A model generated the notes under the pieces. That model worked only from the letters and a program-made list of their open reading frames with translations. It was not told where the DNA came from and did not search any database. Positions 1 to 64,000 of a stretch of DNA of 64,000 bases are shown in pieces. Position 1 is the first letter of the stretch, and the number at the start of each line of letters is the position of its first letter. Position numbers and translations under genes: made by a program. Source of the DNA: Marinobacterium sediminicola (GTDB lineage: Bacteria; Pseudomonadota; Gammaproteobacteria; Pseudomonadales; Balneatricaceae). Where the stretch lies: the NCBI RefSeq assembly GCF_022343685.1, contig NZ_CP092123.1:558001-622000 (forward strand). Direction: 5' to 3'.

Positions 1-769
1 GATCTGCTTGCTCAACACCACAGGCATGAATTTGCGGTTCAATAACCGGGTCAGCACATCTCGCCCTGACTCCAGTTCGTTGTTCTGCTCAAACAGGTTG
101 CTCAGGTGAAAGCGAATGCTCTTGACCTTGTCACGCAGATCCCTGAGCAGGTGAATGTTGGAGAGCTTACTGTTGACACTGTTGTCATCAGCGCCAAACA
201 GGGGCAGCAGCACGTTGTCGATCTCTTCCATGGTGTCCATAACCACCGCTGCCTCGGCTGAGCCCTCGAAGGCATGAATCCCCTTGTGCCGAAACCAAAG
301 TCCGAAGTCTGACGCCTGGATGCGGGGCATTTCGCTGGATTTGGTGCCAATTGCCTGACTGAACATCAGCTGGTTTTCCCAATCGAACAGGGCCGCTCTC
401 TGGTGTTCTTTCTCGTTGGCAATATTCTGGGTAATGGCGAACAGTCGATAAGCTTCTTCTGCTCTGGAGTTACGGTCGTGTGACAGTTCATAGGCATGGC
501 CCATGATTTCCATCGCCAGGTCAATCGTGTCGGCGACCAGTCGTATGGCCGAGTACCGTGCGTCTGCCGAAAGGTGATCGACTTCGTGTAACAGCTGCGC
601 AAATCGATCCTTCAGACAACGAGCCCCCCGAAGTACCAGGTGTAAGGGAATGTCGATACGTGCATGCACTTCACCAATCTTGCGCTGCTCGGCAATCAGT
701 CGCTGCACGTCTTCATCGGTGCCTGCGCAGAACAGACCGGATACCCAGCGCTGCATCGACTGCCCTAGG
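1..769 (-). pseudogene. dosC-like globin-coupled diguanylate cyclase, 3' fragment (runs off window)
   Basis: The minus-strand frame is open from the insertion-element junction to the window edge. Rejoined to the piece at 1804-2003, it reads SRLGQSMQRWVSGLF and then GEVHARI, whose His (about residue 100 of the rebuilt protein) fits the proximal heme ligand of globin-coupled sensors. It continues with a middle linker domain like E. coli DosC (ADFGLWF-type and IDLAMEIM segments). Next comes DVLTRLLNRKFMP, the start of a GGDEF domain that lies beyond the window. In intact relatives oxygen binding at the globin controls c-di-GMP synthesis. Here the N-terminal globin is cut at codon 66 by an IS481-family element, so the sensor should be inactive. 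Expression of the cyclase part from an internal start cannot be excluded. Confidence 0.85.
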
Positions 770-1803
770 TGTGAATACTAAACACCTTGTTCACGCAGCT
801 TCGGTATTCGAGACACCGGCGGTAGATTTCCGATACTGCCATGAGGGCGCTGTTTATTGTAGTGGTTGATCCAGTCTGTCAGCGCCCAGGCCCTTGATAT
901 GTCGTTTGCGTAGGGCACTGCATATGCCCACTCCCTGATCATTGTTTGTATAAATCGCTCCGCCTTGCCGTTCGTTCTGGGCGTGTATGGGCGCGTGTAT
1001 ACATGCTTGATCCCTTCCCGTTGTAAAACTGCATTGAACCGACGGGAACGATAGGCTGGACCGTTATCGGTCATCAGGCGTTTCACCTCTACACCTATTC
1101 CGCGGTAGGCCGCTAGAGCGTTTTCCAAAAAGCGCGTTGTGGTGCCTTGCTGCTCATCTGGTAGTACCCGGGCAAACGCCCAGCGGCTGTGATCATCAAT
1201 ACAGATATGAACGCACTCATAACCCGCACCTCGGGTATTCTGGCGACGGTTGTTTGTCACGCGGTGGCCGGGCCTGTCGAAGCGAGGCAGCTTCTTGATA
1301 TCCATATGCAGCATGTCACCCGGCGCGGGGTGTTCGTAGCGCTGCGCAGGTTGCACCGGCTCCAGGTGTGAGGCTCGATTGAGCTTAAGTCGGCGCAGTA
1401 CAGCTGTCACTGTGGAGTAAGCCAGACTCAGTGCCTGTGCGATCTGCTTGGCAGTCCACTTGAGTGTCAGGCGCATCTTCTGAATCAGCTCAACCCACTG
1501 TTTCGGCATCTGCCTCGGTGAGGCGTGGGGACGGCTGGATGCTGACTCAAGACCAGCCTCACCTGCCTCTCGATAACGAGCAATCCACTTGTACACAGTG
1601 TGCGTGCTGATACCAAAAGTGCTGGCAATGTCTCGCACCGGCTGCCGCTTACGGAGGGCTCGATCAACGATCAGGGCTCGAATATGAGGCGTAGTTCGGG
1701 CATTCTTGTGAGGGTTGTTCATGTCGGTTGTTCTGTGCTGTTTGTTTGGCGATAACCAGCATCTCGAACTTAACCGGCGTGAACAACCTCCTTAGCACCC
1801 ACA
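770..1803 (-). mobile_element. complete IS481-family insertion sequence, 1034 bp
   Basis: The ends are exact. CCTAGG occurs at 764-769 and again at 1804-1809, matching the NCTAGN target preference and 6-bp duplication known for IS481. The terminal inverted repeats begin TGTG and share CTAA and TTGTTCACGC, with about 21 of 29 positions matching. A single transposase gene fills the element. Removing the element plus one CCTAGG restores an uninterrupted globin reading frame (SRLGQSM). The intact transposase and perfect duplication suggest a fairly recent insertion. Confidence 0.93.
778..1722 (-). CDS. IS481-family transposase
   Basis: This 314-residue DDE recombinase moves the surrounding element. 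An N-terminal helix-turn-helix region (about residues 12-110, with DIASTFGISTHTVYKWI) should bind the terminal repeats. The rve catalytic core (about 130-300) shows the three acidic positions in HMDIKKL, TDNGPAY and NGKAERF. Length and order are normal for the family and there is no frameshift, so it is probably functional. It lies in the same orientation as the interrupted dosC-like gene. Confidence 0.93.
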   Translation of the reverse strand: MNNPHKNARTTPHIRALIVDRALRKRQPVRDIASTFGISTHTVYKWIARYREAGEAGLESASSRPHASPRQMPKQWVELIQKMRLTLKWTAKQIAQALSLAYSTVTAVLRRLKLNRASHLEPVQPAQRYEHPAPGDMLHMDIKKLPRFDRPGHRVTNNRRQNTRGAGYECVHICIDDHSRWAFARVLPDEQQGTTTRFLENALAAYRGIGVEVKRLMTDNGPAYRSRRFNAVLQREGIKHVYTRPYTPRTNGKAERFIQTMIREWAYAVPYANDISRAWALTDWINHYNKQRPHGSIGNLPPVSRIPKLREQGV

Positions 1804-2003
1804 CCTAGGCGGCTTTGGACCTCGTCGTTGGATAAAAACTGTGACGCGCCGGGGTCGGATAGCATTTCCCGATAGAAGTGTTCGGATAGAGAAGCCGAGT
1901 GCTCCCGTGCAAAGTCGATGGCGAGCTGCCGTATATCAGGGGAGAAACGAAGGTTGATGGACGACCATTCTGAACACAGGTGCTCGGAAGAAATGCGAGG
2001 CAT
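1804..2003 (-). pseudogene. dosC-like globin-coupled diguanylate cyclase, 5' fragment
   Basis: This piece carries the ATG and the first 66 codons of the interrupted globin-coupled cyclase. FSPDIRQLAIDFAREH and LSEHFYREMLSD correspond to the first globin helices, and Tyr44 is in the place of the B-helix distal residue of DosC-type sensors. An AAAGGTG ribosome-binding site sits just upstream of ATG 2003. Translation now runs into the insertion element (GVGAKEVVHAG) and stops. The continuation is at 1-769. Confidence 0.85.
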
Positions 2004-2161
2004 GAGTACACCTTTGCCGGGAGGGGAAAATAATCGTGATTATACCATGACGGACGGCCAGGCTTTAACAGGCTGAACGGAAGGATAAAATGCTGTTTTG
2101 CAGCCTATCGAAGCGACTGTAAGGGGGGAGTAAGGGTTAGTACAGAATGTGCTCTTGCAAA

Positions 2162-2245
2162 CTTCGTCAAAGGCTTGAAGAAGTGGTACCCGCGGCCGGA
2201 CTCGAACCGGCACACCTGTTAGGGCAGGGGAATTTTGAACCCTCT
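2162..2245 (-). repeat. decayed tRNA-Leu 3' end: attachment-site remnant
   Basis: This is a direct repeat, about 84 bp with roughly ten mismatches, of the 3' half of the intact tRNA-Leu at 4873-4959 plus its 3' flank (CTTGAAGAAG). The anticodon stem, variable arm, T-arm (GGTTCGAGTCC) and CCA are recognisable. The 5' half is absent and the acceptor no longer pairs, so it cannot be a working tRNA. Its same-strand orientation is what integration into a tRNA gene leaves at the far end of an island. The rest of 2004-2433 holds no gene I can support. Confidence 0.8.
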
Positions 2246-2433
2246 AGCGCGCACGTCATGATCACCTTGAAAACCCATGCTTGGGCCGTTTTTGTCTGCC
2301 GGTCTCTTTCGGCTGGCCAGTTCGGCGATGCGTGAGAATTCAATCGCTTCTCCGTTACTATTGACTCCAAAGAAATACACAAAGAAGATGGGGGTTTTTA
2401 AGAACAATCCATAAGACTTAGGGGTGTAAGCTT

Positions 2434-4317
2434 GTGAAAAAAATCTTGAGATACGGGCAGCCTTTCCTGTATTTGCTGCTTTTGGGTTCCATCTCAGCTA
2501 AAGCTGAAGCTGCACTGCTGGTACAGTCGACATACTCCAGTAATATAACCAGTACCAGTGCTACGCTTAATATCAGAGTGCAGAACACCAGTGGCAGCAA
2601 CTCTGTTGATGGCGTAGCAATTGGTTGGGGTGGAAACTCGGGTACGCCTTACACTAATACGACATCTGGGCAGAATGTACCCCCAAATTCGACAATCACT
2701 ATATCAAGAAATATCTCTGGTCTCAGCTGTGGGCAAACATATTACTATGCCGCCAACTGGTTTGGCGTATTCTACGGCCCTGAGCAAACCTTCACTACAA
2801 CTGCCTGTGACTCTACTCCGCCAAATATAAATATTTCGGCTCAAGAAGTATCAAGTGGAGAATCCTCGGACGACAGCAGCATCCAGCTTACGTTCACGAC
2901 AAATGAACCGACTGTGAATTTTGATGCATCGGACGTGACAGTGGGTAATGGCTCAATCAACAGCTTCAGTGCAGTTTCATCCACTGTGTATACAGCCACC
3001 CTTGTTCCGAACTCTATTGGAACTGTCACTGTGTCCGTTTTGGCAGGTGTATTTACAGACGCCGCCAGTAATGGAAATACCGCTTCCAGCGTATTTGAGT
3101 GGAATTATGGATCTGACCCGACATCGAAAGCTGACGTTATTGATACATTGAATGCAACGACTCAGGCCGCCAATCGTTTCTACAGCAATAGTATCAAGCA
3201 TGCGAATGATAGGATGCAGTGGCTGCGAAGGAATCAGTCATCCGATTTGAAATCGGTTCAGGGGATTAATCTTCATGTTGATGATCCTTTGCTGCAACAG
3301 TTCATCAGTGGGGACCCGAAAGCGCTGAGCGCATTCTACCTTGCATCGAACACGACATCTCAGAGTGACAGTCGTCTGGGGGCCAATGTACAGACCATGG
3401 CTGATGTAGAGGCCCCTCCAATGGAGTTGGTCATTGCGAGCGCTCAAAACAGTTTTGGAAGGGTCAATCTGAACCCGACCGCCGGAAAAGTCCTTGGTGA
3501 CTGGTATCTTTGGACCGCAGGTAACCTGACACTTGCGAAAGACAAAAACTCAGTCACCAACCAGAGCAATGATACTGAAAGTATTAACCTGGCTATTGGT
3601 ATGGATAAGCAGCTGAGCAATGAATCGATTATCGGCTTCGCCTTGAATCTGGGGCAGGATGATATCGATGTTGGCAACGCTGGCAGTAACCTTGAATCCG
3701 ATAATGTCAGTTTGTCCATGTATACCAGTATTGACAGTCAAGAGCTGCCGCCAATTGATCTGGTATTGGGGTTGGGTCACATGAGCCTGGACTCAGTGCG
3801 AATGGATGGCACCCAGGTGCTGACCGGAAGCCGAAATGCCAATATGATCTTCGGTTCCGCATCCATCAGAAAAGAGCCGATCATCAAAGGGGACTTTTTG
3901 CTGACCCCCTACGCAGAAATAAATGCCGCTTATACAAGGCTGGGAAGCTATACAGAACAGGGTGGTGCACTTGCTCTGGAGTATGACAGACAGAATGTTA
4001 AGAATTACATGATATATCTGGGTGTGGATGCCGATTATAAGATGGCTGTGAATGGTGGTCAGCTCAGACCTTTTGCGAGGCTGGCTTACGGCTTGGATTT
4101 GTCTCCCGAGTCCAATGCTGATCTCCGCTATGTTGGTGATGCAACAGGCTATCGTTTGAAAGTTGATGCTTCCGCAACCTCCCATTGGATTTTCCGAGTT
4201 GGTGGGGATTATCAGCATAATAACGGGGTAGGCTCTTCGCTTGTGTACGAACGGACTCAATCCGTTAATTCCGGTCATGCTGACTCAATTCGTTTCAGGC
4301 TGGCCGTGCCCTTCTAA
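2434..4317 (+). CDS. Ig-domain outer membrane protein with autotransporter-type beta barrel
   Basis: The product has 627 residues and a GTG start preceded by AGGGGTG. A signal peptide (about 1-26, ending AKAEA) is followed by a fibronectin/Ig-like domain (about 28-125), a bacterial Ig-like domain (about 130-225, TNEPTVNFDASDV) and a helical linker. The C-terminal part (about 350-627) has alternating strands typical of autotransporter barrels and ends in RFRLAVPF, with the terminal Phe recognised by the BAM machinery. It is expected to sit in the outer membrane and display the small Ig head. The passenger is much shorter than in classical autotransporters. Function is unknown; adhesion is only a guess. 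It is island cargo. Confidence 0.85.
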   Translation: MKKILRYGQPFLYLLLLGSISAKAEAALLVQSTYSSNITSTSATLNIRVQNTSGSNSVDGVAIGWGGNSGTPYTNTTSGQNVPPNSTITISRNISGLSCGQTYYYAANWFGVFYGPEQTFTTTACDSTPPNINISAQEVSSGESSDDSSIQLTFTTNEPTVNFDASDVTVGNGSINSFSAVSSTVYTATLVPNSIGTVTVSVLAGVFTDAASNGNTASSVFEWNYGSDPTSKADVIDTLNATTQAANRFYSNSIKHANDRMQWLRRNQSSDLKSVQGINLHVDDPLLQQFISGDPKALSAFYLASNTTSQSDSRLGANVQTMADVEAPPMELVIASAQNSFGRVNLNPTAGKVLGDWYLWTAGNLTLAKDKNSVTNQSNDTESINLAIGMDKQLSNESIIGFALNLGQDDIDVGNAGSNLESDNVSLSMYTSIDSQELPPIDLVLGLGHMSLDSVRMDGTQVLTGSRNANMIFGSASIRKEPIIKGDFLLTPYAEINAAYTRLGSYTEQGGALALEYDRQNVKNYMIYLGVDADYKMAVNGGQLRPFARLAYGLDLSPESNADLRYVGDATGYRLKVDASATSHWIFRVGGDYQHNNGVGSSLVYERTQSVNSGHADSIRFRLAVPF

Positions 4318-4386
4318 GATAAGGGACAGCTCCAGCGGCACCGGGGAGGAAAACCTCCTCGGATGCCGAGATCTGTTACGGGTTCG

Positions 4387-4719
4387 CACCCGACATACCT
4401 CCCGGCTTCCGCCGTTCGTGGTCACCGCCAGCAATGCGTGGATTACCGCCTTAAGCTACTGCACGTCCAGAAAACGGGTACGAATGTTGTCCTCCCGCAA
4501 CTGCTCGATCTTCATCGCTTCATTCACGTCGATTACATCCATGCGCAGCGCCAGCTGTCCCATCGTCTTCAGCAACCCGATGATGCGGTTACAGGTGGCC
4601 GGAGCCAGTGCCGATCGCCTCGGCTTGGGCGAGTTAAGGTCTAACCGGAGCACTAGCGCGGCCTTCAGGTCGCGGAACAACAGGTGAGCACACCGGAGCT
4701 TGATGGATACCGTTGGATG
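4387..4719 (-). pseudogene. tyrosine recombinase (integrase) remnant
   Basis: The frame 4719-4456 reads LAPATCNRIIGLLKTM and later LREDNIRTRFLD. These match the core-binding domain and the start of the catalytic domain of phage or island integrases. A TAG follows at 4456-4458. Beyond it the same frame continues HALLAVTTNGGSREV, which resembles the TTGxRRGE box around the first catalytic Arg. N-terminal and C-terminal parts are missing. Its position beside tRNA-Leu supports a former island integrase. Confidence 0.6.
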
Positions 4720-4872
4720 TCACGACGCACAGAAACTGCACAGACGGCGGGCAGGATATGGACCGGGTGGGGCATTCAGGCACAAAAAAAGCGGCCACCT
4801 TTCGGTCCCGCTTGCTTGTCAAAGCCTTTGATTTACAGGCTTTTTCTGTGCTTCTTCAAGGGCTTGAAGAAG

Positions 4873-4959
4873 TGGTACCAGCGGCCGGACTCGAACCGGC
4901 ACACCCGTTAAGGCGGGGGATTTTGAATCCCCTGTGTCTACCAATTTCACCACGCTGGC
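4873..4959 (-). tRNA. tRNA-Leu (anticodon CAA)
   Basis: An 87-nt class II tRNA with encoded CCA. The anticodon stem GGGGA/TCCCC encloses TTCAAAA, giving anticodon CAA. A long variable arm, GGTTCGAGTCC T-loop and a paired GCCAGCG/CGCTGGT acceptor (with a wobble) are visible. It serves as the integration site of the neighbouring mini-island. An inverted repeat, CTTCTTCAAG/CTTGAAGAAG, follows the 3' end. Confidence 0.96.
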
Positions 4960-5001
4960 TTTGCAGTCGATCAACAGTCAAACCGTTGAAAGCAGGCGCA
5001 T

Positions 5002-5029
5002 ATTATATTTGTCTTGATCGGTTCGTCAA
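5002..5029 (-). promoter_or_regulatory. sigma70 promoter for tRNA-Leu
   Basis: On the minus strand TTGACG (5024-5029) and TATAAT (5002-5007) are separated by 16 bp and followed by a GC-rich ATGCGCC stretch, as in stringently controlled stable-RNA promoters. Confidence 0.8.
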
Positions 5030-5035
5030 TCAGGA

Positions 5036-5064
5036 CTGAAAAAAATGCTGCGCTCAGGTAGAAT
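5036..5064 (+). promoter_or_regulatory. candidate promoter of the queA operon
   Basis: CTGAAA (5036-5041) and TAGAAT (5059-5064) lie 17 bp apart, placing the transcript start near 5071. An upstream in-frame ATG at 5045 falls inside this promoter, which supports ATG 5099 as the queA start. Confidence 0.5.
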
Positions 5065-5098
5065 TCGCCCTTTCCAACAGGTTTCCAGTTTGAGTCCC

Positions 5099-7284
<2,186 letters not shown>

Positions 7285-7321
7285 CACGAACACTTTTTAC
7301 TGTAATCGGGAGTACACCTGA

Positions 7322-7654
7322 ATGAGCTTTTTCATCTCTCCGGCGCTGGCCGCTGAAGCCCCTGCAGCAGCCCCAGATGCGGGTCTGTTCAACATCCTGT
7401 TCCTGGTCGGCTTCGGTCTGATTTTCTACTTCTTCATGTGGCGCCCACAGGCCAAGCGTGCCAAGGAGCACAAGAATCTGATCTCCAATCTGGCCAAGGG
7501 TGATGAAGTGATCACCGCCGGCGGCATTATCGGCAAGGTTACTCGCCTGACTGATGACTACGTCGTACTGGAAGTGTCTGAAGGTACCGAGCTCAAGTTC
7601 CAGAAAGCCCACGTGGCTGCCGAACTGCCCAAGGGCACGATCAAGGGTATCTAA
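7322..7654 (+). CDS. yajC: Sec translocase accessory subunit YajC
   Basis: A 110-residue single-pass inner membrane protein that associates with SecDF. A short N-terminal segment is followed by a hydrophobic helix at about residues 19-37 (NILFLVGFGLIFYFFMW) and then the RPQAKRAKEH and KGDEVITAGGIIGKV motifs of the family. It stands between tgt and secD as in most gammaproteobacteria. Confidence 0.96.
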   Translation: MSFFISPALAAEAPAAAPDAGLFNILFLVGFGLIFYFFMWRPQAKRAKEHKNLISNLAKGDEVITAGGIIGKVTRLTDDYVVLEVSEGTELKFQKAHVAAELPKGTIKGI

Positions 7655-7673
7655 GCCCAGTCTTGAGTGATCC

Positions 7674-7706
7674 AGCGCCACTGTTCAGGTGGCGCTTTTG
7701 TTTTTG
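7674..7706 (+). terminator. hairpin with T-run between yajC and secD
   Basis: AGCGCCAC and GTGGCGCT form an 8-bp stem with a 7-nt loop, followed by TTTTGTTTTT. It looks like an intrinsic terminator inside the operon and probably lowers secDF expression relative to yajC. Confidence 0.65.
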
Positions 7707-7722
7707 GTGAGGATGGAGCACG

Positions 7723-9576
7723 ATGCTCAACCGCTACCCCCTGTGGAAAAATCTGATGATCCTGCTGGTGCTGGCGATCGCCGGTCTCTATGCAGCTCCC
7801 AACCTGTACCCTGACGATTATGCCGTACAGATCTCGGGTACACGTACGACTCAGGTCGATGCTGACACCCTGACACGGATAGAGTCGGCACTGGAGGCCT
7901 CCGGTATCCAAGTGAAAGGTACTGAAATGCAGCAGGACGGAGTGGCGCTGGTTCGGCTGCCGAGTTCTGACGCTCAGTTGGCGGCCAAGGATGCAATCTC
8001 GGATCAGTTGGGTAGCGACTACGTGGTCGCGCTGAACCTGGCACCGACAACCCCGGACTGGTTGGGCAGCATGGGCGCCGGTCCCATGAAGCTGGGTCTG
8101 GACCTGCGTGGTGGTGTTCACTTCCTGCTGGAAGTCGACATGGCGCAGGCGGTGGGACAGCGCCTCGACGTGTATGTCAGCGAAATCAAGACCAAGCTGC
8201 GTGAGGAAAAACTGCGCTACCGCGTGGTGGACCACCTCGAAGATGGTCGTCTGGCGATCCGCTTCATCGATGCGGAAACCCGGGATGCGGCTTCAAGCCT
8301 GCTGCTGCGTACTTATCAGGAGTTTCTGGTCGACAGCGATGACGTCGATGGTGAAGCCTGGCTCTACGTCAATCTGACCGAACAGACCATCCGTGACATC
8401 GAAGACTATGCGATCAAGCAGAACCTGACCACGCTGCGTAACCGTGTCAACGAACTGGGTGTGGCAGAACCGCTGGTACAGCGTCAGGGGCGCAACCGCA
8501 TCGTGGTTCAGCTTCCGGGCGTGCAGGATGCGGCTGCTGCCAAACGCATCATCGGCAAGACCGCCAATCTGGAGTTTCGTCTGGAAGCAGGTCCGGATGC
8601 CAGCCGTGCGGATACCGAAATCTATGGCTTCCGCGATACGCCTGACCGCAAGGCCACGCTGGAGAAGGACGTAATCATCACCGGTTCCAGCGTTTCCAAT
8701 GCACAGGCGGCGTTTGACGAAAACGGCATGCCGCAGGTGTCGATTACACTGGATGCGAAGGGCGGCCAGATGATGAGTCGCGTCACCCGCAATGCGATCC
8801 AGCGCCGTATGGCCGTGCTGTTCGTGGAGCACAAGCAGCGCATGCTGGTGCAGACCATCGACGGCGAGCGGGTCGAAAAGCGTATTCCCTATACCGAGAA
8901 AGGCATCATCTCACTGGCCACTATTCAGAGTACGCTGGGTAATTCATTCCGCATTACCGGTCTGGACAGTGCCCAGGAGTCTTCCGAGCTGGCGCTGCTG
9001 CTGCGAGCCGGTGCCCTCGCTGCGCCGATCTATTTTGTCGAAGAGCGCACCGTTGGGCCTAGCCTGGGGGCCGAGAATATCGAACTGGGTACCCTGTCGG
9101 TCCAGATCGGTTTCGCGCTGGTCCTGATCTTCATGCTCATTTACTACAAGACTTTTGGTCTGCTGGCGAATATCGCGCTGACACTGAACCTGGTGCTGCT
9201 TGTAGCCGTTATGTCACTGCTGTCGGCGACACTGACGTTGCCGGGTATCGCCGGTATCGTGCTGACGGTCGGTATGGCGGTAGATGCCAACGTATTGATC
9301 TTCGAGCGTATCAAGGAAGAGCTGCGTAATGGTCTGCCGGTGCAGTCGGCGATCCATGCCGGTTTCAGTCGCGCCTTTACCACGATCCTGGATGCGAACA
9401 TCACCACCCTGATTGCGGCAGTGATCCTCTTTGCCATGGGAACTGGGCCGGTCAAGGGCTTCGCCGTGACTCTGTCGGTCGGTATTCTGACCTCCATGTT
9501 CACCGCATTGCTGGTGACGCGTGCGCTGGTCAATCTGGTGTACGGTGGCCGCACGCTGAAGAAAGTGATGATCTGA
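7723..9576 (+). CDS. secD: protein translocase subunit SecD
   Basis: SecD uses the proton motive force to help pull exported proteins through SecYEG. The 617 residues comprise an N-terminal membrane helix (about 7-25), a large periplasmic region containing the P1-type domain with LGLDLRGGVHFLLEVD, and five further helices from about residue 450. These include VGMAVDANVLIFERIKEE, the conserved motif of TM4. Length is normal. It is followed after 10 bp by secF. Confidence 0.97.
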   Translation: MLNRYPLWKNLMILLVLAIAGLYAAPNLYPDDYAVQISGTRTTQVDADTLTRIESALEASGIQVKGTEMQQDGVALVRLPSSDAQLAAKDAISDQLGSDYVVALNLAPTTPDWLGSMGAGPMKLGLDLRGGVHFLLEVDMAQAVGQRLDVYVSEIKTKLREEKLRYRVVDHLEDGRLAIRFIDAETRDAASSLLLRTYQEFLVDSDDVDGEAWLYVNLTEQTIRDIEDYAIKQNLTTLRNRVNELGVAEPLVQRQGRNRIVVQLPGVQDAAAAKRIIGKTANLEFRLEAGPDASRADTEIYGFRDTPDRKATLEKDVIITGSSVSNAQAAFDENGMPQVSITLDAKGGQMMSRVTRNAIQRRMAVLFVEHKQRMLVQTIDGERVEKRIPYTEKGIISLATIQSTLGNSFRITGLDSAQESSELALLLRAGALAAPIYFVEERTVGPSLGAENIELGTLSVQIGFALVLIFMLIYYKTFGLLANIALTLNLVLLVAVMSLLSATLTLPGIAGIVLTVGMAVDANVLIFERIKEELRNGLPVQSAIHAGFSRAFTTILDANITTLIAAVILFAMGTGPVKGFAVTLSVGILTSMFTALLVTRALVNLVYGGRTLKKVMI

Positions 9577-9586
9577 GGAGCTCCCC

Positions 9587-10513
9587 ATGGCCAATGCAAC
9601 GAAAATTTACAACTTCATGGGGATTCGCAAGCTGGCGCTGGCGTTTTCCCTGATCCTGATGCTGGTATCCATCGGCTCCCTGGCGGTCAACGGTCTCAAG
9701 TTCGGCCTTGATTTTACCGGCGGCAGTCTGGTGGAAATCGGGTATGAGCAGCAGGCTGATCTGGAGCAGGTTCGTAGCCAGCTGCAGGACGCCGGCTTTG
9801 CGGATGTGACCGTGCAAACCTTCGGCTCTCCGAGGGACGTGCTGATCCGTCTACAGGCTGACCACGACCCCGTACTGGGCGATAAGGTGCTGGCTGCATT
9901 GCAGACAGGTACCGATCAGTCGCTGGAGCTGCGTCGAAATGAATTCGTCGGTTCCCAGGTCGGGGAAGAGCTGCGCGAACAGGGCGGCCTTGGCATGTTG
10001 CTGGCGCTGTTCATGATCATGGTGTATCTGGCATTCCGCTTTCAGTTCAAGTTTTCGCTGGGCGCGGTGCTGGCTCTTGTGCATGACGTGATCGTGGTGC
10101 TGGGCTTTTTCTCCCTGCTGCAGGTGGAATTCGATCTGACCGTACTCGCGGCTGTACTGGCGGTGATTGGTTACTCGCTGAACGATACCATTGTGGTTTA
10201 CGATCGTATCCGTGAGAACTTCCGTATCATGCGCAAGGGGGATGCCGCTGAGGTGATGAATGCCTCGTTGACCCAGACCCTGAGCCGTACCCTGATGACC
10301 TCTTTGACCACCTTGCTGGTACTGGTTGCGCTGTTCTACTTCGGCGGCGAAATGATTCACGGTTTTGCCATGGCATTGCTGGTGGGTGTACTCATCGGTA
10401 CCTACTCGTCGATCTATGTGGCGGCCAATGCGCTCATCATGTTGGGCATTACCCGAGATGATCTGCTCCCGCCCCAGAAAGAAGAGGGCGAAGAGGCAGA
10501 AGAGCTGCCCTGA
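9587..10513 (+). CDS. secF: protein translocase subunit SecF
   Basis: SecF is the partner of SecD. The 308 residues show the first helix (about 16-35), the FGLDFTGGSLVEIGY periplasmic motif, and VIGYSLNDTIVVYDRIREN, the conserved membrane segment matching SecD. The C terminus is acidic (EEGEEAEELP). A GAGGAG ribosome-binding site precedes the ATG, and a strong terminator follows the gene. Confidence 0.97.
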   Translation: MANATKIYNFMGIRKLALAFSLILMLVSIGSLAVNGLKFGLDFTGGSLVEIGYEQQADLEQVRSQLQDAGFADVTVQTFGSPRDVLIRLQADHDPVLGDKVLAALQTGTDQSLELRRNEFVGSQVGEELREQGGLGMLLALFMIMVYLAFRFQFKFSLGAVLALVHDVIVVLGFFSLLQVEFDLTVLAAVLAVIGYSLNDTIVVYDRIRENFRIMRKGDAAEVMNASLTQTLSRTLMTSLTTLLVLVALFYFGGEMIHGFAMALLVGVLIGTYSSIYVAANALIMLGITRDDLLPPQKEEGEEAEELP

Positions 10514-10520
10514 TACTTGT

Positions 10521-10547
10521 AAAGCCGGCTCTGCCGGCTTTATTTTT
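10521..10547 (+). terminator. intrinsic terminator after secF
   Basis: AAAGCCGGC and GCCGGCTTT form a 9-bp stem with a 3-nt loop followed by an ATTTTTT tract. Confidence 0.85.
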
Positions 10548-10632
10548 TATGGATTACCCGACTATTCTCTAAGTCTAAGAATGGTTGATGCTGGCAGCCG
10601 TGGAGGCTGTGACAGACAAAATTGGATATTGA

Positions 10633-13107
10633 ATGACTAAGAATTGGCAAGATAAAGACCCCAATGCCCAGCAGGAAGCTGAGAAATATGACCAGCCGGT
10701 CCCAAGCCGTGATTTCCTGCTCAATTTTCTTGAAAAGTGGGGGGCACCGATCAGCCACCCGCTGCTCTGCCGTGAACTCGGCATCGAAGATGAAGACGGT
10801 ATCGAAGGTGTTCGCCGTCGCTTGATCGCCATGTGCCGCGATGGTCAGCTGATCTCGAACCGGAAGGGCGAATATGGCCTGATCCGCAAGATGGACCTGA
10901 TCCCCGGGCGGGTGATCGGTCACCGAGATGGTTTTGGCTTCCTGCAGCCTGATGCCGGTGGTGATGACCTCTTTCTCAGTCCGCGCAACATGCGTGAGGT
11001 GTTCGATGGTGATCGGGTGCTGGTGCAGTCGATCGGTATCGATCATCGCGGTCGCCGCGAAGGCAAGATCGTCGAGGTCCTTGAACGCTGTACCACCAAA
11101 CTGGTGGGCCGCTTTGATGGTCATGGTGGCTTTGGCAGCCTGATCTGTGAAAACCAGCGCATCACCAACCAGGTGATGATCATCCCTGATCCGACCACCG
11201 GGCTGGAATACGAAGATGGTCAGCTGGTGGTCGCGGAGATTATCCAGCATCCGACCCGCAAGCAGCCGGCCCGTGCGCGGGTGATCGAAGTACTGGGTGA
11301 TCGCATGGCACCGGGCATGGAGATCAAGGTTGCCATCCACAACTATGAAATTCCGGACGAATTCCCGGACGAGGTGCATCAGCAAATTGGCGAGCTGACG
11401 CCTGAAGTGCGAGAAGAGGACAAACAGAACCGCTTTGACCTGCGTGACCTGCCCTTTGTCACTATCGACGGTGAAGATGCCAAGGACTTTGACGATGCGG
11501 TCTATTGTGAGAAGAAAACCTTTGGCGGCTGGCGCCTCTGGGTCGCGATTGCCGATGTCTCCTACTATGTGCGTCCCGACTCGCCGCTGGATCGTGAAGC
11601 CGTCAAGCGTGGCAATTCGGTGTATTTCCCGGAGTTTGTGGTGCCGATGCTGCCGGAATTGCTCTCCAATGGCCTTTGCTCACTGAATCCCAAGGTCGAT
11701 CGTCTGGCGATGGTGTGTGAGATGACGGTCAGTCGAGCGGGCAAGTTGTCCGGTTACAAGTTCTACGAGGCCGTGATCAACTCCAAGGCACGACTGACCT
11801 ATACCAAGGTGGGCGCCATGGTGGATCCAGACCATGAGGAGCACCAGCACTGGCGTCAGGAATACCGTGATGTCGTGCCGCATATCGAACAGTTGCACGC
11901 GTTGTACAAGTCGCTGCGCAAGGCGCGCGATGAGCGTGGCGCCATCGACTTCGAAACCGTGGAAACTCGTATCATCTTCGATCAGGTGCGCAAGATTGAT
12001 GAGATCGTGCCGGTACACCGCAACGATGCTCACAAAATGATCGAGGAATGCATGCTGACTGCCAACGTGGCAACCGCACGTTTCCTGGCCAAGTATGGTA
12101 AGCCGGCGCTCTATCGTATCCACGATGGTCCGAAGGAAGCCAAGCTGGAGAATCTGCGTGCCTTCCTCGGTGAGCTGGGTCTCAATTTGCCTGGTGGTGA
12201 CAGCCCGGAGCCGAAGGACTATCTGAAGCTGGCTGAAGCAATCGAAGGGCGGCCGGATCGCCACATCATCCAGACCATGATGCTTCGCTCGATGCAGCAG
12301 GCCGTGTACAGTCCGGATAATCATGGCCACTTCGGCCTTGCCTATCCGGCCTACACCCATTTCACCTCTCCGATCCGGCGTTATCCGGACCTGCTGGTTC
12401 ATCGTGCCATTCGAAGTGCCATCCACGCTGAAAGCAAGGTCAAGGGCGTTGAGCGTCCGAAGAAATTCCAGCCAAGTTCGGCGTTCAAGTACGACTACAG
12501 TCTTGAGCAGATGCTGGCGCTGGGTGAGCACTGCTCCATGACCGAGCGGCGTGCCGATGATGCCACCCGGGATGTGGTGGCCTGGCTCAAGTGTGAATAC
12601 ATGCAGAGTCAGATCGGTGAAGTCTATCCGGGTGTGGTTGCAGCCGTGACCGGTTTCGGGGTTTTTGTCGAGCTGGAAGATCTGTATGTGGAAGGACTTA
12701 TCCACATCACTGCGCTGCCCAGTGACTACTATCACTTTGAAGCCGCCAAGCAGCGCCTCGTGGGTGATCGGACTCGTCGTGTCTTCAAACTCGGCGACCG
12801 TCTGGATGTGCAGGTGGTACGGGTGGATCTGGACGAACGCAAGATCGACTTCGAACTCTCGGGTGAACAGGCTGCGACAAAGCCTAAAAAGCTGACGCAG
12901 CGAGAAAGGTTGGCGAAGGGACAGATTGAGGACGCTCGTCCCGCTCGCAAGAAGGGGCGTAGCCGCGGAAAAAAGCCTGAAGGGCATCATGGTGATGCCC
13001 CGAACAGGCGCTCTGCGGGAAAGGAGAAAAATGCCGCCACGCCCAAGCGCAAGAAAGCGCACAAACCCAAGCACCCGCCAAGAGCAAGGCAAAAACGCCA
13101 GGGCTAG
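10633..13107 (+). CDS. rnr: ribonuclease R
   Basis: RNase R is a 3'-5' exoribonuclease of the RNB family that degrades structured RNA. In 824 residues it has an N-terminal helix-turn-helix region, cold-shock-type OB domains, and the RNB core with GEDAKDFDDAVY carrying the catalytic Asp cluster (about 275-288). HFTSPIRRYPDLLVHR and a C-terminal S1 domain (about 655-740) follow. The tail is Lys/Arg-rich (KKGRSRGKKPE), typical of RNase R rather than RNase II. It stands alone after the secF terminator. Confidence 0.96.
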   Translation: MTKNWQDKDPNAQQEAEKYDQPVPSRDFLLNFLEKWGAPISHPLLCRELGIEDEDGIEGVRRRLIAMCRDGQLISNRKGEYGLIRKMDLIPGRVIGHRDGFGFLQPDAGGDDLFLSPRNMREVFDGDRVLVQSIGIDHRGRREGKIVEVLERCTTKLVGRFDGHGGFGSLICENQRITNQVMIIPDPTTGLEYEDGQLVVAEIIQHPTRKQPARARVIEVLGDRMAPGMEIKVAIHNYEIPDEFPDEVHQQIGELTPEVREEDKQNRFDLRDLPFVTIDGEDAKDFDDAVYCEKKTFGGWRLWVAIADVSYYVRPDSPLDREAVKRGNSVYFPEFVVPMLPELLSNGLCSLNPKVDRLAMVCEMTVSRAGKLSGYKFYEAVINSKARLTYTKVGAMVDPDHEEHQHWRQEYRDVVPHIEQLHALYKSLRKARDERGAIDFETVETRIIFDQVRKIDEIVPVHRNDAHKMIEECMLTANVATARFLAKYGKPALYRIHDGPKEAKLENLRAFLGELGLNLPGGDSPEPKDYLKLAEAIEGRPDRHIIQTMMLRSMQQAVYSPDNHGHFGLAYPAYTHFTSPIRRYPDLLVHRAIRSAIHAESKVKGVERPKKFQPSSAFKYDYSLEQMLALGEHCSMTERRADDATRDVVAWLKCEYMQSQIGEVYPGVVAAVTGFGVFVELEDLYVEGLIHITALPSDYYHFEAAKQRLVGDRTRRVFKLGDRLDVQVVRVDLDERKIDFELSGEQAATKPKKLTQRERLAKGQIEDARPARKKGRSRGKKPEGHHGDAPNRRSAGKEKNAATPKRKKAHKPKHPPRARQKRQG

Positions 13108-13120
13108 GATGGCTCTGGAT

Positions 13121-14458
13121 TCAACCGAAGTAGAGTTGTGCGGCTTCATCCAGCCGCACGCCGCTGTAGAGTATGGCTGTGCCCAGTAGCAGGGCCAGCC
13201 ATGCCAGAGGAATGGGTTTGTCGGCTGGATGCCGATACAGCCAAAGCCGATAGACGGCGGCAATCATCAATCCCTCCGCACAACCCGCCACTACGTCCAG
13301 TGGCCAGTGAACCCCCAGCATCGGCCGAGAAAGAGCGACCAGCAGAATGACGGGAGCTGCGAGCAGATAGCACAGGTGGCGGATGGCATGGTGACGGTTG
13401 TGTACTACCCAAACCACACTGAGTCCTACGAGTGCCGTTATGGCCGATGCGTGTCCACTGGGAAAACTGAAAGTGCTCAGTGCCGCGCCCTCGGGTCGGG
13501 GTAGCGCGAACGTCAGCTTCAACAGGTGGTTCAGACTCAGGGCGATGCCCACACCCAACAATACTCCCCAGCCCTGGTGCTGTTGATGGCGCCATTGTCC
13601 GTAAAGTGCACTCATCAGTGCCAGCGCCGCACAAAGGCCGGGATCCCCAGGCAGGGTGATGGCCAGTGCCCATAACGGCAGTTGTTGGCCGAACTGATGC
13701 AGCGGCTCCAGCAGTTGCTGGTTAAGGTAAGTGCCGGCCGGTGTCAGGCTCAGCAATGTGGCGCCTATAAAAAGGGAGCCTGAAAAAAACAGCATCAATA
13801 CTGGAGCGGGTTGCCAGTGCCCTGGCATCAACCGGCGGCAGTGTTGATAAAGACTGCTTTCGGGGTGCAGTTGACGGTGAATCTGTTGAACCATCAGCAG
13901 CAGAAATGCCAGTGCGGCCAGACTCCATAGCAGCGGAATTAGCTCACGGGGCAGAAGATGCATGCCGTGGCCGGTGAGGTAACCGGGCAGCAGGTAAACC
14001 GGAGCCCAGGCCAGAGCCGACAGCAGGTTGTAGGTCATGAACCGGGCTGTTGAAAGGCCGCAGCTCCCGGCAACAAAAGGGATGATAGGGCGAATCGGGC
14101 CAACGAAACGGCCAGTAACAATACTGAGGCCGCCCCAGCGGCGAAAGAATGCTTCACTGCGATCCAGCCAGTCAGGATGACGCTGAACCCACCCCAGTTG
14201 ACGTATGCGGGGTGCTGCATGCTGACCAAGCAGAAAGCTGAAGCCGTCACCCAGCACGGCGCCAACGAAACCGGCCAGCAGGCAGGCTAGGGGATCAACA
14301 CCACTTGAGCCTGCCGCGAAGGCCAGCCCAAACAACAGCGCGACGCCGGGTAACAAAAGGCCGACAAACGCCAACGACTCCAATAAAGCTATCGCCGAGA
14401 TCAGCAACAACAGCAAAAAAGGTGACGGGCTAAGGGTTGTGAGCAGGCTCTCCAGCAC
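13121..14458 (-). CDS. DedA-PAP2 fusion membrane protein
   Basis: This 445-residue polytopic protein joins two families. The N-terminal half (about 1-200) is a DedA/VTT domain (LGDGFSFLLGQH, TGRFVGPIRPIIPFVAG), a family linked to lipid flipping and envelope stress. The C-terminal half (about 230-430) is a PAP2 phosphatase with LKLTFALPRP, FPSGHAS and SRPMLGVHWPLDV, containing the catalytic Arg and His residues. The likely role is dephosphorylation of a lipid such as undecaprenyl pyrophosphate or phosphatidate coupled to its movement; this is inference. It converges with rnr. Confidence 0.9.
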   Translation of the reverse strand: MLESLLTTLSPSPFLLLLLISAIALLESLAFVGLLLPGVALLFGLAFAAGSSGVDPLACLLAGFVGAVLGDGFSFLLGQHAAPRIRQLGWVQRHPDWLDRSEAFFRRWGGLSIVTGRFVGPIRPIIPFVAGSCGLSTARFMTYNLLSALAWAPVYLLPGYLTGHGMHLLPRELIPLLWSLAALAFLLLMVQQIHRQLHPESSLYQHCRRLMPGHWQPAPVLMLFFSGSLFIGATLLSLTPAGTYLNQQLLEPLHQFGQQLPLWALAITLPGDPGLCAALALMSALYGQWRHQQHQGWGVLLGVGIALSLNHLLKLTFALPRPEGAALSTFSFPSGHASAITALVGLSVVWVVHNRHHAIRHLCYLLAAPVILLVALSRPMLGVHWPLDVVAGCAEGLMIAAVYRLWLYRHPADKPIPLAWLALLLGTAILYSGVRLDEAAQLYFG

Positions 14459-14574
14459 GGTATGGATCTCGGATAGATTGACGGCTGTGACAATGCGGGG
14501 GTGGTACTCCCTCTGATATAATTGCAGCCCAGTGCTGGCTTTACCAGCGATGCCTCATTTAACGGAAGGGTGCG

Positions 14575-15792
14575 ATGAACGAAATCATCCTGCTGACAGT
14601 ATCCGGTGACGACCGCCCGGGCGTAACCTCGGCTATAACCGGTATTCTCGCCCGCTACCATATCAATATCCTCGATATCGGTCAGGCGGTTATCCACAAC
14701 ACCTTGTCACTGGGCGTACTGATCCAGGTACCGACCGAGCTGGAATCTTCCCCGTTGCTGCGTGACGTGTTGTTCAAGGCGCACGAGATGAACATGCAGG
14801 TTCGCTTTGAACCGGTGGACGGTGATGCATACGAGCAATGGGTAGAAGGGCAGGGCAAGTCGCGTCATATCATCACGCTGCTCGCACGCCGCATCAGTGC
14901 GGAGCATATTGCTCGGGTAACCAGCATCGCTGCGGATCATGGGCTGAATATCGATAATATCAGTCGCCTTTCTGGCAGGATCTCGTTGCAGGAAGACAAC
15001 TGTCCGCGCACGCGTGCCTGTGTCGAATTCTCGGTGCGGGGTTTGCCGGCGGATGCAGGTGCTCTGCGCGAGGAGTTTCTCAAGGCCGCCAGTGATCTGG
15101 ATGTGGATATCGCCTTCCAGAAGGATGATATCTACCGCCGCAATCGCCGCCTGGTGGTGTTTGATATGGACTCCACGCTTATCGAGGCAGAAGTCATCGA
15201 CGAGCTGGCCAAGGAGGCGGGAGTCGGTGAGCAGGTGATCGAGATTACCGAAGCGGCCATGCGCGGCGAGATCGACTTCAACGAAAGCTTCAGACGCCGC
15301 GTCGCCCTGCTGAAAGGGTTGGATGCCGGCGTGCTGGAACGGATCGCCGAACGCCTGCCATTGACAGAGGGCGCCGCCGAGCTTGTGGGGCACCTCAAGG
15401 CCTTGGGCTTCAAGACCGCGATCCTGTCCGGTGGCTTCAACTACTTCGGGCGTTATCTGCAGGAGAAATTGGGCTTCGACTACGTGTATGCCAATGAGCT
15501 GGATATCAAGGACGGCAAGGTCACCGGTGAAGTGACAGGGCAGATCGTTAACGGTGAGCGCAAGGCACAGCTGTTGCGTGAAATCGCCGAACGAGAAGGC
15601 GTGTGTCTGGAGCAGACCATTGCAGTGGGAGACGGTGCCAATGATCTGCCGATGTTGTCCATCGCCGGATTGGGTATTGCCTTCCGTGCCAAGCCGCTGG
15701 TGCGCCAGAGCGCCAAACAGGCGATCTCGACGCTGGGGCTGGATGGCATTCTCTACCTGATCGGGTTCCGCGACCGCGACAGCCTGCTCTGA
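14575..15792 (+). CDS. serB: phosphoserine phosphatase with N-terminal ACT domains
   Basis: SerB catalyses the last step of serine synthesis. In 405 residues, two ACT-like regulatory regions (about 4-80 and 98-180) precede a HAD phosphatase core. The core has FDMDSTLIEAEVIDELA (catalytic Asp pair near residue 200), LSGGFNYFG and AVGDGANDLPML. The two-ACT form is normal in Pseudomonas-type bacteria and may sense serine. It is divergent from the DedA-PAP2 gene. Confidence 0.95.
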   Translation: MNEIILLTVSGDDRPGVTSAITGILARYHINILDIGQAVIHNTLSLGVLIQVPTELESSPLLRDVLFKAHEMNMQVRFEPVDGDAYEQWVEGQGKSRHIITLLARRISAEHIARVTSIAADHGLNIDNISRLSGRISLQEDNCPRTRACVEFSVRGLPADAGALREEFLKAASDLDVDIAFQKDDIYRRNRRLVVFDMDSTLIEAEVIDELAKEAGVGEQVIEITEAAMRGEIDFNESFRRRVALLKGLDAGVLERIAERLPLTEGAAELVGHLKALGFKTAILSGGFNYFGRYLQEKLGFDYVYANELDIKDGKVTGEVTGQIVNGERKAQLLREIAEREGVCLEQTIAVGDGANDLPMLSIAGLGIAFRAKPLVRQSAKQAISTLGLDGILYLIGFRDRDSLL

Positions 15793-15825
15793 AAGCAGGC
15801 GTGTTGACCCGGATCATCCGGGTCA
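15782..15825. terminator. paired hairpins between serB and the convergent FimX-like gene
   Basis: CCTGCT/AGCAGG surrounds the serB stop. TGACCCGGAT/ATCCGGGTCA (15805-15825) includes the stop of the opposite gene. No long T-run follows, so the second may be a compact bidirectional stop signal. Confidence 0.45.
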
Positions 15826-17958
15826 GTGCGAGTCTCCCGCGAAGAAGTCATAGTCCATCTGCTCCCGTGGCTGCTGCAGGTAGTAGCCCTGGATCAGGTG
15901 GACGCCCGCCGTATACAAATCACTGATCACGCTGGTGTGTTCCACCAGTGGGGCAATGATCAGCTTGTGCCGTGCATGGAGAGGTTCCAGCATGGCCCTG
16001 ATTGCATCCAGCTTGATCGTGCGGTCTTTCAGGTCCTGTATGTAGGATCCATCCAGTTTAATGAACTTGCTGTCCAGTTCACGGAGTACATGTTCAGAGT
16101 TCGGTGAGCTGCCGAAGTGCTTCAGGCAGACCTGACAGTTGAGCTGCTGCAGGGCCTGAGTGAAGCTGCGGACTTCCATCAGATCTACCGCGGCATCGCT
16201 CTCGCTGATCTGGAAGACCAGGTATTCGGCAGGTACGCGGGAGAGTCGCAGTTTGTCACTCAGCCACTCCAGAAGCTCTGCACTGCGCATGGACGGTCCG
16301 GAAAGGTTGATCAGTAGATGCACTCGGTCGCCCTTCAAAAACGCCTCAGAGAGCTTCTCCAGCGCTGTGGAGATGACCCAGCGGTCCAGTTCTATAAGTA
16401 CTTCTGGGTCGATGGCCTGGGCGATAAAGGTATTCGGTGACAGGGCTCTTTCGCTGTCACTGATCAGGCGCAGCAGTACCTCGTAATACTGGGACTGGCT
16501 GTTCAGTCGCAGCGGGACGACCGGCTGGAACAGCAGTCGGAAGCGATCCAGCTTGAGCGCGTTCAGCAGGCGCTTGCTCATTCTGGTATCGATGCTGGGC
16601 AGCAAGGCCTGTTCGCTCTGGTAAAGACTGACGCCATTACCGGGGCGGTTGCCGTGATGCAGGCTTTCGGCCGCCAAACGTGCCCGTTGCAGCAGTTGCT
16701 GTGGTGACGGGGCGCTGTCGTTGATCATCACTACGCCGATCGACACGGTGGTGTGGATGGCAGTTTTCTGCACCTTGCACACATGCGTGCTGACGCTGCG
16801 ACAGAGAGTATTGCTCAGAGCGAGTGCAATATCAGGGTCGGCGTTATGCATCAGGATGGCGAAAGTGTCGTCGTCCAGATGGCTGACCAGGTGTGCGCGG
16901 CTGACCTGCTGCTTCAGGATCGTGCTGATATCGCGCAGGATGAGTTCAATTCCCTCGGTACCCACTTCGCTGCGGATGACGTCCAGGTGGTCAAGTGTAA
17001 CCAGTACCAGACTGCGGTCCTGCCCGCCCCTGTGGGCGTTATGACAGGCGCTGTCCAGCGCCTGCAGAAACGCAGTCTGATTCCGCAGGCCGCTGAGAGG
17101 GTGTACTTCCTTGAAGATCTGTTCGGAGCTGTCGAGGCTGGTGGTGACTTCAACGCTCAGGCAGGGCTGCCCCTGAAATTCGGTGTGGTCGATGGTGAAA
17201 AGCGCGTCGAAGCGGGTCTGGTCGGGTCTCTCGGAACCGAGTGAGCGCTGTACGCGACTCCCGTCCTGGATACTCTCATGCAAGATCATGTCCAGGTCTT
17301 CACGGTATTGCGGTTGCATGAGCTGGCGCAGCGAATGATCGTGCATGCGTTCGCCGCTTTCATGACCAAACAGGTGAGCAAAACTGTCATTGGCATAGCG
17401 GATCAGGCCGTTATGTACGTAACAGATCGCCAGTGACGAATGCTGGACAAGGCGCTGGCTGTAACTGTTCAGGTGGCTCAGCTGGATTTGGGCCTGCAGT
17501 AACTCTCGACGGGTGTTCAAGGCATCAAACAGCTGCTGAACCGTCAGTAACAGCAATGCACTGTTGGCTTCAGGGATCACAGCCTGAATGCCGTCTCTGA
17601 GCCAAGGGGTCGGATCAGGGTAATCCTGGCCGGGCAGCAGCAACAATACCGGCAGGTCACGGTCCAGATGATGGAGTAGTGCCACGGTGTGTGTGGGCGT
17701 CAGTTCATCCGCATGGTGCTCATTTTCGGCCATGATGAGCAGGTCCCAGGTGCGTTTCCCCAAAGCCTCCTGCAGGCCTGAGAGGCTAGTGACAGCCTCG
17801 CCGCGTGGAGCAAAGCGGGCGGTGCGCAGTTGGTTCAGGATCTGGTCGGTCTGTGTGCTGTTACAGTGGGCAAACAGAATATTGATATTGCGTCTGGGAG
17901 AATCCTGCTGGGCACTTCGGGCCAGCGCACTGATGATCTCGTCGGATGAACCGCTCAT
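15823..17958 (-). CDS. FimX-like degenerate GGDEF/EAL c-di-GMP effector
   Basis: The 711 residues follow the FimX order: a receiver-like N terminus (about 25-150) lacking a clear phospho-acceptor Asp, PAS (about 165-285), GGDEF (about 290-440) and EAL (about 465-700). The GGDEF signature is replaced by DDDTF. EAL is EVL (YYEVLLRL), and the usual DDFG metal site is KHFG. Both enzyme activities should therefore be lost while c-di-GMP binding by the EAL fold may remain. In Pseudomonas aeruginosa FimX has this type of degeneracy and controls type IV pilus assembly. That role here is inference; no pilus genes are in the window. Confidence 0.85.
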   Translation of the reverse strand: MSGSSDEIISALARSAQQDSPRRNINILFAHCNSTQTDQILNQLRTARFAPRGEAVTSLSGLQEALGKRTWDLLIMAENEHHADELTPTHTVALLHHLDRDLPVLLLLPGQDYPDPTPWLRDGIQAVIPEANSALLLLTVQQLFDALNTRRELLQAQIQLSHLNSYSQRLVQHSSLAICYVHNGLIRYANDSFAHLFGHESGERMHDHSLRQLMQPQYREDLDMILHESIQDGSRVQRSLGSERPDQTRFDALFTIDHTEFQGQPCLSVEVTTSLDSSEQIFKEVHPLSGLRNQTAFLQALDSACHNAHRGGQDRSLVLVTLDHLDVIRSEVGTEGIELILRDISTILKQQVSRAHLVSHLDDDTFAILMHNADPDIALALSNTLCRSVSTHVCKVQKTAIHTTVSIGVVMINDSAPSPQQLLQRARLAAESLHHGNRPGNGVSLYQSEQALLPSIDTRMSKRLLNALKLDRFRLLFQPVVPLRLNSQSQYYEVLLRLISDSERALSPNTFIAQAIDPEVLIELDRWVISTALEKLSEAFLKGDRVHLLINLSGPSMRSAELLEWLSDKLRLSRVPAEYLVFQISESDAAVDLMEVRSFTQALQQLNCQVCLKHFGSSPNSEHVLRELDSKFIKLDGSYIQDLKDRTIKLDAIRAMLEPLHARHKLIIAPLVEHTSVISDLYTAGVHLIQGYYLQQPREQMDYDFFAGDSH

Positions 17959-18067
17959 GGTGTTCGCTCAGTCCTTGATATTCAATTCACCGGTCAAGCT
18001 TAAGGCCTTGAAGGGCGTCTGTCAGCTGGCAATTGAACAACGGGAGAGGATTGAGAAAAGGGAGCGA

Positions 18068-18142
18068 TGGCAGGGGTAGGAGGATTCGAACCTCCGCATG
18101 CTGGAATCAGAATCCAGTGCCTTACCGCTTGGCGATACCCCT
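18068..18142 (-). tRNA. tRNA-Gln (anticodon CTG)
   Basis: A 75-nt tRNA with encoded CCA. The anticodon stem CTGGA/TCCAG encloses TTCTGAT, giving CTG. The acceptor AGGGGTA/TACCCCT is fully paired. It is the last of four tRNAs transcribed together. Confidence 0.95.
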
Positions 18143-18150
18143 GCAGAGAA

Positions 18151-18227
18151 TGGTGGCAATAGCGGGACTCGAACCTGCGACCCACGCATTATGAATGCGT
18201 TGCTCTAACCAACTGAGCTATATTGCC
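18151..18227 (-). tRNA. tRNA-Met (anticodon CAT)
   Basis: A 77-nt tRNA with CCA. The stem ACGCA/TGCGT encloses TTCATAA. The D-arm AGCTCAGTTGGTTAGAGC and GGCAATA acceptor resemble elongator tRNA-Met rather than initiator. A lysidine-modified tRNA-Ile2 also has a CAT anticodon, but alternation with tRNA-Gln favours Met. Confidence 0.9.
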
Positions 18228-18235
18228 ACACAAAA

Positions 18236-18310
18236 TGGCAGGGGTAGGAGGATTCGAACCTCCGCATGACGGGATCAAAACCCGTTGCCTTACCGCTTGG
18301 CGATACCCCT
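18236..18310 (-). tRNA. tRNA-Gln (anticodon TTG)
   Basis: A 75-nt tRNA with CCA. The stem ACGGG/CCCGT encloses TTTTGAT, giving TTG. Outside the anticodon stem it is almost identical to the CTG copy at 18068, indicating duplication. Confidence 0.95.
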
Positions 18311-18326
18311 GCAATGTGTTGAAAGC

Positions 18327-18403
18327 TGGTGGCAATGGCGGGACTCGAACCTGCGACCCACGCATTATGAATGCGTTGCTCTAACCAACTGAGCTACATT
18401 GCC
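18327..18403 (-). tRNA. tRNA-Met (anticodon CAT), first of the array
   Basis: A 77-nt tRNA with CCA. It differs from the copy at 18151 only in the acceptor stem (GGCAATG here, GGCAATA there). It lies directly downstream of the array promoter. Confidence 0.92.
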
Positions 18404-18423
18404 GTGTGCTTTCAAGGCCGCGA

Positions 18424-18452
18424 ATTATTCCGTGAATTCGTATTTATGTCAA
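18424..18452 (-). promoter_or_regulatory. strong sigma70 promoter of the Met-Gln tRNA array
   Basis: TTGACA (18447-18452) and AATAAT (18424-18429) are spaced by 17 bp and followed by a GC-rich TCGCGGCC discriminator, typical of growth-rate-controlled tRNA promoters. Confidence 0.85.
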
Positions 18453-18480
18453 CAGCTTGAAAGCAAAAAAGTTAAAAATT

Positions 18481-19572
18481 TTACACGTTGAAGCGGAAGT
18501 GAATGACATCGCCGTCCTGCACGATGTACTCCTTCCCTTCGAGGCGCCAGCGACCGGCATCCTTCGCGCCCTGTTCGCCTTTGTGGGCGATGAAATCGTC
18601 GTAGCCGATCACTTCAGCACGAATAAAACCTTTCTCGAAGTCGGTGTGAATTACGCCGGCTGCCTGTGGTGCAGTGGCACCGATCTTGACGGTCCAGGCG
18701 CGAACTTCCTTAACACCTGCTGTGAAATAGGTCTGCAAGCCCAGCAGGCTGTAGCCCGCTCGAATGACACGGTCCAGACCCGGTTCATCCATACCCATCT
18801 CCTGCAGGAACTCGACTTTCTCGTCGTCCTCAAGCTCGGCAATTTCGGATTCCAGCTTGTTGCAGATCGCTACGACTTCGGCGCCTTCGGATGCAGCCAG
18901 TTCCTTCACCTGATCCAGGTGCGGATTGTTCTCGAAACCGTCCTCGGCCACGTTTGCGATATACATGGTCGGCTTGGTCGTCAGCAGGTGGAAACTGCGA
19001 ACCAGCTTGCGCTCGTTGTCGTCCAGTTCCAGTCCACGTACTGGCAGGCCTTCTTCAAGATGCGGAATCAGCTTTTCCAGCAGGGCCTTGGAAGCAACTG
19101 CTTCCTTGTCACCACCCTTGGCGGTGCGCTGTACGCGCTGCAGCTGCTTCTCGCAGGACTCCAGGTCCGCCAGGGCCAGCTCCAGGTTGATGGTCTCGAT
19201 ATCTTCCAGCGGGTGGATGCGGTTGGCCACGTGAATGACGTTGTCATCTTCGAAGCAACGAACCACATGTGCGATGGCGTCGGTTTCGCGGATGTTGGCC
19301 AGGAACTTGTTGCCCAGACCTTCGCCCTTGGATGCGCCCGCTACCAGACCGGCGATGTCGACGAATTCCATGGTGGTCGGAATGACCCGTTCCGGCTTGA
19401 CGATCTCTGCCAGTGCGTTCAGGCGCGGGTCCGGCATGGGCACAACACCTGCATTCGGCTCGATGGTGCAGAACGGGAAGTTTTCGGCGTCGATGCCCGC
19501 TTTGGTCAGGGCATTGAAGAGCGTAGATTTGCCGACGTTAGGCAGGCCGACAATACCGCATTTGAAACCCAT
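18481..19572 (-). CDS. ychF: redox-regulated ribosome-associated ATPase YchF
   Basis: A 363-residue Obg-family P-loop protein. GLPNVGKST (residues 8-16) is the Walker A box, and a coiled-coil insertion (about 125-210) and C-terminal TGS domain (about 280-363, ending VIHFRFNV) follow. YchF/OLA1 prefers ATP over GTP and binds ribosomes. It is downstream of pth as in related genomes, with a 21-bp gap. Confidence 0.96.
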
Positions 19573-19593
19573 GCTTAGATCCTGTAGTTGAAG

Positions 19594-20181
19594 TTAGCCG
19601 TTGAAGCTGTGCAGTCGATTCATCGCCTTGGCCCATTCACCACTGACGGCCACAGGCAGGACATTCAAAGCTTCGTCGATCGCCGCCTGCGTTTTATCGC
19701 GTTCGGACACCGGTGCCTTGCTCAGGACAAAACCGGACACCTGAGCGGCGCTGCCGGGGTGGCCAATGCCAACACGCAGACGGTAGAAATTTCGGTCATT
19801 CCCCAGTTTGCTGATGATGTCGCGCAGGCCGTTGTGACCTCCGTGGCCGCCGCCCTGTTTCAGGCGTGCCGTACCCGGGGGGATATCCAGCTCATCATGC
19901 ACGACCAGTATGTCACTGGAAGGAATCTTGTAGAAATTGGCCAGTGCGGCCACTGCCTGACCACTGCGATTCATGTAGGTTGTAGGAATCAGCAGATGGA
20001 CCGGGAGGTGGTCGATGATCACCTTGCCATAGAGGCCGAAGAATTTCTTCTCCGGTTGCAGAGAGGTGTGCTGGTGGGCAGCAAGCTGCTCCACCAGCTC
20101 GGCACCGGCATTGTGGCGGGTTTGGCTGTATTCGGTCCCGGGGTTGCCGAGACCGACGATCAGTTGAATCCGGTCCTTCAT
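19594..20181 (-). CDS. pth: peptidyl-tRNA hydrolase
   Basis: Pth recycles peptidyl-tRNA dropped from ribosomes. The 195 residues start [26 protein letters not shown], with the catalytic His in TRHNAG, and contain HDELDIPPG and [13 protein letters not shown]. It follows rplY in an operon running to ychF. Confidence 0.96.
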
Positions 20182-20202
20182 GCCAGTGCCCGTGGTCTAC
20201 GC

Positions 20203-20793
20203 TTACTTGCCAGCGCGAGCACCACGCGGTGCGTAGCAGTAGCCAACACTCTGGTCGTGGTCAGCACCACGGCGCAGGGCAACGATTTCAACACCTTCCG
20301 GCAGAGTGATGTCGGACAGGTGAGCAATCTGGCCCAGTTCGATCTTGGACAGATCTACTTCCAGAACTTCCGGCAGGTCTTTCGGCAGACACAGGATTTC
20401 AACAGTAGACGCTTCCTTGGCGAACTTGGCAGCAGCCTTGGAGGCAGCAGACTTCTCGAAGTTGACGAAAGTCAGCGGAACCTGCAGCTTGATCTTCTGG
20501 TTGTCATCGATGCGCTGGAAGTCAGCGTGCAGAACAACCGGCTTGGCCGGGTGACGCTGCAGATCCTTGATGATCACTTTCTCTTCCTGACCGTCCAGGT
20601 TCAGAGTCAGGATAGAAGAGTAGAAACCTTCTTCCAGCAGCATGCGGTTCAGGTCCTTGGCGATTACGGAGATCGCCTTCGGCTCGCTGGAACCGTAGAT
20701 GATACCCGGAATCAGGCCTTCACGACGCAGGCGGCGGCTCGCACCTTTCCCCTGATCGTTACGGGCAACAGCATTAACAGTAAAAGTAGCCAT
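20203..20793 (-). CDS. rplY: 50S ribosomal protein L25, general stress (CTC) form
   Basis: This 5S rRNA-binding protein of 196 residues has the L25 domain (about 5-95, GASRRLRREGLIPGIIYG) followed by the TL5/CTC C-terminal beta domain (about 100-185). It is the long form found in Pseudomonas and relatives, not the short E. coli form. It lies between prs and pth. Confidence 0.95.
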   Translation of the reverse strand: MATFTVNAVARNDQGKGASRRLRREGLIPGIIYGSSEPKAISVIAKDLNRMLLEEGFYSSILTLNLDGQEEKVIIKDLQRHPAKPVVLHADFQRIDDNQKIKLQVPLTFVNFEKSAASKAAAKFAKEASTVEILCLPKDLPEVLEVDLSKIELGQIAHLSDITLPEGVEIVALRRGADHDQSVGYCYAPRGARAGK

Positions 20794-20913
20794 GTGATTT
20801 ACACCTTATAAATTAAAGCTGCATACCCCCGCGACCAGAAGCATGCAGCATGTTGTGGCCTCAAATGTGGCCTTTCAAGTAACCGGCAGAGCCGGACTCA
20901 GTGCCTGTTCCGC

Positions 20914-21855
20914 TTAGCGGAACATTGCACTGATGGATTCTTCGTTGCAGACGCGGCGAACCGCTTCTGCCAACAGCGGCGACAGAGACAGCTGGCGGAT
21001 CTTGTCGCACTTCTGCGCCTGCTCGGACAGCGGGATGGTGTCGGTAACGACGAGCTCATCCAGCTCTGAAGCAATAATGTTGTTGATCGCAGGACCGGAC
21101 AGAACCGGGTGCGTCACGTAGGAAACGACGCGGGCAGCGCCTTTGTCCTTCAGCGCCTTGGCAGCCTTGCACAGGGTGCCTGCCGTATCACACATGTCAT
21201 CGACCAGAATGCAGGTGCGACCGGAAACATCACCGATGATGTTCATGACCTGAGATTCGTTGGCGCGCTCGCGGCGCTTGTCGATGATCGCCAGGTCGCA
21301 GTCCAGTTGCTTGGCAACGGCACGGGCACGTACCACGCCGCCTACGTCCGGAGACACAACGGTGATGTCGTCATACTGCTGGTCAACGATATCGTCGAGC
21401 AGAATCGGTGAGCCATAGACGTTATCAACAGGGATGTCGAAGAAACCCTGGATCTGGTCGGCGTGCAGATCGACGGTCAGTACGCGGTCGATGCCAACGT
21501 TGGCGATCATGCTGGCCACGACCTTGGCGCTGATCGGTACACGCGCAGAGCGCGGACGACGATCCTGGCGGGCGTAGCCGAAATAAGGGATAACAGCCGT
21601 GATGCGAGTAGCGGAGGCGCGACGCATGGCGTCCGCGAACACAATCAGCTCCATCAGGTTGTCATTGGTCGGTGCGCAAGTGGACTGGATGATGAAAACG
21701 TCCTTGCCGCGCACGTTTTCCTGGATCTCGACACTGACTTCGCCGTCACTGAAACAGCCTACGTGTGCCTTGCCCATCGGGATATCGAGGCGTTCGACAA
21801 CTTTCTGAGCCAGCTCCGGGTTTGAGTTGCCGGTGAAGACCATCATTTTAGACAC
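20914..21855 (-). CDS. prs: ribose-phosphate pyrophosphokinase
   Basis: Prs makes PRPP for nucleotide, His and Trp synthesis. I choose GTG 21855, preceded by GAGAAGG at good spacing and giving the usual N terminus [16 protein letters not shown] and 313 residues. An upstream ATG at 21912 would lie 7 nt from the tRNA-Gln end and add 19 unconserved residues. The motifs [15 protein letters not shown] and [14 protein letters not shown] (PRPP loop) are intact. It is probably co-transcribed with the upstream tRNA-Gln. Confidence 0.95.
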
Positions 21856-21918
21856 GGCGATTACCTTCTCGATTGCGTCGGAGTTTGATGAAGTAGAGAG
21901 GAAGTCAGTCATGGTAAT

Positions 21919-21993
21919 TGGCTGGGGTAGTAGGATTCGAACCTACGCATGCTGGAATCAGAATCCAGTGCCTTACCGCTTGGCGATACCCCA
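21919..21993 (-). tRNA. tRNA-Gln (anticodon CTG) upstream of prs
   Basis: A 75-nt tRNA with CCA. The anticodon stem CTGGA/TCCAG encloses TTCTGAT. Its acceptor is TGGGGTA/TACCCCA, different from the 18068 copy. A tRNA-Gln just before prs is a conserved arrangement in gammaproteobacteria. Confidence 0.95.
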
Positions 21994-22092
21994 GTCGTCT
22001 CCTGTGGTGTGGACCACGCTCCAAGAAGGCGCATATTCTCTATAAAGCGTCTCATGAAATCAACCCCTGAGGCGAATTTGTTGTGCTCTCTT

Positions 22093-22677
22093 TCAGCGCT
22101 CGTCATGGCGTTCCCATGTGTTGATGATCACGGTGATGCGCAGGTCGTCCCGAGTCATGCGCAGCTTCTCCGGCAAGACAATGCCGGCGGCATGGGTCAG
22201 GCGAGGGTATTCGATTTGCCAGCCAGACTGGATAAAGCCGAATTGGCCGTCGCTAAGCGACTCGACCTCGTTGCCGGGTGCCGGAATGCCGCGAATCCAG
22301 TATTGCGCCTGACTCAAAGGCAACTGCCAACCGAGCAGTTGCTGCATCAGTGCCTCGGGGCTGTCTGCAAGATAGAGTTGATCATCACCGGAGCGTTGCA
22401 GGCTGACCATCTGCTCGTTGCCTTCAATCCTGATGCCGCCCTGACCCAAGGGGCCACTGACCCGGATTTGGTAACGATCCTCTGTCTGCTGCCAGTCAAG
22501 GTTGGCACTTTGGCTGTCTTCGGACCAGCGAATGCCGATCCGGCCTTCAGCAGACCATTGCTGCAGCTGCTGGACCTGTTGCGGGTCGATGGACAGCGGT
22601 GGGAGCGGTTGCTGGGCCATCTGGCTGCAGCCTCCGAGCAGACCGAACAGCAGAATCAACAGAATTGACTGGCGCAT
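22093..22677 (-). CDS. lolB: outer membrane lipoprotein receptor LolB
   Basis: LolB accepts lipoproteins from LolA and inserts them in the outer membrane. The 194-residue precursor has a signal peptide with lipobox LLGGC (Cys about 17), WSAEGRIGIRW, the family segment GPLGQGGIRIEG and a WQIEYPRL segment. Its ATG overlaps the stop of the upstream TPR gene (TGATG). In related genomes ispE follows lolB, but here only 99 bp separate lolB from tRNA-Gln. Confidence 0.93.
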   Translation of the reverse strand: MRQSILLILLFGLLGGCSQMAQQPLPPLSIDPQQVQQLQQWSAEGRIGIRWSEDSQSANLDWQQTEDRYQIRVSGPLGQGGIRIEGNEQMVSLQRSGDDQLYLADSPEALMQQLLGWQLPLSQAQYWIRGIPAPGNEVESLSDGQFGFIQSGWQIEYPRLTHAAGIVLPEKLRMTRDDLRITVIINTWERHDER

Positions 22678-24395
22678 CAGGGGGTGACTCCAATCACGCT
22701 GGCGGCATCCAGCAGGTGTTCATTGTCAGGGTGTTGCTCCAGGCTGTTGGTTAACAGCTCGCGGGCGGCCTGCTGTTCGCCCAGAGCCCAAAGTACCTGG
22801 ATCAGGTGGCCGCCGACCTCCGGGTCAGGGTGTGAATCGTAGGCGCGCTGCAGAAAGTGACGGGCTTCGCCGTGTCGGCCCAGCTTGTGCAGGATCCAGC
22901 CCATGGAGTCCAACGTTGCGGCATCATCGGGCTGTTGTGCCAGTGCGCGACTGATCAGTGCGTGCGCCTCATTCAGTTGATCGGTATACAGGGTTAGCGT
23001 ATAGCCCAAAGCGTTTTGCACCATCGGGTTGTCCGGAGCCAGTGCCAGGGCACGGCGCAGGTCGCTGATCATGCGCTCGGCATCATCATGACCGCTGAGC
23101 ATGGCGCGGGTGTAAAGCAGATTGATGCTGTCCGGCGTATTGGCCAGCGCCTGGTTCAGAATTTCCAGTGCGGCGTCCACCATCTCCTGGCGTTGCAGCC
23201 ACTCGACATACAGAATGATCAGGGACTCGCGCTGCTCAGGGTGTTTGCGGATGGCGAGGTCTATCAAGGCTTCTACTTCGGCCGCTTGTTGTGGCTGATC
23301 ATAGAGTGCCAGGGCTCTGGCGTGAGCCTGAATCAGATTAGGGCCGTCCTCAACCTGCAGATAGTGGCGTAAAGCCTGCTCTGGTTGTTGGCGGGTCTGT
23401 GCAATGACACCGAGATAAAAATGGGGCGCTGTGGTCGTCGGATCTTCTTCCAGCAACTGCTGCAGCAGGGTTTGGCTTTCCTGCCAGCGCTCGTTTTCAA
23501 GCAGCAGCAGCGCAAAGTAATAACTGAGCTGAGCGTTGTCCTGCTCTGCCAGCAGGTCCTGGATCGCTTGCCAGGCTCGTCTTGGCTGACCGCTTAGCAG
23601 CAGCAGCTGTGCGCGTGTTGCCTGCAAACGCCGGTGATCGGGAGTATCTTTCAGGGCGCGTTCGACCAGTTTCAGGCCTTCGCTGTATGCGCCCTGCAAG
23701 CGGAAAAGCTCGGCCCGCTGAAGTGCCAGCTCGGTTTCGTTGGGGCTGAGGCGAAGCCCTTGATCAAGCAAACGTGCGGCTTCATCCGGGCGTTGCTGCT
23801 GTTTCAGCAGCAGGGCTCGGGTCAGCAGCAGGTCGAGGCGCTGCGGAAAGGATGTGCTGATTTCGGTCAACAGGCGCGAATAATGTCCGGCGATTTCCGG
23901 CGACATCTCGTCGATACGACCTGCAATCAGGGACAGGGCCTCGTTGCCGCCGTTCTCAATCAACTGTTGCATGAGCGGGAGCGCAGCTTCAAAGCGCCCT
24001 TCATGCAACAGGATGTTGGCTTGAATGTGCAGCGGCTCCAGGGCATCAGGCGCTGCCTCGCTCCAAAGCTGGCTGGCTTTGAGTACCGCAGCGGGGCGGC
24101 GAAGAAACTGAGCGATGCGGGTGGCGCGTTCTGCAACGGCCGCATCGCCAGTGGCTTCGGCTTCCTGCAGATAATTATCCAGCGCCAGATCGAAGCGACC
24201 CTGCTTGCCGGCCAGTTCGGCAGTCAGCAGGTGATAGAGGCTGTTGGCGTTAAACTCACCTGGTGTATAAGCGGACGGAGTGAAGGTATCGGGGCCCGAT
24301 GTGGCAACGGGGGGCTGTGTCTGGCTGCTGCAGCCGCTCAATACCAGTCCGGCGAGCAGACTGAGCAGTAAAGGCTGTTTGCTGAATCGATACAC
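22677..24395 (-). CDS. TPR-repeat lipoprotein upstream of lolB
   Basis: A 572-residue secreted protein. I prefer GTG 24395, which has AGGA at proper distance and gives a short signal peptide with lipobox LSGC; an ATG at 24455 would add 20 residues. The mature part is almost entirely tetratricopeptide repeats (for example NALGYTLTLYTDQLNEAHALI and GWILHKLGRHGEARHFL near the C terminus). A TPR protein before lolB is common in Pseudomonas-type genomes. Its exact function is not established, but a scaffold role in envelope protein trafficking is plausible. Confidence 0.88.
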   Translation of the reverse strand: MYRFSKQPLLLSLLAGLVLSGCSSQTQPPVATSGPDTFTPSAYTPGEFNANSLYHLLTAELAGKQGRFDLALDNYLQEAEATGDAAVAERATRIAQFLRRPAAVLKASQLWSEAAPDALEPLHIQANILLHEGRFEAALPLMQQLIENGGNEALSLIAGRIDEMSPEIAGHYSRLLTEISTSFPQRLDLLLTRALLLKQQQRPDEAARLLDQGLRLSPNETELALQRAELFRLQGAYSEGLKLVERALKDTPDHRRLQATRAQLLLLSGQPRRAWQAIQDLLAEQDNAQLSYYFALLLLENERWQESQTLLQQLLEEDPTTTAPHFYLGVIAQTRQQPEQALRHYLQVEDGPNLIQAHARALALYDQPQQAAEVEALIDLAIRKHPEQRESLIILYVEWLQRQEMVDAALEILNQALANTPDSINLLYTRAMLSGHDDAERMISDLRRALALAPDNPMVQNALGYTLTLYTDQLNEAHALISRALAQQPDDAATLDSMGWILHKLGRHGEARHFLQRAYDSHPDPEVGGHLIQVLWALGEQQAARELLTNSLEQHPDNEHLLDAASVIGVTP

Positions 24396-24588
24396 GGTTC
24401 CGGTCCTGCAGGTGGTTGAATGCTCACTATAGAGCAGGGGGCTCCTGGCTGTCATGCCGTATGTGGTTTGGTCTGCAAACTGGGCTCAGGGTTCCCTTCA
24501 ACAGTAAGCATACGTCAACGGCTTAATCCCGGAGCGGCAAAGGTGTATGATGACGCGCTTGTCTGTAATGGGGTGACGCGGTCCGTTT

Positions 24589-25857
24589 ATGGCTTTGCTG
24601 GCGTTAGGTATCAATCACAAGACAGCACCGGTCGAGGTGCGCGAGCGGGTGGCTTTTGCGCCCGAGTCTCTGGCCGAGGCGCTGCATGAAGCGTGTCGGC
24701 GCGTCCGGCTGTCCGAGGTGGCGATTCTTTCCACCTGTAACCGGACGGAACTCTACTGCACGACCGGGCTTGAAGGCACGCGTGCACTGCTGGAGTGGCT
24801 GGGAGACTATCACGACCTGGATGTTGAAGAGCTGCAGCGCTGTTCCTATGCCTACTGGGGCGAGGATGCCGTGCGTCACATGATGCGGGTGGCCAGCGGT
24901 CTTGACTCCCTGGTACTGGGGGAACCCCAGATTCTCGGGCAGCTTAAATCCGCCTATTCCATTTCCCAGACTGAAGGACTGGCCAATGTGGAGCTGGGAC
25001 GCCTGTTCCGCGCCACTTTCTCCGTGGCCAAGGATGTTCGCACCCAAACAGCCATCGGTCAGAACCCGGTTTCCGTTGCGTACGCGGCCGTCAGTCTGGC
25101 GCAGCATATTTTTGCCGACATGAGCAGTAGCCGGGCACTGCTGATCGGCGCCGGTGAAACGATTGAACTGGTTGCTCGCCACCTCAAGAGGGCTGGCGTT
25201 CAGCAGATTACGGTCGCCAACCGCACACTGTCTCGCGCCCTGGCTGTGGCAGAAGAATTTGATGGCCGTGCAATCGAACTGAGTCAGATCCCCGACGAGC
25301 TGCCGCAGACGGATATTCTGATCGCGTCCACTGCCAGCCAGTTGCCGATTCTGGGCAAGGGCGCGGTGGAAGTCGCGTTGAAAAAGCGCAAGCATCGCCC
25401 CATCTTCATGGTCGACATTGCCGTTCCACGCGATATCGAGCCTCAGGTCGGCGAACTGGATGATGTGTACCTCTATACCGTGGACGATCTGCGTGAAGTA
25501 ATAGAAGAAAACCAGCGGGAGCGTCAGAGCGCGGCACTGGAAGCGGAAGGCATCATCGAAGCCGGGGCACTGGAGTTTATGCGCCAGCTGCGGGAACTGG
25601 GTGCGGTGGATACGCTGACTCAGCTGCGCAATCAGGCCCATCAGCTGGCCCAGCAGGAACTTGAGAAGAGTCTGCGTCAGCTGCGTAATGGCAAAGACGC
25701 CGAAGAGGTGCTCAAGCGTCTGGCCAATGGCCTCACCAACAAACTCTTGCACCAGCCAACCGTGCAGCTGCGCCGTGCTTCCTCGGAAGGACGCTCCGAC
25801 CTGCTGCAACTGGCACAGGAACTTTATCAGCTGAACGATAGCGACCCGGTCGGTTGA
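24589..25857 (+). CDS. hemA: glutamyl-tRNA reductase
   Basis: HemA reduces Glu-tRNA to glutamate-1-semialdehyde, the first step of heme synthesis. The 422 residues start [23 protein letters not shown] and contain STCNRTEL with the catalytic Cys (about residue 50), LGEPQILGQ, the NADPH-binding [15 protein letters not shown] and a dimerisation C terminus. It is divergent from the TPR-lolB operon and heads hemA-prfA-prmC-moeB. Confidence 0.97.
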
Positions 25858-25885
25858 GCGGATCAGCACAGGAATTAAGGCTGTC

Positions 25886-26971
25886 ATGAAAGCATCGATC
25901 AAGAGCAAGCTGGAGAAACTGTGCGACCGCCATGAAGAGCTGGCGGCGCTGCTCAGTGAACCTGAGGTGATTGCGGACCAGAATCGTTTCCGTGATTACT
26001 CCCGTGAATACTCCGAGCTTGAAGAGATCACCAAAGCCTTTGCCGGCTGGCAACAGGCGCAGCAGGATCTGGCTTCTGCCGAAGAGATGCTGAACGAAGA
26101 CGACGCCGAGCTGCGTGAGATGGCGCGGGACGAGATCGACAGCGCCAAAGAGCAAATCGAAAGCCTGGAAGCCGAGCTGCAGATTTTGTTGCTGCCCCGT
26201 GATCCCAACGATCACCGCAACGTGTTTCTCGAGATTCGTGCCGGTACCGGTGGTGACGAGGCCGCGATTTTCTCGGGTGATCTTTATCGCATGTACTCTC
26301 GCTATGCGGAACAGAAAGGCTGGCGTGTCGAAGTGATCAGCGCCAGTGAAGGCGAGCACGGCGGCTACAAGGAGATCATCACTCGGGTGGCCGGTGACGA
26401 TGTTTATGCACACCTGAAATTCGAATCCGGTGCGCACCGTGTACAACGCGTACCCGAAACCGAATCTCAGGGACGTATCCACACCTCGGCCTGTACCGTG
26501 GCGGTGATGCCGGAGATGGACGAATCGGCGGAGATCGAGATCAACAAGGCCGACCTGCGCGTGGATACCTACCGTGCGTCCGGTGCCGGTGGTCAGCACG
26601 TCAACAAGACCGACTCGGCGATCCGCATCACCCACCTGCCCACCGGGCTGGTGGTGGAGTGTCAGGAAGAGCGCTCCCAGCACAAGAACCGCTCCAAGGC
26701 GATGGCGCTGCTGGCGTCGCGCCTGCAGCAGGCAGAACTGGACAAGCAACAGGCCGAGCAGGCCAGCACCCGCAAGAGTCTGGTCGGCTCCGGCGACCGT
26801 TCCGAGCGTATCCGTACCTACAATTTCCCACAGGGACGGTTGACGGATCACCGGATCAATCTGACCCTTTACCGCCTCAACGAAATTGTTGCCGGCGATC
26901 TGGATCAGGTGATTCAGCCGCTACGCAACGAATACCAGGCCGAGCAGCTCAGCAGCCTCTCCAATGATTGA
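25886..26971 (+). CDS. prfA: peptide chain release factor 1
   Basis: RF1 reads UAA/UAG stop codons. In 361 residues it has the N-terminal coiled coil, the codon-recognition region ([17 protein letters not shown]) and the catalytic GGQ in [14 protein letters not shown], whose Gln is methylated by PrmC. Its end overlaps prmC by 8 bp. Confidence 0.97.
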
Positions 26972-27818
26972 ACTGAGTGTCGCTGAGGCGCTGGACCGGG
27001 CAGCCGAACTGACCGACGTCAGCGACAGCCCCAGGGCTGATATTGAAATGCTGCTCTGTGAAGTCCTTGATAAGCCTCGAAGCTGGCTGTTCACCTGGCC
27101 TGACAAGGTCCTCAGTGCCGAGCAGCAGATGCGTTTCGAACAGTTGCTCATGCGTCGAGTGCAGGGTACCCCGATCGCTCATCTGCTGGGCTACCGAGAT
27201 TTCTGGACACTAAGACTGAAAGTCAGTCCTGACACGCTGATTCCCCGCCCTGACACCGAGACTCTGGTCGAGCAGGCGTTGGCTCTGCTGCCGGATCAGC
27301 CTGCGCGAGTAGCTGATCTGGGCACCGGGACGGGGGCCATTGCTCTGGCGCTGGCCAGTGAGCGGCCACAGTGGCAACTGGTTGCCACCGACCTGCATCC
27401 GGGAGCCGTGTCGCTGGCGCGCGAAAATGCACAGGCCTGCGGGTTGAGCAACGTAGAAATACGGCAAGGCAGCTGGTGTGAACCGCTGAGTGGCCATTTC
27501 GACATGATCGTCAGCAATCCTCCCTATATCGACCCCGATGATCCTCACCTTGATCAGGGCGACGTTCGCTTTGAACCTTTGTCGGCACTGACGGCCGAAG
27601 AGAAGGGGATGGCCGATATTCGCACCATTGCTGAACAGGCGCGAGCCCTGCTGCAGCCGGGCGGCTGGCTGCTGTTCGAGCACGGCTATGATCAGGGAGA
27701 GTTGGTGCGTCATCTGTTGCAGGCTCTTGGCTATGTCCAGGTCTGCACGCATCGAGATCTTGGCGACAATGACCGGGTGACCCTTGGATACTGGCAAGGA
27801 GAGAGCGATGCTCAATGA
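26964..27818 (+). CDS. prmC: release factor glutamine methyltransferase
   Basis: PrmC methylates the GGQ glutamine of RF1/RF2. The 284 residues have an N-terminal helical domain and a SAM-binding Rossmann domain with [18 protein letters not shown] and the catalytic IVSNPPYID. It overlaps prfA upstream and moeB downstream, so it is translationally coupled. Confidence 0.96.
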
Positions 27819-28575
27819 CCAACAACTGCTTCGTTACAGCCGCAGCATCATGCTGCCGGAAGTTGATATCGCCGGTCAGGATGCCTGGTGCAATGCGCGA
27901 GTGCTGATTCTCGGTCTGGGAGGTTTGGGCGGTCCGGCAGCTGCGTATCTGGCCGCGGCGGGTGTCGGTGAACTGATACTGGTCGATGACGACCGGGTGG
28001 AGCTGAGTAACCTGCAGCGACAGGTTATCCACAGTCACGAAGCCTGCGGTGAAGCCAAGGTGGCCTCGGCGGCGGTCACGCTGTCGGCGATCAATCCGGA
28101 CGTGCGTGTGACTCAGCTGGCCGAACGGCTGGAAGAGGATGCGCTGCGGGCGTGGGTGGAGCAGGTGGACCTCGTGTTGGACTGCAGTGATAACTTCAAA
28201 ACCCGATTTGCCCTGAATCGTGCCTGCTTTGCCAGCGGTACCCCACTGGTTTCCGGAGCGGCCATCCGCTTTGATGGCCAGATCAGCGTCTACGACCCGC
28301 GCCAGCCGGATTCACCCTGCTACCAGTGTCTTTATGGGCGAGGCGGGGATGATGAGGCGATGACCTGCAGCGAGTCCGGTGTCTTTCCGCCGCTGGTTGG
28401 CGTGATCGGCAGCATGCAGGCGATGGAAGCTCTTAAACTACTGGCCGGTGTCGGAGAGACCCTCACCGGCCGTCTATTGCTGCTCGACGGCAAACGAATG
28501 CAATGGCGTAGCCTGAAGTTGCGCCCTGACCCAGAATGTCCGATCTGTAAAGGAAACACGCAAGATGCAGGATAA
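27808..28575 (+). CDS. moeB: MoeB/ThiF-family adenylyltransferase
   Basis: This enzyme adenylates the C terminus of a small sulfur carrier (MoaD- or ThiS-like) for molybdopterin or thiamine synthesis. It has 255 residues from ATG 27808, preceded by [21 protein letters not shown] is the nucleotide-binding loop; CYQC and CPIC are the zinc-binding Cys pairs. No rhodanese domain is present. Standing after prmC, it fits the hemA-prfA-prmC-moeB order. Which carrier it serves cannot be told. Confidence 0.92.
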
Positions 28576-29002
28576 TAAGATCAAAGCACTGCTAGAGCGT
28601 AGTCACCGTATTGCGCTGGTGGGTGCCAGTGCCAAGTCCCACCGTGCCAGCTACCAGGTGATGTCCTATCTGCTGAACAGCGGCTACGAGGTCATCCCCG
28701 TCAACCCCGCATTGGCCGGTCAGGAACTCCTGGGGCAGCCGGTTGTGTCATCGCTGGCCGAAATTGACGGGCCTGTGGATATCGTGGACATCTTCCGCAA
28801 TTCGGTCGATGCCGGTTACGTTGTCGATGAAGCCATCGAGGCGGGTGCCAAGTCGGTCTGGATGCAGCTGGGCGTCATCAATGAAGAAGCGGCTGAGCGT
28901 GCGGAAGCTGCCGGACTTGAAGTGGTCATGGATCGTTGCCCGGCGATCGAGATTCCGCGTTTGGGCGTTGCGCCCCAGGGACAATTAGCCGCCCATCATT
29001 AA
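28565..29002 (+). CDS. CoA-binding domain protein (YccU type)
   Basis: A 145-residue cytosolic protein consisting of one CoA-binding Rossmann domain: [18 protein letters not shown] (about 17-34), VIPVNPAL, and CPAIEIPRL near the C terminus. The start overlaps the end of moeB by 11 bp. It converges with the ankyrin gene, overlapping by 18 bp. The family's precise role is unknown. Confidence 0.9.
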
Positions 29003-29605
29003 CTGGCGAATGCGCAGGTCATCCAGAACGCGGTTTAGCTGGGTGGCCAGCTCTCTGTTTTCCATCTCCTCCAACCAGTGTGCTTCACACTCGGCCCCGG
29101 ATTGCAGCAAAAACTGCAGCAGTGGCTGGTCGCCCTTCGGTAGAAGTCGCTGCAGCAGCGTCATCCCCTCGGCATTGCGACGGTTGATGTCTGCACCCTG
29201 TTGCAGCAGGCGGCTCAGATGCAGCATCAGTCGACCGGGATCACAGTATTCGACACACAGGTGCAGTAACGGCTGGCCCTGATGTTCAAGGTCGGGGTTT
29301 TCGCCGGCCTGAAGCAGCATCGTCAGGCGTGGCAGGCTGTCCGGGTGTTGCAGTGCCAGGCAAACCAGAGGGGTGCCGCAGCGGGCTGACGGCAGAGGGC
29401 GTGGCGCCTTATGAAGCAGCAGTTCCAGTATTCTGCTTTCCTCGGCGGTCAGTGCGGCTTCAAGCGGGTGACGACCGTCCTTGCCCGGTGTCAGCAACAG
29501 CTCAGGTTCCAGCTTGCTCATATGCTTCACGACCTTGTCGAGGTCGTTGTTTTCGATTGCCTTGAGCAGGCGTTCATGGCGACTGTCGAACAGTGATGTA
29601 AGCAT
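28985..29605 (-). CDS. ankyrin-repeat protein
   Basis: A 206-residue cytosolic protein. I choose ATG 29605 ([19 protein letters not shown]); an upstream start would add an Arg/His-rich stretch unlike coding sequence. It contains several ankyrin-like units, including [42 protein letters not shown] and [19 protein letters not shown]. It is presumably a protein-binding module. No partner is evident from context. Confidence 0.8.
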
Positions 29606-29631
29606 ATCTCTTCTACCTCGTTTGCCCTGGC

Positions 29632-30588
29632 TCAGATCATGCCGATCAGGCGCAGCAGATAGATGCCGGCGCTGAGCGTCAGCACCGATCCCAGCGTGGT
29701 CGTCAGTACGATGTTGGCCGCCAGTTGGGCGTTGCCGCCCATGGCGCGCGCCATGACGAAGCTGGCCGCGGCGGTTGGGCAACCGAACAGCACCATCAGA
29801 ATGGCAAGCTCTTCACCACTGAAACCGTACAGCCAGGCACCGAAGGTCAGCACGACCGGCAGAATTACCAGCTTCAAGGCGGTCGCCCAGAATGCCTGTG
29901 CCGAGGTGTCATGCAGGCTCTTCAGATTCAATGAAGCACCGATCGTCAACAGTGCCAGCGGCAGGGTCAGGTTGGCGAAGTAGGTGCCGGTCTTGGCGAC
30001 GACCTGCGGCAGCTGAATGCCGAACCAGGACACCGGCAGGGCAAAGAGCACCGCCAGAATCAGCGGGTTTTTCAGGATTTCCAGCAGAGTGCGGCTCAGT
30101 TTCATGCTCTCGCTGCGCTGCATGGGAATACTCAGGCAGAGGATCGACAGCACGTTGAACAGCGGGATCACCAGTGCCAGCAGCAGCGAAGCCTGGGCCA
30201 GGCCGGCATCACCAAAGAGGTTGAAGCTGACAGCCAGGCCGATAATGCCGTAGTTGCTGCGGAAGGCACCCTGCACGAAGACGCCCAGGTCTTCCGGCGC
30301 CTTGATCCAGCGAGCAGCCAGCCACCAGATCAGAGCGAAACTGATCAGAATGCCGACCATGACGTACCCCAGTTGGTGGGGATTGAATACGGCATGAAAA
30401 TCCATCCGGGCGATCGACATGAACACCAATGCCGGGAGGGTCACGACAAATACCAGCTTGGATCCGGTGGCAACGAAGGCGTCGTCGATCAGCCGACTGC
30501 GGCGCAGCAGGTAACCGAGAAAGAGGATGAAGAATATCGGCGCGACGATATTGGCGGTATAGCCTAGTGTTTGCAGATAGAGGTTCAA
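29632..30588 (-). CDS. AEC-family auxin efflux carrier-like transporter
   Basis: A 318-residue inner membrane protein with about ten hydrophobic helices in two five-helix halves, as in the AEC/MdcF family: VAPIFFILFLGYLLRR at the N terminus and FRSNYGIIGLAVSFNLFG in the middle. Family members export or exchange malonate, malate or amino-acid-related anions. The substrate here is unknown. A second, distant AEC gene lies at 32392. Confidence 0.88.
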   Translation of the reverse strand: MNLYLQTLGYTANIVAPIFFILFLGYLLRRSRLIDDAFVATGSKLVFVVTLPALVFMSIARMDFHAVFNPHQLGYVMVGILISFALIWWLAARWIKAPEDLGVFVQGAFRSNYGIIGLAVSFNLFGDAGLAQASLLLALVIPLFNVLSILCLSIPMQRSESMKLSRTLLEILKNPLILAVLFALPVSWFGIQLPQVVAKTGTYFANLTLPLALLTIGASLNLKSLHDTSAQAFWATALKLVILPVVLTFGAWLYGFSGEELAILMVLFGCPTAAASFVMARAMGGNAQLAANIVLTTTLGSVLTLSAGIYLLRLIGMI

Positions 30589-30638
30589 GTCGGGGCTCCG
30601 CTGCGGTTACGGGAAAGCGAGTGTAGCCTATCTGGCAC

Positions 30639-31145
30639 TCATTTGTAGGACTGGGCATGGAGTTTGGGAAAGTCGAACCACAACAGCCGGGCGCTGTCCG
30701 GTTCGAGGGTGTCCCAGTGCGCTGTTGCCAGTTCAAGCTGAATAACCGCCGATGTGGGCAACTTGGCAGGCGCCTCTTCACAGAGCCAATGTGCCAGCAT
30801 CAGCAACCCCGGGTTGTGGCCGACCAGCATAAGGTGTTCGATGTGGTCCGGCTGTTGCCGAATCAGTTCAAGCAGCGCGTCTTCGCTGGCTTCATAGATC
30901 CTCTCCGTGCTCATGACCGACGCGTTATCGAGTTCGAAAGCCTCGATCAGCGGCGTTGCCGTTAGCCTCGTGCGCAGGGCGCTGCTGTGAATCAGCCGGT
31001 CCGGCCGGGGGCCATGTGCCTGCACACGCGCACACATCAGCGGCAGGTCATACTGGCCGCGATGGTTCAAGGGACGATCGAAATCGGCGAGGAAAGGATC
31101 GTCCCAGCTGGACTTGGCGTGTCGAATCAGAGTCAGACGTTTCAT
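30639..31145 (-). CDS. SixA-type phosphohistidine phosphatase
   Basis: A 168-residue histidine phosphatase family protein starting MKRLTLIRHAKSSW, where RHA carries the nucleophilic His. DFDRPLNHRG, HSSALRTRLTA and LVGHNPGLLML supply the other Arg/His pocket residues. SixA removes phosphate from phosphohistidine domains such as ArcB Hpt or PTSNtr; the partner here is not known. An upstream ATG at 31214 lies within the 3' end of the permease gene and is not favoured. Confidence 0.9.
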   Translation of the reverse strand: MKRLTLIRHAKSSWDDPFLADFDRPLNHRGQYDLPLMCARVQAHGPRPDRLIHSSALRTRLTATPLIEAFELDNASVMSTERIYEASEDALLELIRQQPDHIEHLMLVGHNPGLLMLAHWLCEEAPAKLPTSAVIQLELATAHWDTLEPDSARLLWFDFPKLHAQSYK

Positions 31146-31158
31146 CAGTTTCTCCTGC

Positions 31159-32040
31159 TCAGCCGCGCACCGGTTGCAGCCGGTGGCCCCAAAAGAATAA
31201 CCCAAGTCCTGCAACGACCAGCAGGCAGCCCTGCCATAGCCCCGCCGTTAATGGTTCTCCGTTCAGCCAGTGCCCAAGCATCAGGGCAAAAACCGGCGTG
31301 ATCAGGGTGACCAGAGCTACCGTACTGGGTGGGAGGTGGCGCAGTACATGGTAGTAGCAGACGAAGCCGAGTAAAGAGCCAAAGGTGGCCAGATAGATGA
31401 TTGACCAGAACGAGCGGCTGGCAACATCGATCTCGACCGGTCCGGTGCTCAGCAGCCAGCCAGTGATGGCAAAGCCCGGCAGAGACCAGATCAATGCACC
31501 TACTGTATGTGCCAGTGGGTGCAGCTGGCCGTTGCAGCGCTTGACCAGTACGGCACTCAGGCTGAACAGGGTGACAGCCAGCAGCAGTAACAACAGGCCG
31601 GTGAGACTGTCCGGCCCCAAAGCCACATCATCGGTAAAGATCACGCCCAGGCCCAGCAGTGCAAGCATGCAGGCAACCCAGCGATAGGCGCGAAAAGTGG
31701 GCTCTTTCAGCAGCCACTGGCCCAGAACCGCCGACAGAATCGGCGCCAGGCCGAACATGATCGAGATCAGCCCGGAGGGCACATAGCGTGACGACAGGTA
31801 GGCACAGCACATGGCGCCGAACACACCGATGGCAGCACTGGCATAGGTTTTCTGAGCCCGGCGGTGCAGTGGCAGCGGGGTGCGCAGCAGTGCCATCAGG
31901 CACAGGCCAAGAAAAGCAGCGATCGCCATGCGCAGGCCGGCAGCCACGACAGGGTCGACTGACTCACTGCTCCAGGCAATTGTCAGGGGGGTAGTGGACC
32001 AGATCAACACCACTGCGAAATAGGAAATGGGTACCGACAT
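31159..32040 (-). CDS. EamA/DMT-family permease
   Basis: A 293-residue protein with ten predicted membrane helices in two EamA repeats (about 5-135 and 145-285; LAPILSAVLGQWLLKEP, LITPVFALMLGHWLNGEP). The family exports amino acids and other metabolites. ATG 32040 has GGAG six bases upstream. The 5' leader carries a small ORF and two alternative hairpins, so expression is probably controlled by attenuation. SixA follows closely. Confidence 0.9.
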   Translation of the reverse strand: MSVPISYFAVVLIWSTTPLTIAWSSESVDPVVAAGLRMAIAAFLGLCLMALLRTPLPLHRRAQKTYASAAIGVFGAMCCAYLSSRYVPSGLISIMFGLAPILSAVLGQWLLKEPTFRAYRWVACMLALLGLGVIFTDDVALGPDSLTGLLLLLLAVTLFSLSAVLVKRCNGQLHPLAHTVGALIWSLPGFAITGWLLSTGPVEIDVASRSFWSIIYLATFGSLLGFVCYYHVLRHLPPSTVALVTLITPVFALMLGHWLNGEPLTAGLWQGCLLVVAGLGLFFWGHRLQPVRG

Positions 32041-32058
32041 AACCGCTCCGTGTCAGTC

Positions 32059-32103
32059 GGCCGCAGCTTCAGCGACAAAGGCCGCAGAAACTGCTGCGGC
32101 CTT
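32059..32103 (-). promoter_or_regulatory. competing hairpins in the leader of the EamA permease
   Basis: In transcript order, AAGGCCGCAG (32103-32094) can pair with CTGCGGCCTT (32087-32078), giving a 10-bp stem with a 6-nt loop and a short TTTG tail. It can also pair with a second CTGCGGCC (32066-32059) that ends about ten bases before the Shine-Dalgarno sequence. The duplicated 8-mer makes the two folds mutually exclusive. It sits between a leader ORF and the permease start. Confidence 0.6.
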
Positions 32104-32115
32104 GGCTTAATTGGA

Positions 32116-32220
32116 TCAGAACAGATCAGGGCTCGGCAGCTCAATGCACAGACATGCCTTCGGCGGGACACCGATGGCATCGTTACGTCGCATCACGACA
32201 GGTGCAGAAGAAAGCAGCAT
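32116..32220 (-). CDS. 34-residue putative leader peptide before the EamA permease
   Basis: This short ORF has a good ribosome-binding site (AGGAA, six bases before ATG 32220). The peptide begins MLLSSAPVV, has an Arg-Arg and a Pro-Pro, then PKACLCIELPSPDLF with two Cys codons near the end, and stops 12 nt before the first hairpin arm. Size, position and the following hairpins resemble ribosome-stalling attenuators. No long run of one amino acid is present, so the sensed signal is unclear. I do not recognise it as a described family. Confidence 0.55.
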   Translation of the reverse strand: MLLSSAPVVMRRNDAIGVPPKACLCIELPSPDLF

Positions 32221-32391
32221 GAGAGATTCCTGAAAAAAACTGACCTCATCATCCTTCATCGCCCCCGCCATGGTCAACCATGAAAAAAATGCACCGGTTG
32301 GCTGAAAATTAATCGCTTCAGAAGCAAGCTCTTGAGGCGCACAATCTCGCCACTTAATTAATATATTAACTATATGCCTTCCGGAGGTGCG

Positions 32392-33345
32392 ATGTTACAA
32401 CTTTTTCTCCTGACACTGCCGATCTTCATGCTGATCGCCATTGGCTACTTTGCGGTACGAGCCGGTTGGGTCAGCGAGTCGGCCTTGCCGTCACTGGGCA
32501 GCTATGTGATCAAGCTGGCATTGCCGGCTTTGCTGTTTCAGTCAATGGCATCACGTCCGGTGGAGGAATCGTTGAACTTTGACTACATCCGGGCCTATGC
32601 ACTGGGATCGGTCATATTGCTGCTGGGCGCCTTTGCGCTCAGTGCCAAGGTGCGTCAGGCCAGCTGTTGGGCGTCCGCCTTTCAGGGCCTCGGCTCCACT
32701 TTGGCCAACAGTGCCTTTATCGGTCTGGCGGTTGCCGGCGAACTGTTCGGCTCGGCGGCTGCGATAGCGGTGGCCTTGACCATGCTGGTGGACCTGCTGA
32801 TTCTGATTCCGTTAGGGCTGGTGCTGGCAGAGCTTTGCAGCGGGCAGGGCGGTGCAGGACGACGTGCTGTCCAGTTGTTTCGGCGTACGCTGGTGAATCC
32901 ACTGGTACTGGCCATTGCGGCTGGTCTGCTGGTGTCCTGGCTGGAAATCGGTTTGCCTGAAGCGCTGGACCAGGCAGTGGGCATGCTGGGCCGTTCCGCA
33001 CCCGCGGTGGCGCTCTTTGTCATTGGTGGCAGCCTGGTCGGCAGTTCGATCAAGGGACGGATGGTCGACATCGGCCAGATGACAGCATTCAAGCTGTTGC
33101 TGCACCCGGCCATCGTGGCGCTTGCCGTCTGGACCCTGCCGGACTTCGACCCCGCCATGCAGGCCATCGCCATCCTCATGGCAGCCATGCCCATGGCCAG
33201 TGTGCTGTCGTTGCTGGGGCAGCGGTACGGTCAGTCTGCAATCTGTACCCCGGCGCTGGTGGTTGCGACGGCCGTGTCTTTTGTCAGCATCAACCTGATT
33301 CTCTGGCTGCTGGGGCTGGCCGGCATGTTGCCTGTATCACTTTGA
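32392..33345 (+). CDS. AEC-family auxin efflux carrier-like transporter
   Basis: A 317-residue membrane protein with about ten helices. ATG 32392 follows GGAGG directly; an in-frame ATG at 32374 lies too close to the AT-rich promoter-like stretch TTAATTAATATATTAA. It contains LALPALLFQSMA, STLANSAFIGLAVAGELFG and PMASVLSLLGQRYG typical of AEC carriers. It differs from the copy at 29632 and lies on the other strand. The substrate is unknown. Its 3' end overlaps the convergent doxX-like gene by 9 bp. Confidence 0.87.
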   Translation: MLQLFLLTLPIFMLIAIGYFAVRAGWVSESALPSLGSYVIKLALPALLFQSMASRPVEESLNFDYIRAYALGSVILLLGAFALSAKVRQASCWASAFQGLGSTLANSAFIGLAVAGELFGSAAAIAVALTMLVDLLILIPLGLVLAELCSGQGGAGRRAVQLFRRTLVNPLVLAIAAGLLVSWLEIGLPEALDQAVGMLGRSAPAVALFVIGGSLVGSSIKGRMVDIGQMTAFKLLLHPAIVALAVWTLPDFDPAMQAIAILMAAMPMASVLSLLGQRYGQSAICTPALVVATAVSFVSINLILWLLGLAGMLPVSL

Positions 33346-33960
33346 CGGGGGGGTGATTCCCAGTCCTGTTTTTCTGGCCAGCCAGTAATCCAGGCTGGTA
33401 AAGCGGCCTGCACCGGTGAAAAACAGGCTCAGCAGCATGACAAAGTAGGTGGCTGCGAACTCGATGCCGTTGTTGAGAATGACGATGGAGCCGCGACCGG
33501 TCAGCCAATCGTAATGACCATGTTCCTGCAGGAGACTGCGGGCACGCTGCAAACGCTCGGCAGATTCCATCACCCGGTCATTGGCCAGCCAGCTCGAAGG
33601 GTCGGCAATTGCCAGCCAGCCGTTATCCCAGTGTACGGCGAGCGCGGCGACCAGCATGGTGATCATGAGCGGGATGCTGATCCAGCGCACTGCCAACCCA
33701 ATCAACAGCAGCAGGCCGCCGAAGAATTCGGTTCCGGCCGCCAACGCGGCCATCAGCTCGGGGAAGGGCAGGCCCAACCCCCACTCGGGGTTGCCGAACC
33801 AGGCAGCGGTATCCTCGAAATGGCTCAGCTTGTTCCAGCCCGCCTGGAGCATGACGGGCGCCAGATAAAGTCTGAGCAAAAGAGGAGCCAGGCCATCACC
33901 CCACTGAAGTTGTTGCAAGGCGCCTTGCAGGGGGCGGTAGGCAGTGGTCAGTCGATTCAT
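33337..33960 (-). CDS. hvfD: DoxX-family membrane protein of the RiPP operon (HvfD type)
   Basis: A 207-residue DoxX-like protein with about four helices (LLLRLYLAPVMLQAGWNKL, FFGGLLLLIGLAVRW, LMITMLVAALAVHW, FAATYFVMLLSLFF). It is the last gene of hvfABCD-type clusters. ATG 33960 is 4 nt from the hvfC stop, so coupling is likely. The role of DoxX in these clusters is not established; membrane redox support or export has been suggested for the family. Confidence 0.85.
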   Translation of the reverse strand: MNRLTTAYRPLQGALQQLQWGDGLAPLLLRLYLAPVMLQAGWNKLSHFEDTAAWFGNPEWGLGLPFPELMAALAAGTEFFGGLLLLIGLAVRWISIPLMITMLVAALAVHWDNGWLAIADPSSWLANDRVMESAERLQRARSLLQEHGHYDWLTGRGSIVILNNGIEFAATYFVMLLSLFFTGAGRFTSLDYWLARKTGLGITPPSK

Positions 33961-33964
33961 GGGG

Positions 33965-34771
33965 TTACCTCCCGGCAGGGGTTGGATTGCCTGCGGGGTG
34001 TGTGCCCAGCAGAATGTCGTCACGCATAAATTGCTGCATCAAATCCAGGCCGCCCTGAATGATGGTTTCGCGAGGGATCTGCGGCAATTCGTCAGCGATC
34101 AGCTCCAGTGCCCGAGCACCACTCAGGTCTGGGGTTTCGTTTAAAAGCCAAAGCAGGCGAGCGCTGAGGGCATTCAGTTCGATGAATTTCACCTTGTCTT
34201 CACGATTGCGATAGACCAGCAACCAGCTGGGCTGCTCGGCTGGTTGATCCGGACAGAAGCTGCTGTTGATGCGATGCACTGGCCACTGATAGCCGAATGA
34301 CCAGGCCAGCGGTGATACCACGGGGTGCTCCCGCAACAGTTGGTCGGGATTGATCGTTGCTGGTGGCCAGTCCATGAAGGGATCTTCCTCGGCGATATCC
34401 AGCGCCAGCTCGACCCATTCGTAGTGCAGCAACTCCTGCAGGAAGGGAGGGTCCTCCGGCTGGGGCCTGCGGGTGTTTTCCACATAGTCGCGATAGGCCA
34501 GTGCCAGATCCCTGAACAGTGGGCTCTTTGATCCGTACTCCTGCATGAAGCGACGAATCTCGGCTTGCCAGAAAGGGTCATCACACAGGCTGCGGTAGAC
34601 CGGAAAGGCGCCTTCCAGAAAACCGGCGATATTGTTGAAGAACAGCTCCACATACACCTGCATGCGGCGAGCCTCGATGCCCTCCGGCAGCGACAGCTCC
34701 GGGTTGCGTATCTGCTCGGCAAACCGCCGCTGGCAACGGATGAAGTCGGGTTCAGGCCGGGATACGTTCAT
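33965..34771 (-). CDS. hvfC: DUF2063 MNIO partner protein (HvfC type)
   Basis: A 268-residue protein with the N-terminal DUF2063 domain (about 8-105; [24 protein letters not shown]) and a C-terminal domain with [15 protein letters not shown] and an all-helical end. In bufferin and Hvf systems this protein binds the precursor leader and the DUF692 enzyme. It overlaps hvfB by 20 bp. Confidence 0.88.
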
Positions 34772-35606
34772 GCTGGCAGGCTCCCTGTTGCTGGCAGTGG
34801 CGGATCTGGCGGACTTCCTGCAGCAGTTCGTTTAGCGGTGGCAGGTTGAAGTCACGTTCGAGCAGCGTTGCCACTGGGCCGGTATGTGCGTAGGTCTTGG
34901 CCAGCAGTGACCAGACCGGGTCGATGATCGGCGCGCCGTGTGTGTCTATGAGAAGATCTTCGGCCTCCTGGTAATGACCAGCCATGTGCAGGCAGACCAC
35001 TCGCTCTGCAGGCAGAGCACGCATGAACGCTTCTGCATCGTAGCGATGGTTGATGCTGTTGACGTAGATGTTGTTGACGTCCAGCAGCAGGTCGCAGTCG
35101 GCCTCTTCCAGTACGGCATTAATGAATTCGATTTCGCTGAGATCTGTAGCAAGCGGAGTGTAGTAACTGACATTCTCGATAGCGATTCGGCGTTGCAGCC
35201 GATCCTGCACCTGACGAATACGCCGGGCGACATGATGGACCGCCTCTTCGGTAAAAGGGATCGGCATCAGATCGTAAAGATGAGCATGATCGCTGCAGCT
35301 GCTCAGGTGTTCGCTGTACAGCTTGATATCGTGTTGCTGCATAAACTTCCCGATGTTATCCACGAAGTCCATATCCAGCGCTTCAGGGCCTCCCAGGGAG
35401 AGGGACAAGCCGTGGGCGCTGAACGTATGGCGTTCGGTAAGCTCGCGAAACTGGCGTCCCAGGCGACCGCCCATCTGCATCCAGTTTTCGGGGGCAATCT
35501 CGAAAAAATCGACATCGCCAATATCCGCTTCAGGCAATTCTTTGAGCATGGGGCGTCTGAGGCCCAGACCGGAACCCTGAAGCGCTTGAAAGGTTGAGGT
35601 ACTCAT
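34752..35606 (-). CDS. hvfB: MNIO (DUF692) multinuclear iron oxidase (HvfB type)
   Basis: A 284-residue TIM-barrel enzyme of the DUF692 family. Metal-ligand motifs are present in order: [52 protein letters not shown] and DTHG. Family members oxidise Cys or other residues of ribosomal peptides; in bufferin systems cysteines become thiooxazole-type heterocycles. The start ATG 35606 (MSTSTFQ) is preferred to one 24 bp upstream. The Cys-rich precursor gene lies 55 bp upstream. Confidence 0.92.
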
Positions 35607-35661
35607 GCTGGCTCCTGTTGCAGGAACCACCGACTCCCATCAGGAGCCGGTGGTCGGGCTG

Positions 35662-35955
35662 TTACTGGTTACCACCACACTTGGCTTCACCACACTTGCC
35701 TTCTCGATCAGCCTTGGGGGCAGTATCGCCACCGCACTTGGCCTCACCGCATTTGCCCTCGGTATCAGCTTTAGGGGCAGTATCGCCGCCGCATTTGGCT
35801 TCGCCGCACTTGGCTTCGGCCAGCTGGGCATAGCCGTTGCTCAGAGGCTGGGCGGCAAAGGGGTTTTCGGCCGCAATGGCTCCGGACGTGGCGCCCAGAC
35901 CCAGCAGAAAAGCGGTGCCGACAGCAGCGATAGTGGGTTTTGTATGCTTGGACAT
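35662..35955 (-). CDS. hvfA: Cys-rich RiPP precursor with six ExKCG motifs (HvfA/bufferin type)
   Basis: A 97-residue precursor with a Sec signal peptide (about 1-28, ending GAIAA). From residue 47 onward it holds three tandem 19-residue units, each with a pair of ExKCG motifs (EAKCGEAKCGG or EGKCGEAKCGG), joined by DTAPKAD linkers. Cysteines are at 50, 55, 69, 74, 88 and 93, with no others. GAGG lies nine bases before ATG and a TATAAT box is at 35977-35982. The adjacent DUF692 enzyme is expected to modify the Cys residues, giving a periplasmic copper- or metal-binding peptide as in related systems. Confidence 0.93.
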   Translation of the reverse strand: MSKHTKPTIAAVGTAFLLGLGATSGAIAAENPFAAQPLSNGYAQLAEAKCGEAKCGGDTAPKADTEGKCGEAKCGGDTAPKADREGKCGEAKCGGNQ

Positions 35956-36084
35956 AATAGTTACCTCGTTGTTTTGATTATAGAAATCCGTGTCGGCCGG
36001 GCGTTTGCCTCGTGCCGTTCCGTTCGGTTCTGTACATCAGTCGGGTTTGCGAGCGGATCCTTACACAAAATTGAAAAAAATTCG

Positions 36085-36113
36085 GCACAAAAAAGCCCCT
36101 CCGAAGAGGGGCT
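36085..36113 (-). terminator. intrinsic terminator after the META lipoprotein gene
   Basis: Read on the minus strand, AGCCCCTC/GAGGGGCT forms an 8-bp stem with a TTCG loop followed by six T. It ends the lipoprotein transcript just before the hvf operon region. Confidence 0.88.
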
Positions 36114-36131
36114 GTGCTCGGGGCCTTTGGA

Positions 36132-36911
36132 CTATTTCAAATAGACAGCCTGAAAAGTTGCGCGCAGGTCGTTTGCGGGGTTGCTCAGATGGAGCTGCTC
36201 GCCGTCGATCGACCAGTTGACCTCGCCCTGCAACAGTTGCAGGAAACGGTGCTCGTAATCGATGCTGGGCACGCACGCGCGCATGGTGCCGGCAATGGGG
36301 CCAAAGTAGAGGCTGTTTTCTGTCTGTGTGAATTGCCCCATGAATTGGTTGCAGCCAGAAAACCCCTGGACGCGATCCCCCTGCTTGAGGATCAGGTGCG
36401 GCTCACGCTGTTCCTTATCCAGCTCGATCACTGCGCCATTCAAGGCAGTCAGTTTCCAGTAGGTGTTTTGCAACCTGGCCTGAGTGGACTCTTCGTTGAC
36501 CTTTTTCATCACCAGCATCAGATCCGTATCCTTCTCTCCGGCCAGGACCCTGTATCGGCTGTCGGTGATGAATAGCAGGCGGTCGTTATGGGTAATGCGA
36601 GCGCTGACGCTATAGCTGTGCCCTGGCTGAAGCTGATCAGCGGCTACCTTGAAGCTGAACGGGTAAGGTGGGCTGGCAATGTTGTCACGCACAACCCTGT
36701 CGAGTATGACCGCCGGCGCATCGGCACGGGATACATCCTGCAGGCGCACCTCAAGACGGCTGTCGGCGGGCACAATCATGCGTTCACGGTATAGGGCCTG
36801 CCCCGAAACTTCATGGCTTCGGTCGCCATACAATGTGCTGCATCCTGTCACCAGAATCGTGGCTGCAAGCATCAGACTCAGGTAACCTGAATGTGGGCGG
36901 ATAAAATGCAT
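36132..36911 (-). CDS. YbaY/META two-domain lipoprotein
   Basis: A 259-residue lipoprotein with lipobox VTGC (Cys about 24). The first domain (about 35-135; GQALYRERMIVPADSRLEVRL) is of the YbaY/YscW-type beta-sandwich class. The second (about 145-258; NTYWKLTALNG, FSGCNQFMGQF, TMRAC) is a META/HslJ domain. Related proteins occur in the envelope and are linked to stress or antibiotic tolerance. The function here is unknown. It is divergent from the lipid kinase gene. Confidence 0.85.
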   Translation of the reverse strand: MHFIRPHSGYLSLMLAATILVTGCSTLYGDRSHEVSGQALYRERMIVPADSRLEVRLQDVSRADAPAVILDRVVRDNIASPPYPFSFKVAADQLQPGHSYSVSARITHNDRLLFITDSRYRVLAGEKDTDLMLVMKKVNEESTQARLQNTYWKLTALNGAVIELDKEQREPHLILKQGDRVQGFSGCNQFMGQFTQTENSLYFGPIAGTMRACVPSIDYEHRFLQLLQGEVNWSIDGEQLHLSNPANDLRATFQAVYLK

Positions 36912-37006
36912 GTTGTGCTCTCCTTGAAAAATAACAGGGGTAGGACCCTGACCTCTGGAGAGGGTTCCCTGGAAGATCGATACCCGTTGTCATCAGGAGT
37001 ATAGCC

Positions 37007-37951
37007 ATGATGTCGGTTCCCAGGCGTGATTTTCTGGTTTGTATCAACACGAGTGCCGGTGATCAGGCTGATCTGGAACTTGAGCACTGGATTCGACGGC
37101 GAATACCGAAGCAGCAGCTGCTTGGGCTGCAGCGGCTGAAGCCGAAATCCGGCCTGGTGTCGCAGTTGCAGCAGCAGGTTGAGCGTTGTACCGAAACCGG
37201 GGCCATACTCGTGGTTGCCGGAGGTGACGGTACCCTGAGTGCAGCGCTGAGGGTACTCGCGGGTACGGAGGTTACCCTGGGCGTCATTCCCTGCGGTACG
37301 TTCAATTATTTTGTCCGTGACCGGGGAATACCGGTGGACTCTGAGGCAGCGATTGACGTGCTGCTTCACGGTCAGGCGCGCACCTTTTCGCTGGCAAGTA
37401 TCAATGGAATTCCTTTCTGTGTCAGTGCCAGTCTCGGTGTCTATCCCCGCATCATTGCGGCACGTGAACAGGTCAGTGCGCTGACCGGTCGTAACCGCCT
37501 GGTCTCTCTTCTCAGTGGTATCTGGGTCTTCCTGACTCGAGCCCGTGGACGACGACTCTACCTTGAGCATGACGGCGAACAGCGGGTTGAAACGGCTCCC
37601 ATGCTGCTGGCCAGCGTCAGTCCCAGTCAGCTGGAAAACTTTGCCCTAACCGAGGTGGAAGGCATCAGGCGCGGGCAGATGCTGGTCTTCGTGATGCAGT
37701 CTGATGCGCCCAAGGCACTTTGGCGATACCTCTGGGCGAGTCTGCGGGGTGAACTCAAGCGGCTTGAGCAACTGGACTATTTTCTGACCGAGTGGCTGCA
37801 GGTGTCCACCCGCAGGCGGCGTGTGACGGTGGCCATTGATGGTGAGCTGCATCGCTGCCGTTCACCGCTGGTGCTGGAAACCCGGCGAGAGGCATATCGA
37901 TGTCTGGTTCCTGCTCGAACGTCTCATGCAGGAGGGCCTCAATGCGAATGA
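37007..37951 (+). CDS. diacylglycerol kinase-family lipid kinase
   Basis: A 314-residue cytosolic or membrane-peripheral kinase of the DAGK catalytic family. VVAGGDGTLSAALRVLAG (ATP-binding loop) and LGVIPCGTFNYFVRD are the signature motifs. The likely substrate is diacylglycerol or a related lipid; the closest characterised types are YegS/DgkB-like. Its stop overlaps the ATG of the phosphoesterase gene, so the two are coupled. Confidence 0.88.
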   Translation: MMSVPRRDFLVCINTSAGDQADLELEHWIRRRIPKQQLLGLQRLKPKSGLVSQLQQQVERCTETGAILVVAGGDGTLSAALRVLAGTEVTLGVIPCGTFNYFVRDRGIPVDSEAAIDVLLHGQARTFSLASINGIPFCVSASLGVYPRIIAAREQVSALTGRNRLVSLLSGIWVFLTRARGRRLYLEHDGEQRVETAPMLLASVSPSQLENFALTEVEGIRRGQMLVFVMQSDAPKALWRYLWASLRGELKRLEQLDYFLTEWLQVSTRRRRVTVAIDGELHRCRSPLVLETRREAYRCLVPARTSHAGGPQCE

Positions 37952-38763
37952 TTCAGCTGTCTGATCTGCATTTCGGTACTGAGCGCCCAGAGGTGATGGA
38001 CGCTCTGGTAACGGTCATGCATCAGCTGAGTCCTGATCTGTTGCTGCTCAGCGGGGATATTACTCAGCGCGCCCGGCGTGCCCAGTTCCGTGCCTGTGAG
38101 CGGTTGCTGGCTCGGCTGCCGCCAGCAGCCATAATGGCCGTGCCGGGTAACCATGACATCCCCTTGTTCAACCTCTGGCAACGGCTGGTCGCACCCTATG
38201 CTCACTTTACCCGTACGTTCGGCGATGACCTGCTACCCTGCCATGACAGTGGGCAGGTGCTGGTTGTAGGGGTCAATACGACCTGTCCGCGCAGGCATAT
38301 CGATGGCACTTTCACCGAAAAGCAGATCGAGACCGTCGCGCACCGGCTCAAAGCCAGTCATGCCAGGGTCAAGATCGTCATGGGTCACCACCCGGTGGAT
38401 GCGGTGCTGGAAAGTGATGAACGAAATATCGCCCGCGGTGCTGAAAGAGCGGTGCGTACCTGGACTCAGGCGGGCATGCAGCTGTATCTGGCCGGCCATA
38501 TCCACTATCCCTTCTGCGCGCGTCTTGAGCGCCGTTACCCCGGCTTGTCGCCGGAGTGCTGGACTTTTCAGGCAGGTACCGCCATCTCGTTCCGAGTACG
38601 TGACCATAAAGCCAACTCGTTCAACCTGATTGAATGGCTGCCTGCGCAACAGGCGCTTCAGCTTGAACGCTGGGACTACACGCCGGCTATTGAAGGGTTT
38701 CTCTGTGCCGAGCAGATTCAGTTGCCACTGCGGGGGGGAGCGGGCTCTTCCGGCTCGGGTTGA
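37942..38763 (+). CDS. class III metallophosphoesterase (CpdA-like fold)
   Basis: A 273-residue calcineurin-like enzyme with all metal motifs: SDLHFG, SGDIT, PGNHD, MGHHP and AGHIH. ATG 37942 follows GGAGG within the end of the kinase gene. CpdA-like proteins cleave cAMP or phospholipid derivatives; pairing with a lipid kinase hints at a lipid-phosphate substrate, but this is inference. Its last 46 bp overlap the convergent MFS gene. Confidence 0.87.
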   Translation: MRMIQLSDLHFGTERPEVMDALVTVMHQLSPDLLLLSGDITQRARRAQFRACERLLARLPPAAIMAVPGNHDIPLFNLWQRLVAPYAHFTRTFGDDLLPCHDSGQVLVVGVNTTCPRRHIDGTFTEKQIETVAHRLKASHARVKIVMGHHPVDAVLESDERNIARGAERAVRTWTQAGMQLYLAGHIHYPFCARLERRYPGLSPECWTFQAGTAISFRVRDHKANSFNLIEWLPAQQALQLERWDYTPAIEGFLCAEQIQLPLRGGAGSSGSG

Positions 38764-40133
38764 TCGGCCGATGGCGCCGCTTCGTTGCCCTCCGGAGATG
38801 CTATTGCCGATTCAGCATCAGCCTTGCCCATCAGTTCGCCTTCGTCTCCGCTGTCCACTGTATCGGGAGTACGGTGGAACAGCTCCTCAATCGGTGTATC
38901 GACGAACTCTTCATTACGCGGATCGATATCGGGGAGCGCATTCACATCCGGAATGGCGGGGACAAACTGCTCCTGTGCCTCGACCGGCATCGGTGGTACA
39001 CGGCGCTGGCGGTAGAGGGTGTAAGCCGCCATCAGCACAAGTGCGGAGGCCAGGGTCTGGAACAGAGCTTCGGGGCCGGAATATTCCATAAGGGATGAAC
39101 TGACCAGCGGCCCGACCACGCTGCCGACACCGTAACTGAGCATCAGACCGGAGCTGGCGGCAATAATCTGGCTGCTGTCCATCATGTCATTGGTGATGGC
39201 AACACCGATGGAGTAGATGGTAGAGGCCAGTCCCATACAGACGCACAGAGCCAGCAGCCGCAAGCCAAACTCCATGTCGACGACGAGCGCATTGGCTGCA
39301 CAGGCCCCAGCGCCAAGGACCAGAATAAACAGCAGTACGTTACTGCGTTTGGCCCTGTCGCAGACCCAACCGATTGGCCAGGCAAACAGCATGGCCGCCA
39401 GAATGGAAGCGAACATGTAGATGGAGATTTCATTGTTTTCCAGCCCTGTCAGACTGGCGAACAGGGGCACCAGAGCATAGAAGGACCCCAGGAATATGCC
39501 GCTGGTAAAAGCGGCCATCACTCCGATGGGAGCCAGTTGCACCAGTTGCAGTAAGGACATGCTATCGGTGTGTTCAGAAATTTCCGGTGACTTCATCCGT
39601 GACAATGACAGGGGAATGATACCGGCAATAATGAACAGGGCGGCCAGAGAAAACAGGGCGTAGTTGATCGGATTACCGTTACCGATCAGCAGCTGACCCA
39701 GTGCGGCAGCCGAATAGGCTGCGATCTGATACAGAGAAAAGATGGTGGAGCGGTTCTTGTTGGTGGCAACGGCGCTGAACCAGCTTTCAATGGTGATAAA
39801 CAGGGCTGCAATGGTCAGGCCGCCAACACCACGGAGAATACCCCAGTACCAGACGTTGTAGGTCATCGGGTAGATCAGGGCCGCCATTGCTGCCACGGCG
39901 GCAAAAACGGCAAAGGCCCTGATATGGCCCACTCTGCGCACTATCCGGTCGGCATAGAGGGACCCGATCACGAAACCGGCAGAGTAACAGACCATCACCA
40001 TACCGATGGTGGAGGGCTCGATACCGAGCAGACTGAACCTCAGGCCGAGCAGTGTGATCAGGAAAGAGTTGCCGATAATCAGCAGGGAAAGGCTGGCAAA
40101 GAGTGCCAGCAGAGAGATGACCAGAAGGCGCAT
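38718..40133 (-). CDS. MFS transporter with acidic C-terminal tail
   Basis: A 471-residue permease with twelve predicted helices (about 1-375), similar to the YcaD/UPF-type MFS group; the N terminus ITLLGLRFSLLGIEPSTIGMVM and the loop YADRIVRRVGH are recognisable. A cytosolic tail of nearly 100 residues is rich in Glu, Asp, Pro and Ala (PEPEEPAPP). The substrate is unknown. Twelve bp separate it from livF, which is upstream on the same strand, so it may belong to the liv transcript. Confidence 0.85.
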   Translation of the reverse strand: MRLLVISLLALFASLSLLIIGNSFLITLLGLRFSLLGIEPSTIGMVMVCYSAGFVIGSLYADRIVRRVGHIRAFAVFAAVAAMAALIYPMTYNVWYWGILRGVGGLTIAALFITIESWFSAVATNKNRSTIFSLYQIAAYSAAALGQLLIGNGNPINYALFSLAALFIIAGIIPLSLSRMKSPEISEHTDSMSLLQLVQLAPIGVMAAFTSGIFLGSFYALVPLFASLTGLENNEISIYMFASILAAMLFAWPIGWVCDRAKRSNVLLFILVLGAGACAANALVVDMEFGLRLLALCVCMGLASTIYSIGVAITNDMMDSSQIIAASSGLMLSYGVGSVVGPLVSSSLMEYSGPEALFQTLASALVLMAAYTLYRQRRVPPMPVEAQEQFVPAIPDVNALPDIDPRNEEFVDTPIEELFHRTPDTVDSGDEGELMGKADAESAIASPEGNEAAPSADQPEPEEPAPPRSGN

Positions 40134-40145
40134 TCGATTCGTCCA

Positions 40146-40847
40146 TTAACCGCCAAGATATGCTTTACGAACACTGTCATCGTTGAGCAGGGCGTCACCG
40201 CTGCCACTCATTACGATGCGGCCATTCTCCAGCACGTAACCTCGATCTGCAATCCTTAATGCCTGGTGGGCGTTTTGTTCGACCAGAAAAATGGTCACAC
40301 CCTCCTCTCGCAGCTTTTCGATGATCTCGAAAATCTGCTGGATGATGATAGGAGCTAACCCCAGTGAGGGCTCATCAAGCAACAGCAGCCGCGGTTTGCT
40401 CATCAGGGCACGTCCGATCGCGAGCATCTGCTGCTCGCCTCCGGACATGGTGCCTCCGCGCTGGTTAAAGCGCTCCTTAAGGCGAGGAAAGAGCTCCAGC
40501 ACATGATCGAGCTGGGCTTCAGCATCACCCCGGCTTTGGAAGAAACTGCCCATGAACAGGTTCTCTTCAACCGTCATGGCGGAGAAGATTCGTCTTCCCT
40601 CCGGCACCACAGCCAGGCCCATGCGCATGATATCTGAGGTATTCATCTGTTGAATCTGCTGGCCATCGAACTCGATATGGCCGCCATGGGCGCGAGGGTC
40701 GCCGCAAATGGTCATCATCAGAGTCGTTTTACCGGCGCCATTGGCGCCGATCAGGGTCAGGATCTCGCCCTTGTTCACCTCAAGTGAGACATTGTGCAGA
40801 GCCTGAATCTTGCCGTAAAAAGTCGAAACATTATCCAGTCGCAGCAT
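40146..40847 (-). CDS. livF: branched-chain amino acid ABC transporter ATPase LivF
   Basis: A 233-residue ABC ATPase: Walker A GANGAGKTT, signature MSGGEQQMLAIGRALM, Walker B LLLLDEPSLGLAP. It is the second ATPase of a Liv-type (HAAT) importer. The start overlaps the livG stop (TGATG). Confidence 0.95.
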   Translation of the reverse strand: MLRLDNVSTFYGKIQALHNVSLEVNKGEILTLIGANGAGKTTLMMTICGDPRAHGGHIEFDGQQIQQMNTSDIMRMGLAVVPEGRRIFSAMTVEENLFMGSFFQSRGDAEAQLDHVLELFPRLKERFNQRGGTMSGGEQQMLAIGRALMSKPRLLLLDEPSLGLAPIIIQQIFEIIEKLREEGVTIFLVEQNAHQALRIADRGYVLENGRIVMSGSGDALLNDDSVRKAYLGG

Positions 40848-41614
40848 CAGCTCTCTCCCAGGTAAGCTTTGATCACATCCGGGTTTTGGCGAACCTGATC
40901 CGGTGTGCCGTCGGCCAGCGGGGCACCCTGATTGATGACGGTGATGTGATCGGAAATACCCATGACCAGCCCCATATCGTGCTCGATCAACAGTACAGAA
41001 ATATCCTGCTCGTCACGCAGACGCAGGATCAGCTGGTCCAGTTCCGATGTCTCCTTGGGGTTAAGCCCGGCTGCGGGTTCATCCAGCATCAGCAAACCCG
41101 GTTCGGTCACCATGCAACGGGCAATTTCAAGGCGGCGTTGCTGACCATAGGAGAGGTTGCCTGCTTCACGGTTGGCGAATTCGAGCAGGTCAACCTGCTG
41201 CAGCCAGTGGGCAGCCCTGTCCATCGCCTCGCGCTGACGGCGTCGATAGGACGGCGTTTTGACCAGACCGGCAAAATAGTTGGTGTTCAGGTGACGGTGC
41301 TGGGCCACCAGCAGGTTCTCGATCACGGTCATGTTGGCGAACAGGCGTACATGCTGGAAGGTGCGCACCAGTCCGAGCAGAGAGATGCGGTGACCGGTCA
41401 TCCCCTGAATCGGTTGGCCGCGGTAGCGGATTTCGCCGCCGGTTGGCTTGTAGAAGCCACTGATACAGTTGAAGACGGTGGTTTTGCCGGCCCCGTTGGG
41501 GCCGATCACCGAGTGAATCTGACGCGGCTTCACCTGCAGGCTGACGTTATCCACCGCCAGCAGCCCGCCGAAGCGCATCATCAGACCTGAGACGTCTAAC
41601 AGATTTTCGCTCAT
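40847..41614 (-). CDS. livG: branched-chain amino acid ABC transporter ATPase LivG
   Basis: A 255-residue ABC ATPase with [33 protein letters not shown] and [13 protein letters not shown], plus the LivG-type C terminus ending [11 protein letters not shown] 41614 overlaps the livM stop (ATGA). An in-frame start 57 bp upstream is less likely. Confidence 0.95.
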
Positions 41615-42867
41615 GAGGTTTTCAGCTCCAGGTGGGGACGTTTCATTGGCAGCAGGCCCTGCGGACGCCACAGCATCATCAGTACCATGACACCACCGAA
41701 CATCAGCATGCGGTATTCCTGAAATTCACGTGCCAGTTCCGGCAGTATGGTCATGGCAATAGCGGCGAGGATGACGCCCAGCTGTGAGCCCATGCCCCCC
41801 AGTACCACGATCGCAAGAATGATCGCCGATTCGATGAAGGTGAAGGACTCGGGACTGATGAAGCCCTGACGCGCTGCGAAGAAACAGCCAGCAAAGCCGG
41901 CGAAAGAAGCCCCCATGGTGAAAGCGGACAGCTTGATCACCGTCGGGTTGAGTCCCAGCGAACGACAGGCGATTTCGTCTTCGCGCAAGGCCTCCCAGGC
42001 ACGGCCAATAGGCATGCGCTGTATTCGGTTGATCACGTAAATGGTCAGCAAAACCAGCAGTACCGCGACCAGATAGAGAAAGATCACCTTATGGCTGCTG
42101 TTGTAGCTGATGCCGAAAAACTCATGAAAGGTCTGACCGCCCTCGCTGGCACGGCGGCTGAACTCAAGGCCGAAGAGGGATGGCTTCTCGATGCCGCCGA
42201 TACCGTTGGGGCCGCCGGTGACGTTGGTCCAGTTGTTGAGCAGGATACGGATAATCTCACCGAACCCAAGCGTTACAATGGCCAGGTAATCACCTCGCAG
42301 GCGCAATACCGGAAAACCAAGAATACAGCCAAAGGTGGCCGCCAGTAGTCCGGCGATTGGCAGACAGACCCAGAAGGAAAGTCCGTAGTACTCCGACAGC
42401 AGTGCATAGGTGTATGCCCCTACGGCATAGAAGGCGACATACCCCAGGTCCAGCAGGCCTGCAAAGCCGACCACGATATTGAGGCCCAGGCCCAGCATCA
42501 CGTAGATCAGGGTCAGCGTCGCCAGGTCCACAGCACCCCGCGATACCATGAACGGCCAGACAAACAGCCCGACGACGACCAGTGCGATCAGCCAGGGGCG
42601 AAGGCGTGCACGCAACTTATGATCGGGCAACAGTCCGGTGACATCCGGTGAGGGCAGGCGTTGCTTGAGGCGTGACAGTGGTTGCTGAAAAAGCTGGAAC
42701 AGAAACACCACGATCACGGCAAAACCGATCCAGCTCCAGGTTTCGGCATCGGCACCGACGACAGTCAGGTTGGGGCCTTCCTGCTCCAGACGCACACCAA
42801 TGACCAGACAGGTCAGCAGGAAGGTTACACCCGCCGCAAAGAGGGCGGGAAAGAGTGCTCTTTGCAT
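41611..42867 (-). CDS. livM: branched-chain amino acid ABC transporter permease LivM
   Basis: A 418-residue permease with an extended N-terminal region carrying extra helices (about 1-105), as in P. aeruginosa BraE and E. coli LivM. The core has [21 protein letters not shown] and the EAA-type cytosolic loop [17 protein letters not shown]. It sits between livH and livG. Confidence 0.94.
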
Positions 42868-42879
42868 TATCGACTCCTC

Positions 42880-43806
42880 TTACACCTTCTCCACTTCCGG
42901 CTTGCCGAGCAGGCCGGTGGGGCGGAACAACAGAATCAGCACCAGCAGGCTAAAGGCCACCACATCCTTGTACTCGGATGGGAAAAACGCGGCCGTTAAG
43001 GCTTCAGTGACGCCCAGAATCAGACCGCCGAGCATGGCGCCGGGGATGGAGCCAATACCGCCCAGGACGGCTGCAGTAAACGCCTTGAGTCCGGCCATGA
43101 AGCCGATGTAGGGGTTGATGGTACCGTAGTAAAGTCCCAACAGAACCCCGGCCACTGCAGCCAGAGCCGCCCCAATGACGAACGTCAGCGCGATGATGCG
43201 GTTGGTATCGATCCCGAGCAGGTTGGTCATCTTCAGGTCCTGAGCACAGGCGCGACAGGCACGGCCAAGTCGAGAGCGGGAGATGAACAGGGCCAGTGCG
43301 GTCATCGAGATCAGCGTCACCACCCAGATAATCAGCTGCATCCAGGAAATGCTGACCTCGAATACGGCAGGGTCACCGAACTGGATGCCGCCGGAGACCA
43401 GGGCTGGCATGGCCAGGTCACGAGAGCCCTGAGCCAGGCGGATATAGTTCTGCAGGAAAATGGACATGCCGATTGCGGTAATCAGCGGAATGAGCCTGGG
43501 GCCTCCGCGCAATGGTCGGTAGGCCACCCTTTCGATGGCATAGCCATAGGTTGAGGAAATAATGATGGCGGTCATCAAGGCCAGCAACATGACGATGGGC
43601 AAGGAGCCAACGCCCATGGTCAACAGACCGATGATGGTGATGAATGCCGTATAGGTGCCGATCATGTAGACCTCGCCGTGGGCGAAGTTGATCATGCCGA
43701 TAATGCCGTACACCATCGTATAACCGATAGCGATCAGGGCGTAGGTTGAGCCGATGGTCAGTCCGTTGATCAGCTGCTGAAGTACATAGAGGCTGGTTTC
43801 AGTCAT
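42880..43806 (-). CDS. livH: branched-chain amino acid ABC transporter permease LivH
   Basis: A 308-residue permease: GSTYALIAIGYTMVYGIIGMINFAHGEVYMIG at the N terminus and the loop RACAQDLKMTNLLGID. Two adjacent ATG codons exist; 43806 is seven bases from GAGG and preferred. That Shine-Dalgarno sequence is inside a hairpin (43810-43830), so translation or processing may be regulated. Confidence 0.94.
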   Translation of the reverse strand: MTETSLYVLQQLINGLTIGSTYALIAIGYTMVYGIIGMINFAHGEVYMIGTYTAFITIIGLLTMGVGSLPIVMLLALMTAIIISSTYGYAIERVAYRPLRGGPRLIPLITAIGMSIFLQNYIRLAQGSRDLAMPALVSGGIQFGDPAVFEVSISWMQLIIWVVTLISMTALALFISRSRLGRACRACAQDLKMTNLLGIDTNRIIALTFVIGAALAAVAGVLLGLYYGTINPYIGFMAGLKAFTAAVLGGIGSIPGAMLGGLILGVTEALTAAFFPSEYKDVVAFSLLVLILLFRPTGLLGKPEVEKV

Positions 43807-43809
43807 CAT

Positions 43810-43858
43810 GAGCCCTCAGACAGAGGGCTCTCCCCCGGCATTGGATAGGGGGAGAGCC
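43810..43858 (-). promoter_or_regulatory. overlapping hairpins between livK and livH
   Basis: GGCTCTCCCCC/GGGGGAGAGCC (43826-43858, 11-bp stem) and GAGCCCTC/GAGGGCTC (43810-43830) share bases and exclude each other. The first may stabilise or partly terminate the binding-protein transcript; the second encloses the livH ribosome-binding site. No T-run is present. Confidence 0.6.
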
Positions 43859-43872
43859 TTGTGCTTCAGTGG

Positions 43873-44994
43873 TTACTCGCTGACCGGCGTTTTGCTGCCG
43901 TCAGCGTGCAGAGTGTAGATCTCGAACGTCGGCTCGGTCAGGTCTCCTTTGGCGTCGAATCCGATTTCACCGATGGTGGTGTTGAAACGGTTGGCACGCA
44001 GATGATCTGCCAGTTCATAGGGATCGGTGGAGCCGGTCGCCTTCATCGCTTCGGTCATCACCTGAATCGCCGAGTAGGCCGGGAACACGAAAGGACCGGA
44101 CGGATCTTCGTTGCGAGCCTTGAAGGCTTCTACCAGGGCCGCGTTCTCTGGGCTCTGGTCAAAGCTCTTGGGTGCGGTGGCCAATACGCCTTCCATCGCC
44201 TCACCGGCAATGGCGGCCAGGTCGGAGTTCACGACGCCTTCCGGGCCCATGAAGGGAGCATCAAAGCCCTTTTCGCGGGACTGGCGCAGGATCAGACCCA
44301 GTTCCGGGTGGTAGCCACCGTAGTAGACGAAATCCACATCGTTACGCTTGAGCTTTGCAATCAGGGCCGAGAAGTCCTTGTCGCCGGGCGTGACGCCTTC
44401 GAACATCACCGCTTCGGTGCCGGCTTCTGCGAGCAGATTCTTCACCGTGGTCGCCAGACCTTCACCGTACTGTTGCTTGTCGTGGATCACGGCCAGACGC
44501 TGAGGCTTGATGTTGTCCTTGATGTATTCGGCTGCGAGCGTGCCTTGCAGACTATCCAGACCGATGGTGCGGAAGATCAGCTGATGCCCCTTTTCGGTGA
44601 TGCTGGGGGAAGTGGACGCAGCGGTGATCATCATCACCCCTTCCTCTTCGTAGATATCCGAAGCCGGTTCGGTGGAGCTGGAACACAGGTGACCGATGAC
44701 ATGGCGGATCTCGTCATTGACGATTCGGTTGGCGACCGCGACAGCCTGTTTGGGGTCGCAGGCATCGTCGTAAATTACGCCTTCAAGGGTCATGCCGTTG
44801 ATACCACCGGCTTCATTGATCTTGTCGATCGCCATAATGGCACCGATTTTCTGCATATCCCCATACTGGGCCACGGGGCCTGTGACAGGGCCGGCAATAC
44901 CAATCTTGAGTGTTTCAGCCTGAACGCCAAGGGCCGCCATCAGGGTGCTGGCAGCGATCAGGGTCTTACCGAAGGATCCATGTTTCAGTTTCAT
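43873..44994 (-). CDS. livK: branched-chain amino acid ABC transporter substrate-binding protein
   Basis: A 373-residue periplasmic protein with a signal peptide (about 1-26, GVQA), then LKIGIAGPVTGPVAQYGDMQ, VIGHLCSSSTEPASDIYEEEG and GYHPELGLILRQ, typical of LivJ/LivK/BraC. A strong GAGGGG site precedes ATG. It is first in livKHMGF. Being upstream of the hairpins, it is probably made in excess over the membrane parts. Confidence 0.95.
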   Translation of the reverse strand: MKLKHGSFGKTLIAASTLMAALGVQAETLKIGIAGPVTGPVAQYGDMQKIGAIMAIDKINEAGGINGMTLEGVIYDDACDPKQAVAVANRIVNDEIRHVIGHLCSSSTEPASDIYEEEGVMMITAASTSPSITEKGHQLIFRTIGLDSLQGTLAAEYIKDNIKPQRLAVIHDKQQYGEGLATTVKNLLAEAGTEAVMFEGVTPGDKDFSALIAKLKRNDVDFVYYGGYHPELGLILRQSREKGFDAPFMGPEGVVNSDLAAIAGEAMEGVLATAPKSFDQSPENAALVEAFKARNEDPSGPFVFPAYSAIQVMTEAMKATGSTDPYELADHLRANRFNTTIGEIGFDAKGDLTEPTFEIYTLHADGSKTPVSE

Positions 44995-45176
44995 GTTGTT
45001 CCCCTCATGGGTTAGTCATTGTCAGCGCTTGCAGAGGCACCGATTTATTATGTTTTTAGAACGACTATCGGGTTGATTATTACACAGTTTTTTTACCCCT
45101 GCGAAGAAGCTTAGTCGCTGCTGCCGGGTTCTGATAGACTCCGGAGCCACCGGGGATCAGGGAAGAGGAAGAAAGA

Positions 45177-45745
45177 TGCAAAGCAAACCGATGAGAGTAC
45201 TGCTGGTACTCTTGATAATGCTGATGACACCCCTGTCGCTGTTTGCAGCGGTACTGGAGAAACAACAGGTTGACGCCTATCTGGATACCCTCGATGAGGT
45301 CAAGCAGTTGGGCGAGCGCATGAAATCCTCAGGACTGGGCGCGTTTCTGGAGCGAGAAATCATGCCCAGAGCCGGTGAAGCTTTTGATCCTCACCAGCGT
45401 GCGGTCATGGCGCTCAAGCGAGAGCATGCTGATCAGCACCAGGCACTGATGCGGATCGTCCAGCGCAGAGGTTTCATCAGTCCCGAAAGCTGGGCGCTGG
45501 TTGGTGATCGTGTGGTATTGGCTTATGGCGCCATTAAGGTGGAGTCCGAAAGCCCGGCGATACTGCAACTGGCCAGGCAGATGCAAGGCGCAGACCCTCA
45601 GTTCATGCAACTGTTACCGCCGGAGCAGAGGCTCCAGGTCGAGCAGGCGATGCTGATCGCAAAAGTGCTGTCCCGGGTGCCCGAAGCTGATAAACAACAG
45701 GTTCGTCCTCATATTGCCCGGCTTGACCGGGTGTTTTCGCAATAA
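45177..45745 (+). CDS. secreted protein of unknown function
   Basis: A 189-residue product with a clear signal peptide (about 1-25, PLSLFAA). The mature part is helical and charged (QQVDAYLDTLDEVKQLGERM, LPPEQRLQVEQAMLIAKVL), with no recognised motif or Cys. GAGGAAG precedes ATG. It is followed after 32 bp by the monooxygenase-domain gene. I do not recognise the family. Confidence 0.75.
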
Positions 45746-45777
45746 CCACACCTCAATGGATTATCAAGGAGTCGCCA

Positions 45778-46128
45778 ATGTCATCACTGGTTTACTGCAC
45801 TGCCCAGTTCAAGCCCAAGCCTGGCAAGGAGCGTGAGCTGTTCAAAGCGCTCCAGGCGCTGGAGCCCAATGCCCACCGAGAAGACGCCTGTGTGCAGTAC
45901 ACGGTGACACGCCAGATCAGCAGCCCCTTTGCTGAGGGCACCAGTTTCCCGATCGTGTTCCACGAAATCTGGAGCGATATGGAAAGCTTTGAAGCGCATT
46001 GTCAGCGTAAGGAAATCGTCGACTTCTTCGAGCGCTATTGTAAGGCCGAAGATGGTCTGGCTGAGGATTGGAACGTGTGTATCTATACCGATGAGCCGGA
46101 AGACTACGACGCGCCCCAGATCGGGTAA
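45778..46128 (+). CDS. antibiotic biosynthesis monooxygenase (ABM) domain protein
   Basis: A 116-residue dimeric alpha-beta barrel protein: LVYCTAQFKPKPGKERELFKAL, HREDACVQYTVTRQ and FHEIWSDMESFEAHCQ are the family segments. Such YgiN-like proteins act as small oxygenases or stress proteins; the substrate is unknown. AAGGAG lies before ATG. Confidence 0.85.
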   Translation: MSSLVYCTAQFKPKPGKERELFKALQALEPNAHREDACVQYTVTRQISSPFAEGTSFPIVFHEIWSDMESFEAHCQRKEIVDFFERYCKAEDGLAEDWNVCIYTDEPEDYDAPQIG

Positions 46129-46160
46129 GTGTGCACGCTTATAGTGCACAATTTGAGATC

Positions 46161-46200
46161 AGCGGACCCCCGCAGCCTGTAAAATCGGTGCTGGTCCGCT
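46161..46200 (+). terminator. possible stem after the ABM gene
   Basis: AGCGGACC and GGTCCGCT form an 8-bp stem with a 24-nt loop, then TCTT. A weak terminator at best. Confidence 0.35.
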
Positions 46201-46259
46201 TCTTGCTTCAGCTGAGTCAGGTTTGCACAACGAGCAGTCATGGATAAATGGAGAGAGCC

Positions 46260-46670
46260 ATGGGCAGTCTTTCAGCTGATTTCAGCGGATTCAAAACAAC
46301 ACTTTTCGAGCTCGTTGACGAGCGAGCAACGGGCACCCTGTTCGTGGCCACCGCGGATAACCATTCGGCTCAGATTGTACTGTCCCGTGGGCAGTTGCTG
46401 GGGGTTGCCCATCATGGCATGCATAATGAAACAGCACTGGAACAGCTTGCCGCCATGACACCGCTGCGTTTCTCCTTCACGCCGGAACTTATCTATCCGC
46501 TGACTGAGACGCTGTTGCCTGAGCAGGGCGATCGATTGCTGAACACTTTGGGGTATCGCAAGTCCTCTGAACATGAGGAGCGTTGGCATCAGAATAAGGC
46601 CGGCCTTTCTGCTCCCGTAACCTCCAGCACTACACTCAGAGTTTATCGGGGGCGAGTGATTCAGGGGTAA
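46260..46670 (+). CDS. DUF4388/PATAN-like small protein
   Basis: A 136-residue cytosolic protein from ATG 46260 with GGAGAG upstream. LFELVDERATGTLFVATADNHSAQIVLSRGQLLGVAH resembles the DUF4388 (PATAN) module found with two-component and c-di-GMP proteins. The C-terminal 40 residues are variable. The assignment is by eye and moderate. Confidence 0.65.
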   Translation: MGSLSADFSGFKTTLFELVDERATGTLFVATADNHSAQIVLSRGQLLGVAHHGMHNETALEQLAAMTPLRFSFTPELIYPLTETLLPEQGDRLLNTLGYRKSSEHEERWHQNKAGLSAPVTSSTTLRVYRGRVIQG

Positions 46671-46737
46671 AGCGTTTGACAGGCGGGATGGCGGGACTAA
46701 GCTGAAAGCGTCATCGTGTTCTGCCGAGGTTGATCCA

Positions 46738-47070
46738 TTGCGATCAAGATTCCGTTATCGTTTCCAATCTGGAGAAACCTCTCCGCTAGCTGCGGTTGCA
46801 AAGCTTCCCTGTCTAGTCTTGGCTGTTCTGCTTCTTTTTTCCGGTTCAGAAGGAAATACAGCCTCTTTATCGCTTCCTTCGACATTAAGTCTCGAACTCG
46901 TTTACTTCGATTTTTCCGGCGACTCACAATCTCATCCTGACATCTTTCTGCCTCAGCACTTCCCGGCAGTGCCGTCGGGTACCTCTTTTATCCCGATTCA
47001 AACAGGTGCTGAAACACCCTGCCTGAGATTGCAATCCTGTTATCGGTCACGTGCACCACCGTTCACATGA
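46738..47070 (+). CDS. possible small secreted protein
   Basis: This is the only candidate in the gap 46671-47149. TTG start with GAGG eight bases upstream; 110 residues. A signal-like helix (KLPCLVLAVLLLFSGSEG) is followed by a Ser/Pro-rich mature part with two Cys near the end. I recognise no family. Base composition is less GC-rich than neighbours. It could equally be non-coding or regulatory DNA. Confidence 0.35.
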   Translation: MRSRFRYRFQSGETSPLAAVAKLPCLVLAVLLLFSGSEGNTASLSLPSTLSLELVYFDFSGDSQSHPDIFLPQHFPAVPSGTSFIPIQTGAETPCLRLQSCYRSRAPPFT

Positions 47071-47149
47071 GCAGCTTCGCATTACCCAACCGGTACCGTG
47101 CCGATTTCTCTATTGAACAGAGCGCTCAGGCAGCGCGTGGAGCACCAAG

Positions 47150-47740
47150 ATGAAACAATACCATGAACTCAAAACCATCGGGCTTGAAGACTATACTCGC
47201 TTGAGCGAGGGCTCAGGGCATTCGAAAACCAGCCTGGATTCCCCTGCGCAAGAGGTGATGACCGACTTTCGCCGGGTTCCGCCGCTGACCATGAGCCTGA
47301 CCGAAAGTGTCAGTGACGCGACTCGGGCCATGCGCAAGGTACATGTGCGTTCGGTCATCGTGACCGACAGCAGTGGTGATTTCCGTGGCATTCTGACGGT
47401 GATGGATCTTGAGAGCCGTAAAGTGCTTAGCCAGGCGACCAGTCTCGGGCTTAAGCGTGATGATCTGAGCATCAAGGACGTCATGATCAGTCGAGAAAAA
47501 TTGCGTGGTGTCACCCTGTCTGCCCTTCAGCAGGGGACCATCGGCGATCTGCTGAAGACTTTGCGCCATGAAGGCAGCATGCACATGCTGGTGGTCGATC
47601 CGGAATCACATGCCATCTGTGGCATCATCTCAGCCAGTGAAATCGCTCGTCGTCTGCAGATACCGGTTGAGATTAACCTGCAGGCTTCCAGTTTCCGTGA
47701 CCTGGTCGATGCGTTGTTTGGTCGAGGCGAAACTGTCTGA
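47150..47740 (+). CDS. CBS-domain protein
   Basis: A 196-residue protein with two CBS motifs (about 36-95 and 107-170; PAQEVMTDFRRVPPLTMSLTESV, RSVIVTDSSGDFRGILT, MLVVDPESHAICGIISASEI). CBS pairs bind adenine nucleotides. GGAG precedes ATG and a strong terminator follows, separating it from nifJ. The target is unknown. Confidence 0.87.
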   Translation: MKQYHELKTIGLEDYTRLSEGSGHSKTSLDSPAQEVMTDFRRVPPLTMSLTESVSDATRAMRKVHVRSVIVTDSSGDFRGILTVMDLESRKVLSQATSLGLKRDDLSIKDVMISREKLRGVTLSALQQGTIGDLLKTLRHEGSMHMLVVDPESHAICGIISASEIARRLQIPVEINLQASSFRDLVDALFGRGETV

Positions 47741-47766
47741 CGGGAGATGCCTTAACCGGTTAACCA

Positions 47767-47804
47767 GAACGGCGGCGATTGGCGCAGGTCAATCGCCGCC
47801 GTTC
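47767..47804 (+). terminator. hairpin between the CBS gene and nifJ
   Basis: GAACGGCGGCGATTG and CAATCGCCGCCGTTC form a 15-bp perfect stem with an 8-nt loop, followed by CCATTTC. Very stable, probably a terminator despite the short T tract. Confidence 0.65.
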
Positions 47805-47851
47805 CCATTTCTGCCATACTGAACGCAGTATTCAAGGCGCAGGAGTGGGGA

Positions 47852-51458
<3,607 letters not shown>

Positions 51459-51466
<8 letters not shown>

Positions 51467-52460
51467 GCGTTTGCATACCCGTTACCTCGGGATGGATCTT
51501 GATAACCCTCTGATGCCATCGGCTTCACCACTGACCGCAACTCTGGCGGGAGCGTTGCGACTGGAAGAGGCAGGTGCCGGTGCCATTGTCATGCACAGCC
51601 TGTTCGAGGAGGAGTGTTCTCGCGATCATGAGTTGCTGCATCATTTCCTCTATGAGCAGGAGATAGGTCATTATGAAGCGGATGACTACCTGCCGGTTCC
51701 GGATGCGTTCAAAACCGCTGAAGAACATTACCTTGAACGCCTGCAGGCGATGAAGGCCGGGTTACAGATCCCGGTGATTGCCAGCCTGAATGGCGTCAGC
51801 CCTCGGGGCTGGGCAGACCACGCTCGTCAACTGGCCGAGGCGGGTGCAGATGCTCTTGAGCTGAATGTTTACCACATTGCCGCTTCTGTCCATGAGAGCG
51901 GAATGGAGGTGGAGCAACGGTACTTGAGTGTACTCAATGAAGTGCGCAGGGCCGTGCCGGATTTGCCGCTGGCCGTGAAGCTGGGGGCATGTTTTTCCAG
52001 CCCGGTTCATCTGGCGGCCCAGCTGGAGGCGCAGGGCGCCAACGCCGTCGTGCTGTTCAACCGTTTCCTGGAGCCAACACTGGATCTTGAGACACTGAAA
52101 ATAGTACCCCAGCTGAAGTTATCCACAGCGGATGAACTGAATGAACGCTTGCGCTGGACGTCCATCATGCGGGCTCAGGTTGGGCTGGATATCGCGATTA
52201 CGGGCGGGGTCCACTCAGCGGAGGGAGTACTCAAGACGCAATTGGTTGGGGCTCAGGTGGCTCAGCTGGCCAGCGTCCTGATGCAGCGTGGCGAATCGAT
52301 GCTGACGGAGATGAAAACGGCCATGCTGCAGTGGATGGATGAGAAAGAATACGATTCTTTGGATCAGTTGCGTGGAAGTGTTTGTCATGCCAACTCGGCC
52401 GATCCGTCCGCCTGGGAGCGTGCCAACTATCTCGATACTCTGAACCTTTGGCAGCCTTGA
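51459..52460 (+). CDS. dihydroorotate dehydrogenase-like flavoprotein
   Basis: A 333-residue FMN-type TIM barrel: LGMDLDNPLMPSASPLTATL, VIASLNGVSPRGWADHARQL, ADALELNVYHIA and AITGGVHSAEGVLKTQLVGAQ. It is typical of the class annotated as DHOD-like and often found directly after nifJ. ATG 51459 overlaps the nifJ stop, so the two are coupled. It is unlikely to be the housekeeping PyrD. The electron donor or acceptor is unknown; a link to NifJ redox flow is inference. Confidence 0.88.
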
Positions 52461-52727
52461 GCAGATGGGGCTTTGGCACTGTTTGCAGCGTTGCTGCCCG
52501 GCTGCCGGGAGAGACGCTGAAGCGGGTGTCATTTTTAAGTCGAGCAGCCATTGAGGCGCCGGTTGAAAGGTAATCAAGCCCCGTATTTTGGAGGGCGAAG
52601 TGTTAATTTATTAATCGTATTGGGGAAATGTCAGAGTTCAGGTACGTTTTTCTTAAAGTTTTAACTATATTAGGCCGATTAGACTTAAAGGAATTAGGGG
52701 TGCCGGTCGAATGCAGGGAGGTTGCCT

Positions 52728-54482
52728 TTGAAGCTGAAAGCAAAGTTCAGCCTCTTGGTTATAGTGCTGATGATCGCTTCAGGTCTGGCCGTATGGGTCT
52801 CAGTACAAACTTTGGCCGAGCGAATCATTACGGAATGGGCTGAGCGTTACGTCGAAAAGCAGGCGCGCTATGACAAGCAGCGCGTGCTGCAGCCGCTGCT
52901 GCGCGAGATCGTGCTGGCACGACAGTTGGCGAGTTCTCCTTTGCTGCTGGAATGGTTACAGAGCCCGGACGACATCGTATTGGAGTTTCGTGCGCTGGCC
53001 GAGCTTGAGCGCTACCGCGAAGCCTTTGAGGACAATAATTATTTTCTCGGTATCGTGGGTAATGGGCGCTACTACTACAACAATGCAGAAGATGAATACG
53101 GCAACGATCAGCTGAGGTATGTTCTTTATCCGCACGAACCGGCCGACCGCTGGTTCTATGACATGATCGCTCAGGGAAAAGACCTTAACCTGAATGTCAA
53201 TCCGGACCCCCATCTGGGCGTGACCAAGCTCTGGATAGACGTACTCCTGCGGGGGCCAGACGGTCGGGTGCTGGGTGTCGCCGGTACAGGCCTCAACCTG
53301 AGCCGGTTCCTCAATGACTTCGTCGACAGCGGGGATGCTGGCATCACCAGCCTCTTCGTTAACCATGATGGTGCAATTCAGTTATACCGGGATCAGGCAC
53401 TGATCGACTTTGCCACTTTGGGTAAGCCTGAAGGTGATCAGAAACGACTGAACTTAATGGTAACCCCGAACGATTTGCTTAAATTGCAGGCTGCAATGGC
53501 AGAGGTCAAGATGGATCCTCAAGCGGTGGCCAGCCGTTTTGTGGACATCAAGGAGACCCGCTATCTCGTCGGAGTTGCTTACCTGCCGGATATCGACTGG
53601 TACGAAATTACTCTTATGGATCTGAACCAGCTGCTGCCGATGAGTCGGTTCAATCCGATCCTGTTGATCTTTGCAGGCACCCTGCTGGCAACTCTGCTGA
53701 TGTTTCATGTTGTGCTCGGACGTGTGGTTCTGGGGCCTCTACAGACTCTGGATGCCGCCATGCGCCGCTTCAGGCAGGGGGATTACCGCGGCGAGCCTCT
53801 GGGGGTGAAAGCTTCGGGAGATGAAGTGGGACGTCTGGTCGGTGAATTCGAGCAGATGACTGCAGAGGTGTTTCAAGCTCGCTCCAACCTTGAAGCCAAG
53901 GTGCGAGAGCGGACCGATGAGTTGAACCGAATCAGCCAAACCGATCCATTGACGGGGCTGCTGAACCGTCGCGGCATGGACGAACGACTGGATGAGGAAC
54001 TCAAGCGCTCTGCGCGTGAAAATCGCCAATTGGGTGTGATCTGGATCGACCTGGATCTGTTCAAGGAGATCAATGACGTTCATGGCCACGCTGTTGGTGA
54101 TGAAGCGCTGAAGCTGGTGGCTCGAGTACTGCGTTCGGTGGTGCGGGAATATGATGCCGCCTCCCGTTGGGGCGGAGACGAGTTTCTGCTGATGGTTCGG
54201 GATGCCGACCGTTACCTGATAGAACGCATTTGTGAGCGACTGCTACGCGTGATTCGAGGCCAAAGCCTGCAGACCCCCGGTGGCACTTATCTGAGCATGA
54301 CCTTCAGTATCGGTTGTCACCTGGCCAGTCGGGATGATCTGGAATCAGTGCTGCGTGATGCGGATGCAGCGCTCTATGCCGCCAAGTCGGCAGGGCGTAA
54401 CTGTTACCGCTTCAGTCACCCGTTCAGTGAACGGGCCACTGCTGAAGAAACGACTGACGCGGCTCAGGTGCGTTCGCACTAG
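52728..54482 (+). CDS. dCache-type diguanylate cyclase
   Basis: A 584-residue membrane sensor. I choose TTG 52728, six bases after GGGAGG, over a TTG two codons earlier. TM1 (about 7-25), a periplasmic Cache domain (about 35-295; FLGIVGNGRYYYNNAED, GVAGTGLNLSRFL), TM2 (about 303-325), a HAMP-like linker and GGDEF (about 400-565). RWGGDEF is intact and a REYD inhibitory site lies five residues upstream, so it should make c-di-GMP with product control. The ligand is unknown. It ends 4 bp inside the convergent RpiR gene. Confidence 0.92.
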   Translation: MKLKAKFSLLVIVLMIASGLAVWVSVQTLAERIITEWAERYVEKQARYDKQRVLQPLLREIVLARQLASSPLLLEWLQSPDDIVLEFRALAELERYREAFEDNNYFLGIVGNGRYYYNNAEDEYGNDQLRYVLYPHEPADRWFYDMIAQGKDLNLNVNPDPHLGVTKLWIDVLLRGPDGRVLGVAGTGLNLSRFLNDFVDSGDAGITSLFVNHDGAIQLYRDQALIDFATLGKPEGDQKRLNLMVTPNDLLKLQAAMAEVKMDPQAVASRFVDIKETRYLVGVAYLPDIDWYEITLMDLNQLLPMSRFNPILLIFAGTLLATLLMFHVVLGRVVLGPLQTLDAAMRRFRQGDYRGEPLGVKASGDEVGRLVGEFEQMTAEVFQARSNLEAKVRERTDELNRISQTDPLTGLLNRRGMDERLDEELKRSARENRQLGVIWIDLDLFKEINDVHGHAVGDEALKLVARVLRSVVREYDAASRWGGDEFLLMVRDADRYLIERICERLLRVIRGQSLQTPGGTYLSMTFSIGCHLASRDDLESVLRDADAALYAAKSAGRNCYRFSHPFSERATAEETTDAAQVRSH

Positions 54483-55390
54483 AACTCGTCGTTCAGGCGG
54501 TTAATCAGTTCTTCTCGATGACTCAGTCGTTCGACGGCTCGCTCGCCCAGCATACGCGCCGTTTGCAGCAGCAGGGTTTCGGCCAGAAACTGAGTGGCAA
54601 CCATGCTGTTGGTATACAGCGGACTGTTGTTGCGACTGATCAGGCTGCAGTCGGCCAGCTGCGCCAGAGGAGAATGGTGGCTGTCTGTGATGGTCAGCAG
54701 TGGCAGTTTCAGCTGGTTGGCTACCTGTGCCAGCATCACCGAATCTCGACTGTAGGGTTCGGAGCCGAACATCACCAGAAGATCTCTTGAACCCAGTTCC
54801 GCCAACGCCTGAGCCTGCCCTTCTCCCGCCGAGCCAACCACACTGACCTGTTCCCGAATCAGCCCCAGCATGTAGCTGAACATGCTGGCCAGGCCGTATG
54901 ACTGCCGTCGCCCGGAGATCCTGACACGGCGGGCCTTCACCAGTAATTGAGCGGCCTGACTCAGGTTTTGTTCAGTGAGTTGAGCGGCTGACTGGGCGAG
55001 GTTTTCGGCCTGTTGCTCCAGATGATGCCGGACCCTGTTTTCCACTGACATCTCTTCACTCGGCTTGATCAGTGCCGAGGCCTGGGCACTGTAGTAGCGG
55101 CCTGGCTGGCTGAGAGCATGGCGAAACAGGCTTTGAAATTGGACAAAACCCTTGAACCCCAGCAGCTTGGCCAACCGGGTCAGTGAGGCGGGACTGACAG
55201 ACGTTACCTGTGCCAGCTCGGTGATACTGTGTGTAGCGACCAGGCGGGGGTCATCCAGCATCACGCACAGAGCGACCAGAAGTCGCTTGCCCATCGGCAG
55301 TGTCAGCTCACCCCGTTTGAGCAGTGATGGCAGCTTGCGCAACTCGGCCAGCGATGCGGGAGGGAAGTTGATGCCGGATGCAGATTTCAA
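54479..55390 (-). CDS. RpiR-family transcriptional regulator
   Basis: A 303-residue regulator: N-terminal helix-turn-helix (about 20-95; ATHSITELAQVTSVSPASLTRLAKLLGF) and C-terminal SIS domain (about 140-275; RRVRISGRRQSYGLASMFSYML) that usually senses a phosphosugar or amino-acid-like ligand. It is divergent from the aminotransferase gene, with a near-palindrome between them, suggesting it controls that gene. Confidence 0.9.
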   Translation of the reverse strand: MKSASGINFPPASLAELRKLPSLLKRGELTLPMGKRLLVALCVMLDDPRLVATHSITELAQVTSVSPASLTRLAKLLGFKGFVQFQSLFRHALSQPGRYYSAQASALIKPSEEMSVENRVRHHLEQQAENLAQSAAQLTEQNLSQAAQLLVKARRVRISGRRQSYGLASMFSYMLGLIREQVSVVGSAGEGQAQALAELGSRDLLVMFGSEPYSRDSVMLAQVANQLKLPLLTITDSHHSPLAQLADCSLISRNNSPLYTNSMVATQFLAETLLLQTARMLGERAVERLSHREELINRLNDEF

Positions 55391-55475
55391 AACCTTTTTA
55401 TCCTTTCGATTTTGTTGCTGTAGCTATTTGATTTTAATCGATTATCAGGGGCAGTTATTAGGATTGAATGTTTTT

Positions 55476-55493
55476 TTGAAAAAATATTTCCAA
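55476..55493. promoter_or_regulatory. candidate RpiR operator
   Basis: An 18-bp near-palindrome, TTGAAAAAATATTTCCAA, matches its own complement at 14 of 18 positions and lies in the AT-rich space between the regulator and the aminotransferase. Confidence 0.35.
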
Positions 55494-55569
55494 ATTGATC
55501 GGTCAAATTGAAACGAGTTTTATTTGATCCATAGTATTGCACATGGATTCACCACAGGAACCCTTGACC

Positions 55570-56835
55570 ATGTCCATTGATGCCTATCTTCGTCCGATCA
55601 ACCATTCAGAAACACTGTTGATCAATGAACTTTCCGACCAGCTGGCGGCCAGCCGTCAGGTCTACCGTTTCGGCTTTGGCCAGTCGCCCTTTCCGGTACC
55701 GGCAGGGGTGACTGAAGTGCTGCGTCAGCAGGCACATGAGAAGGCCTATTTGCCCGTGCAGGGCTGGAAACCCTTGCGTGAGGCCGTCGCGGCCTTTCAT
55801 CGCCAGCAGGATGCAGTTGACTGGCAGCCGGAGCGGGTGCTGGTGGGGCCCGGCAGCAAGCTGTTGATCTACGCGGTAATGGCTGCCTTCACCCAGGCTG
55901 AGGTACTGCTGGTATCCCCCAGCTGGGTATCCTATGAGCCCCAGGCAAAACTGGCTGGCCATAAGGTGTCACGTGTGCAGGCTGACGCGGCCAGCGAGTG
56001 GCGGCTGACCCCGGCAATGCTGGAGGCCTTCTGTGAAACACGAGAAAACCCGGAGCTGCCCCTGTTGCTGGTGCTGAACTACCCGGGCAACCCGAGCGGG
56101 ACCACCTACAGCGAGGAGCAGTTGCGTGAGCTTGCAGCGGTGATGCGTCGCTATGGTGTACTGGTCATCAGTGACGAAATTTATGGCATGTTGCACCACC
56201 GCGGTGAGCATCGCTCTCTGGCGCGATACTACCCGGAAGGTACCCTGGTCACCGGCGGCTTATCCAAATGGTGTGGTGCCGGTGGCTGGCGTCTTGGCGT
56301 CCTGCATGTGCCTGAAGCACTGTCAGACAACCTGCTGCCACGGTTGCTGGGCGTAGCCTCCGAAACCTGGTCGTGTGTGGCCGCGCCGGTTCAGCAGGCC
56401 GCTGCCGAGGCATATCGTTTTGGGCCGGAAGTGGAACACTATGTCCAGCGTGAACGGCAGATACTGTCTCAGCTCGGCCAGCAGGCTGCTGACCGGCTTA
56501 ACCAGGTGGGGGTCCTGACAGCATCTCCCGAAGGCGGGTTTTATCTGTTCCCTGACTTTGGGCACTGGCGCAAGCGGCTGGAGGCTTCCGGTATTTCAAC
56601 TTCGAACCAGCTTTGTAGTCGGCTGCTCGAGGAAGCGGGGGTGGCTCTGTTGCCGGGCACGGCCTTCGGCATGCCTGAGCAGGAGCTGGTTGCTCGTCTC
56701 TCCTACGTCAACTTCGATGGGGCTGCAGCCCTGCAGGCAACAGAGGCCGAGCTGGTGGAGATTTTTAAGCCGGTCATGGATGGACTTGAGGCCATTGCCA
56801 GCTGGCTGAGCGAAAGCAACCTGGCCGTGGCGTAA
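55570..56835 (+). CDS. class I/II PLP-dependent aminotransferase
   Basis: A 421-residue fold-type I enzyme. ATG 55570 has AGGAA nine bases upstream; ATG 55543 is an alternative. NYPGNPSG is the substrate/PLP loop, VISDEIYGMLHH holds the PLP-binding Asp and Tyr, and GGLSKWCGAGGWRLG carries the catalytic Lys. The substrate is unknown. Its position opposite the RpiR gene suggests induced amino acid catabolism. Confidence 0.9.
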   Translation: MSIDAYLRPINHSETLLINELSDQLAASRQVYRFGFGQSPFPVPAGVTEVLRQQAHEKAYLPVQGWKPLREAVAAFHRQQDAVDWQPERVLVGPGSKLLIYAVMAAFTQAEVLLVSPSWVSYEPQAKLAGHKVSRVQADAASEWRLTPAMLEAFCETRENPELPLLLVLNYPGNPSGTTYSEEQLRELAAVMRRYGVLVISDEIYGMLHHRGEHRSLARYYPEGTLVTGGLSKWCGAGGWRLGVLHVPEALSDNLLPRLLGVASETWSCVAAPVQQAAAEAYRFGPEVEHYVQRERQILSQLGQQAADRLNQVGVLTASPEGGFYLFPDFGHWRKRLEASGISTSNQLCSRLLEEAGVALLPGTAFGMPEQELVARLSYVNFDGAAALQATEAELVEIFKPVMDGLEAIASWLSESNLAVA

Positions 56836-56943
56836 ACTGGGCAACTCAGAGTTGCCGGTTTTGGGTGTCTTATTGATTCTGCAAATGCGAGAAGATTGCG
56901 CTCTTTTTCGCAAAGTCAGAATGACGGTTTCAATAAGGCTCCC

Positions 56944-58575
56944 ATGGAACTCAAACATGTCAAAATTCGCTCCGCGCTGCTGCTCATTCTTCTGGTGTTC
57001 AGCGGTCTCCTGGTTCTGATCAGTGTCACTGCCTGGTGGACGGCCAGAGAGGCTCACCAGGCACTGACCCAGCTGAATCGAATCACCGAAACCCAGACGG
57101 TGCCGGTGACCAACACTTTGATCACCGTTCTGCGGGCGCGCCTGGCGGTGATTGGTGCCGAGGCAGAGTATCAGAACGGCAATCTGGAGAATGCGAGGCA
57201 CAGTCACGATGCTTCGAAGCGATTCGCGCAAGAAGCGGCGGATACCTTCCGGACATTCCAGCAGGCTGAAACGTCTCCGGCTACCGCCCCGATAGCACGG
57301 CAGGTGTCGGCTCGTTTTGAGCAGTTCCAGCAAGCAATCCAGCAGTTGAACCTTGCCTTGAACGGTCGTGACCGCAGTGCTTTTCTGGCGGCGAACCTGA
57401 AGGCGCGCGAAGCCAGTGAGGGTTACTATGCCGCACTGCTCGATTTTCAGCGGGTGCAGGCAGAGGATCGTCGTGTGCGCATGGTGCAGGCGCAGTCGGC
57501 CTATGACAGGTCAATCTTTGGGGCCGTGGGGTTAACGCTGTTGTCGCTGTTGCTGGTTACCGGGAGTCTCTGGTATGTCCGTCGTTATGTGACCGCGCCT
57601 CTGCAGCTGGCGCAGGCGCATTTCCGGATGATGGCGCAGGGGGACCTGACTCAGGATATTGATACCTCAAGCCGGAATGAGATTGGTGACCTGTTCAAAT
57701 CGCTGCACGAAATGAAGCAGGCCAAACGCAACATGATCCGCGCGTTGATGGCGTCCTCCAGCCAGCTGGCCGCAGCTGCCAAAGAACTCAGTGCGGTAAC
57801 AGACGAGAGCCAGCGCGGGCTGCAGGAACAGAGCGATCAGCTGCAACAGGCGGCCACGGCTATTACCGAGCTCAGCACGGCGGTAGACGATGTGGCCAAT
57901 AATGCGTTGAGTACCTCTGAGGCTTCTCAGGCATCTAACGCACTGGCCGCCGAGTGTCGCCGTGGTGTACAAGCCACCGTGGGCGATATTCACGCGGTTG
58001 TGGAAGGTGTGGAACAAACCTCGTCACAGGTTGCACAACTGGCAGAAAACAGTCGCAATATTGGCCAGATCCTCGATGTGATTCATGATGTGGCCGAGCA
58101 GACCAACCTGCTGGCACTGAATGCGGCGATTGAAGCTGCCCGGGCTGGTGAGGCCGGGCGCGGGTTCGCGGTCGTTGCCGACGAGGTGCGTACACTTGCC
58201 CAACGAACCCAGGCATCGACGACTGAGATCGAGAAGCTGATTCAAAATATGCGTCAGGGTACCGACAGCGTGATTCGTGCCATGGATCTCTGTCGTGGTT
58301 CCGCCGAGCGCACCCTGTCTGGCGCCGGGATGGTGAGCTCGGCACTGGAGGAAATCTTTGGCTCCATCAGTCAGATCAATGACCGTAACCTGATCATCGC
58401 CAGTGCGGCAGAAGAGCAGACACAGGTTGCACGAGAAGTGGATCGAAATCTGATCAATATCCGTGATCTTGCGGCACAGACCGCCGCGGGTGCCAACCAG
58501 ACCAGCGCCGCAAGCCAGGAACTTGCTCGTTTGGCGGCAGAAATGCACGATAGGGTGGTGCACTTTCGCACCTGA
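56944..58575 (+). CDS. methyl-accepting chemotaxis protein
   Basis: A 543-residue chemoreceptor from ATG 56944. TM1 (about 9-31), a periplasmic four-helix-bundle domain (about 32-185), TM2 (about 188-212), HAMP and a signalling domain with the conserved hairpin tip [20 protein letters not shown]. It lacks a CheR-binding pentapeptide at the C terminus. The ligand is unknown. A terminator follows. Confidence 0.94.
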
Positions 58576-58595
58576 TTCTGTTGCTTTATCTGATC

Positions 58596-58616
58596 AGGCC
58601 GGTGTTACACCGGCCT
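58596..58616. terminator. bidirectional hairpin between the chemoreceptor and LonB genes
   Basis: AGGCCGGTG and CACCGGCCT form a 9-bp stem with a 3-nt loop between two convergent genes. T-runs are short (TTC). Confidence 0.6.
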
Positions 58617-58655
58617 TCAGGTGCGGGCCCGTCATTGATCGGTCTGCTTCCCTTT

Positions 58656-61046
58656 TCAGTCGTCGCCTTTGCCGTTCAGCTTGCGGGCCTGCTCTGCCCA
58701 GTCGGCAAGCTGCAGCTGCACCATCCCGTTGACGGTGGACGGTGGGTAGCGGCCGTCGCTGTCGGCACGTCCGGCGTCGCGGTCAAACAGCAGCTTAATC
58801 AGCTGATCAAGTGTGCTGACAGCATGGATGGCGAAGCGTCCTTCACGGCAGGCATCCACCACTGATGGGTCCAGAATCAGGTGTGGTACGTTTGCCGCCG
58901 GAATAATCACCCCGTGGCTGCCGTCCAGCCCGCGCGCCTCGCATAACTCGAAAAAGCCTTCGATCTTCTCGTTCACCCCACCGATGGCCTGGACCTCCCC
59001 TTGCTGATTAATTGATCCGGTCACGGCGAAGCTTTGTTTCAGAGGCAATCCGCAGATGGCCGACAGCAGCACACAGAGTTCAACTGCCGATGCGCTGTCA
59101 CCGTCTACCGGGCCGTAGGATTGCTCGAACACCAGGCTGGCGTTCAGGGAGAGGGGCTGGTTGCGAGCGTATCGACTGCCGATGCAGGCGGCCAGAATCA
59201 TTACGCCCTTGGAATGCACTGGCCCGCCAAGCTTGGTTTCTCGCTCGATGTCGAGCATGCGACCGCTTCCCATGCGGGCGGTCGCTGAGATCCGGTTGGG
59301 CTTGCCGAAGCGCTGATCGCCGAGTTGGTAAACCGCCAGACCATTGGCCTGGCCGATGGCCATGCCGCTGGTGCTGATCATCAACGTCCCTCTTTCGATC
59401 TGCTCCTGAAGCAGTTCCGAAAACTGGCTGCTGCGGTAACGCTGCTGAACGATGGCCTTGTGGACATGCTCACGTGATGCCTGAGATGCGCCCTGACGCA
59501 GTGCCCAGAAGCTGGACTCGCGCAGCAGATCGATCAGCTGGCCTCGATTCAGTGACAGTTTCTGGCTGTCGTCCATTTGCCGGGAGCTGTGTTCGACCAC
59601 CGCTTCCAGTGCGCTGAGATCGAAGTGGGCCAGCCCCTCCTCGCGAATCAGCATGGTGATGAGTCCCAGATAGTTTTCCAGGTTTGCCCGGTCTCGGTCG
59701 AAGCCCTCGGCGAAGTCGGCGTAGACCTTGAACAGGGTGGTGAACTCGGGATCATACTGCTTGAGCAGATAGTAGAGGCGGCGGTCACCGATCAGAATCA
59801 CGCGGACATCCAGTGGCACGGGTTCAGGTTCCAGCGAGCGGGTGCCGCTGACGCCGTAGATCTTTTCCAGCGGGTCGATGCGCAGTTCGCGGTTGCGCAG
59901 GGCGCGCTTGAGTCCCTCCCAGGCGAAGGGAAAGGTCAGCAGTTTCTGGGCATCAACGACAAGATATCCACCGTTGGCGCGGTGCAGGGCTCCGGGCTGA
60001 ATCAGGCTGAAGTCGGTCGTCAGCGTACCGAAATGGGCTTCATATTCGATACGGCCGATCAGGTTCTGGTAGCTTGGAATATCTTCAAATACCACCGGTG
60101 CGCCGCCGTTGTGGTTCTGGCTTACCAGCATATTGACCTGATAGCGGCGGAACTTGGCCGAGCGAGCCCGCTTGTGCAGCGGAGCCCGTTCCTCCTCTTC
60201 GGACGGAAAGAAATCGTCTACGTTTTCGATCAGGTCCTGATGAATGGTGTCCAGAAAGTCGAGCACCCCGGCATGCCCGCCATAGGTCTGGCGCAGGTTG
60301 TTCAGCGCCGGGTCGATCACGCCCCGGGTGGTTTCCTGTTCCAGTTCACGGATACGGCTTTGATGCTCCTGGTGCATTTTCGGAACTTCATGAATCAGCT
60401 CGGTCAACTCCTCATTGAGGGTGTCGATCGCCCTTTTGATCTGTTCTCGCTCTTCCTCGGGGAGTTGCTTGAACTCGTCCGGGGTCATCAACTTGCCGTC
60501 CCGAATGGGACCCAGAGTATAGCCGCCCGGCGTGCGCAGCAGGGTAATGCCAAGCTCGTGTGCCTTTTTGCCCAGCGCCTTGAAGCTCATCTCTTCGCGT
60601 TGCTGGAATTCATCGTTCAGCGCCTGCAACTGGTTGCGGTACTCGTCGCTCTTGAATTGAGCCGGTATCCGCACCATCAGGATCTCGATCAGTTTGCGCA
60701 GGTCCATGTGCAGCCGATGCCCGGTGCCTTGTGGCAGGATGAGGACGCAAGGCTGGTTGGGGCGCTCGAAATTGTGGATATAGCAGCAGTCACTGGGGGC
60801 TTCGCCGCTGGCTGACTCGGCGCTGATGATGCGGGAGACCAGTTCGCGCTTGCCAACGCCGGTGGAGCCACTGACAAACAGGTTGTAACCCTGGTGCTCC
60901 ATGCCGATGGCAAACTGGATCGCATCCATGGCACGGGTTTGGCCCAGTGCCGAGTAATCGGGCGTGATATCTGCCGTGGACGAAATACCGAAAGCGGAAA
61001 GATCACAGCTGTGGCGTAACTGTTCGGGGGTGAGCGGCGTGTCCAT
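58656..61046 (-). CDS. LonB-type ATP-dependent protease (YcbZ-like)
   Basis: A 796-residue AAA-plus protease of the Lon family without the classic N-terminal domain. GSTGVGKR (60-67) is the Walker A motif; a long helical insertion (about 130-290) follows it. The C-terminal Lon protease domain has Ser651 in GDSAS and Lys694 in GVNEKIEG, with the same 43-residue spacing as the E. coli Lon dyad. It is presumably cytosolic protein quality control. Adjacent to the DUF4010 gene upstream (16 bp). Confidence 0.93.
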   Translation of the reverse strand: MDTPLTPEQLRHSCDLSAFGISSTADITPDYSALGQTRAMDAIQFAIGMEHQGYNLFVSGSTGVGKRELVSRIISAESASGEAPSDCCYIHNFERPNQPCVLILPQGTGHRLHMDLRKLIEILMVRIPAQFKSDEYRNQLQALNDEFQQREEMSFKALGKKAHELGITLLRTPGGYTLGPIRDGKLMTPDEFKQLPEEEREQIKRAIDTLNEELTELIHEVPKMHQEHQSRIRELEQETTRGVIDPALNNLRQTYGGHAGVLDFLDTIHQDLIENVDDFFPSEEEERAPLHKRARSAKFRRYQVNMLVSQNHNGGAPVVFEDIPSYQNLIGRIEYEAHFGTLTTDFSLIQPGALHRANGGYLVVDAQKLLTFPFAWEGLKRALRNRELRIDPLEKIYGVSGTRSLEPEPVPLDVRVILIGDRRLYYLLKQYDPEFTTLFKVYADFAEGFDRDRANLENYLGLITMLIREEGLAHFDLSALEAVVEHSSRQMDDSQKLSLNRGQLIDLLRESSFWALRQGASQASREHVHKAIVQQRYRSSQFSELLQEQIERGTLMISTSGMAIGQANGLAVYQLGDQRFGKPNRISATARMGSGRMLDIERETKLGGPVHSKGVMILAACIGSRYARNQPLSLNASLVFEQSYGPVDGDSASAVELCVLLSAICGLPLKQSFAVTGSINQQGEVQAIGGVNEKIEGFFELCEARGLDGSHGVIIPAANVPHLILDPSVVDACREGRFAIHAVSTLDQLIKLLFDRDAGRADSDGRYPPSTVNGMVQLQLADWAEQARKLNGKGDD

Positions 61047-61062
61047 GACGTATCCCTTTAGA

Positions 61063-62313
61063 TCAGATCAGACTTAAGGTTAGCAGGGCCAGCAGAATCG
61101 CGAGGGTCAAGCCGGGCCAGAGAGAGCGGCACAAACTCCAGTGTCCGGCGAAGAAGGCCAGTCCACCCTTGACCAGAGTGTTGGTGATGGCTGCCAGGGT
61201 GATGCCGGTCACCGCGGTATCGGCGGCGATACCGTCAATCGACATGCGCGCCAGCGTCAACGTAATGGCATCAACGTCGGTCAGACCCGCAACGATGGCG
61301 ACCAGCCAAAGCCCCTGTTCTCCCATGTGTGCCTGAATGCCATGCGCAATCAGCATGATGACCACCAGCAGGGCACCGAACTGGAGTGCCGGCAGTAACT
61401 GAAAGGGTTGAGCCGTTACCTTGCTGGCATCAATACAGCCGAACGGCTCCTTGCGATGCCAAAGCCAGAAGGCGCTGGCTGCACAGCCCAGTGTCATCGC
61501 CAGCATCGGTGGCCAGAGGTCGGGCAGCAAGCCCGGGTTGACCACGGCGACTTCGAGCAGAATGCGAGGATACATGATCGCAGCTGCCAGCAGGATGCCG
61601 CAGGCAAGCAAGCGGGGCAGGGGCAGATGCGCGTTCATCCGTGCCAGGCTCAGGGTCAGCGCCGTGCTGGAAGCCAGACCGCCCAGCAGGCTGGTAATCA
61701 TGATGCCCTTGTCTGGCCCGGTCAGGCGCATGGCAAAGTAGGCGGTCAGGCTGATCCCTGCGATCAGCACCACCAGCAACCAGATTTCATAGGGGTTGAG
61801 GGCATTCCAGGGGCCGTAGGACTGGTTTGGCAATACCGGCAAGAGCACGGCTGAAATCAGGGCGAGTTGGAGAATGCCGCGGATTTCGGAGTCGCTCAGG
61901 TGCTCCAGGGCGTGATGCAGGGTCTGCTTGAAATGCAGCACGATGGTGGTCATCACGGCCGTTGCAACGGCCAGTTTGAGATCGCCCACTAGGGTAATAA
62001 CACCAATGAGATAGGTAACGATACCGGCGATCACGGTGGTCATGCCGTAGTCATGGTCTTCGCTGGAGTCGAGCCAGTGCGCCAGACCAAGCAACAGGGT
62101 GATACCGATGCCGATAGCAATGCTGATGCCCGGCCCCAGAGTCGGCAACAGGACAGCGGTCAGGGCACCGGTGACCGCAAGCAGACCGAAGGTGCGGATG
62201 CCGGCAATGCGTCCGCCCGCACGAATGTTGCGTTCATGCCAGCCGCGCTGCAGGCCGATAAGCATGCCCAATGCCAGCGCCACCAGTACATGCAGTAGTT
62301 GAGAGTTGTCCAT
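61063..62313 (-). CDS. MgtC/DUF4010 membrane protein
   Basis: A 416-residue protein with about twelve helices. The N-terminal third resembles MgtC/SapB (ALALGMLIGLQRGWHER, GGRIAGIRTFGLLAVTGAL), and the rest is DUF4010 (GLASSTALTLSLARMN, LTDVDAITLTLARM). The function is unknown; ion or magnesium-related adaptation is suggested for MgtC proteins. It probably shares a transcript with LonB. Confidence 0.87.
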   Translation of the reverse strand: MDNSQLLHVLVALALGMLIGLQRGWHERNIRAGGRIAGIRTFGLLAVTGALTAVLLPTLGPGISIAIGIGITLLLGLAHWLDSSEDHDYGMTTVIAGIVTYLIGVITLVGDLKLAVATAVMTTIVLHFKQTLHHALEHLSDSEIRGILQLALISAVLLPVLPNQSYGPWNALNPYEIWLLVVLIAGISLTAYFAMRLTGPDKGIMITSLLGGLASSTALTLSLARMNAHLPLPRLLACGILLAAAIMYPRILLEVAVVNPGLLPDLWPPMLAMTLGCAASAFWLWHRKEPFGCIDASKVTAQPFQLLPALQFGALLVVIMLIAHGIQAHMGEQGLWLVAIVAGLTDVDAITLTLARMSIDGIAADTAVTGITLAAITNTLVKGGLAFFAGHWSLCRSLWPGLTLAILLALLTLSLI

Positions 62314-62486
62314 AACGCCTCCGCCAGGGCTGTTCGACGCGATACTTCAAGCCTATCAGATTAGAACAGAATAATTGTACCGGGCAGGTTCCGTGCGGAA
62401 GTGGTGGCAATTGTGGGGAAGAAAAATCAGCGGGCATTCAGGGGACGATTGTCCCTGAACGCACCGGTAAGATTCTGGCAGTGGGT

Positions 62487-63551
62487 TTATTCGCTGAACT
62501 GCTGGCGCAGCTGGCAGATCTGCTCGAAGTGGGCGAAGAAAAGATCGACCAGCTCGGGGTCGAAGTGCTTGCCACGGTTGTCCCGAATCAGCGCAGCAGC
62601 GTCCTCGATTGACCAGCTTTTCTTGTAGGGGCGTTCTGAAGTGAGCGCATCGAAGACATCGACGATCGCCACGATACGCCCTTCAATCGGAATTGCTTCT
62701 CCGGCAAGCCCCAGAGGATAGCCGGAGCCATCCCACTTTTCATGGTGTGAGAGCGCTATGCTCTTGGCCATCTGCAGCAGCGGGTCATTTTCGTTGGCGC
62801 CATCCAGCAGCTCTGCGCCAATCAGCGTGTGCAGCTTGATCTGGTCGAACTCTTCGGGCGTCAGCCGGCCTGGCTTGCGCAGGATGGCGTCCGGGACGCC
62901 GAGCTTGCCGATGTCATGCATGGGGGAGGCGTTAAAGATCAGCTTGATCTGCTCATCATCCCAGCCCAGAGCCCTGGCCAGTAACGCGGCACCATGGCTG
63001 ACTCTGAGGATATGACTGCCGGTTTCCTCGTCCTTGTACTCGGCGGCACGACCCAGTCGCTGCACCAGATCGAGGCGGCTGTTGTAAAGCTCCTCGGTGC
63101 GCTGTTGCACCAGCTCTTCCAGCACGTTTTTCTGGTCATGGATCATGCGCAGGCCCATCTGCAGTTGCAGCAGGTTGCCAACACGCATCAGCAGTTCATC
63201 ACGGTCGAAGGGCTTGGTGATGAAGTCACGCACACCCATCGACAGGGCTTTCAGGCGGAAAGACTTGTCGTGCTGCGCGGTCAGCATGATGACCGGCGGC
63301 AGCATCTCGGGCTCCAGCGCCTTGATGGCCTCCAGCACTTCGAATCCATCCATCCCCGGCATATTGATATCCAGCAGTACCAGGTCAAAGCGGTGCTGCT
63401 GGTACTCCTCGACAGCCCGACGAGGGTCGCTGATCAGGGAGAGCCCGTCGTATCCCTCCAGTGCCAAAACGCGCTCGACCAGCCGCAGATTGACCGGCTC
63501 GTCATCCACCACCAGTATGCGGGAGTGGGTGAGCGTGTTATTGAGAGACAT
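62487..63551 (-). CDS. response regulator with HD-GYP phosphodiesterase domain
   Basis: A 354-residue two-domain protein: REC (about 10-130; VVDDEPVN, LLDINMPGMDGFE with phospho-Asp, TKPF) and HD-GYP (about 165-350; MHDIGKLGVPD, HHEKWDGSGYP). All metal residues are present, so it is probably an active c-di-GMP phosphodiesterase controlled by phosphorylation. Its start lies inside the end of the REC gene (14-bp overlap), so they are coupled. Confidence 0.94.
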   Translation of the reverse strand: MSLNNTLTHSRILVVDDEPVNLRLVERVLALEGYDGLSLISDPRRAVEEYQQHRFDLVLLDINMPGMDGFEVLEAIKALEPEMLPPVIMLTAQHDKSFRLKALSMGVRDFITKPFDRDELLMRVGNLLQLQMGLRMIHDQKNVLEELVQQRTEELYNSRLDLVQRLGRAAEYKDEETGSHILRVSHGAALLARALGWDDEQIKLIFNASPMHDIGKLGVPDAILRKPGRLTPEEFDQIKLHTLIGAELLDGANENDPLLQMAKSIALSHHEKWDGSGYPLGLAGEAIPIEGRIVAIVDVFDALTSERPYKKSWSIEDAAALIRDNRGKHFDPELVDLFFAHFEQICQLRQQFSE

Positions 63552-63933
63552 TCGGGTTTTCTCCCTTCATATTTAAGAGCTGCTCGGTGGTTTCAAGCAG
63601 TATTTTTACATCAAGAGGTTTGGTCAGGTAGCTGTCAAAGCCGGCTTCAAGGCCTCTTTCGACGTCATTGTGCATGGCGTTGGCCGTCAATGCCATCACC
63701 GGTGTATGCATGAGTGTCGGTTCTTTTTTCATCAGTTGAAGCAGTTCGTAGCCATCCATCTCGGGCATGTTGATGTCGAGTATGATCAGGTCCGGCTGGT
63801 GTTGTTTGGCCAGCTCCAATCCCAGGCTGGGGGTATGGGCGTCCAGCATGACGACATCTTTCAGACGGTTCATGAGTCCCCGTAACAGCTTGATGTTAGA
63901 GGGGTTATCATCAACATACAAAATGGTTTTCAT
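63538..63933 (-). CDS. receiver-domain protein, possibly the C terminus of a hybrid kinase
   Basis: From ATG 63933 it is a 131-residue REC protein: LYVDDNPSNIKLLRGL, LIILDINMPEMDGYELL with the phospho-Asp, MALTANAM and LTKPLDVKILLE. An AAGGA lies ten bases upstream. However the same frame stays open to the window edge and encodes an acidic, linker-like stretch (AEDSPTAEDITEALVAKD), so the domain may end a larger hybrid sensor kinase starting beyond 64000. It should signal together with the HD-GYP regulator. Confidence 0.85.
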   Translation of the reverse strand: MKTILYVDDNPSNIKLLRGLMNRLKDVVMLDAHTPSLGLELAKQHQPDLIILDINMPEMDGYELLQLMKKEPTLMHTPVMALTANAMHNDVERGLEAGFDSYLTKPLDVKILLETTEQLLNMKGENPNVSQ

Positions 63934-64000
63934 GGGCGTTGTATCCTTGGCGACAAGCGCCTCCGTGATGTCCTCAGCGGTGGGTGAATCCTCTGCGCTG

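Follow-up and report, generated by a model that had tools for sequence, protein, structure and literature searches.

In the window (the whole 64,000-nucleotide stretch of Marinobacterium sediminicola DNA analyzed here), the minus-strand genes hvfA-hvfB-hvfC-hvfX spanned positions 33337-35955, and the operon that the original prediction had placed there (four genes on one strand) was borne out. The genes were as follows:

35662..35955, minus strand: hvfA, 97-aa precursor (NF050137, 62.4 bits against a cut-off of 19.5)
34752..35606, minus strand: hvfB, 284-aa MNIO (DUF692) peptide maturase (PF05114, 348.6 bits; NF003818, 432.4 against a cut-off of 360)
33965..34771, minus strand: hvfC, 268-aa DUF2063/NGO1945_C partner (PME1, RRE type; NF050145, 283.8 against a cut-off of 142)
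33337..33960, minus strand: hvfX, 207-aa DoxX-family membrane protein (PF07681, 81 bits; NF050144, 247.7 against a cut-off of 80)

HvfB matched MbnB_TglH_ChrH (PF05114, formerly DUF692) and HvfC matched both DUF2063 (PF09836; 72.7 bits) and NGO1945_C (PF22106; 102.3 bits), and the HMM check proposed with the original prediction (DUF692 and DUF2063) therefore came out in its favor, as did its DoxX claim. The closest PDB sequence to HvfB was 3BWW (E 3.5e-68), and HvfC matched 3DEE (E 3.4e-8). In an alignment of 85 HvfB sequences, 44 charged, polar or aromatic positions were at least 97% identical, a conservation that is partly built in because most of the sequences were collected by similarity to M. 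sediminicola HvfB. Although the genes were said to overlap, this was found only between hvfB and hvfC (20 nt): the hvfA-hvfB gap was 55 nt, and hvfC and hvfX were 4 nt apart with the ATG start of hvfX (33960), overlapping only with an upstream GTG start. The label "HvfD" for the DoxX protein was incorrect, since this protein is named HvfX in NCBIfam and in PMC13419390.

The NCBIfam models for HvfA, HvfB, HvfC, and HvfX all exceeded their cut-offs, and the three features of the HvfA/oxazolin group (Buf_EGKCG, Lys-Cys captophorin) were found together: an ExKCG precursor model, an HvfB-type MNIO, and a DUF2063 partner. Judged by these models, the operon is an ordinary-looking HvfABCX member of the known oxazolin/fontiphorin ("captophorin") class, and not of the bufferins proper, while the equivalog model for Haemophilus influenzae HvfA (NF050188) remained below its cut-off (36.7 vs 95). 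A bufferin (Buf1/Buf2) operon has the enzyme superfamily and partner type in common with it (an MNIO with a PME1 partner) and, in PMC12452194, a Sec signal peptide (putative in Marinobacterium); however, HvfB scored 274.1 against a cut-off of 310 with the bufferin-maturase model NF050167, and the precursor, of another family, matched HvfA and had no Pfam match (such as DUF2282 of Buf1) at E <= 0.001, leaving this assignment very improbable. The original reading of an MNIO/PME1 RiPP operon was supported by the family models, and its term "bufferin-type" was loose.

At the N-terminus of HvfA, a putative signal peptide was recognized by eye: K, a hydrophobic core, and A-I-A directly before AENPF. 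The Cys residues at positions 50, 55, 69, 74, 88, and 93 formed six ExKCG motifs (four EAKCG and two EGKCG), two in each of three 19-residue units, and the hvfA DNA contained a 57-nt tandem repeat (2.6 copies; score 198). For comparison, the duplicates L001, L002, L086, and L087 were excluded; of the 84 sources left, the window among them, 24 were set aside for want of a full precursor: 19 had no qualifying KCG ORF, and in L034, L045, L046, L076, and L079 this ORF was incomplete or rejected by the filter. The 60 precursors kept included L059 (masked bases); L041 and L059 had two candidates each, one of which was used, and hvfA start sites were assigned by rule, not by evidence. The NPF-x7-GY segment of HvfA was found in 57 of the 60, a count partly built in for its NPF share because the filter demanded PF near the N-terminus.

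It was originally proposed that paired motifs likely form two-Cys sites, and a version in which each pair is one defined two-Cys copper site, with three ordered sites per peptide, may be weighed against these precursors. Dyads were the commonest run of motifs, whether every Cys beyond residue 35 was counted, ExKCG or not (188 of 305 runs), or ExKCG motifs only (177 of 260), and two repeats were required in the minimal in vitro substrate of FonBC (PMC13097082). On the other hand, singles were common (113 of 305 and 79 of 260 runs, respectively), odd motif totals were found in 18 (all Cys) or 21 (ExKCG only) of the 60 precursors, all-dyad precursors numbered 22 or 25, and a congener (L082) carried five motifs laid out 2-1-2; furthermore, PMC13097082 suspects both stochastic Cu binding by EGKCG peptides and aggregation. 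Ordered pair sites are therefore rather doubtful. Strict pairing was ruled out by the single ExKCG runs and the 2-1-2 layout; the motifs tend to come in pairs but do not always do so. The AlphaFold2 model of HvfA (19 sequences) gave no confident structure (pLDDT 45.8, pTM 0.12), and, because of these values, provides no test of ordered sites and no basis for judging whether HvfA forms the β-helix modelled for a mid-size relative (PMC12452194).

Outside the coding regions, three elements were found on the minus strand:

35613..35654, minus strand: two adjacent hairpins in the hvfA/hvfB gap (13-bp and 5-bp stems, without a T-tract)
36039..36065, minus strand: predicted promoter for an ECF sigma, TGTAAG-N16-CGACT, some 84 nt upstream of hvfA; conservation seen across five genomes from this genus
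36094..36113, minus strand: terminator-like hairpin (8-pair stem and T-run) between the upstream YscW/META gene and the hvf promoter

The hvfA/hvfB gap folded with a z value of -4.36, and none of 200 shuffles folded equally well; a transcript step-down or stability element is possible. A z value below -2 was found in this gap in 18 of the 57 loci counted (of the 60 precursor loci; window included), and a general intercistronic hairpin was rejected on this count; within the genus, it was present in three of five genomes (the window, L082, and L084) and absent from L083 and L085. An Rfam scan of 33000-37000 gave no match at the gathering score, and a sigma-70 promoter scan of 33200-36200 found none.

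A promoter-like site with the N16 spacing preceded hvfA in 10 of 60 upstream regions, five of them from Marinobacterium (shuffles: mean 0.17, maximum 2). Against the neisserial sigma-E consensus (GTMAGBWTT-N12/13-CGTCTAAH; PMC2893595), the hvfA site agreed at 8/9 and 6/8 positions with a 12-nt spacer. A second promoter-placed copy was found before an unlinked ECF sigma gene (TIGR02943 family; G000:C1:1183881), and agreed at 8/9 and 5/8 positions with the same spacer; the -10 fit of both sites is imperfect. A consensus-like promoter before both the hvf operon and the sigma gene is the arrangement expected of a sigma-E/RpoE2 regulon. Among the 10 loose sites (TGTAASN16CGWC) in the genome, only these two had a same-strand ORF of at least 90 aa within 200 nt, and the site was not over-represented genome-wide (strict, 3 vs 6 in the reversed control; loose, 10 vs 56). 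The membership of msrAB in such a regulon was not seen: in contrast to Neisseria, the 500 nt upstream of the domain of the single msrA held no site, nor did any of the 10 loose sites lie close to this gene.

The sigma gene and an HxxxCxxC zinc anti-sigma gene were located approximately 590 kb from the hvf operon. Among 38 hvfA-bearing genomes of the family, the site was detected in 9 of the 13 with the sigma gene and in none of the 25 without it (Fisher, 4.4e-6, a value that overstates independence because the genomes are related, the nine site-positive ones falling in four genera); four of the 13 sigma-bearing hvfA genes had no site. The zinc anti-sigma pattern followed the sigma gene in all 36 genomes over the cut-off, and the strict site was upstream of only 14 of these 36 sigma genes. 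Family-wide co-occurrence of HvfA and sigma was not enriched (13 genomes with both vs ~11.8 expected); the informative test is the promoter-by-sigma table, not plain co-occurrence. In two family members (G078 and G086), both the sigma gene and its anti-sigma partner lay inside the hvf gene array; of the two sigma genes that exceeded the cut-off in G078, the hvf-adjacent one was used in the table. These results suggested that the hvf operon may be turned on by a predicted stress-response switch whose genes lie at another locus.

The oxazolin operon of nontypeable H. influenzae (PMC7907618; PMC13419390) has the same gene set (HvfA, HvfB, HvfC, and HvfX), six motifs in three pairs in its published HvfA, and an ECF sigma with a small zinc anti-sigma at a separate locus. 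It differs in having three AEGKCGEGKCG, whereas Marinobacterium HvfA has an EAKCG/EGKCG mix with a 19-residue period, does not reach NF050188, and goes with an msrA lacking a nearby site. Hypochlorite induction of the H. influenzae operon requires RpoE2, a homologous sigma (PMC7907618). The Neisseria sigma-E operon NMB2140-2145/gonophorin (PMC2893595; PMC13097082) contains, besides rpoE and its zinc anti-sigma, a DoxX gene and three others, and its promoter consensus is similar to the hvfA site; however, its sigma/anti-sigma genes are in the operon (unlinked in Marinobacterium, in the array in G078 and G086). Neisserial sigma-E expression was unchanged by oxidants (PMC2893595), although H2O2 is cited as an inducer in PMC7907618. 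The fon operon of Fontimonas thermophila (PMC13097082) is alike in its Lys-Cys precursor with EAKCGEGKCG pairs, MNIO, and PME1, but the seven sites of fontiphorin are grouped two, three, two. The bulbicupramide operon mmr of Microbulbifer (PMC12538549) resembles ours in its marine host, di-Cys cassettes, MNIO with DUF2063, and copper chelator; its inducer was not found, the proteins being undetected with or without copper.

We consider it highly probable that the locus is a captophorin-class HvfABCX operon, making a 5-thiooxazole Cu(I) peptide, under an ECF sigma promoter. By analogy with homologues, from which the chemistry, export, copper binding, and inducing signal are taken, HvfB (an iron oxidase) and HvfC would oxidize the six ExKCG Cys of HvfA to 5-thiooxazoles in the cytoplasm, and the modified peptide would exit via Sec and then bind Cu(I) in the periplasm, with HvfX as an accessory membrane protein. 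Transcription would start from 36039-36065 under the TIGR02943-family sigma, released by thiol/oxidant stress on the anti-sigma. In fontiphorin, oxazolin, and gonophorin, 5-thiooxazole is present and Cu is bound (PMC13097082 and PMC13419390), and the original proposal of Cys modification and copper binding was backed by this chemistry and by the family models; its interpretation as a whole was partly supported.

Direct induction of a copper-homeostasis operon by copper was the original expectation; on this reading, the sigma would be irrelevant and the conserved block another element. It accords with Cu(I) binding by homologous peptides and the aid of bufferins to growth under copper stress, but is unlikely, given the -35/-10 layout of the block, its N16 spacing and likeness to the neisserial consensus, its confinement to sigma-bearing genomes among the 38, the RpoE2 requirement for HOCl induction in H. 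influenzae, and the failure to detect the Microbulbifer homologues under copper. From the sigma-dependent reading, we predict oxidant/thiol-stress induction of hvf rather than simple copper induction, and a copper-response test alone may mislead because the promoter evidence points to the ECF sigma/zinc anti-sigma pair, of a type that responds to hypochlorite in H. influenzae. More tentatively, the thiooxazole peptide in marine gammaproteobacteria of this lineage might serve mainly in oxidant/thiol-stress defence under a mobile sigma switch with a tiny core regulon. It would mop up Cu(I) released by reactive halogen/oxidant species or scavenge such species; the core regulon would hold little beyond the sigma's own gene pair and hvf, and the switch would have moved into or out of the hvf array during family evolution.

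The predicted two-locus circuit (a sigma/anti-sigma pair and one RiPP operon) would be a small system in which the buffering of copper could be told apart from defence against oxidants, and would tie the marine operons to the stress regulons of H. influenzae and Neisseria. The number of Cys per precursor within the genus (6, 5, 6, 8, and 6 in five genomes, counting that of the window) may provide natural variants for distinguishing pairwise from stochastic metal binding.

The four-gene operon hvfA-hvfB-hvfC-hvfX on the minus strand (window 33337-35955) agreed with the original prediction in both its ORFs and its sequence, and Pfam and NCBIfam assigned HvfA, HvfB, HvfC and HvfX, upholding the RiPP operon family call: the operon is a further member of the already known HvfABCX kind. 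In the host genome (G000; 3.55 Mb, one contig, the window being G000:C1:558001-622000), a profile search gave one MNIO match, and the two HvfA-model matches both lay within hvfA of the window. The closest named HvfB was that of Marinobacterium halophilum (81% identity), in a search that may have excluded the host genome itself; an MNIO gene was present in 5 of 8 genomes of the genus (including this one), and the HvfA motif model matched in 38 of 116 family genomes. hvfX shared its last 9 bp (window 33337-33345) with the 3' end of a Mem_trans (auxin-efflux-like) gene at 32374-33345 that runs towards it. Elsewhere, by eye, a transposase-like ORF (window 778-1722, minus strand) lay near a 627-aa outer-membrane-like protein (2434-4317, plus strand), in a G+C dip (0.480 at window 2001-4000).

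In the PDB, HvfB matched 3BWW (E 3.5e-68), with weaker matches to 8HCI and to MbnB chains in 7DZ9; HvfC matched 3DEE. Ten HvfB residues (H65, H100, E144, N145, D176, H187, H211, D221, H223 and E250) showed a conservation of 0.99-1.00 among 85 sequences, and presumably include the iron ligands. We infer the chemistry of the window operon by analogy with homologues, with high confidence: according to PMC13097082, fontiphorin, oxazolin and gonophorin all carry 5-thiooxazole, and fontiphorin binds up to four Cu, with stochastic binding suspected.

The original prediction also considered it likely that the paired motifs form repeated two-Cys sites. Cysteines 50, 55, 69, 74, 88 and 93 of HvfA formed three dyads (runs of two ExKCG motifs) with a period of 19; among 60 precursors, the dyad period peaked at 17 (45 cases) and 16 (25), and 19 was seen 7 times. 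According to PMC13419390, H. influenzae HvfA contains three AEGKCGEGKCG motifs (six sites), and therefore the six-motif layout is not new. Five genomes of the genus had 6, 5, 6, 8 and 6 cysteines, the five-Cys precursor being arranged 2-1-2. When all cysteines of the 60 precursors were counted, 188 runs had two members, 113 stood singly, 3 had three members and 1 had four; 22 precursors were all-dyad, and totals were even in 42 and odd in 18. With ExKCG only, these were 177 runs of two, 79 single and 4 of three, with 25 all-dyad precursors and 21 odd totals. An NPF-x7-GY segment followed the signal peptide in 57 of 60 precursors, a share partly built in by a selection filter that needed PF near the N-terminus; this segment may play a role in HvfC recognition. 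One locus (L041) carried two hvfA-like precursor genes (L041:2532-2852 and L041:3156-3476), and an EF-hand-like DADGDGSxTxxEF segment was seen by eye within the motif arrays of two others (L020 and L021); precursors fused to EF-hand domains are described in PMC12452194.

The hvfA-hvfB gap contained a strong hairpin pair without a T-tract (window 35613-35654, minus strand; 13-bp hairpin, z -4.36), and this predicted structure could favour precursor over enzyme output. A hairpin with z < -2 occurred in the same gap in 18 of 57 loci and, among five genomes of the genus, in three, being absent in two.

Alignment of the hvfA upstream regions from these five genomes revealed a shared block, TGTAAGGA...CGACT. 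TGTAA[GC]-N-CG[AT]C occurred at N16 in 10 of 60 upstreams (five from this genus) and, at other spacings of 8-25, only once at N8 and once at N20; shuffled upstreams gave a mean of 0.17 (maximum 2) with a slightly looser GTAA[GC] form. The host genome held three copies of TGTAASN16CGACT, and a sigma locus (L119):
window 36039-36065, before hvfA: predicted ECF sigma promoter TGTAAG-N16-CGACT
inside a histidine-kinase-like ORF: antisense copy
before an ECF sigma gene: third copy
G000:C1:1183881-1184756 (L119:1501-2376): sigma (TIGR02943) and 63-aa zinc anti-sigma pair with the hvf-type site, ~590 kb from the window operon

Three copies were no excess over the reversed control (6), and the looser TGTAASN16CGWC gave 10 versus 56; the evidence in this genome is position, and number alone provides none. 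Among those 10, only the hvfA (84 nt) and sigma (36 nt) copies had a same-strand ORF of at least 90 aa within 200 nt. Both also lay inside mechanical opposite-strand ORFs: for the hvfA copy, a 179-aa ORF antisense to hvfA itself; for the sigma copy, the frame of a helicase-like gene running divergently, in which the conserved portion begins at a greater distance (by eye). The neisserial sigma-E consensus in PMC2893595 (operon NMB2140-2145) is GTMAGBWTT, 12-13 nt, CGTCTAAH; the hvfA site matched it at 8/9 (-35) and 6/8 (-10), and the sigma-gene site at 8/9 and 5/8, both with a 12-nt spacer. The genome had 14 Sigma70_r4_2 matches (12 above cut-off), and the sigma gene downstream of the site scored 234.7 bits with TIGR02943 (cut-off, 162.2). 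The gene following it, read from ATG, encodes a 63-aa zf-HC2 protein (36.3 bits) with C4 and H30-x3-C34-x2-C37, the same Cys/His layout as that described for neisserial NMB2145 in PMC2893595.

Of the 116 family genomes, 36 had a TIGR02943 match above cut-off. Plain co-occurrence with HvfA was uninformative (13 genomes, ~11.8 expected by chance). The site itself was found upstream of hvfA in 9 of 13 sigma-positive versus 0 of 25 sigma-negative genomes (Fisher 4.4e-6, inflated by relatedness, the nine belonging to four genera). At spacings of 10-22 in these 38 genomes, the only other matches were one N13 and one N17, and shuffles averaged 0.036 of 38. The strict site was missing in four sigma-positive genomes (G035, G037, G078 and G105); G078 had a near-match with one altered -10 base (by eye). 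The site preceded 14 of 36 sigma genes, and an anti-sigma pattern followed all 36. In two genomes the genes were linked, in the order hvfA-hvfB-hvfC-hvfX-sigma-anti-sigma in G078 (overlapping from hvfB on) and hvfA-hvfB-hvfC-sigma-anti-sigma in G086, which provides independent evidence that the sigma factor serves the hvf genes. The arrays with sigma and anti-sigma genes were:
L166:1632-5004
L167:2079-4926
By eye, their precursors had close-set runs of at least three Cys motifs.

Sigma control of hvf is already known, because PMC7907618 shows strong RpoE2 dependence and HOCl induction for the DoxX operon of H. influenzae, whose gene content (COG3767, COG3220 and DUF2063) identifies it as hvf; rpoE2 lies within the msrAB region, apart from the doxX operon by locus tags. 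In the literature searched, we found no report of such control with an unlinked switch in this lineage. Neisserial sigma-E expression was unaltered by oxidative stimuli according to the abstract of PMC2893595, and H2O2 is cited as a neisserial inducer in PMC7907618. The most useful correction to the copper response originally expected concerns the likely signal for hvf, predicted to be oxidant or thiol stress rather than copper on its own.
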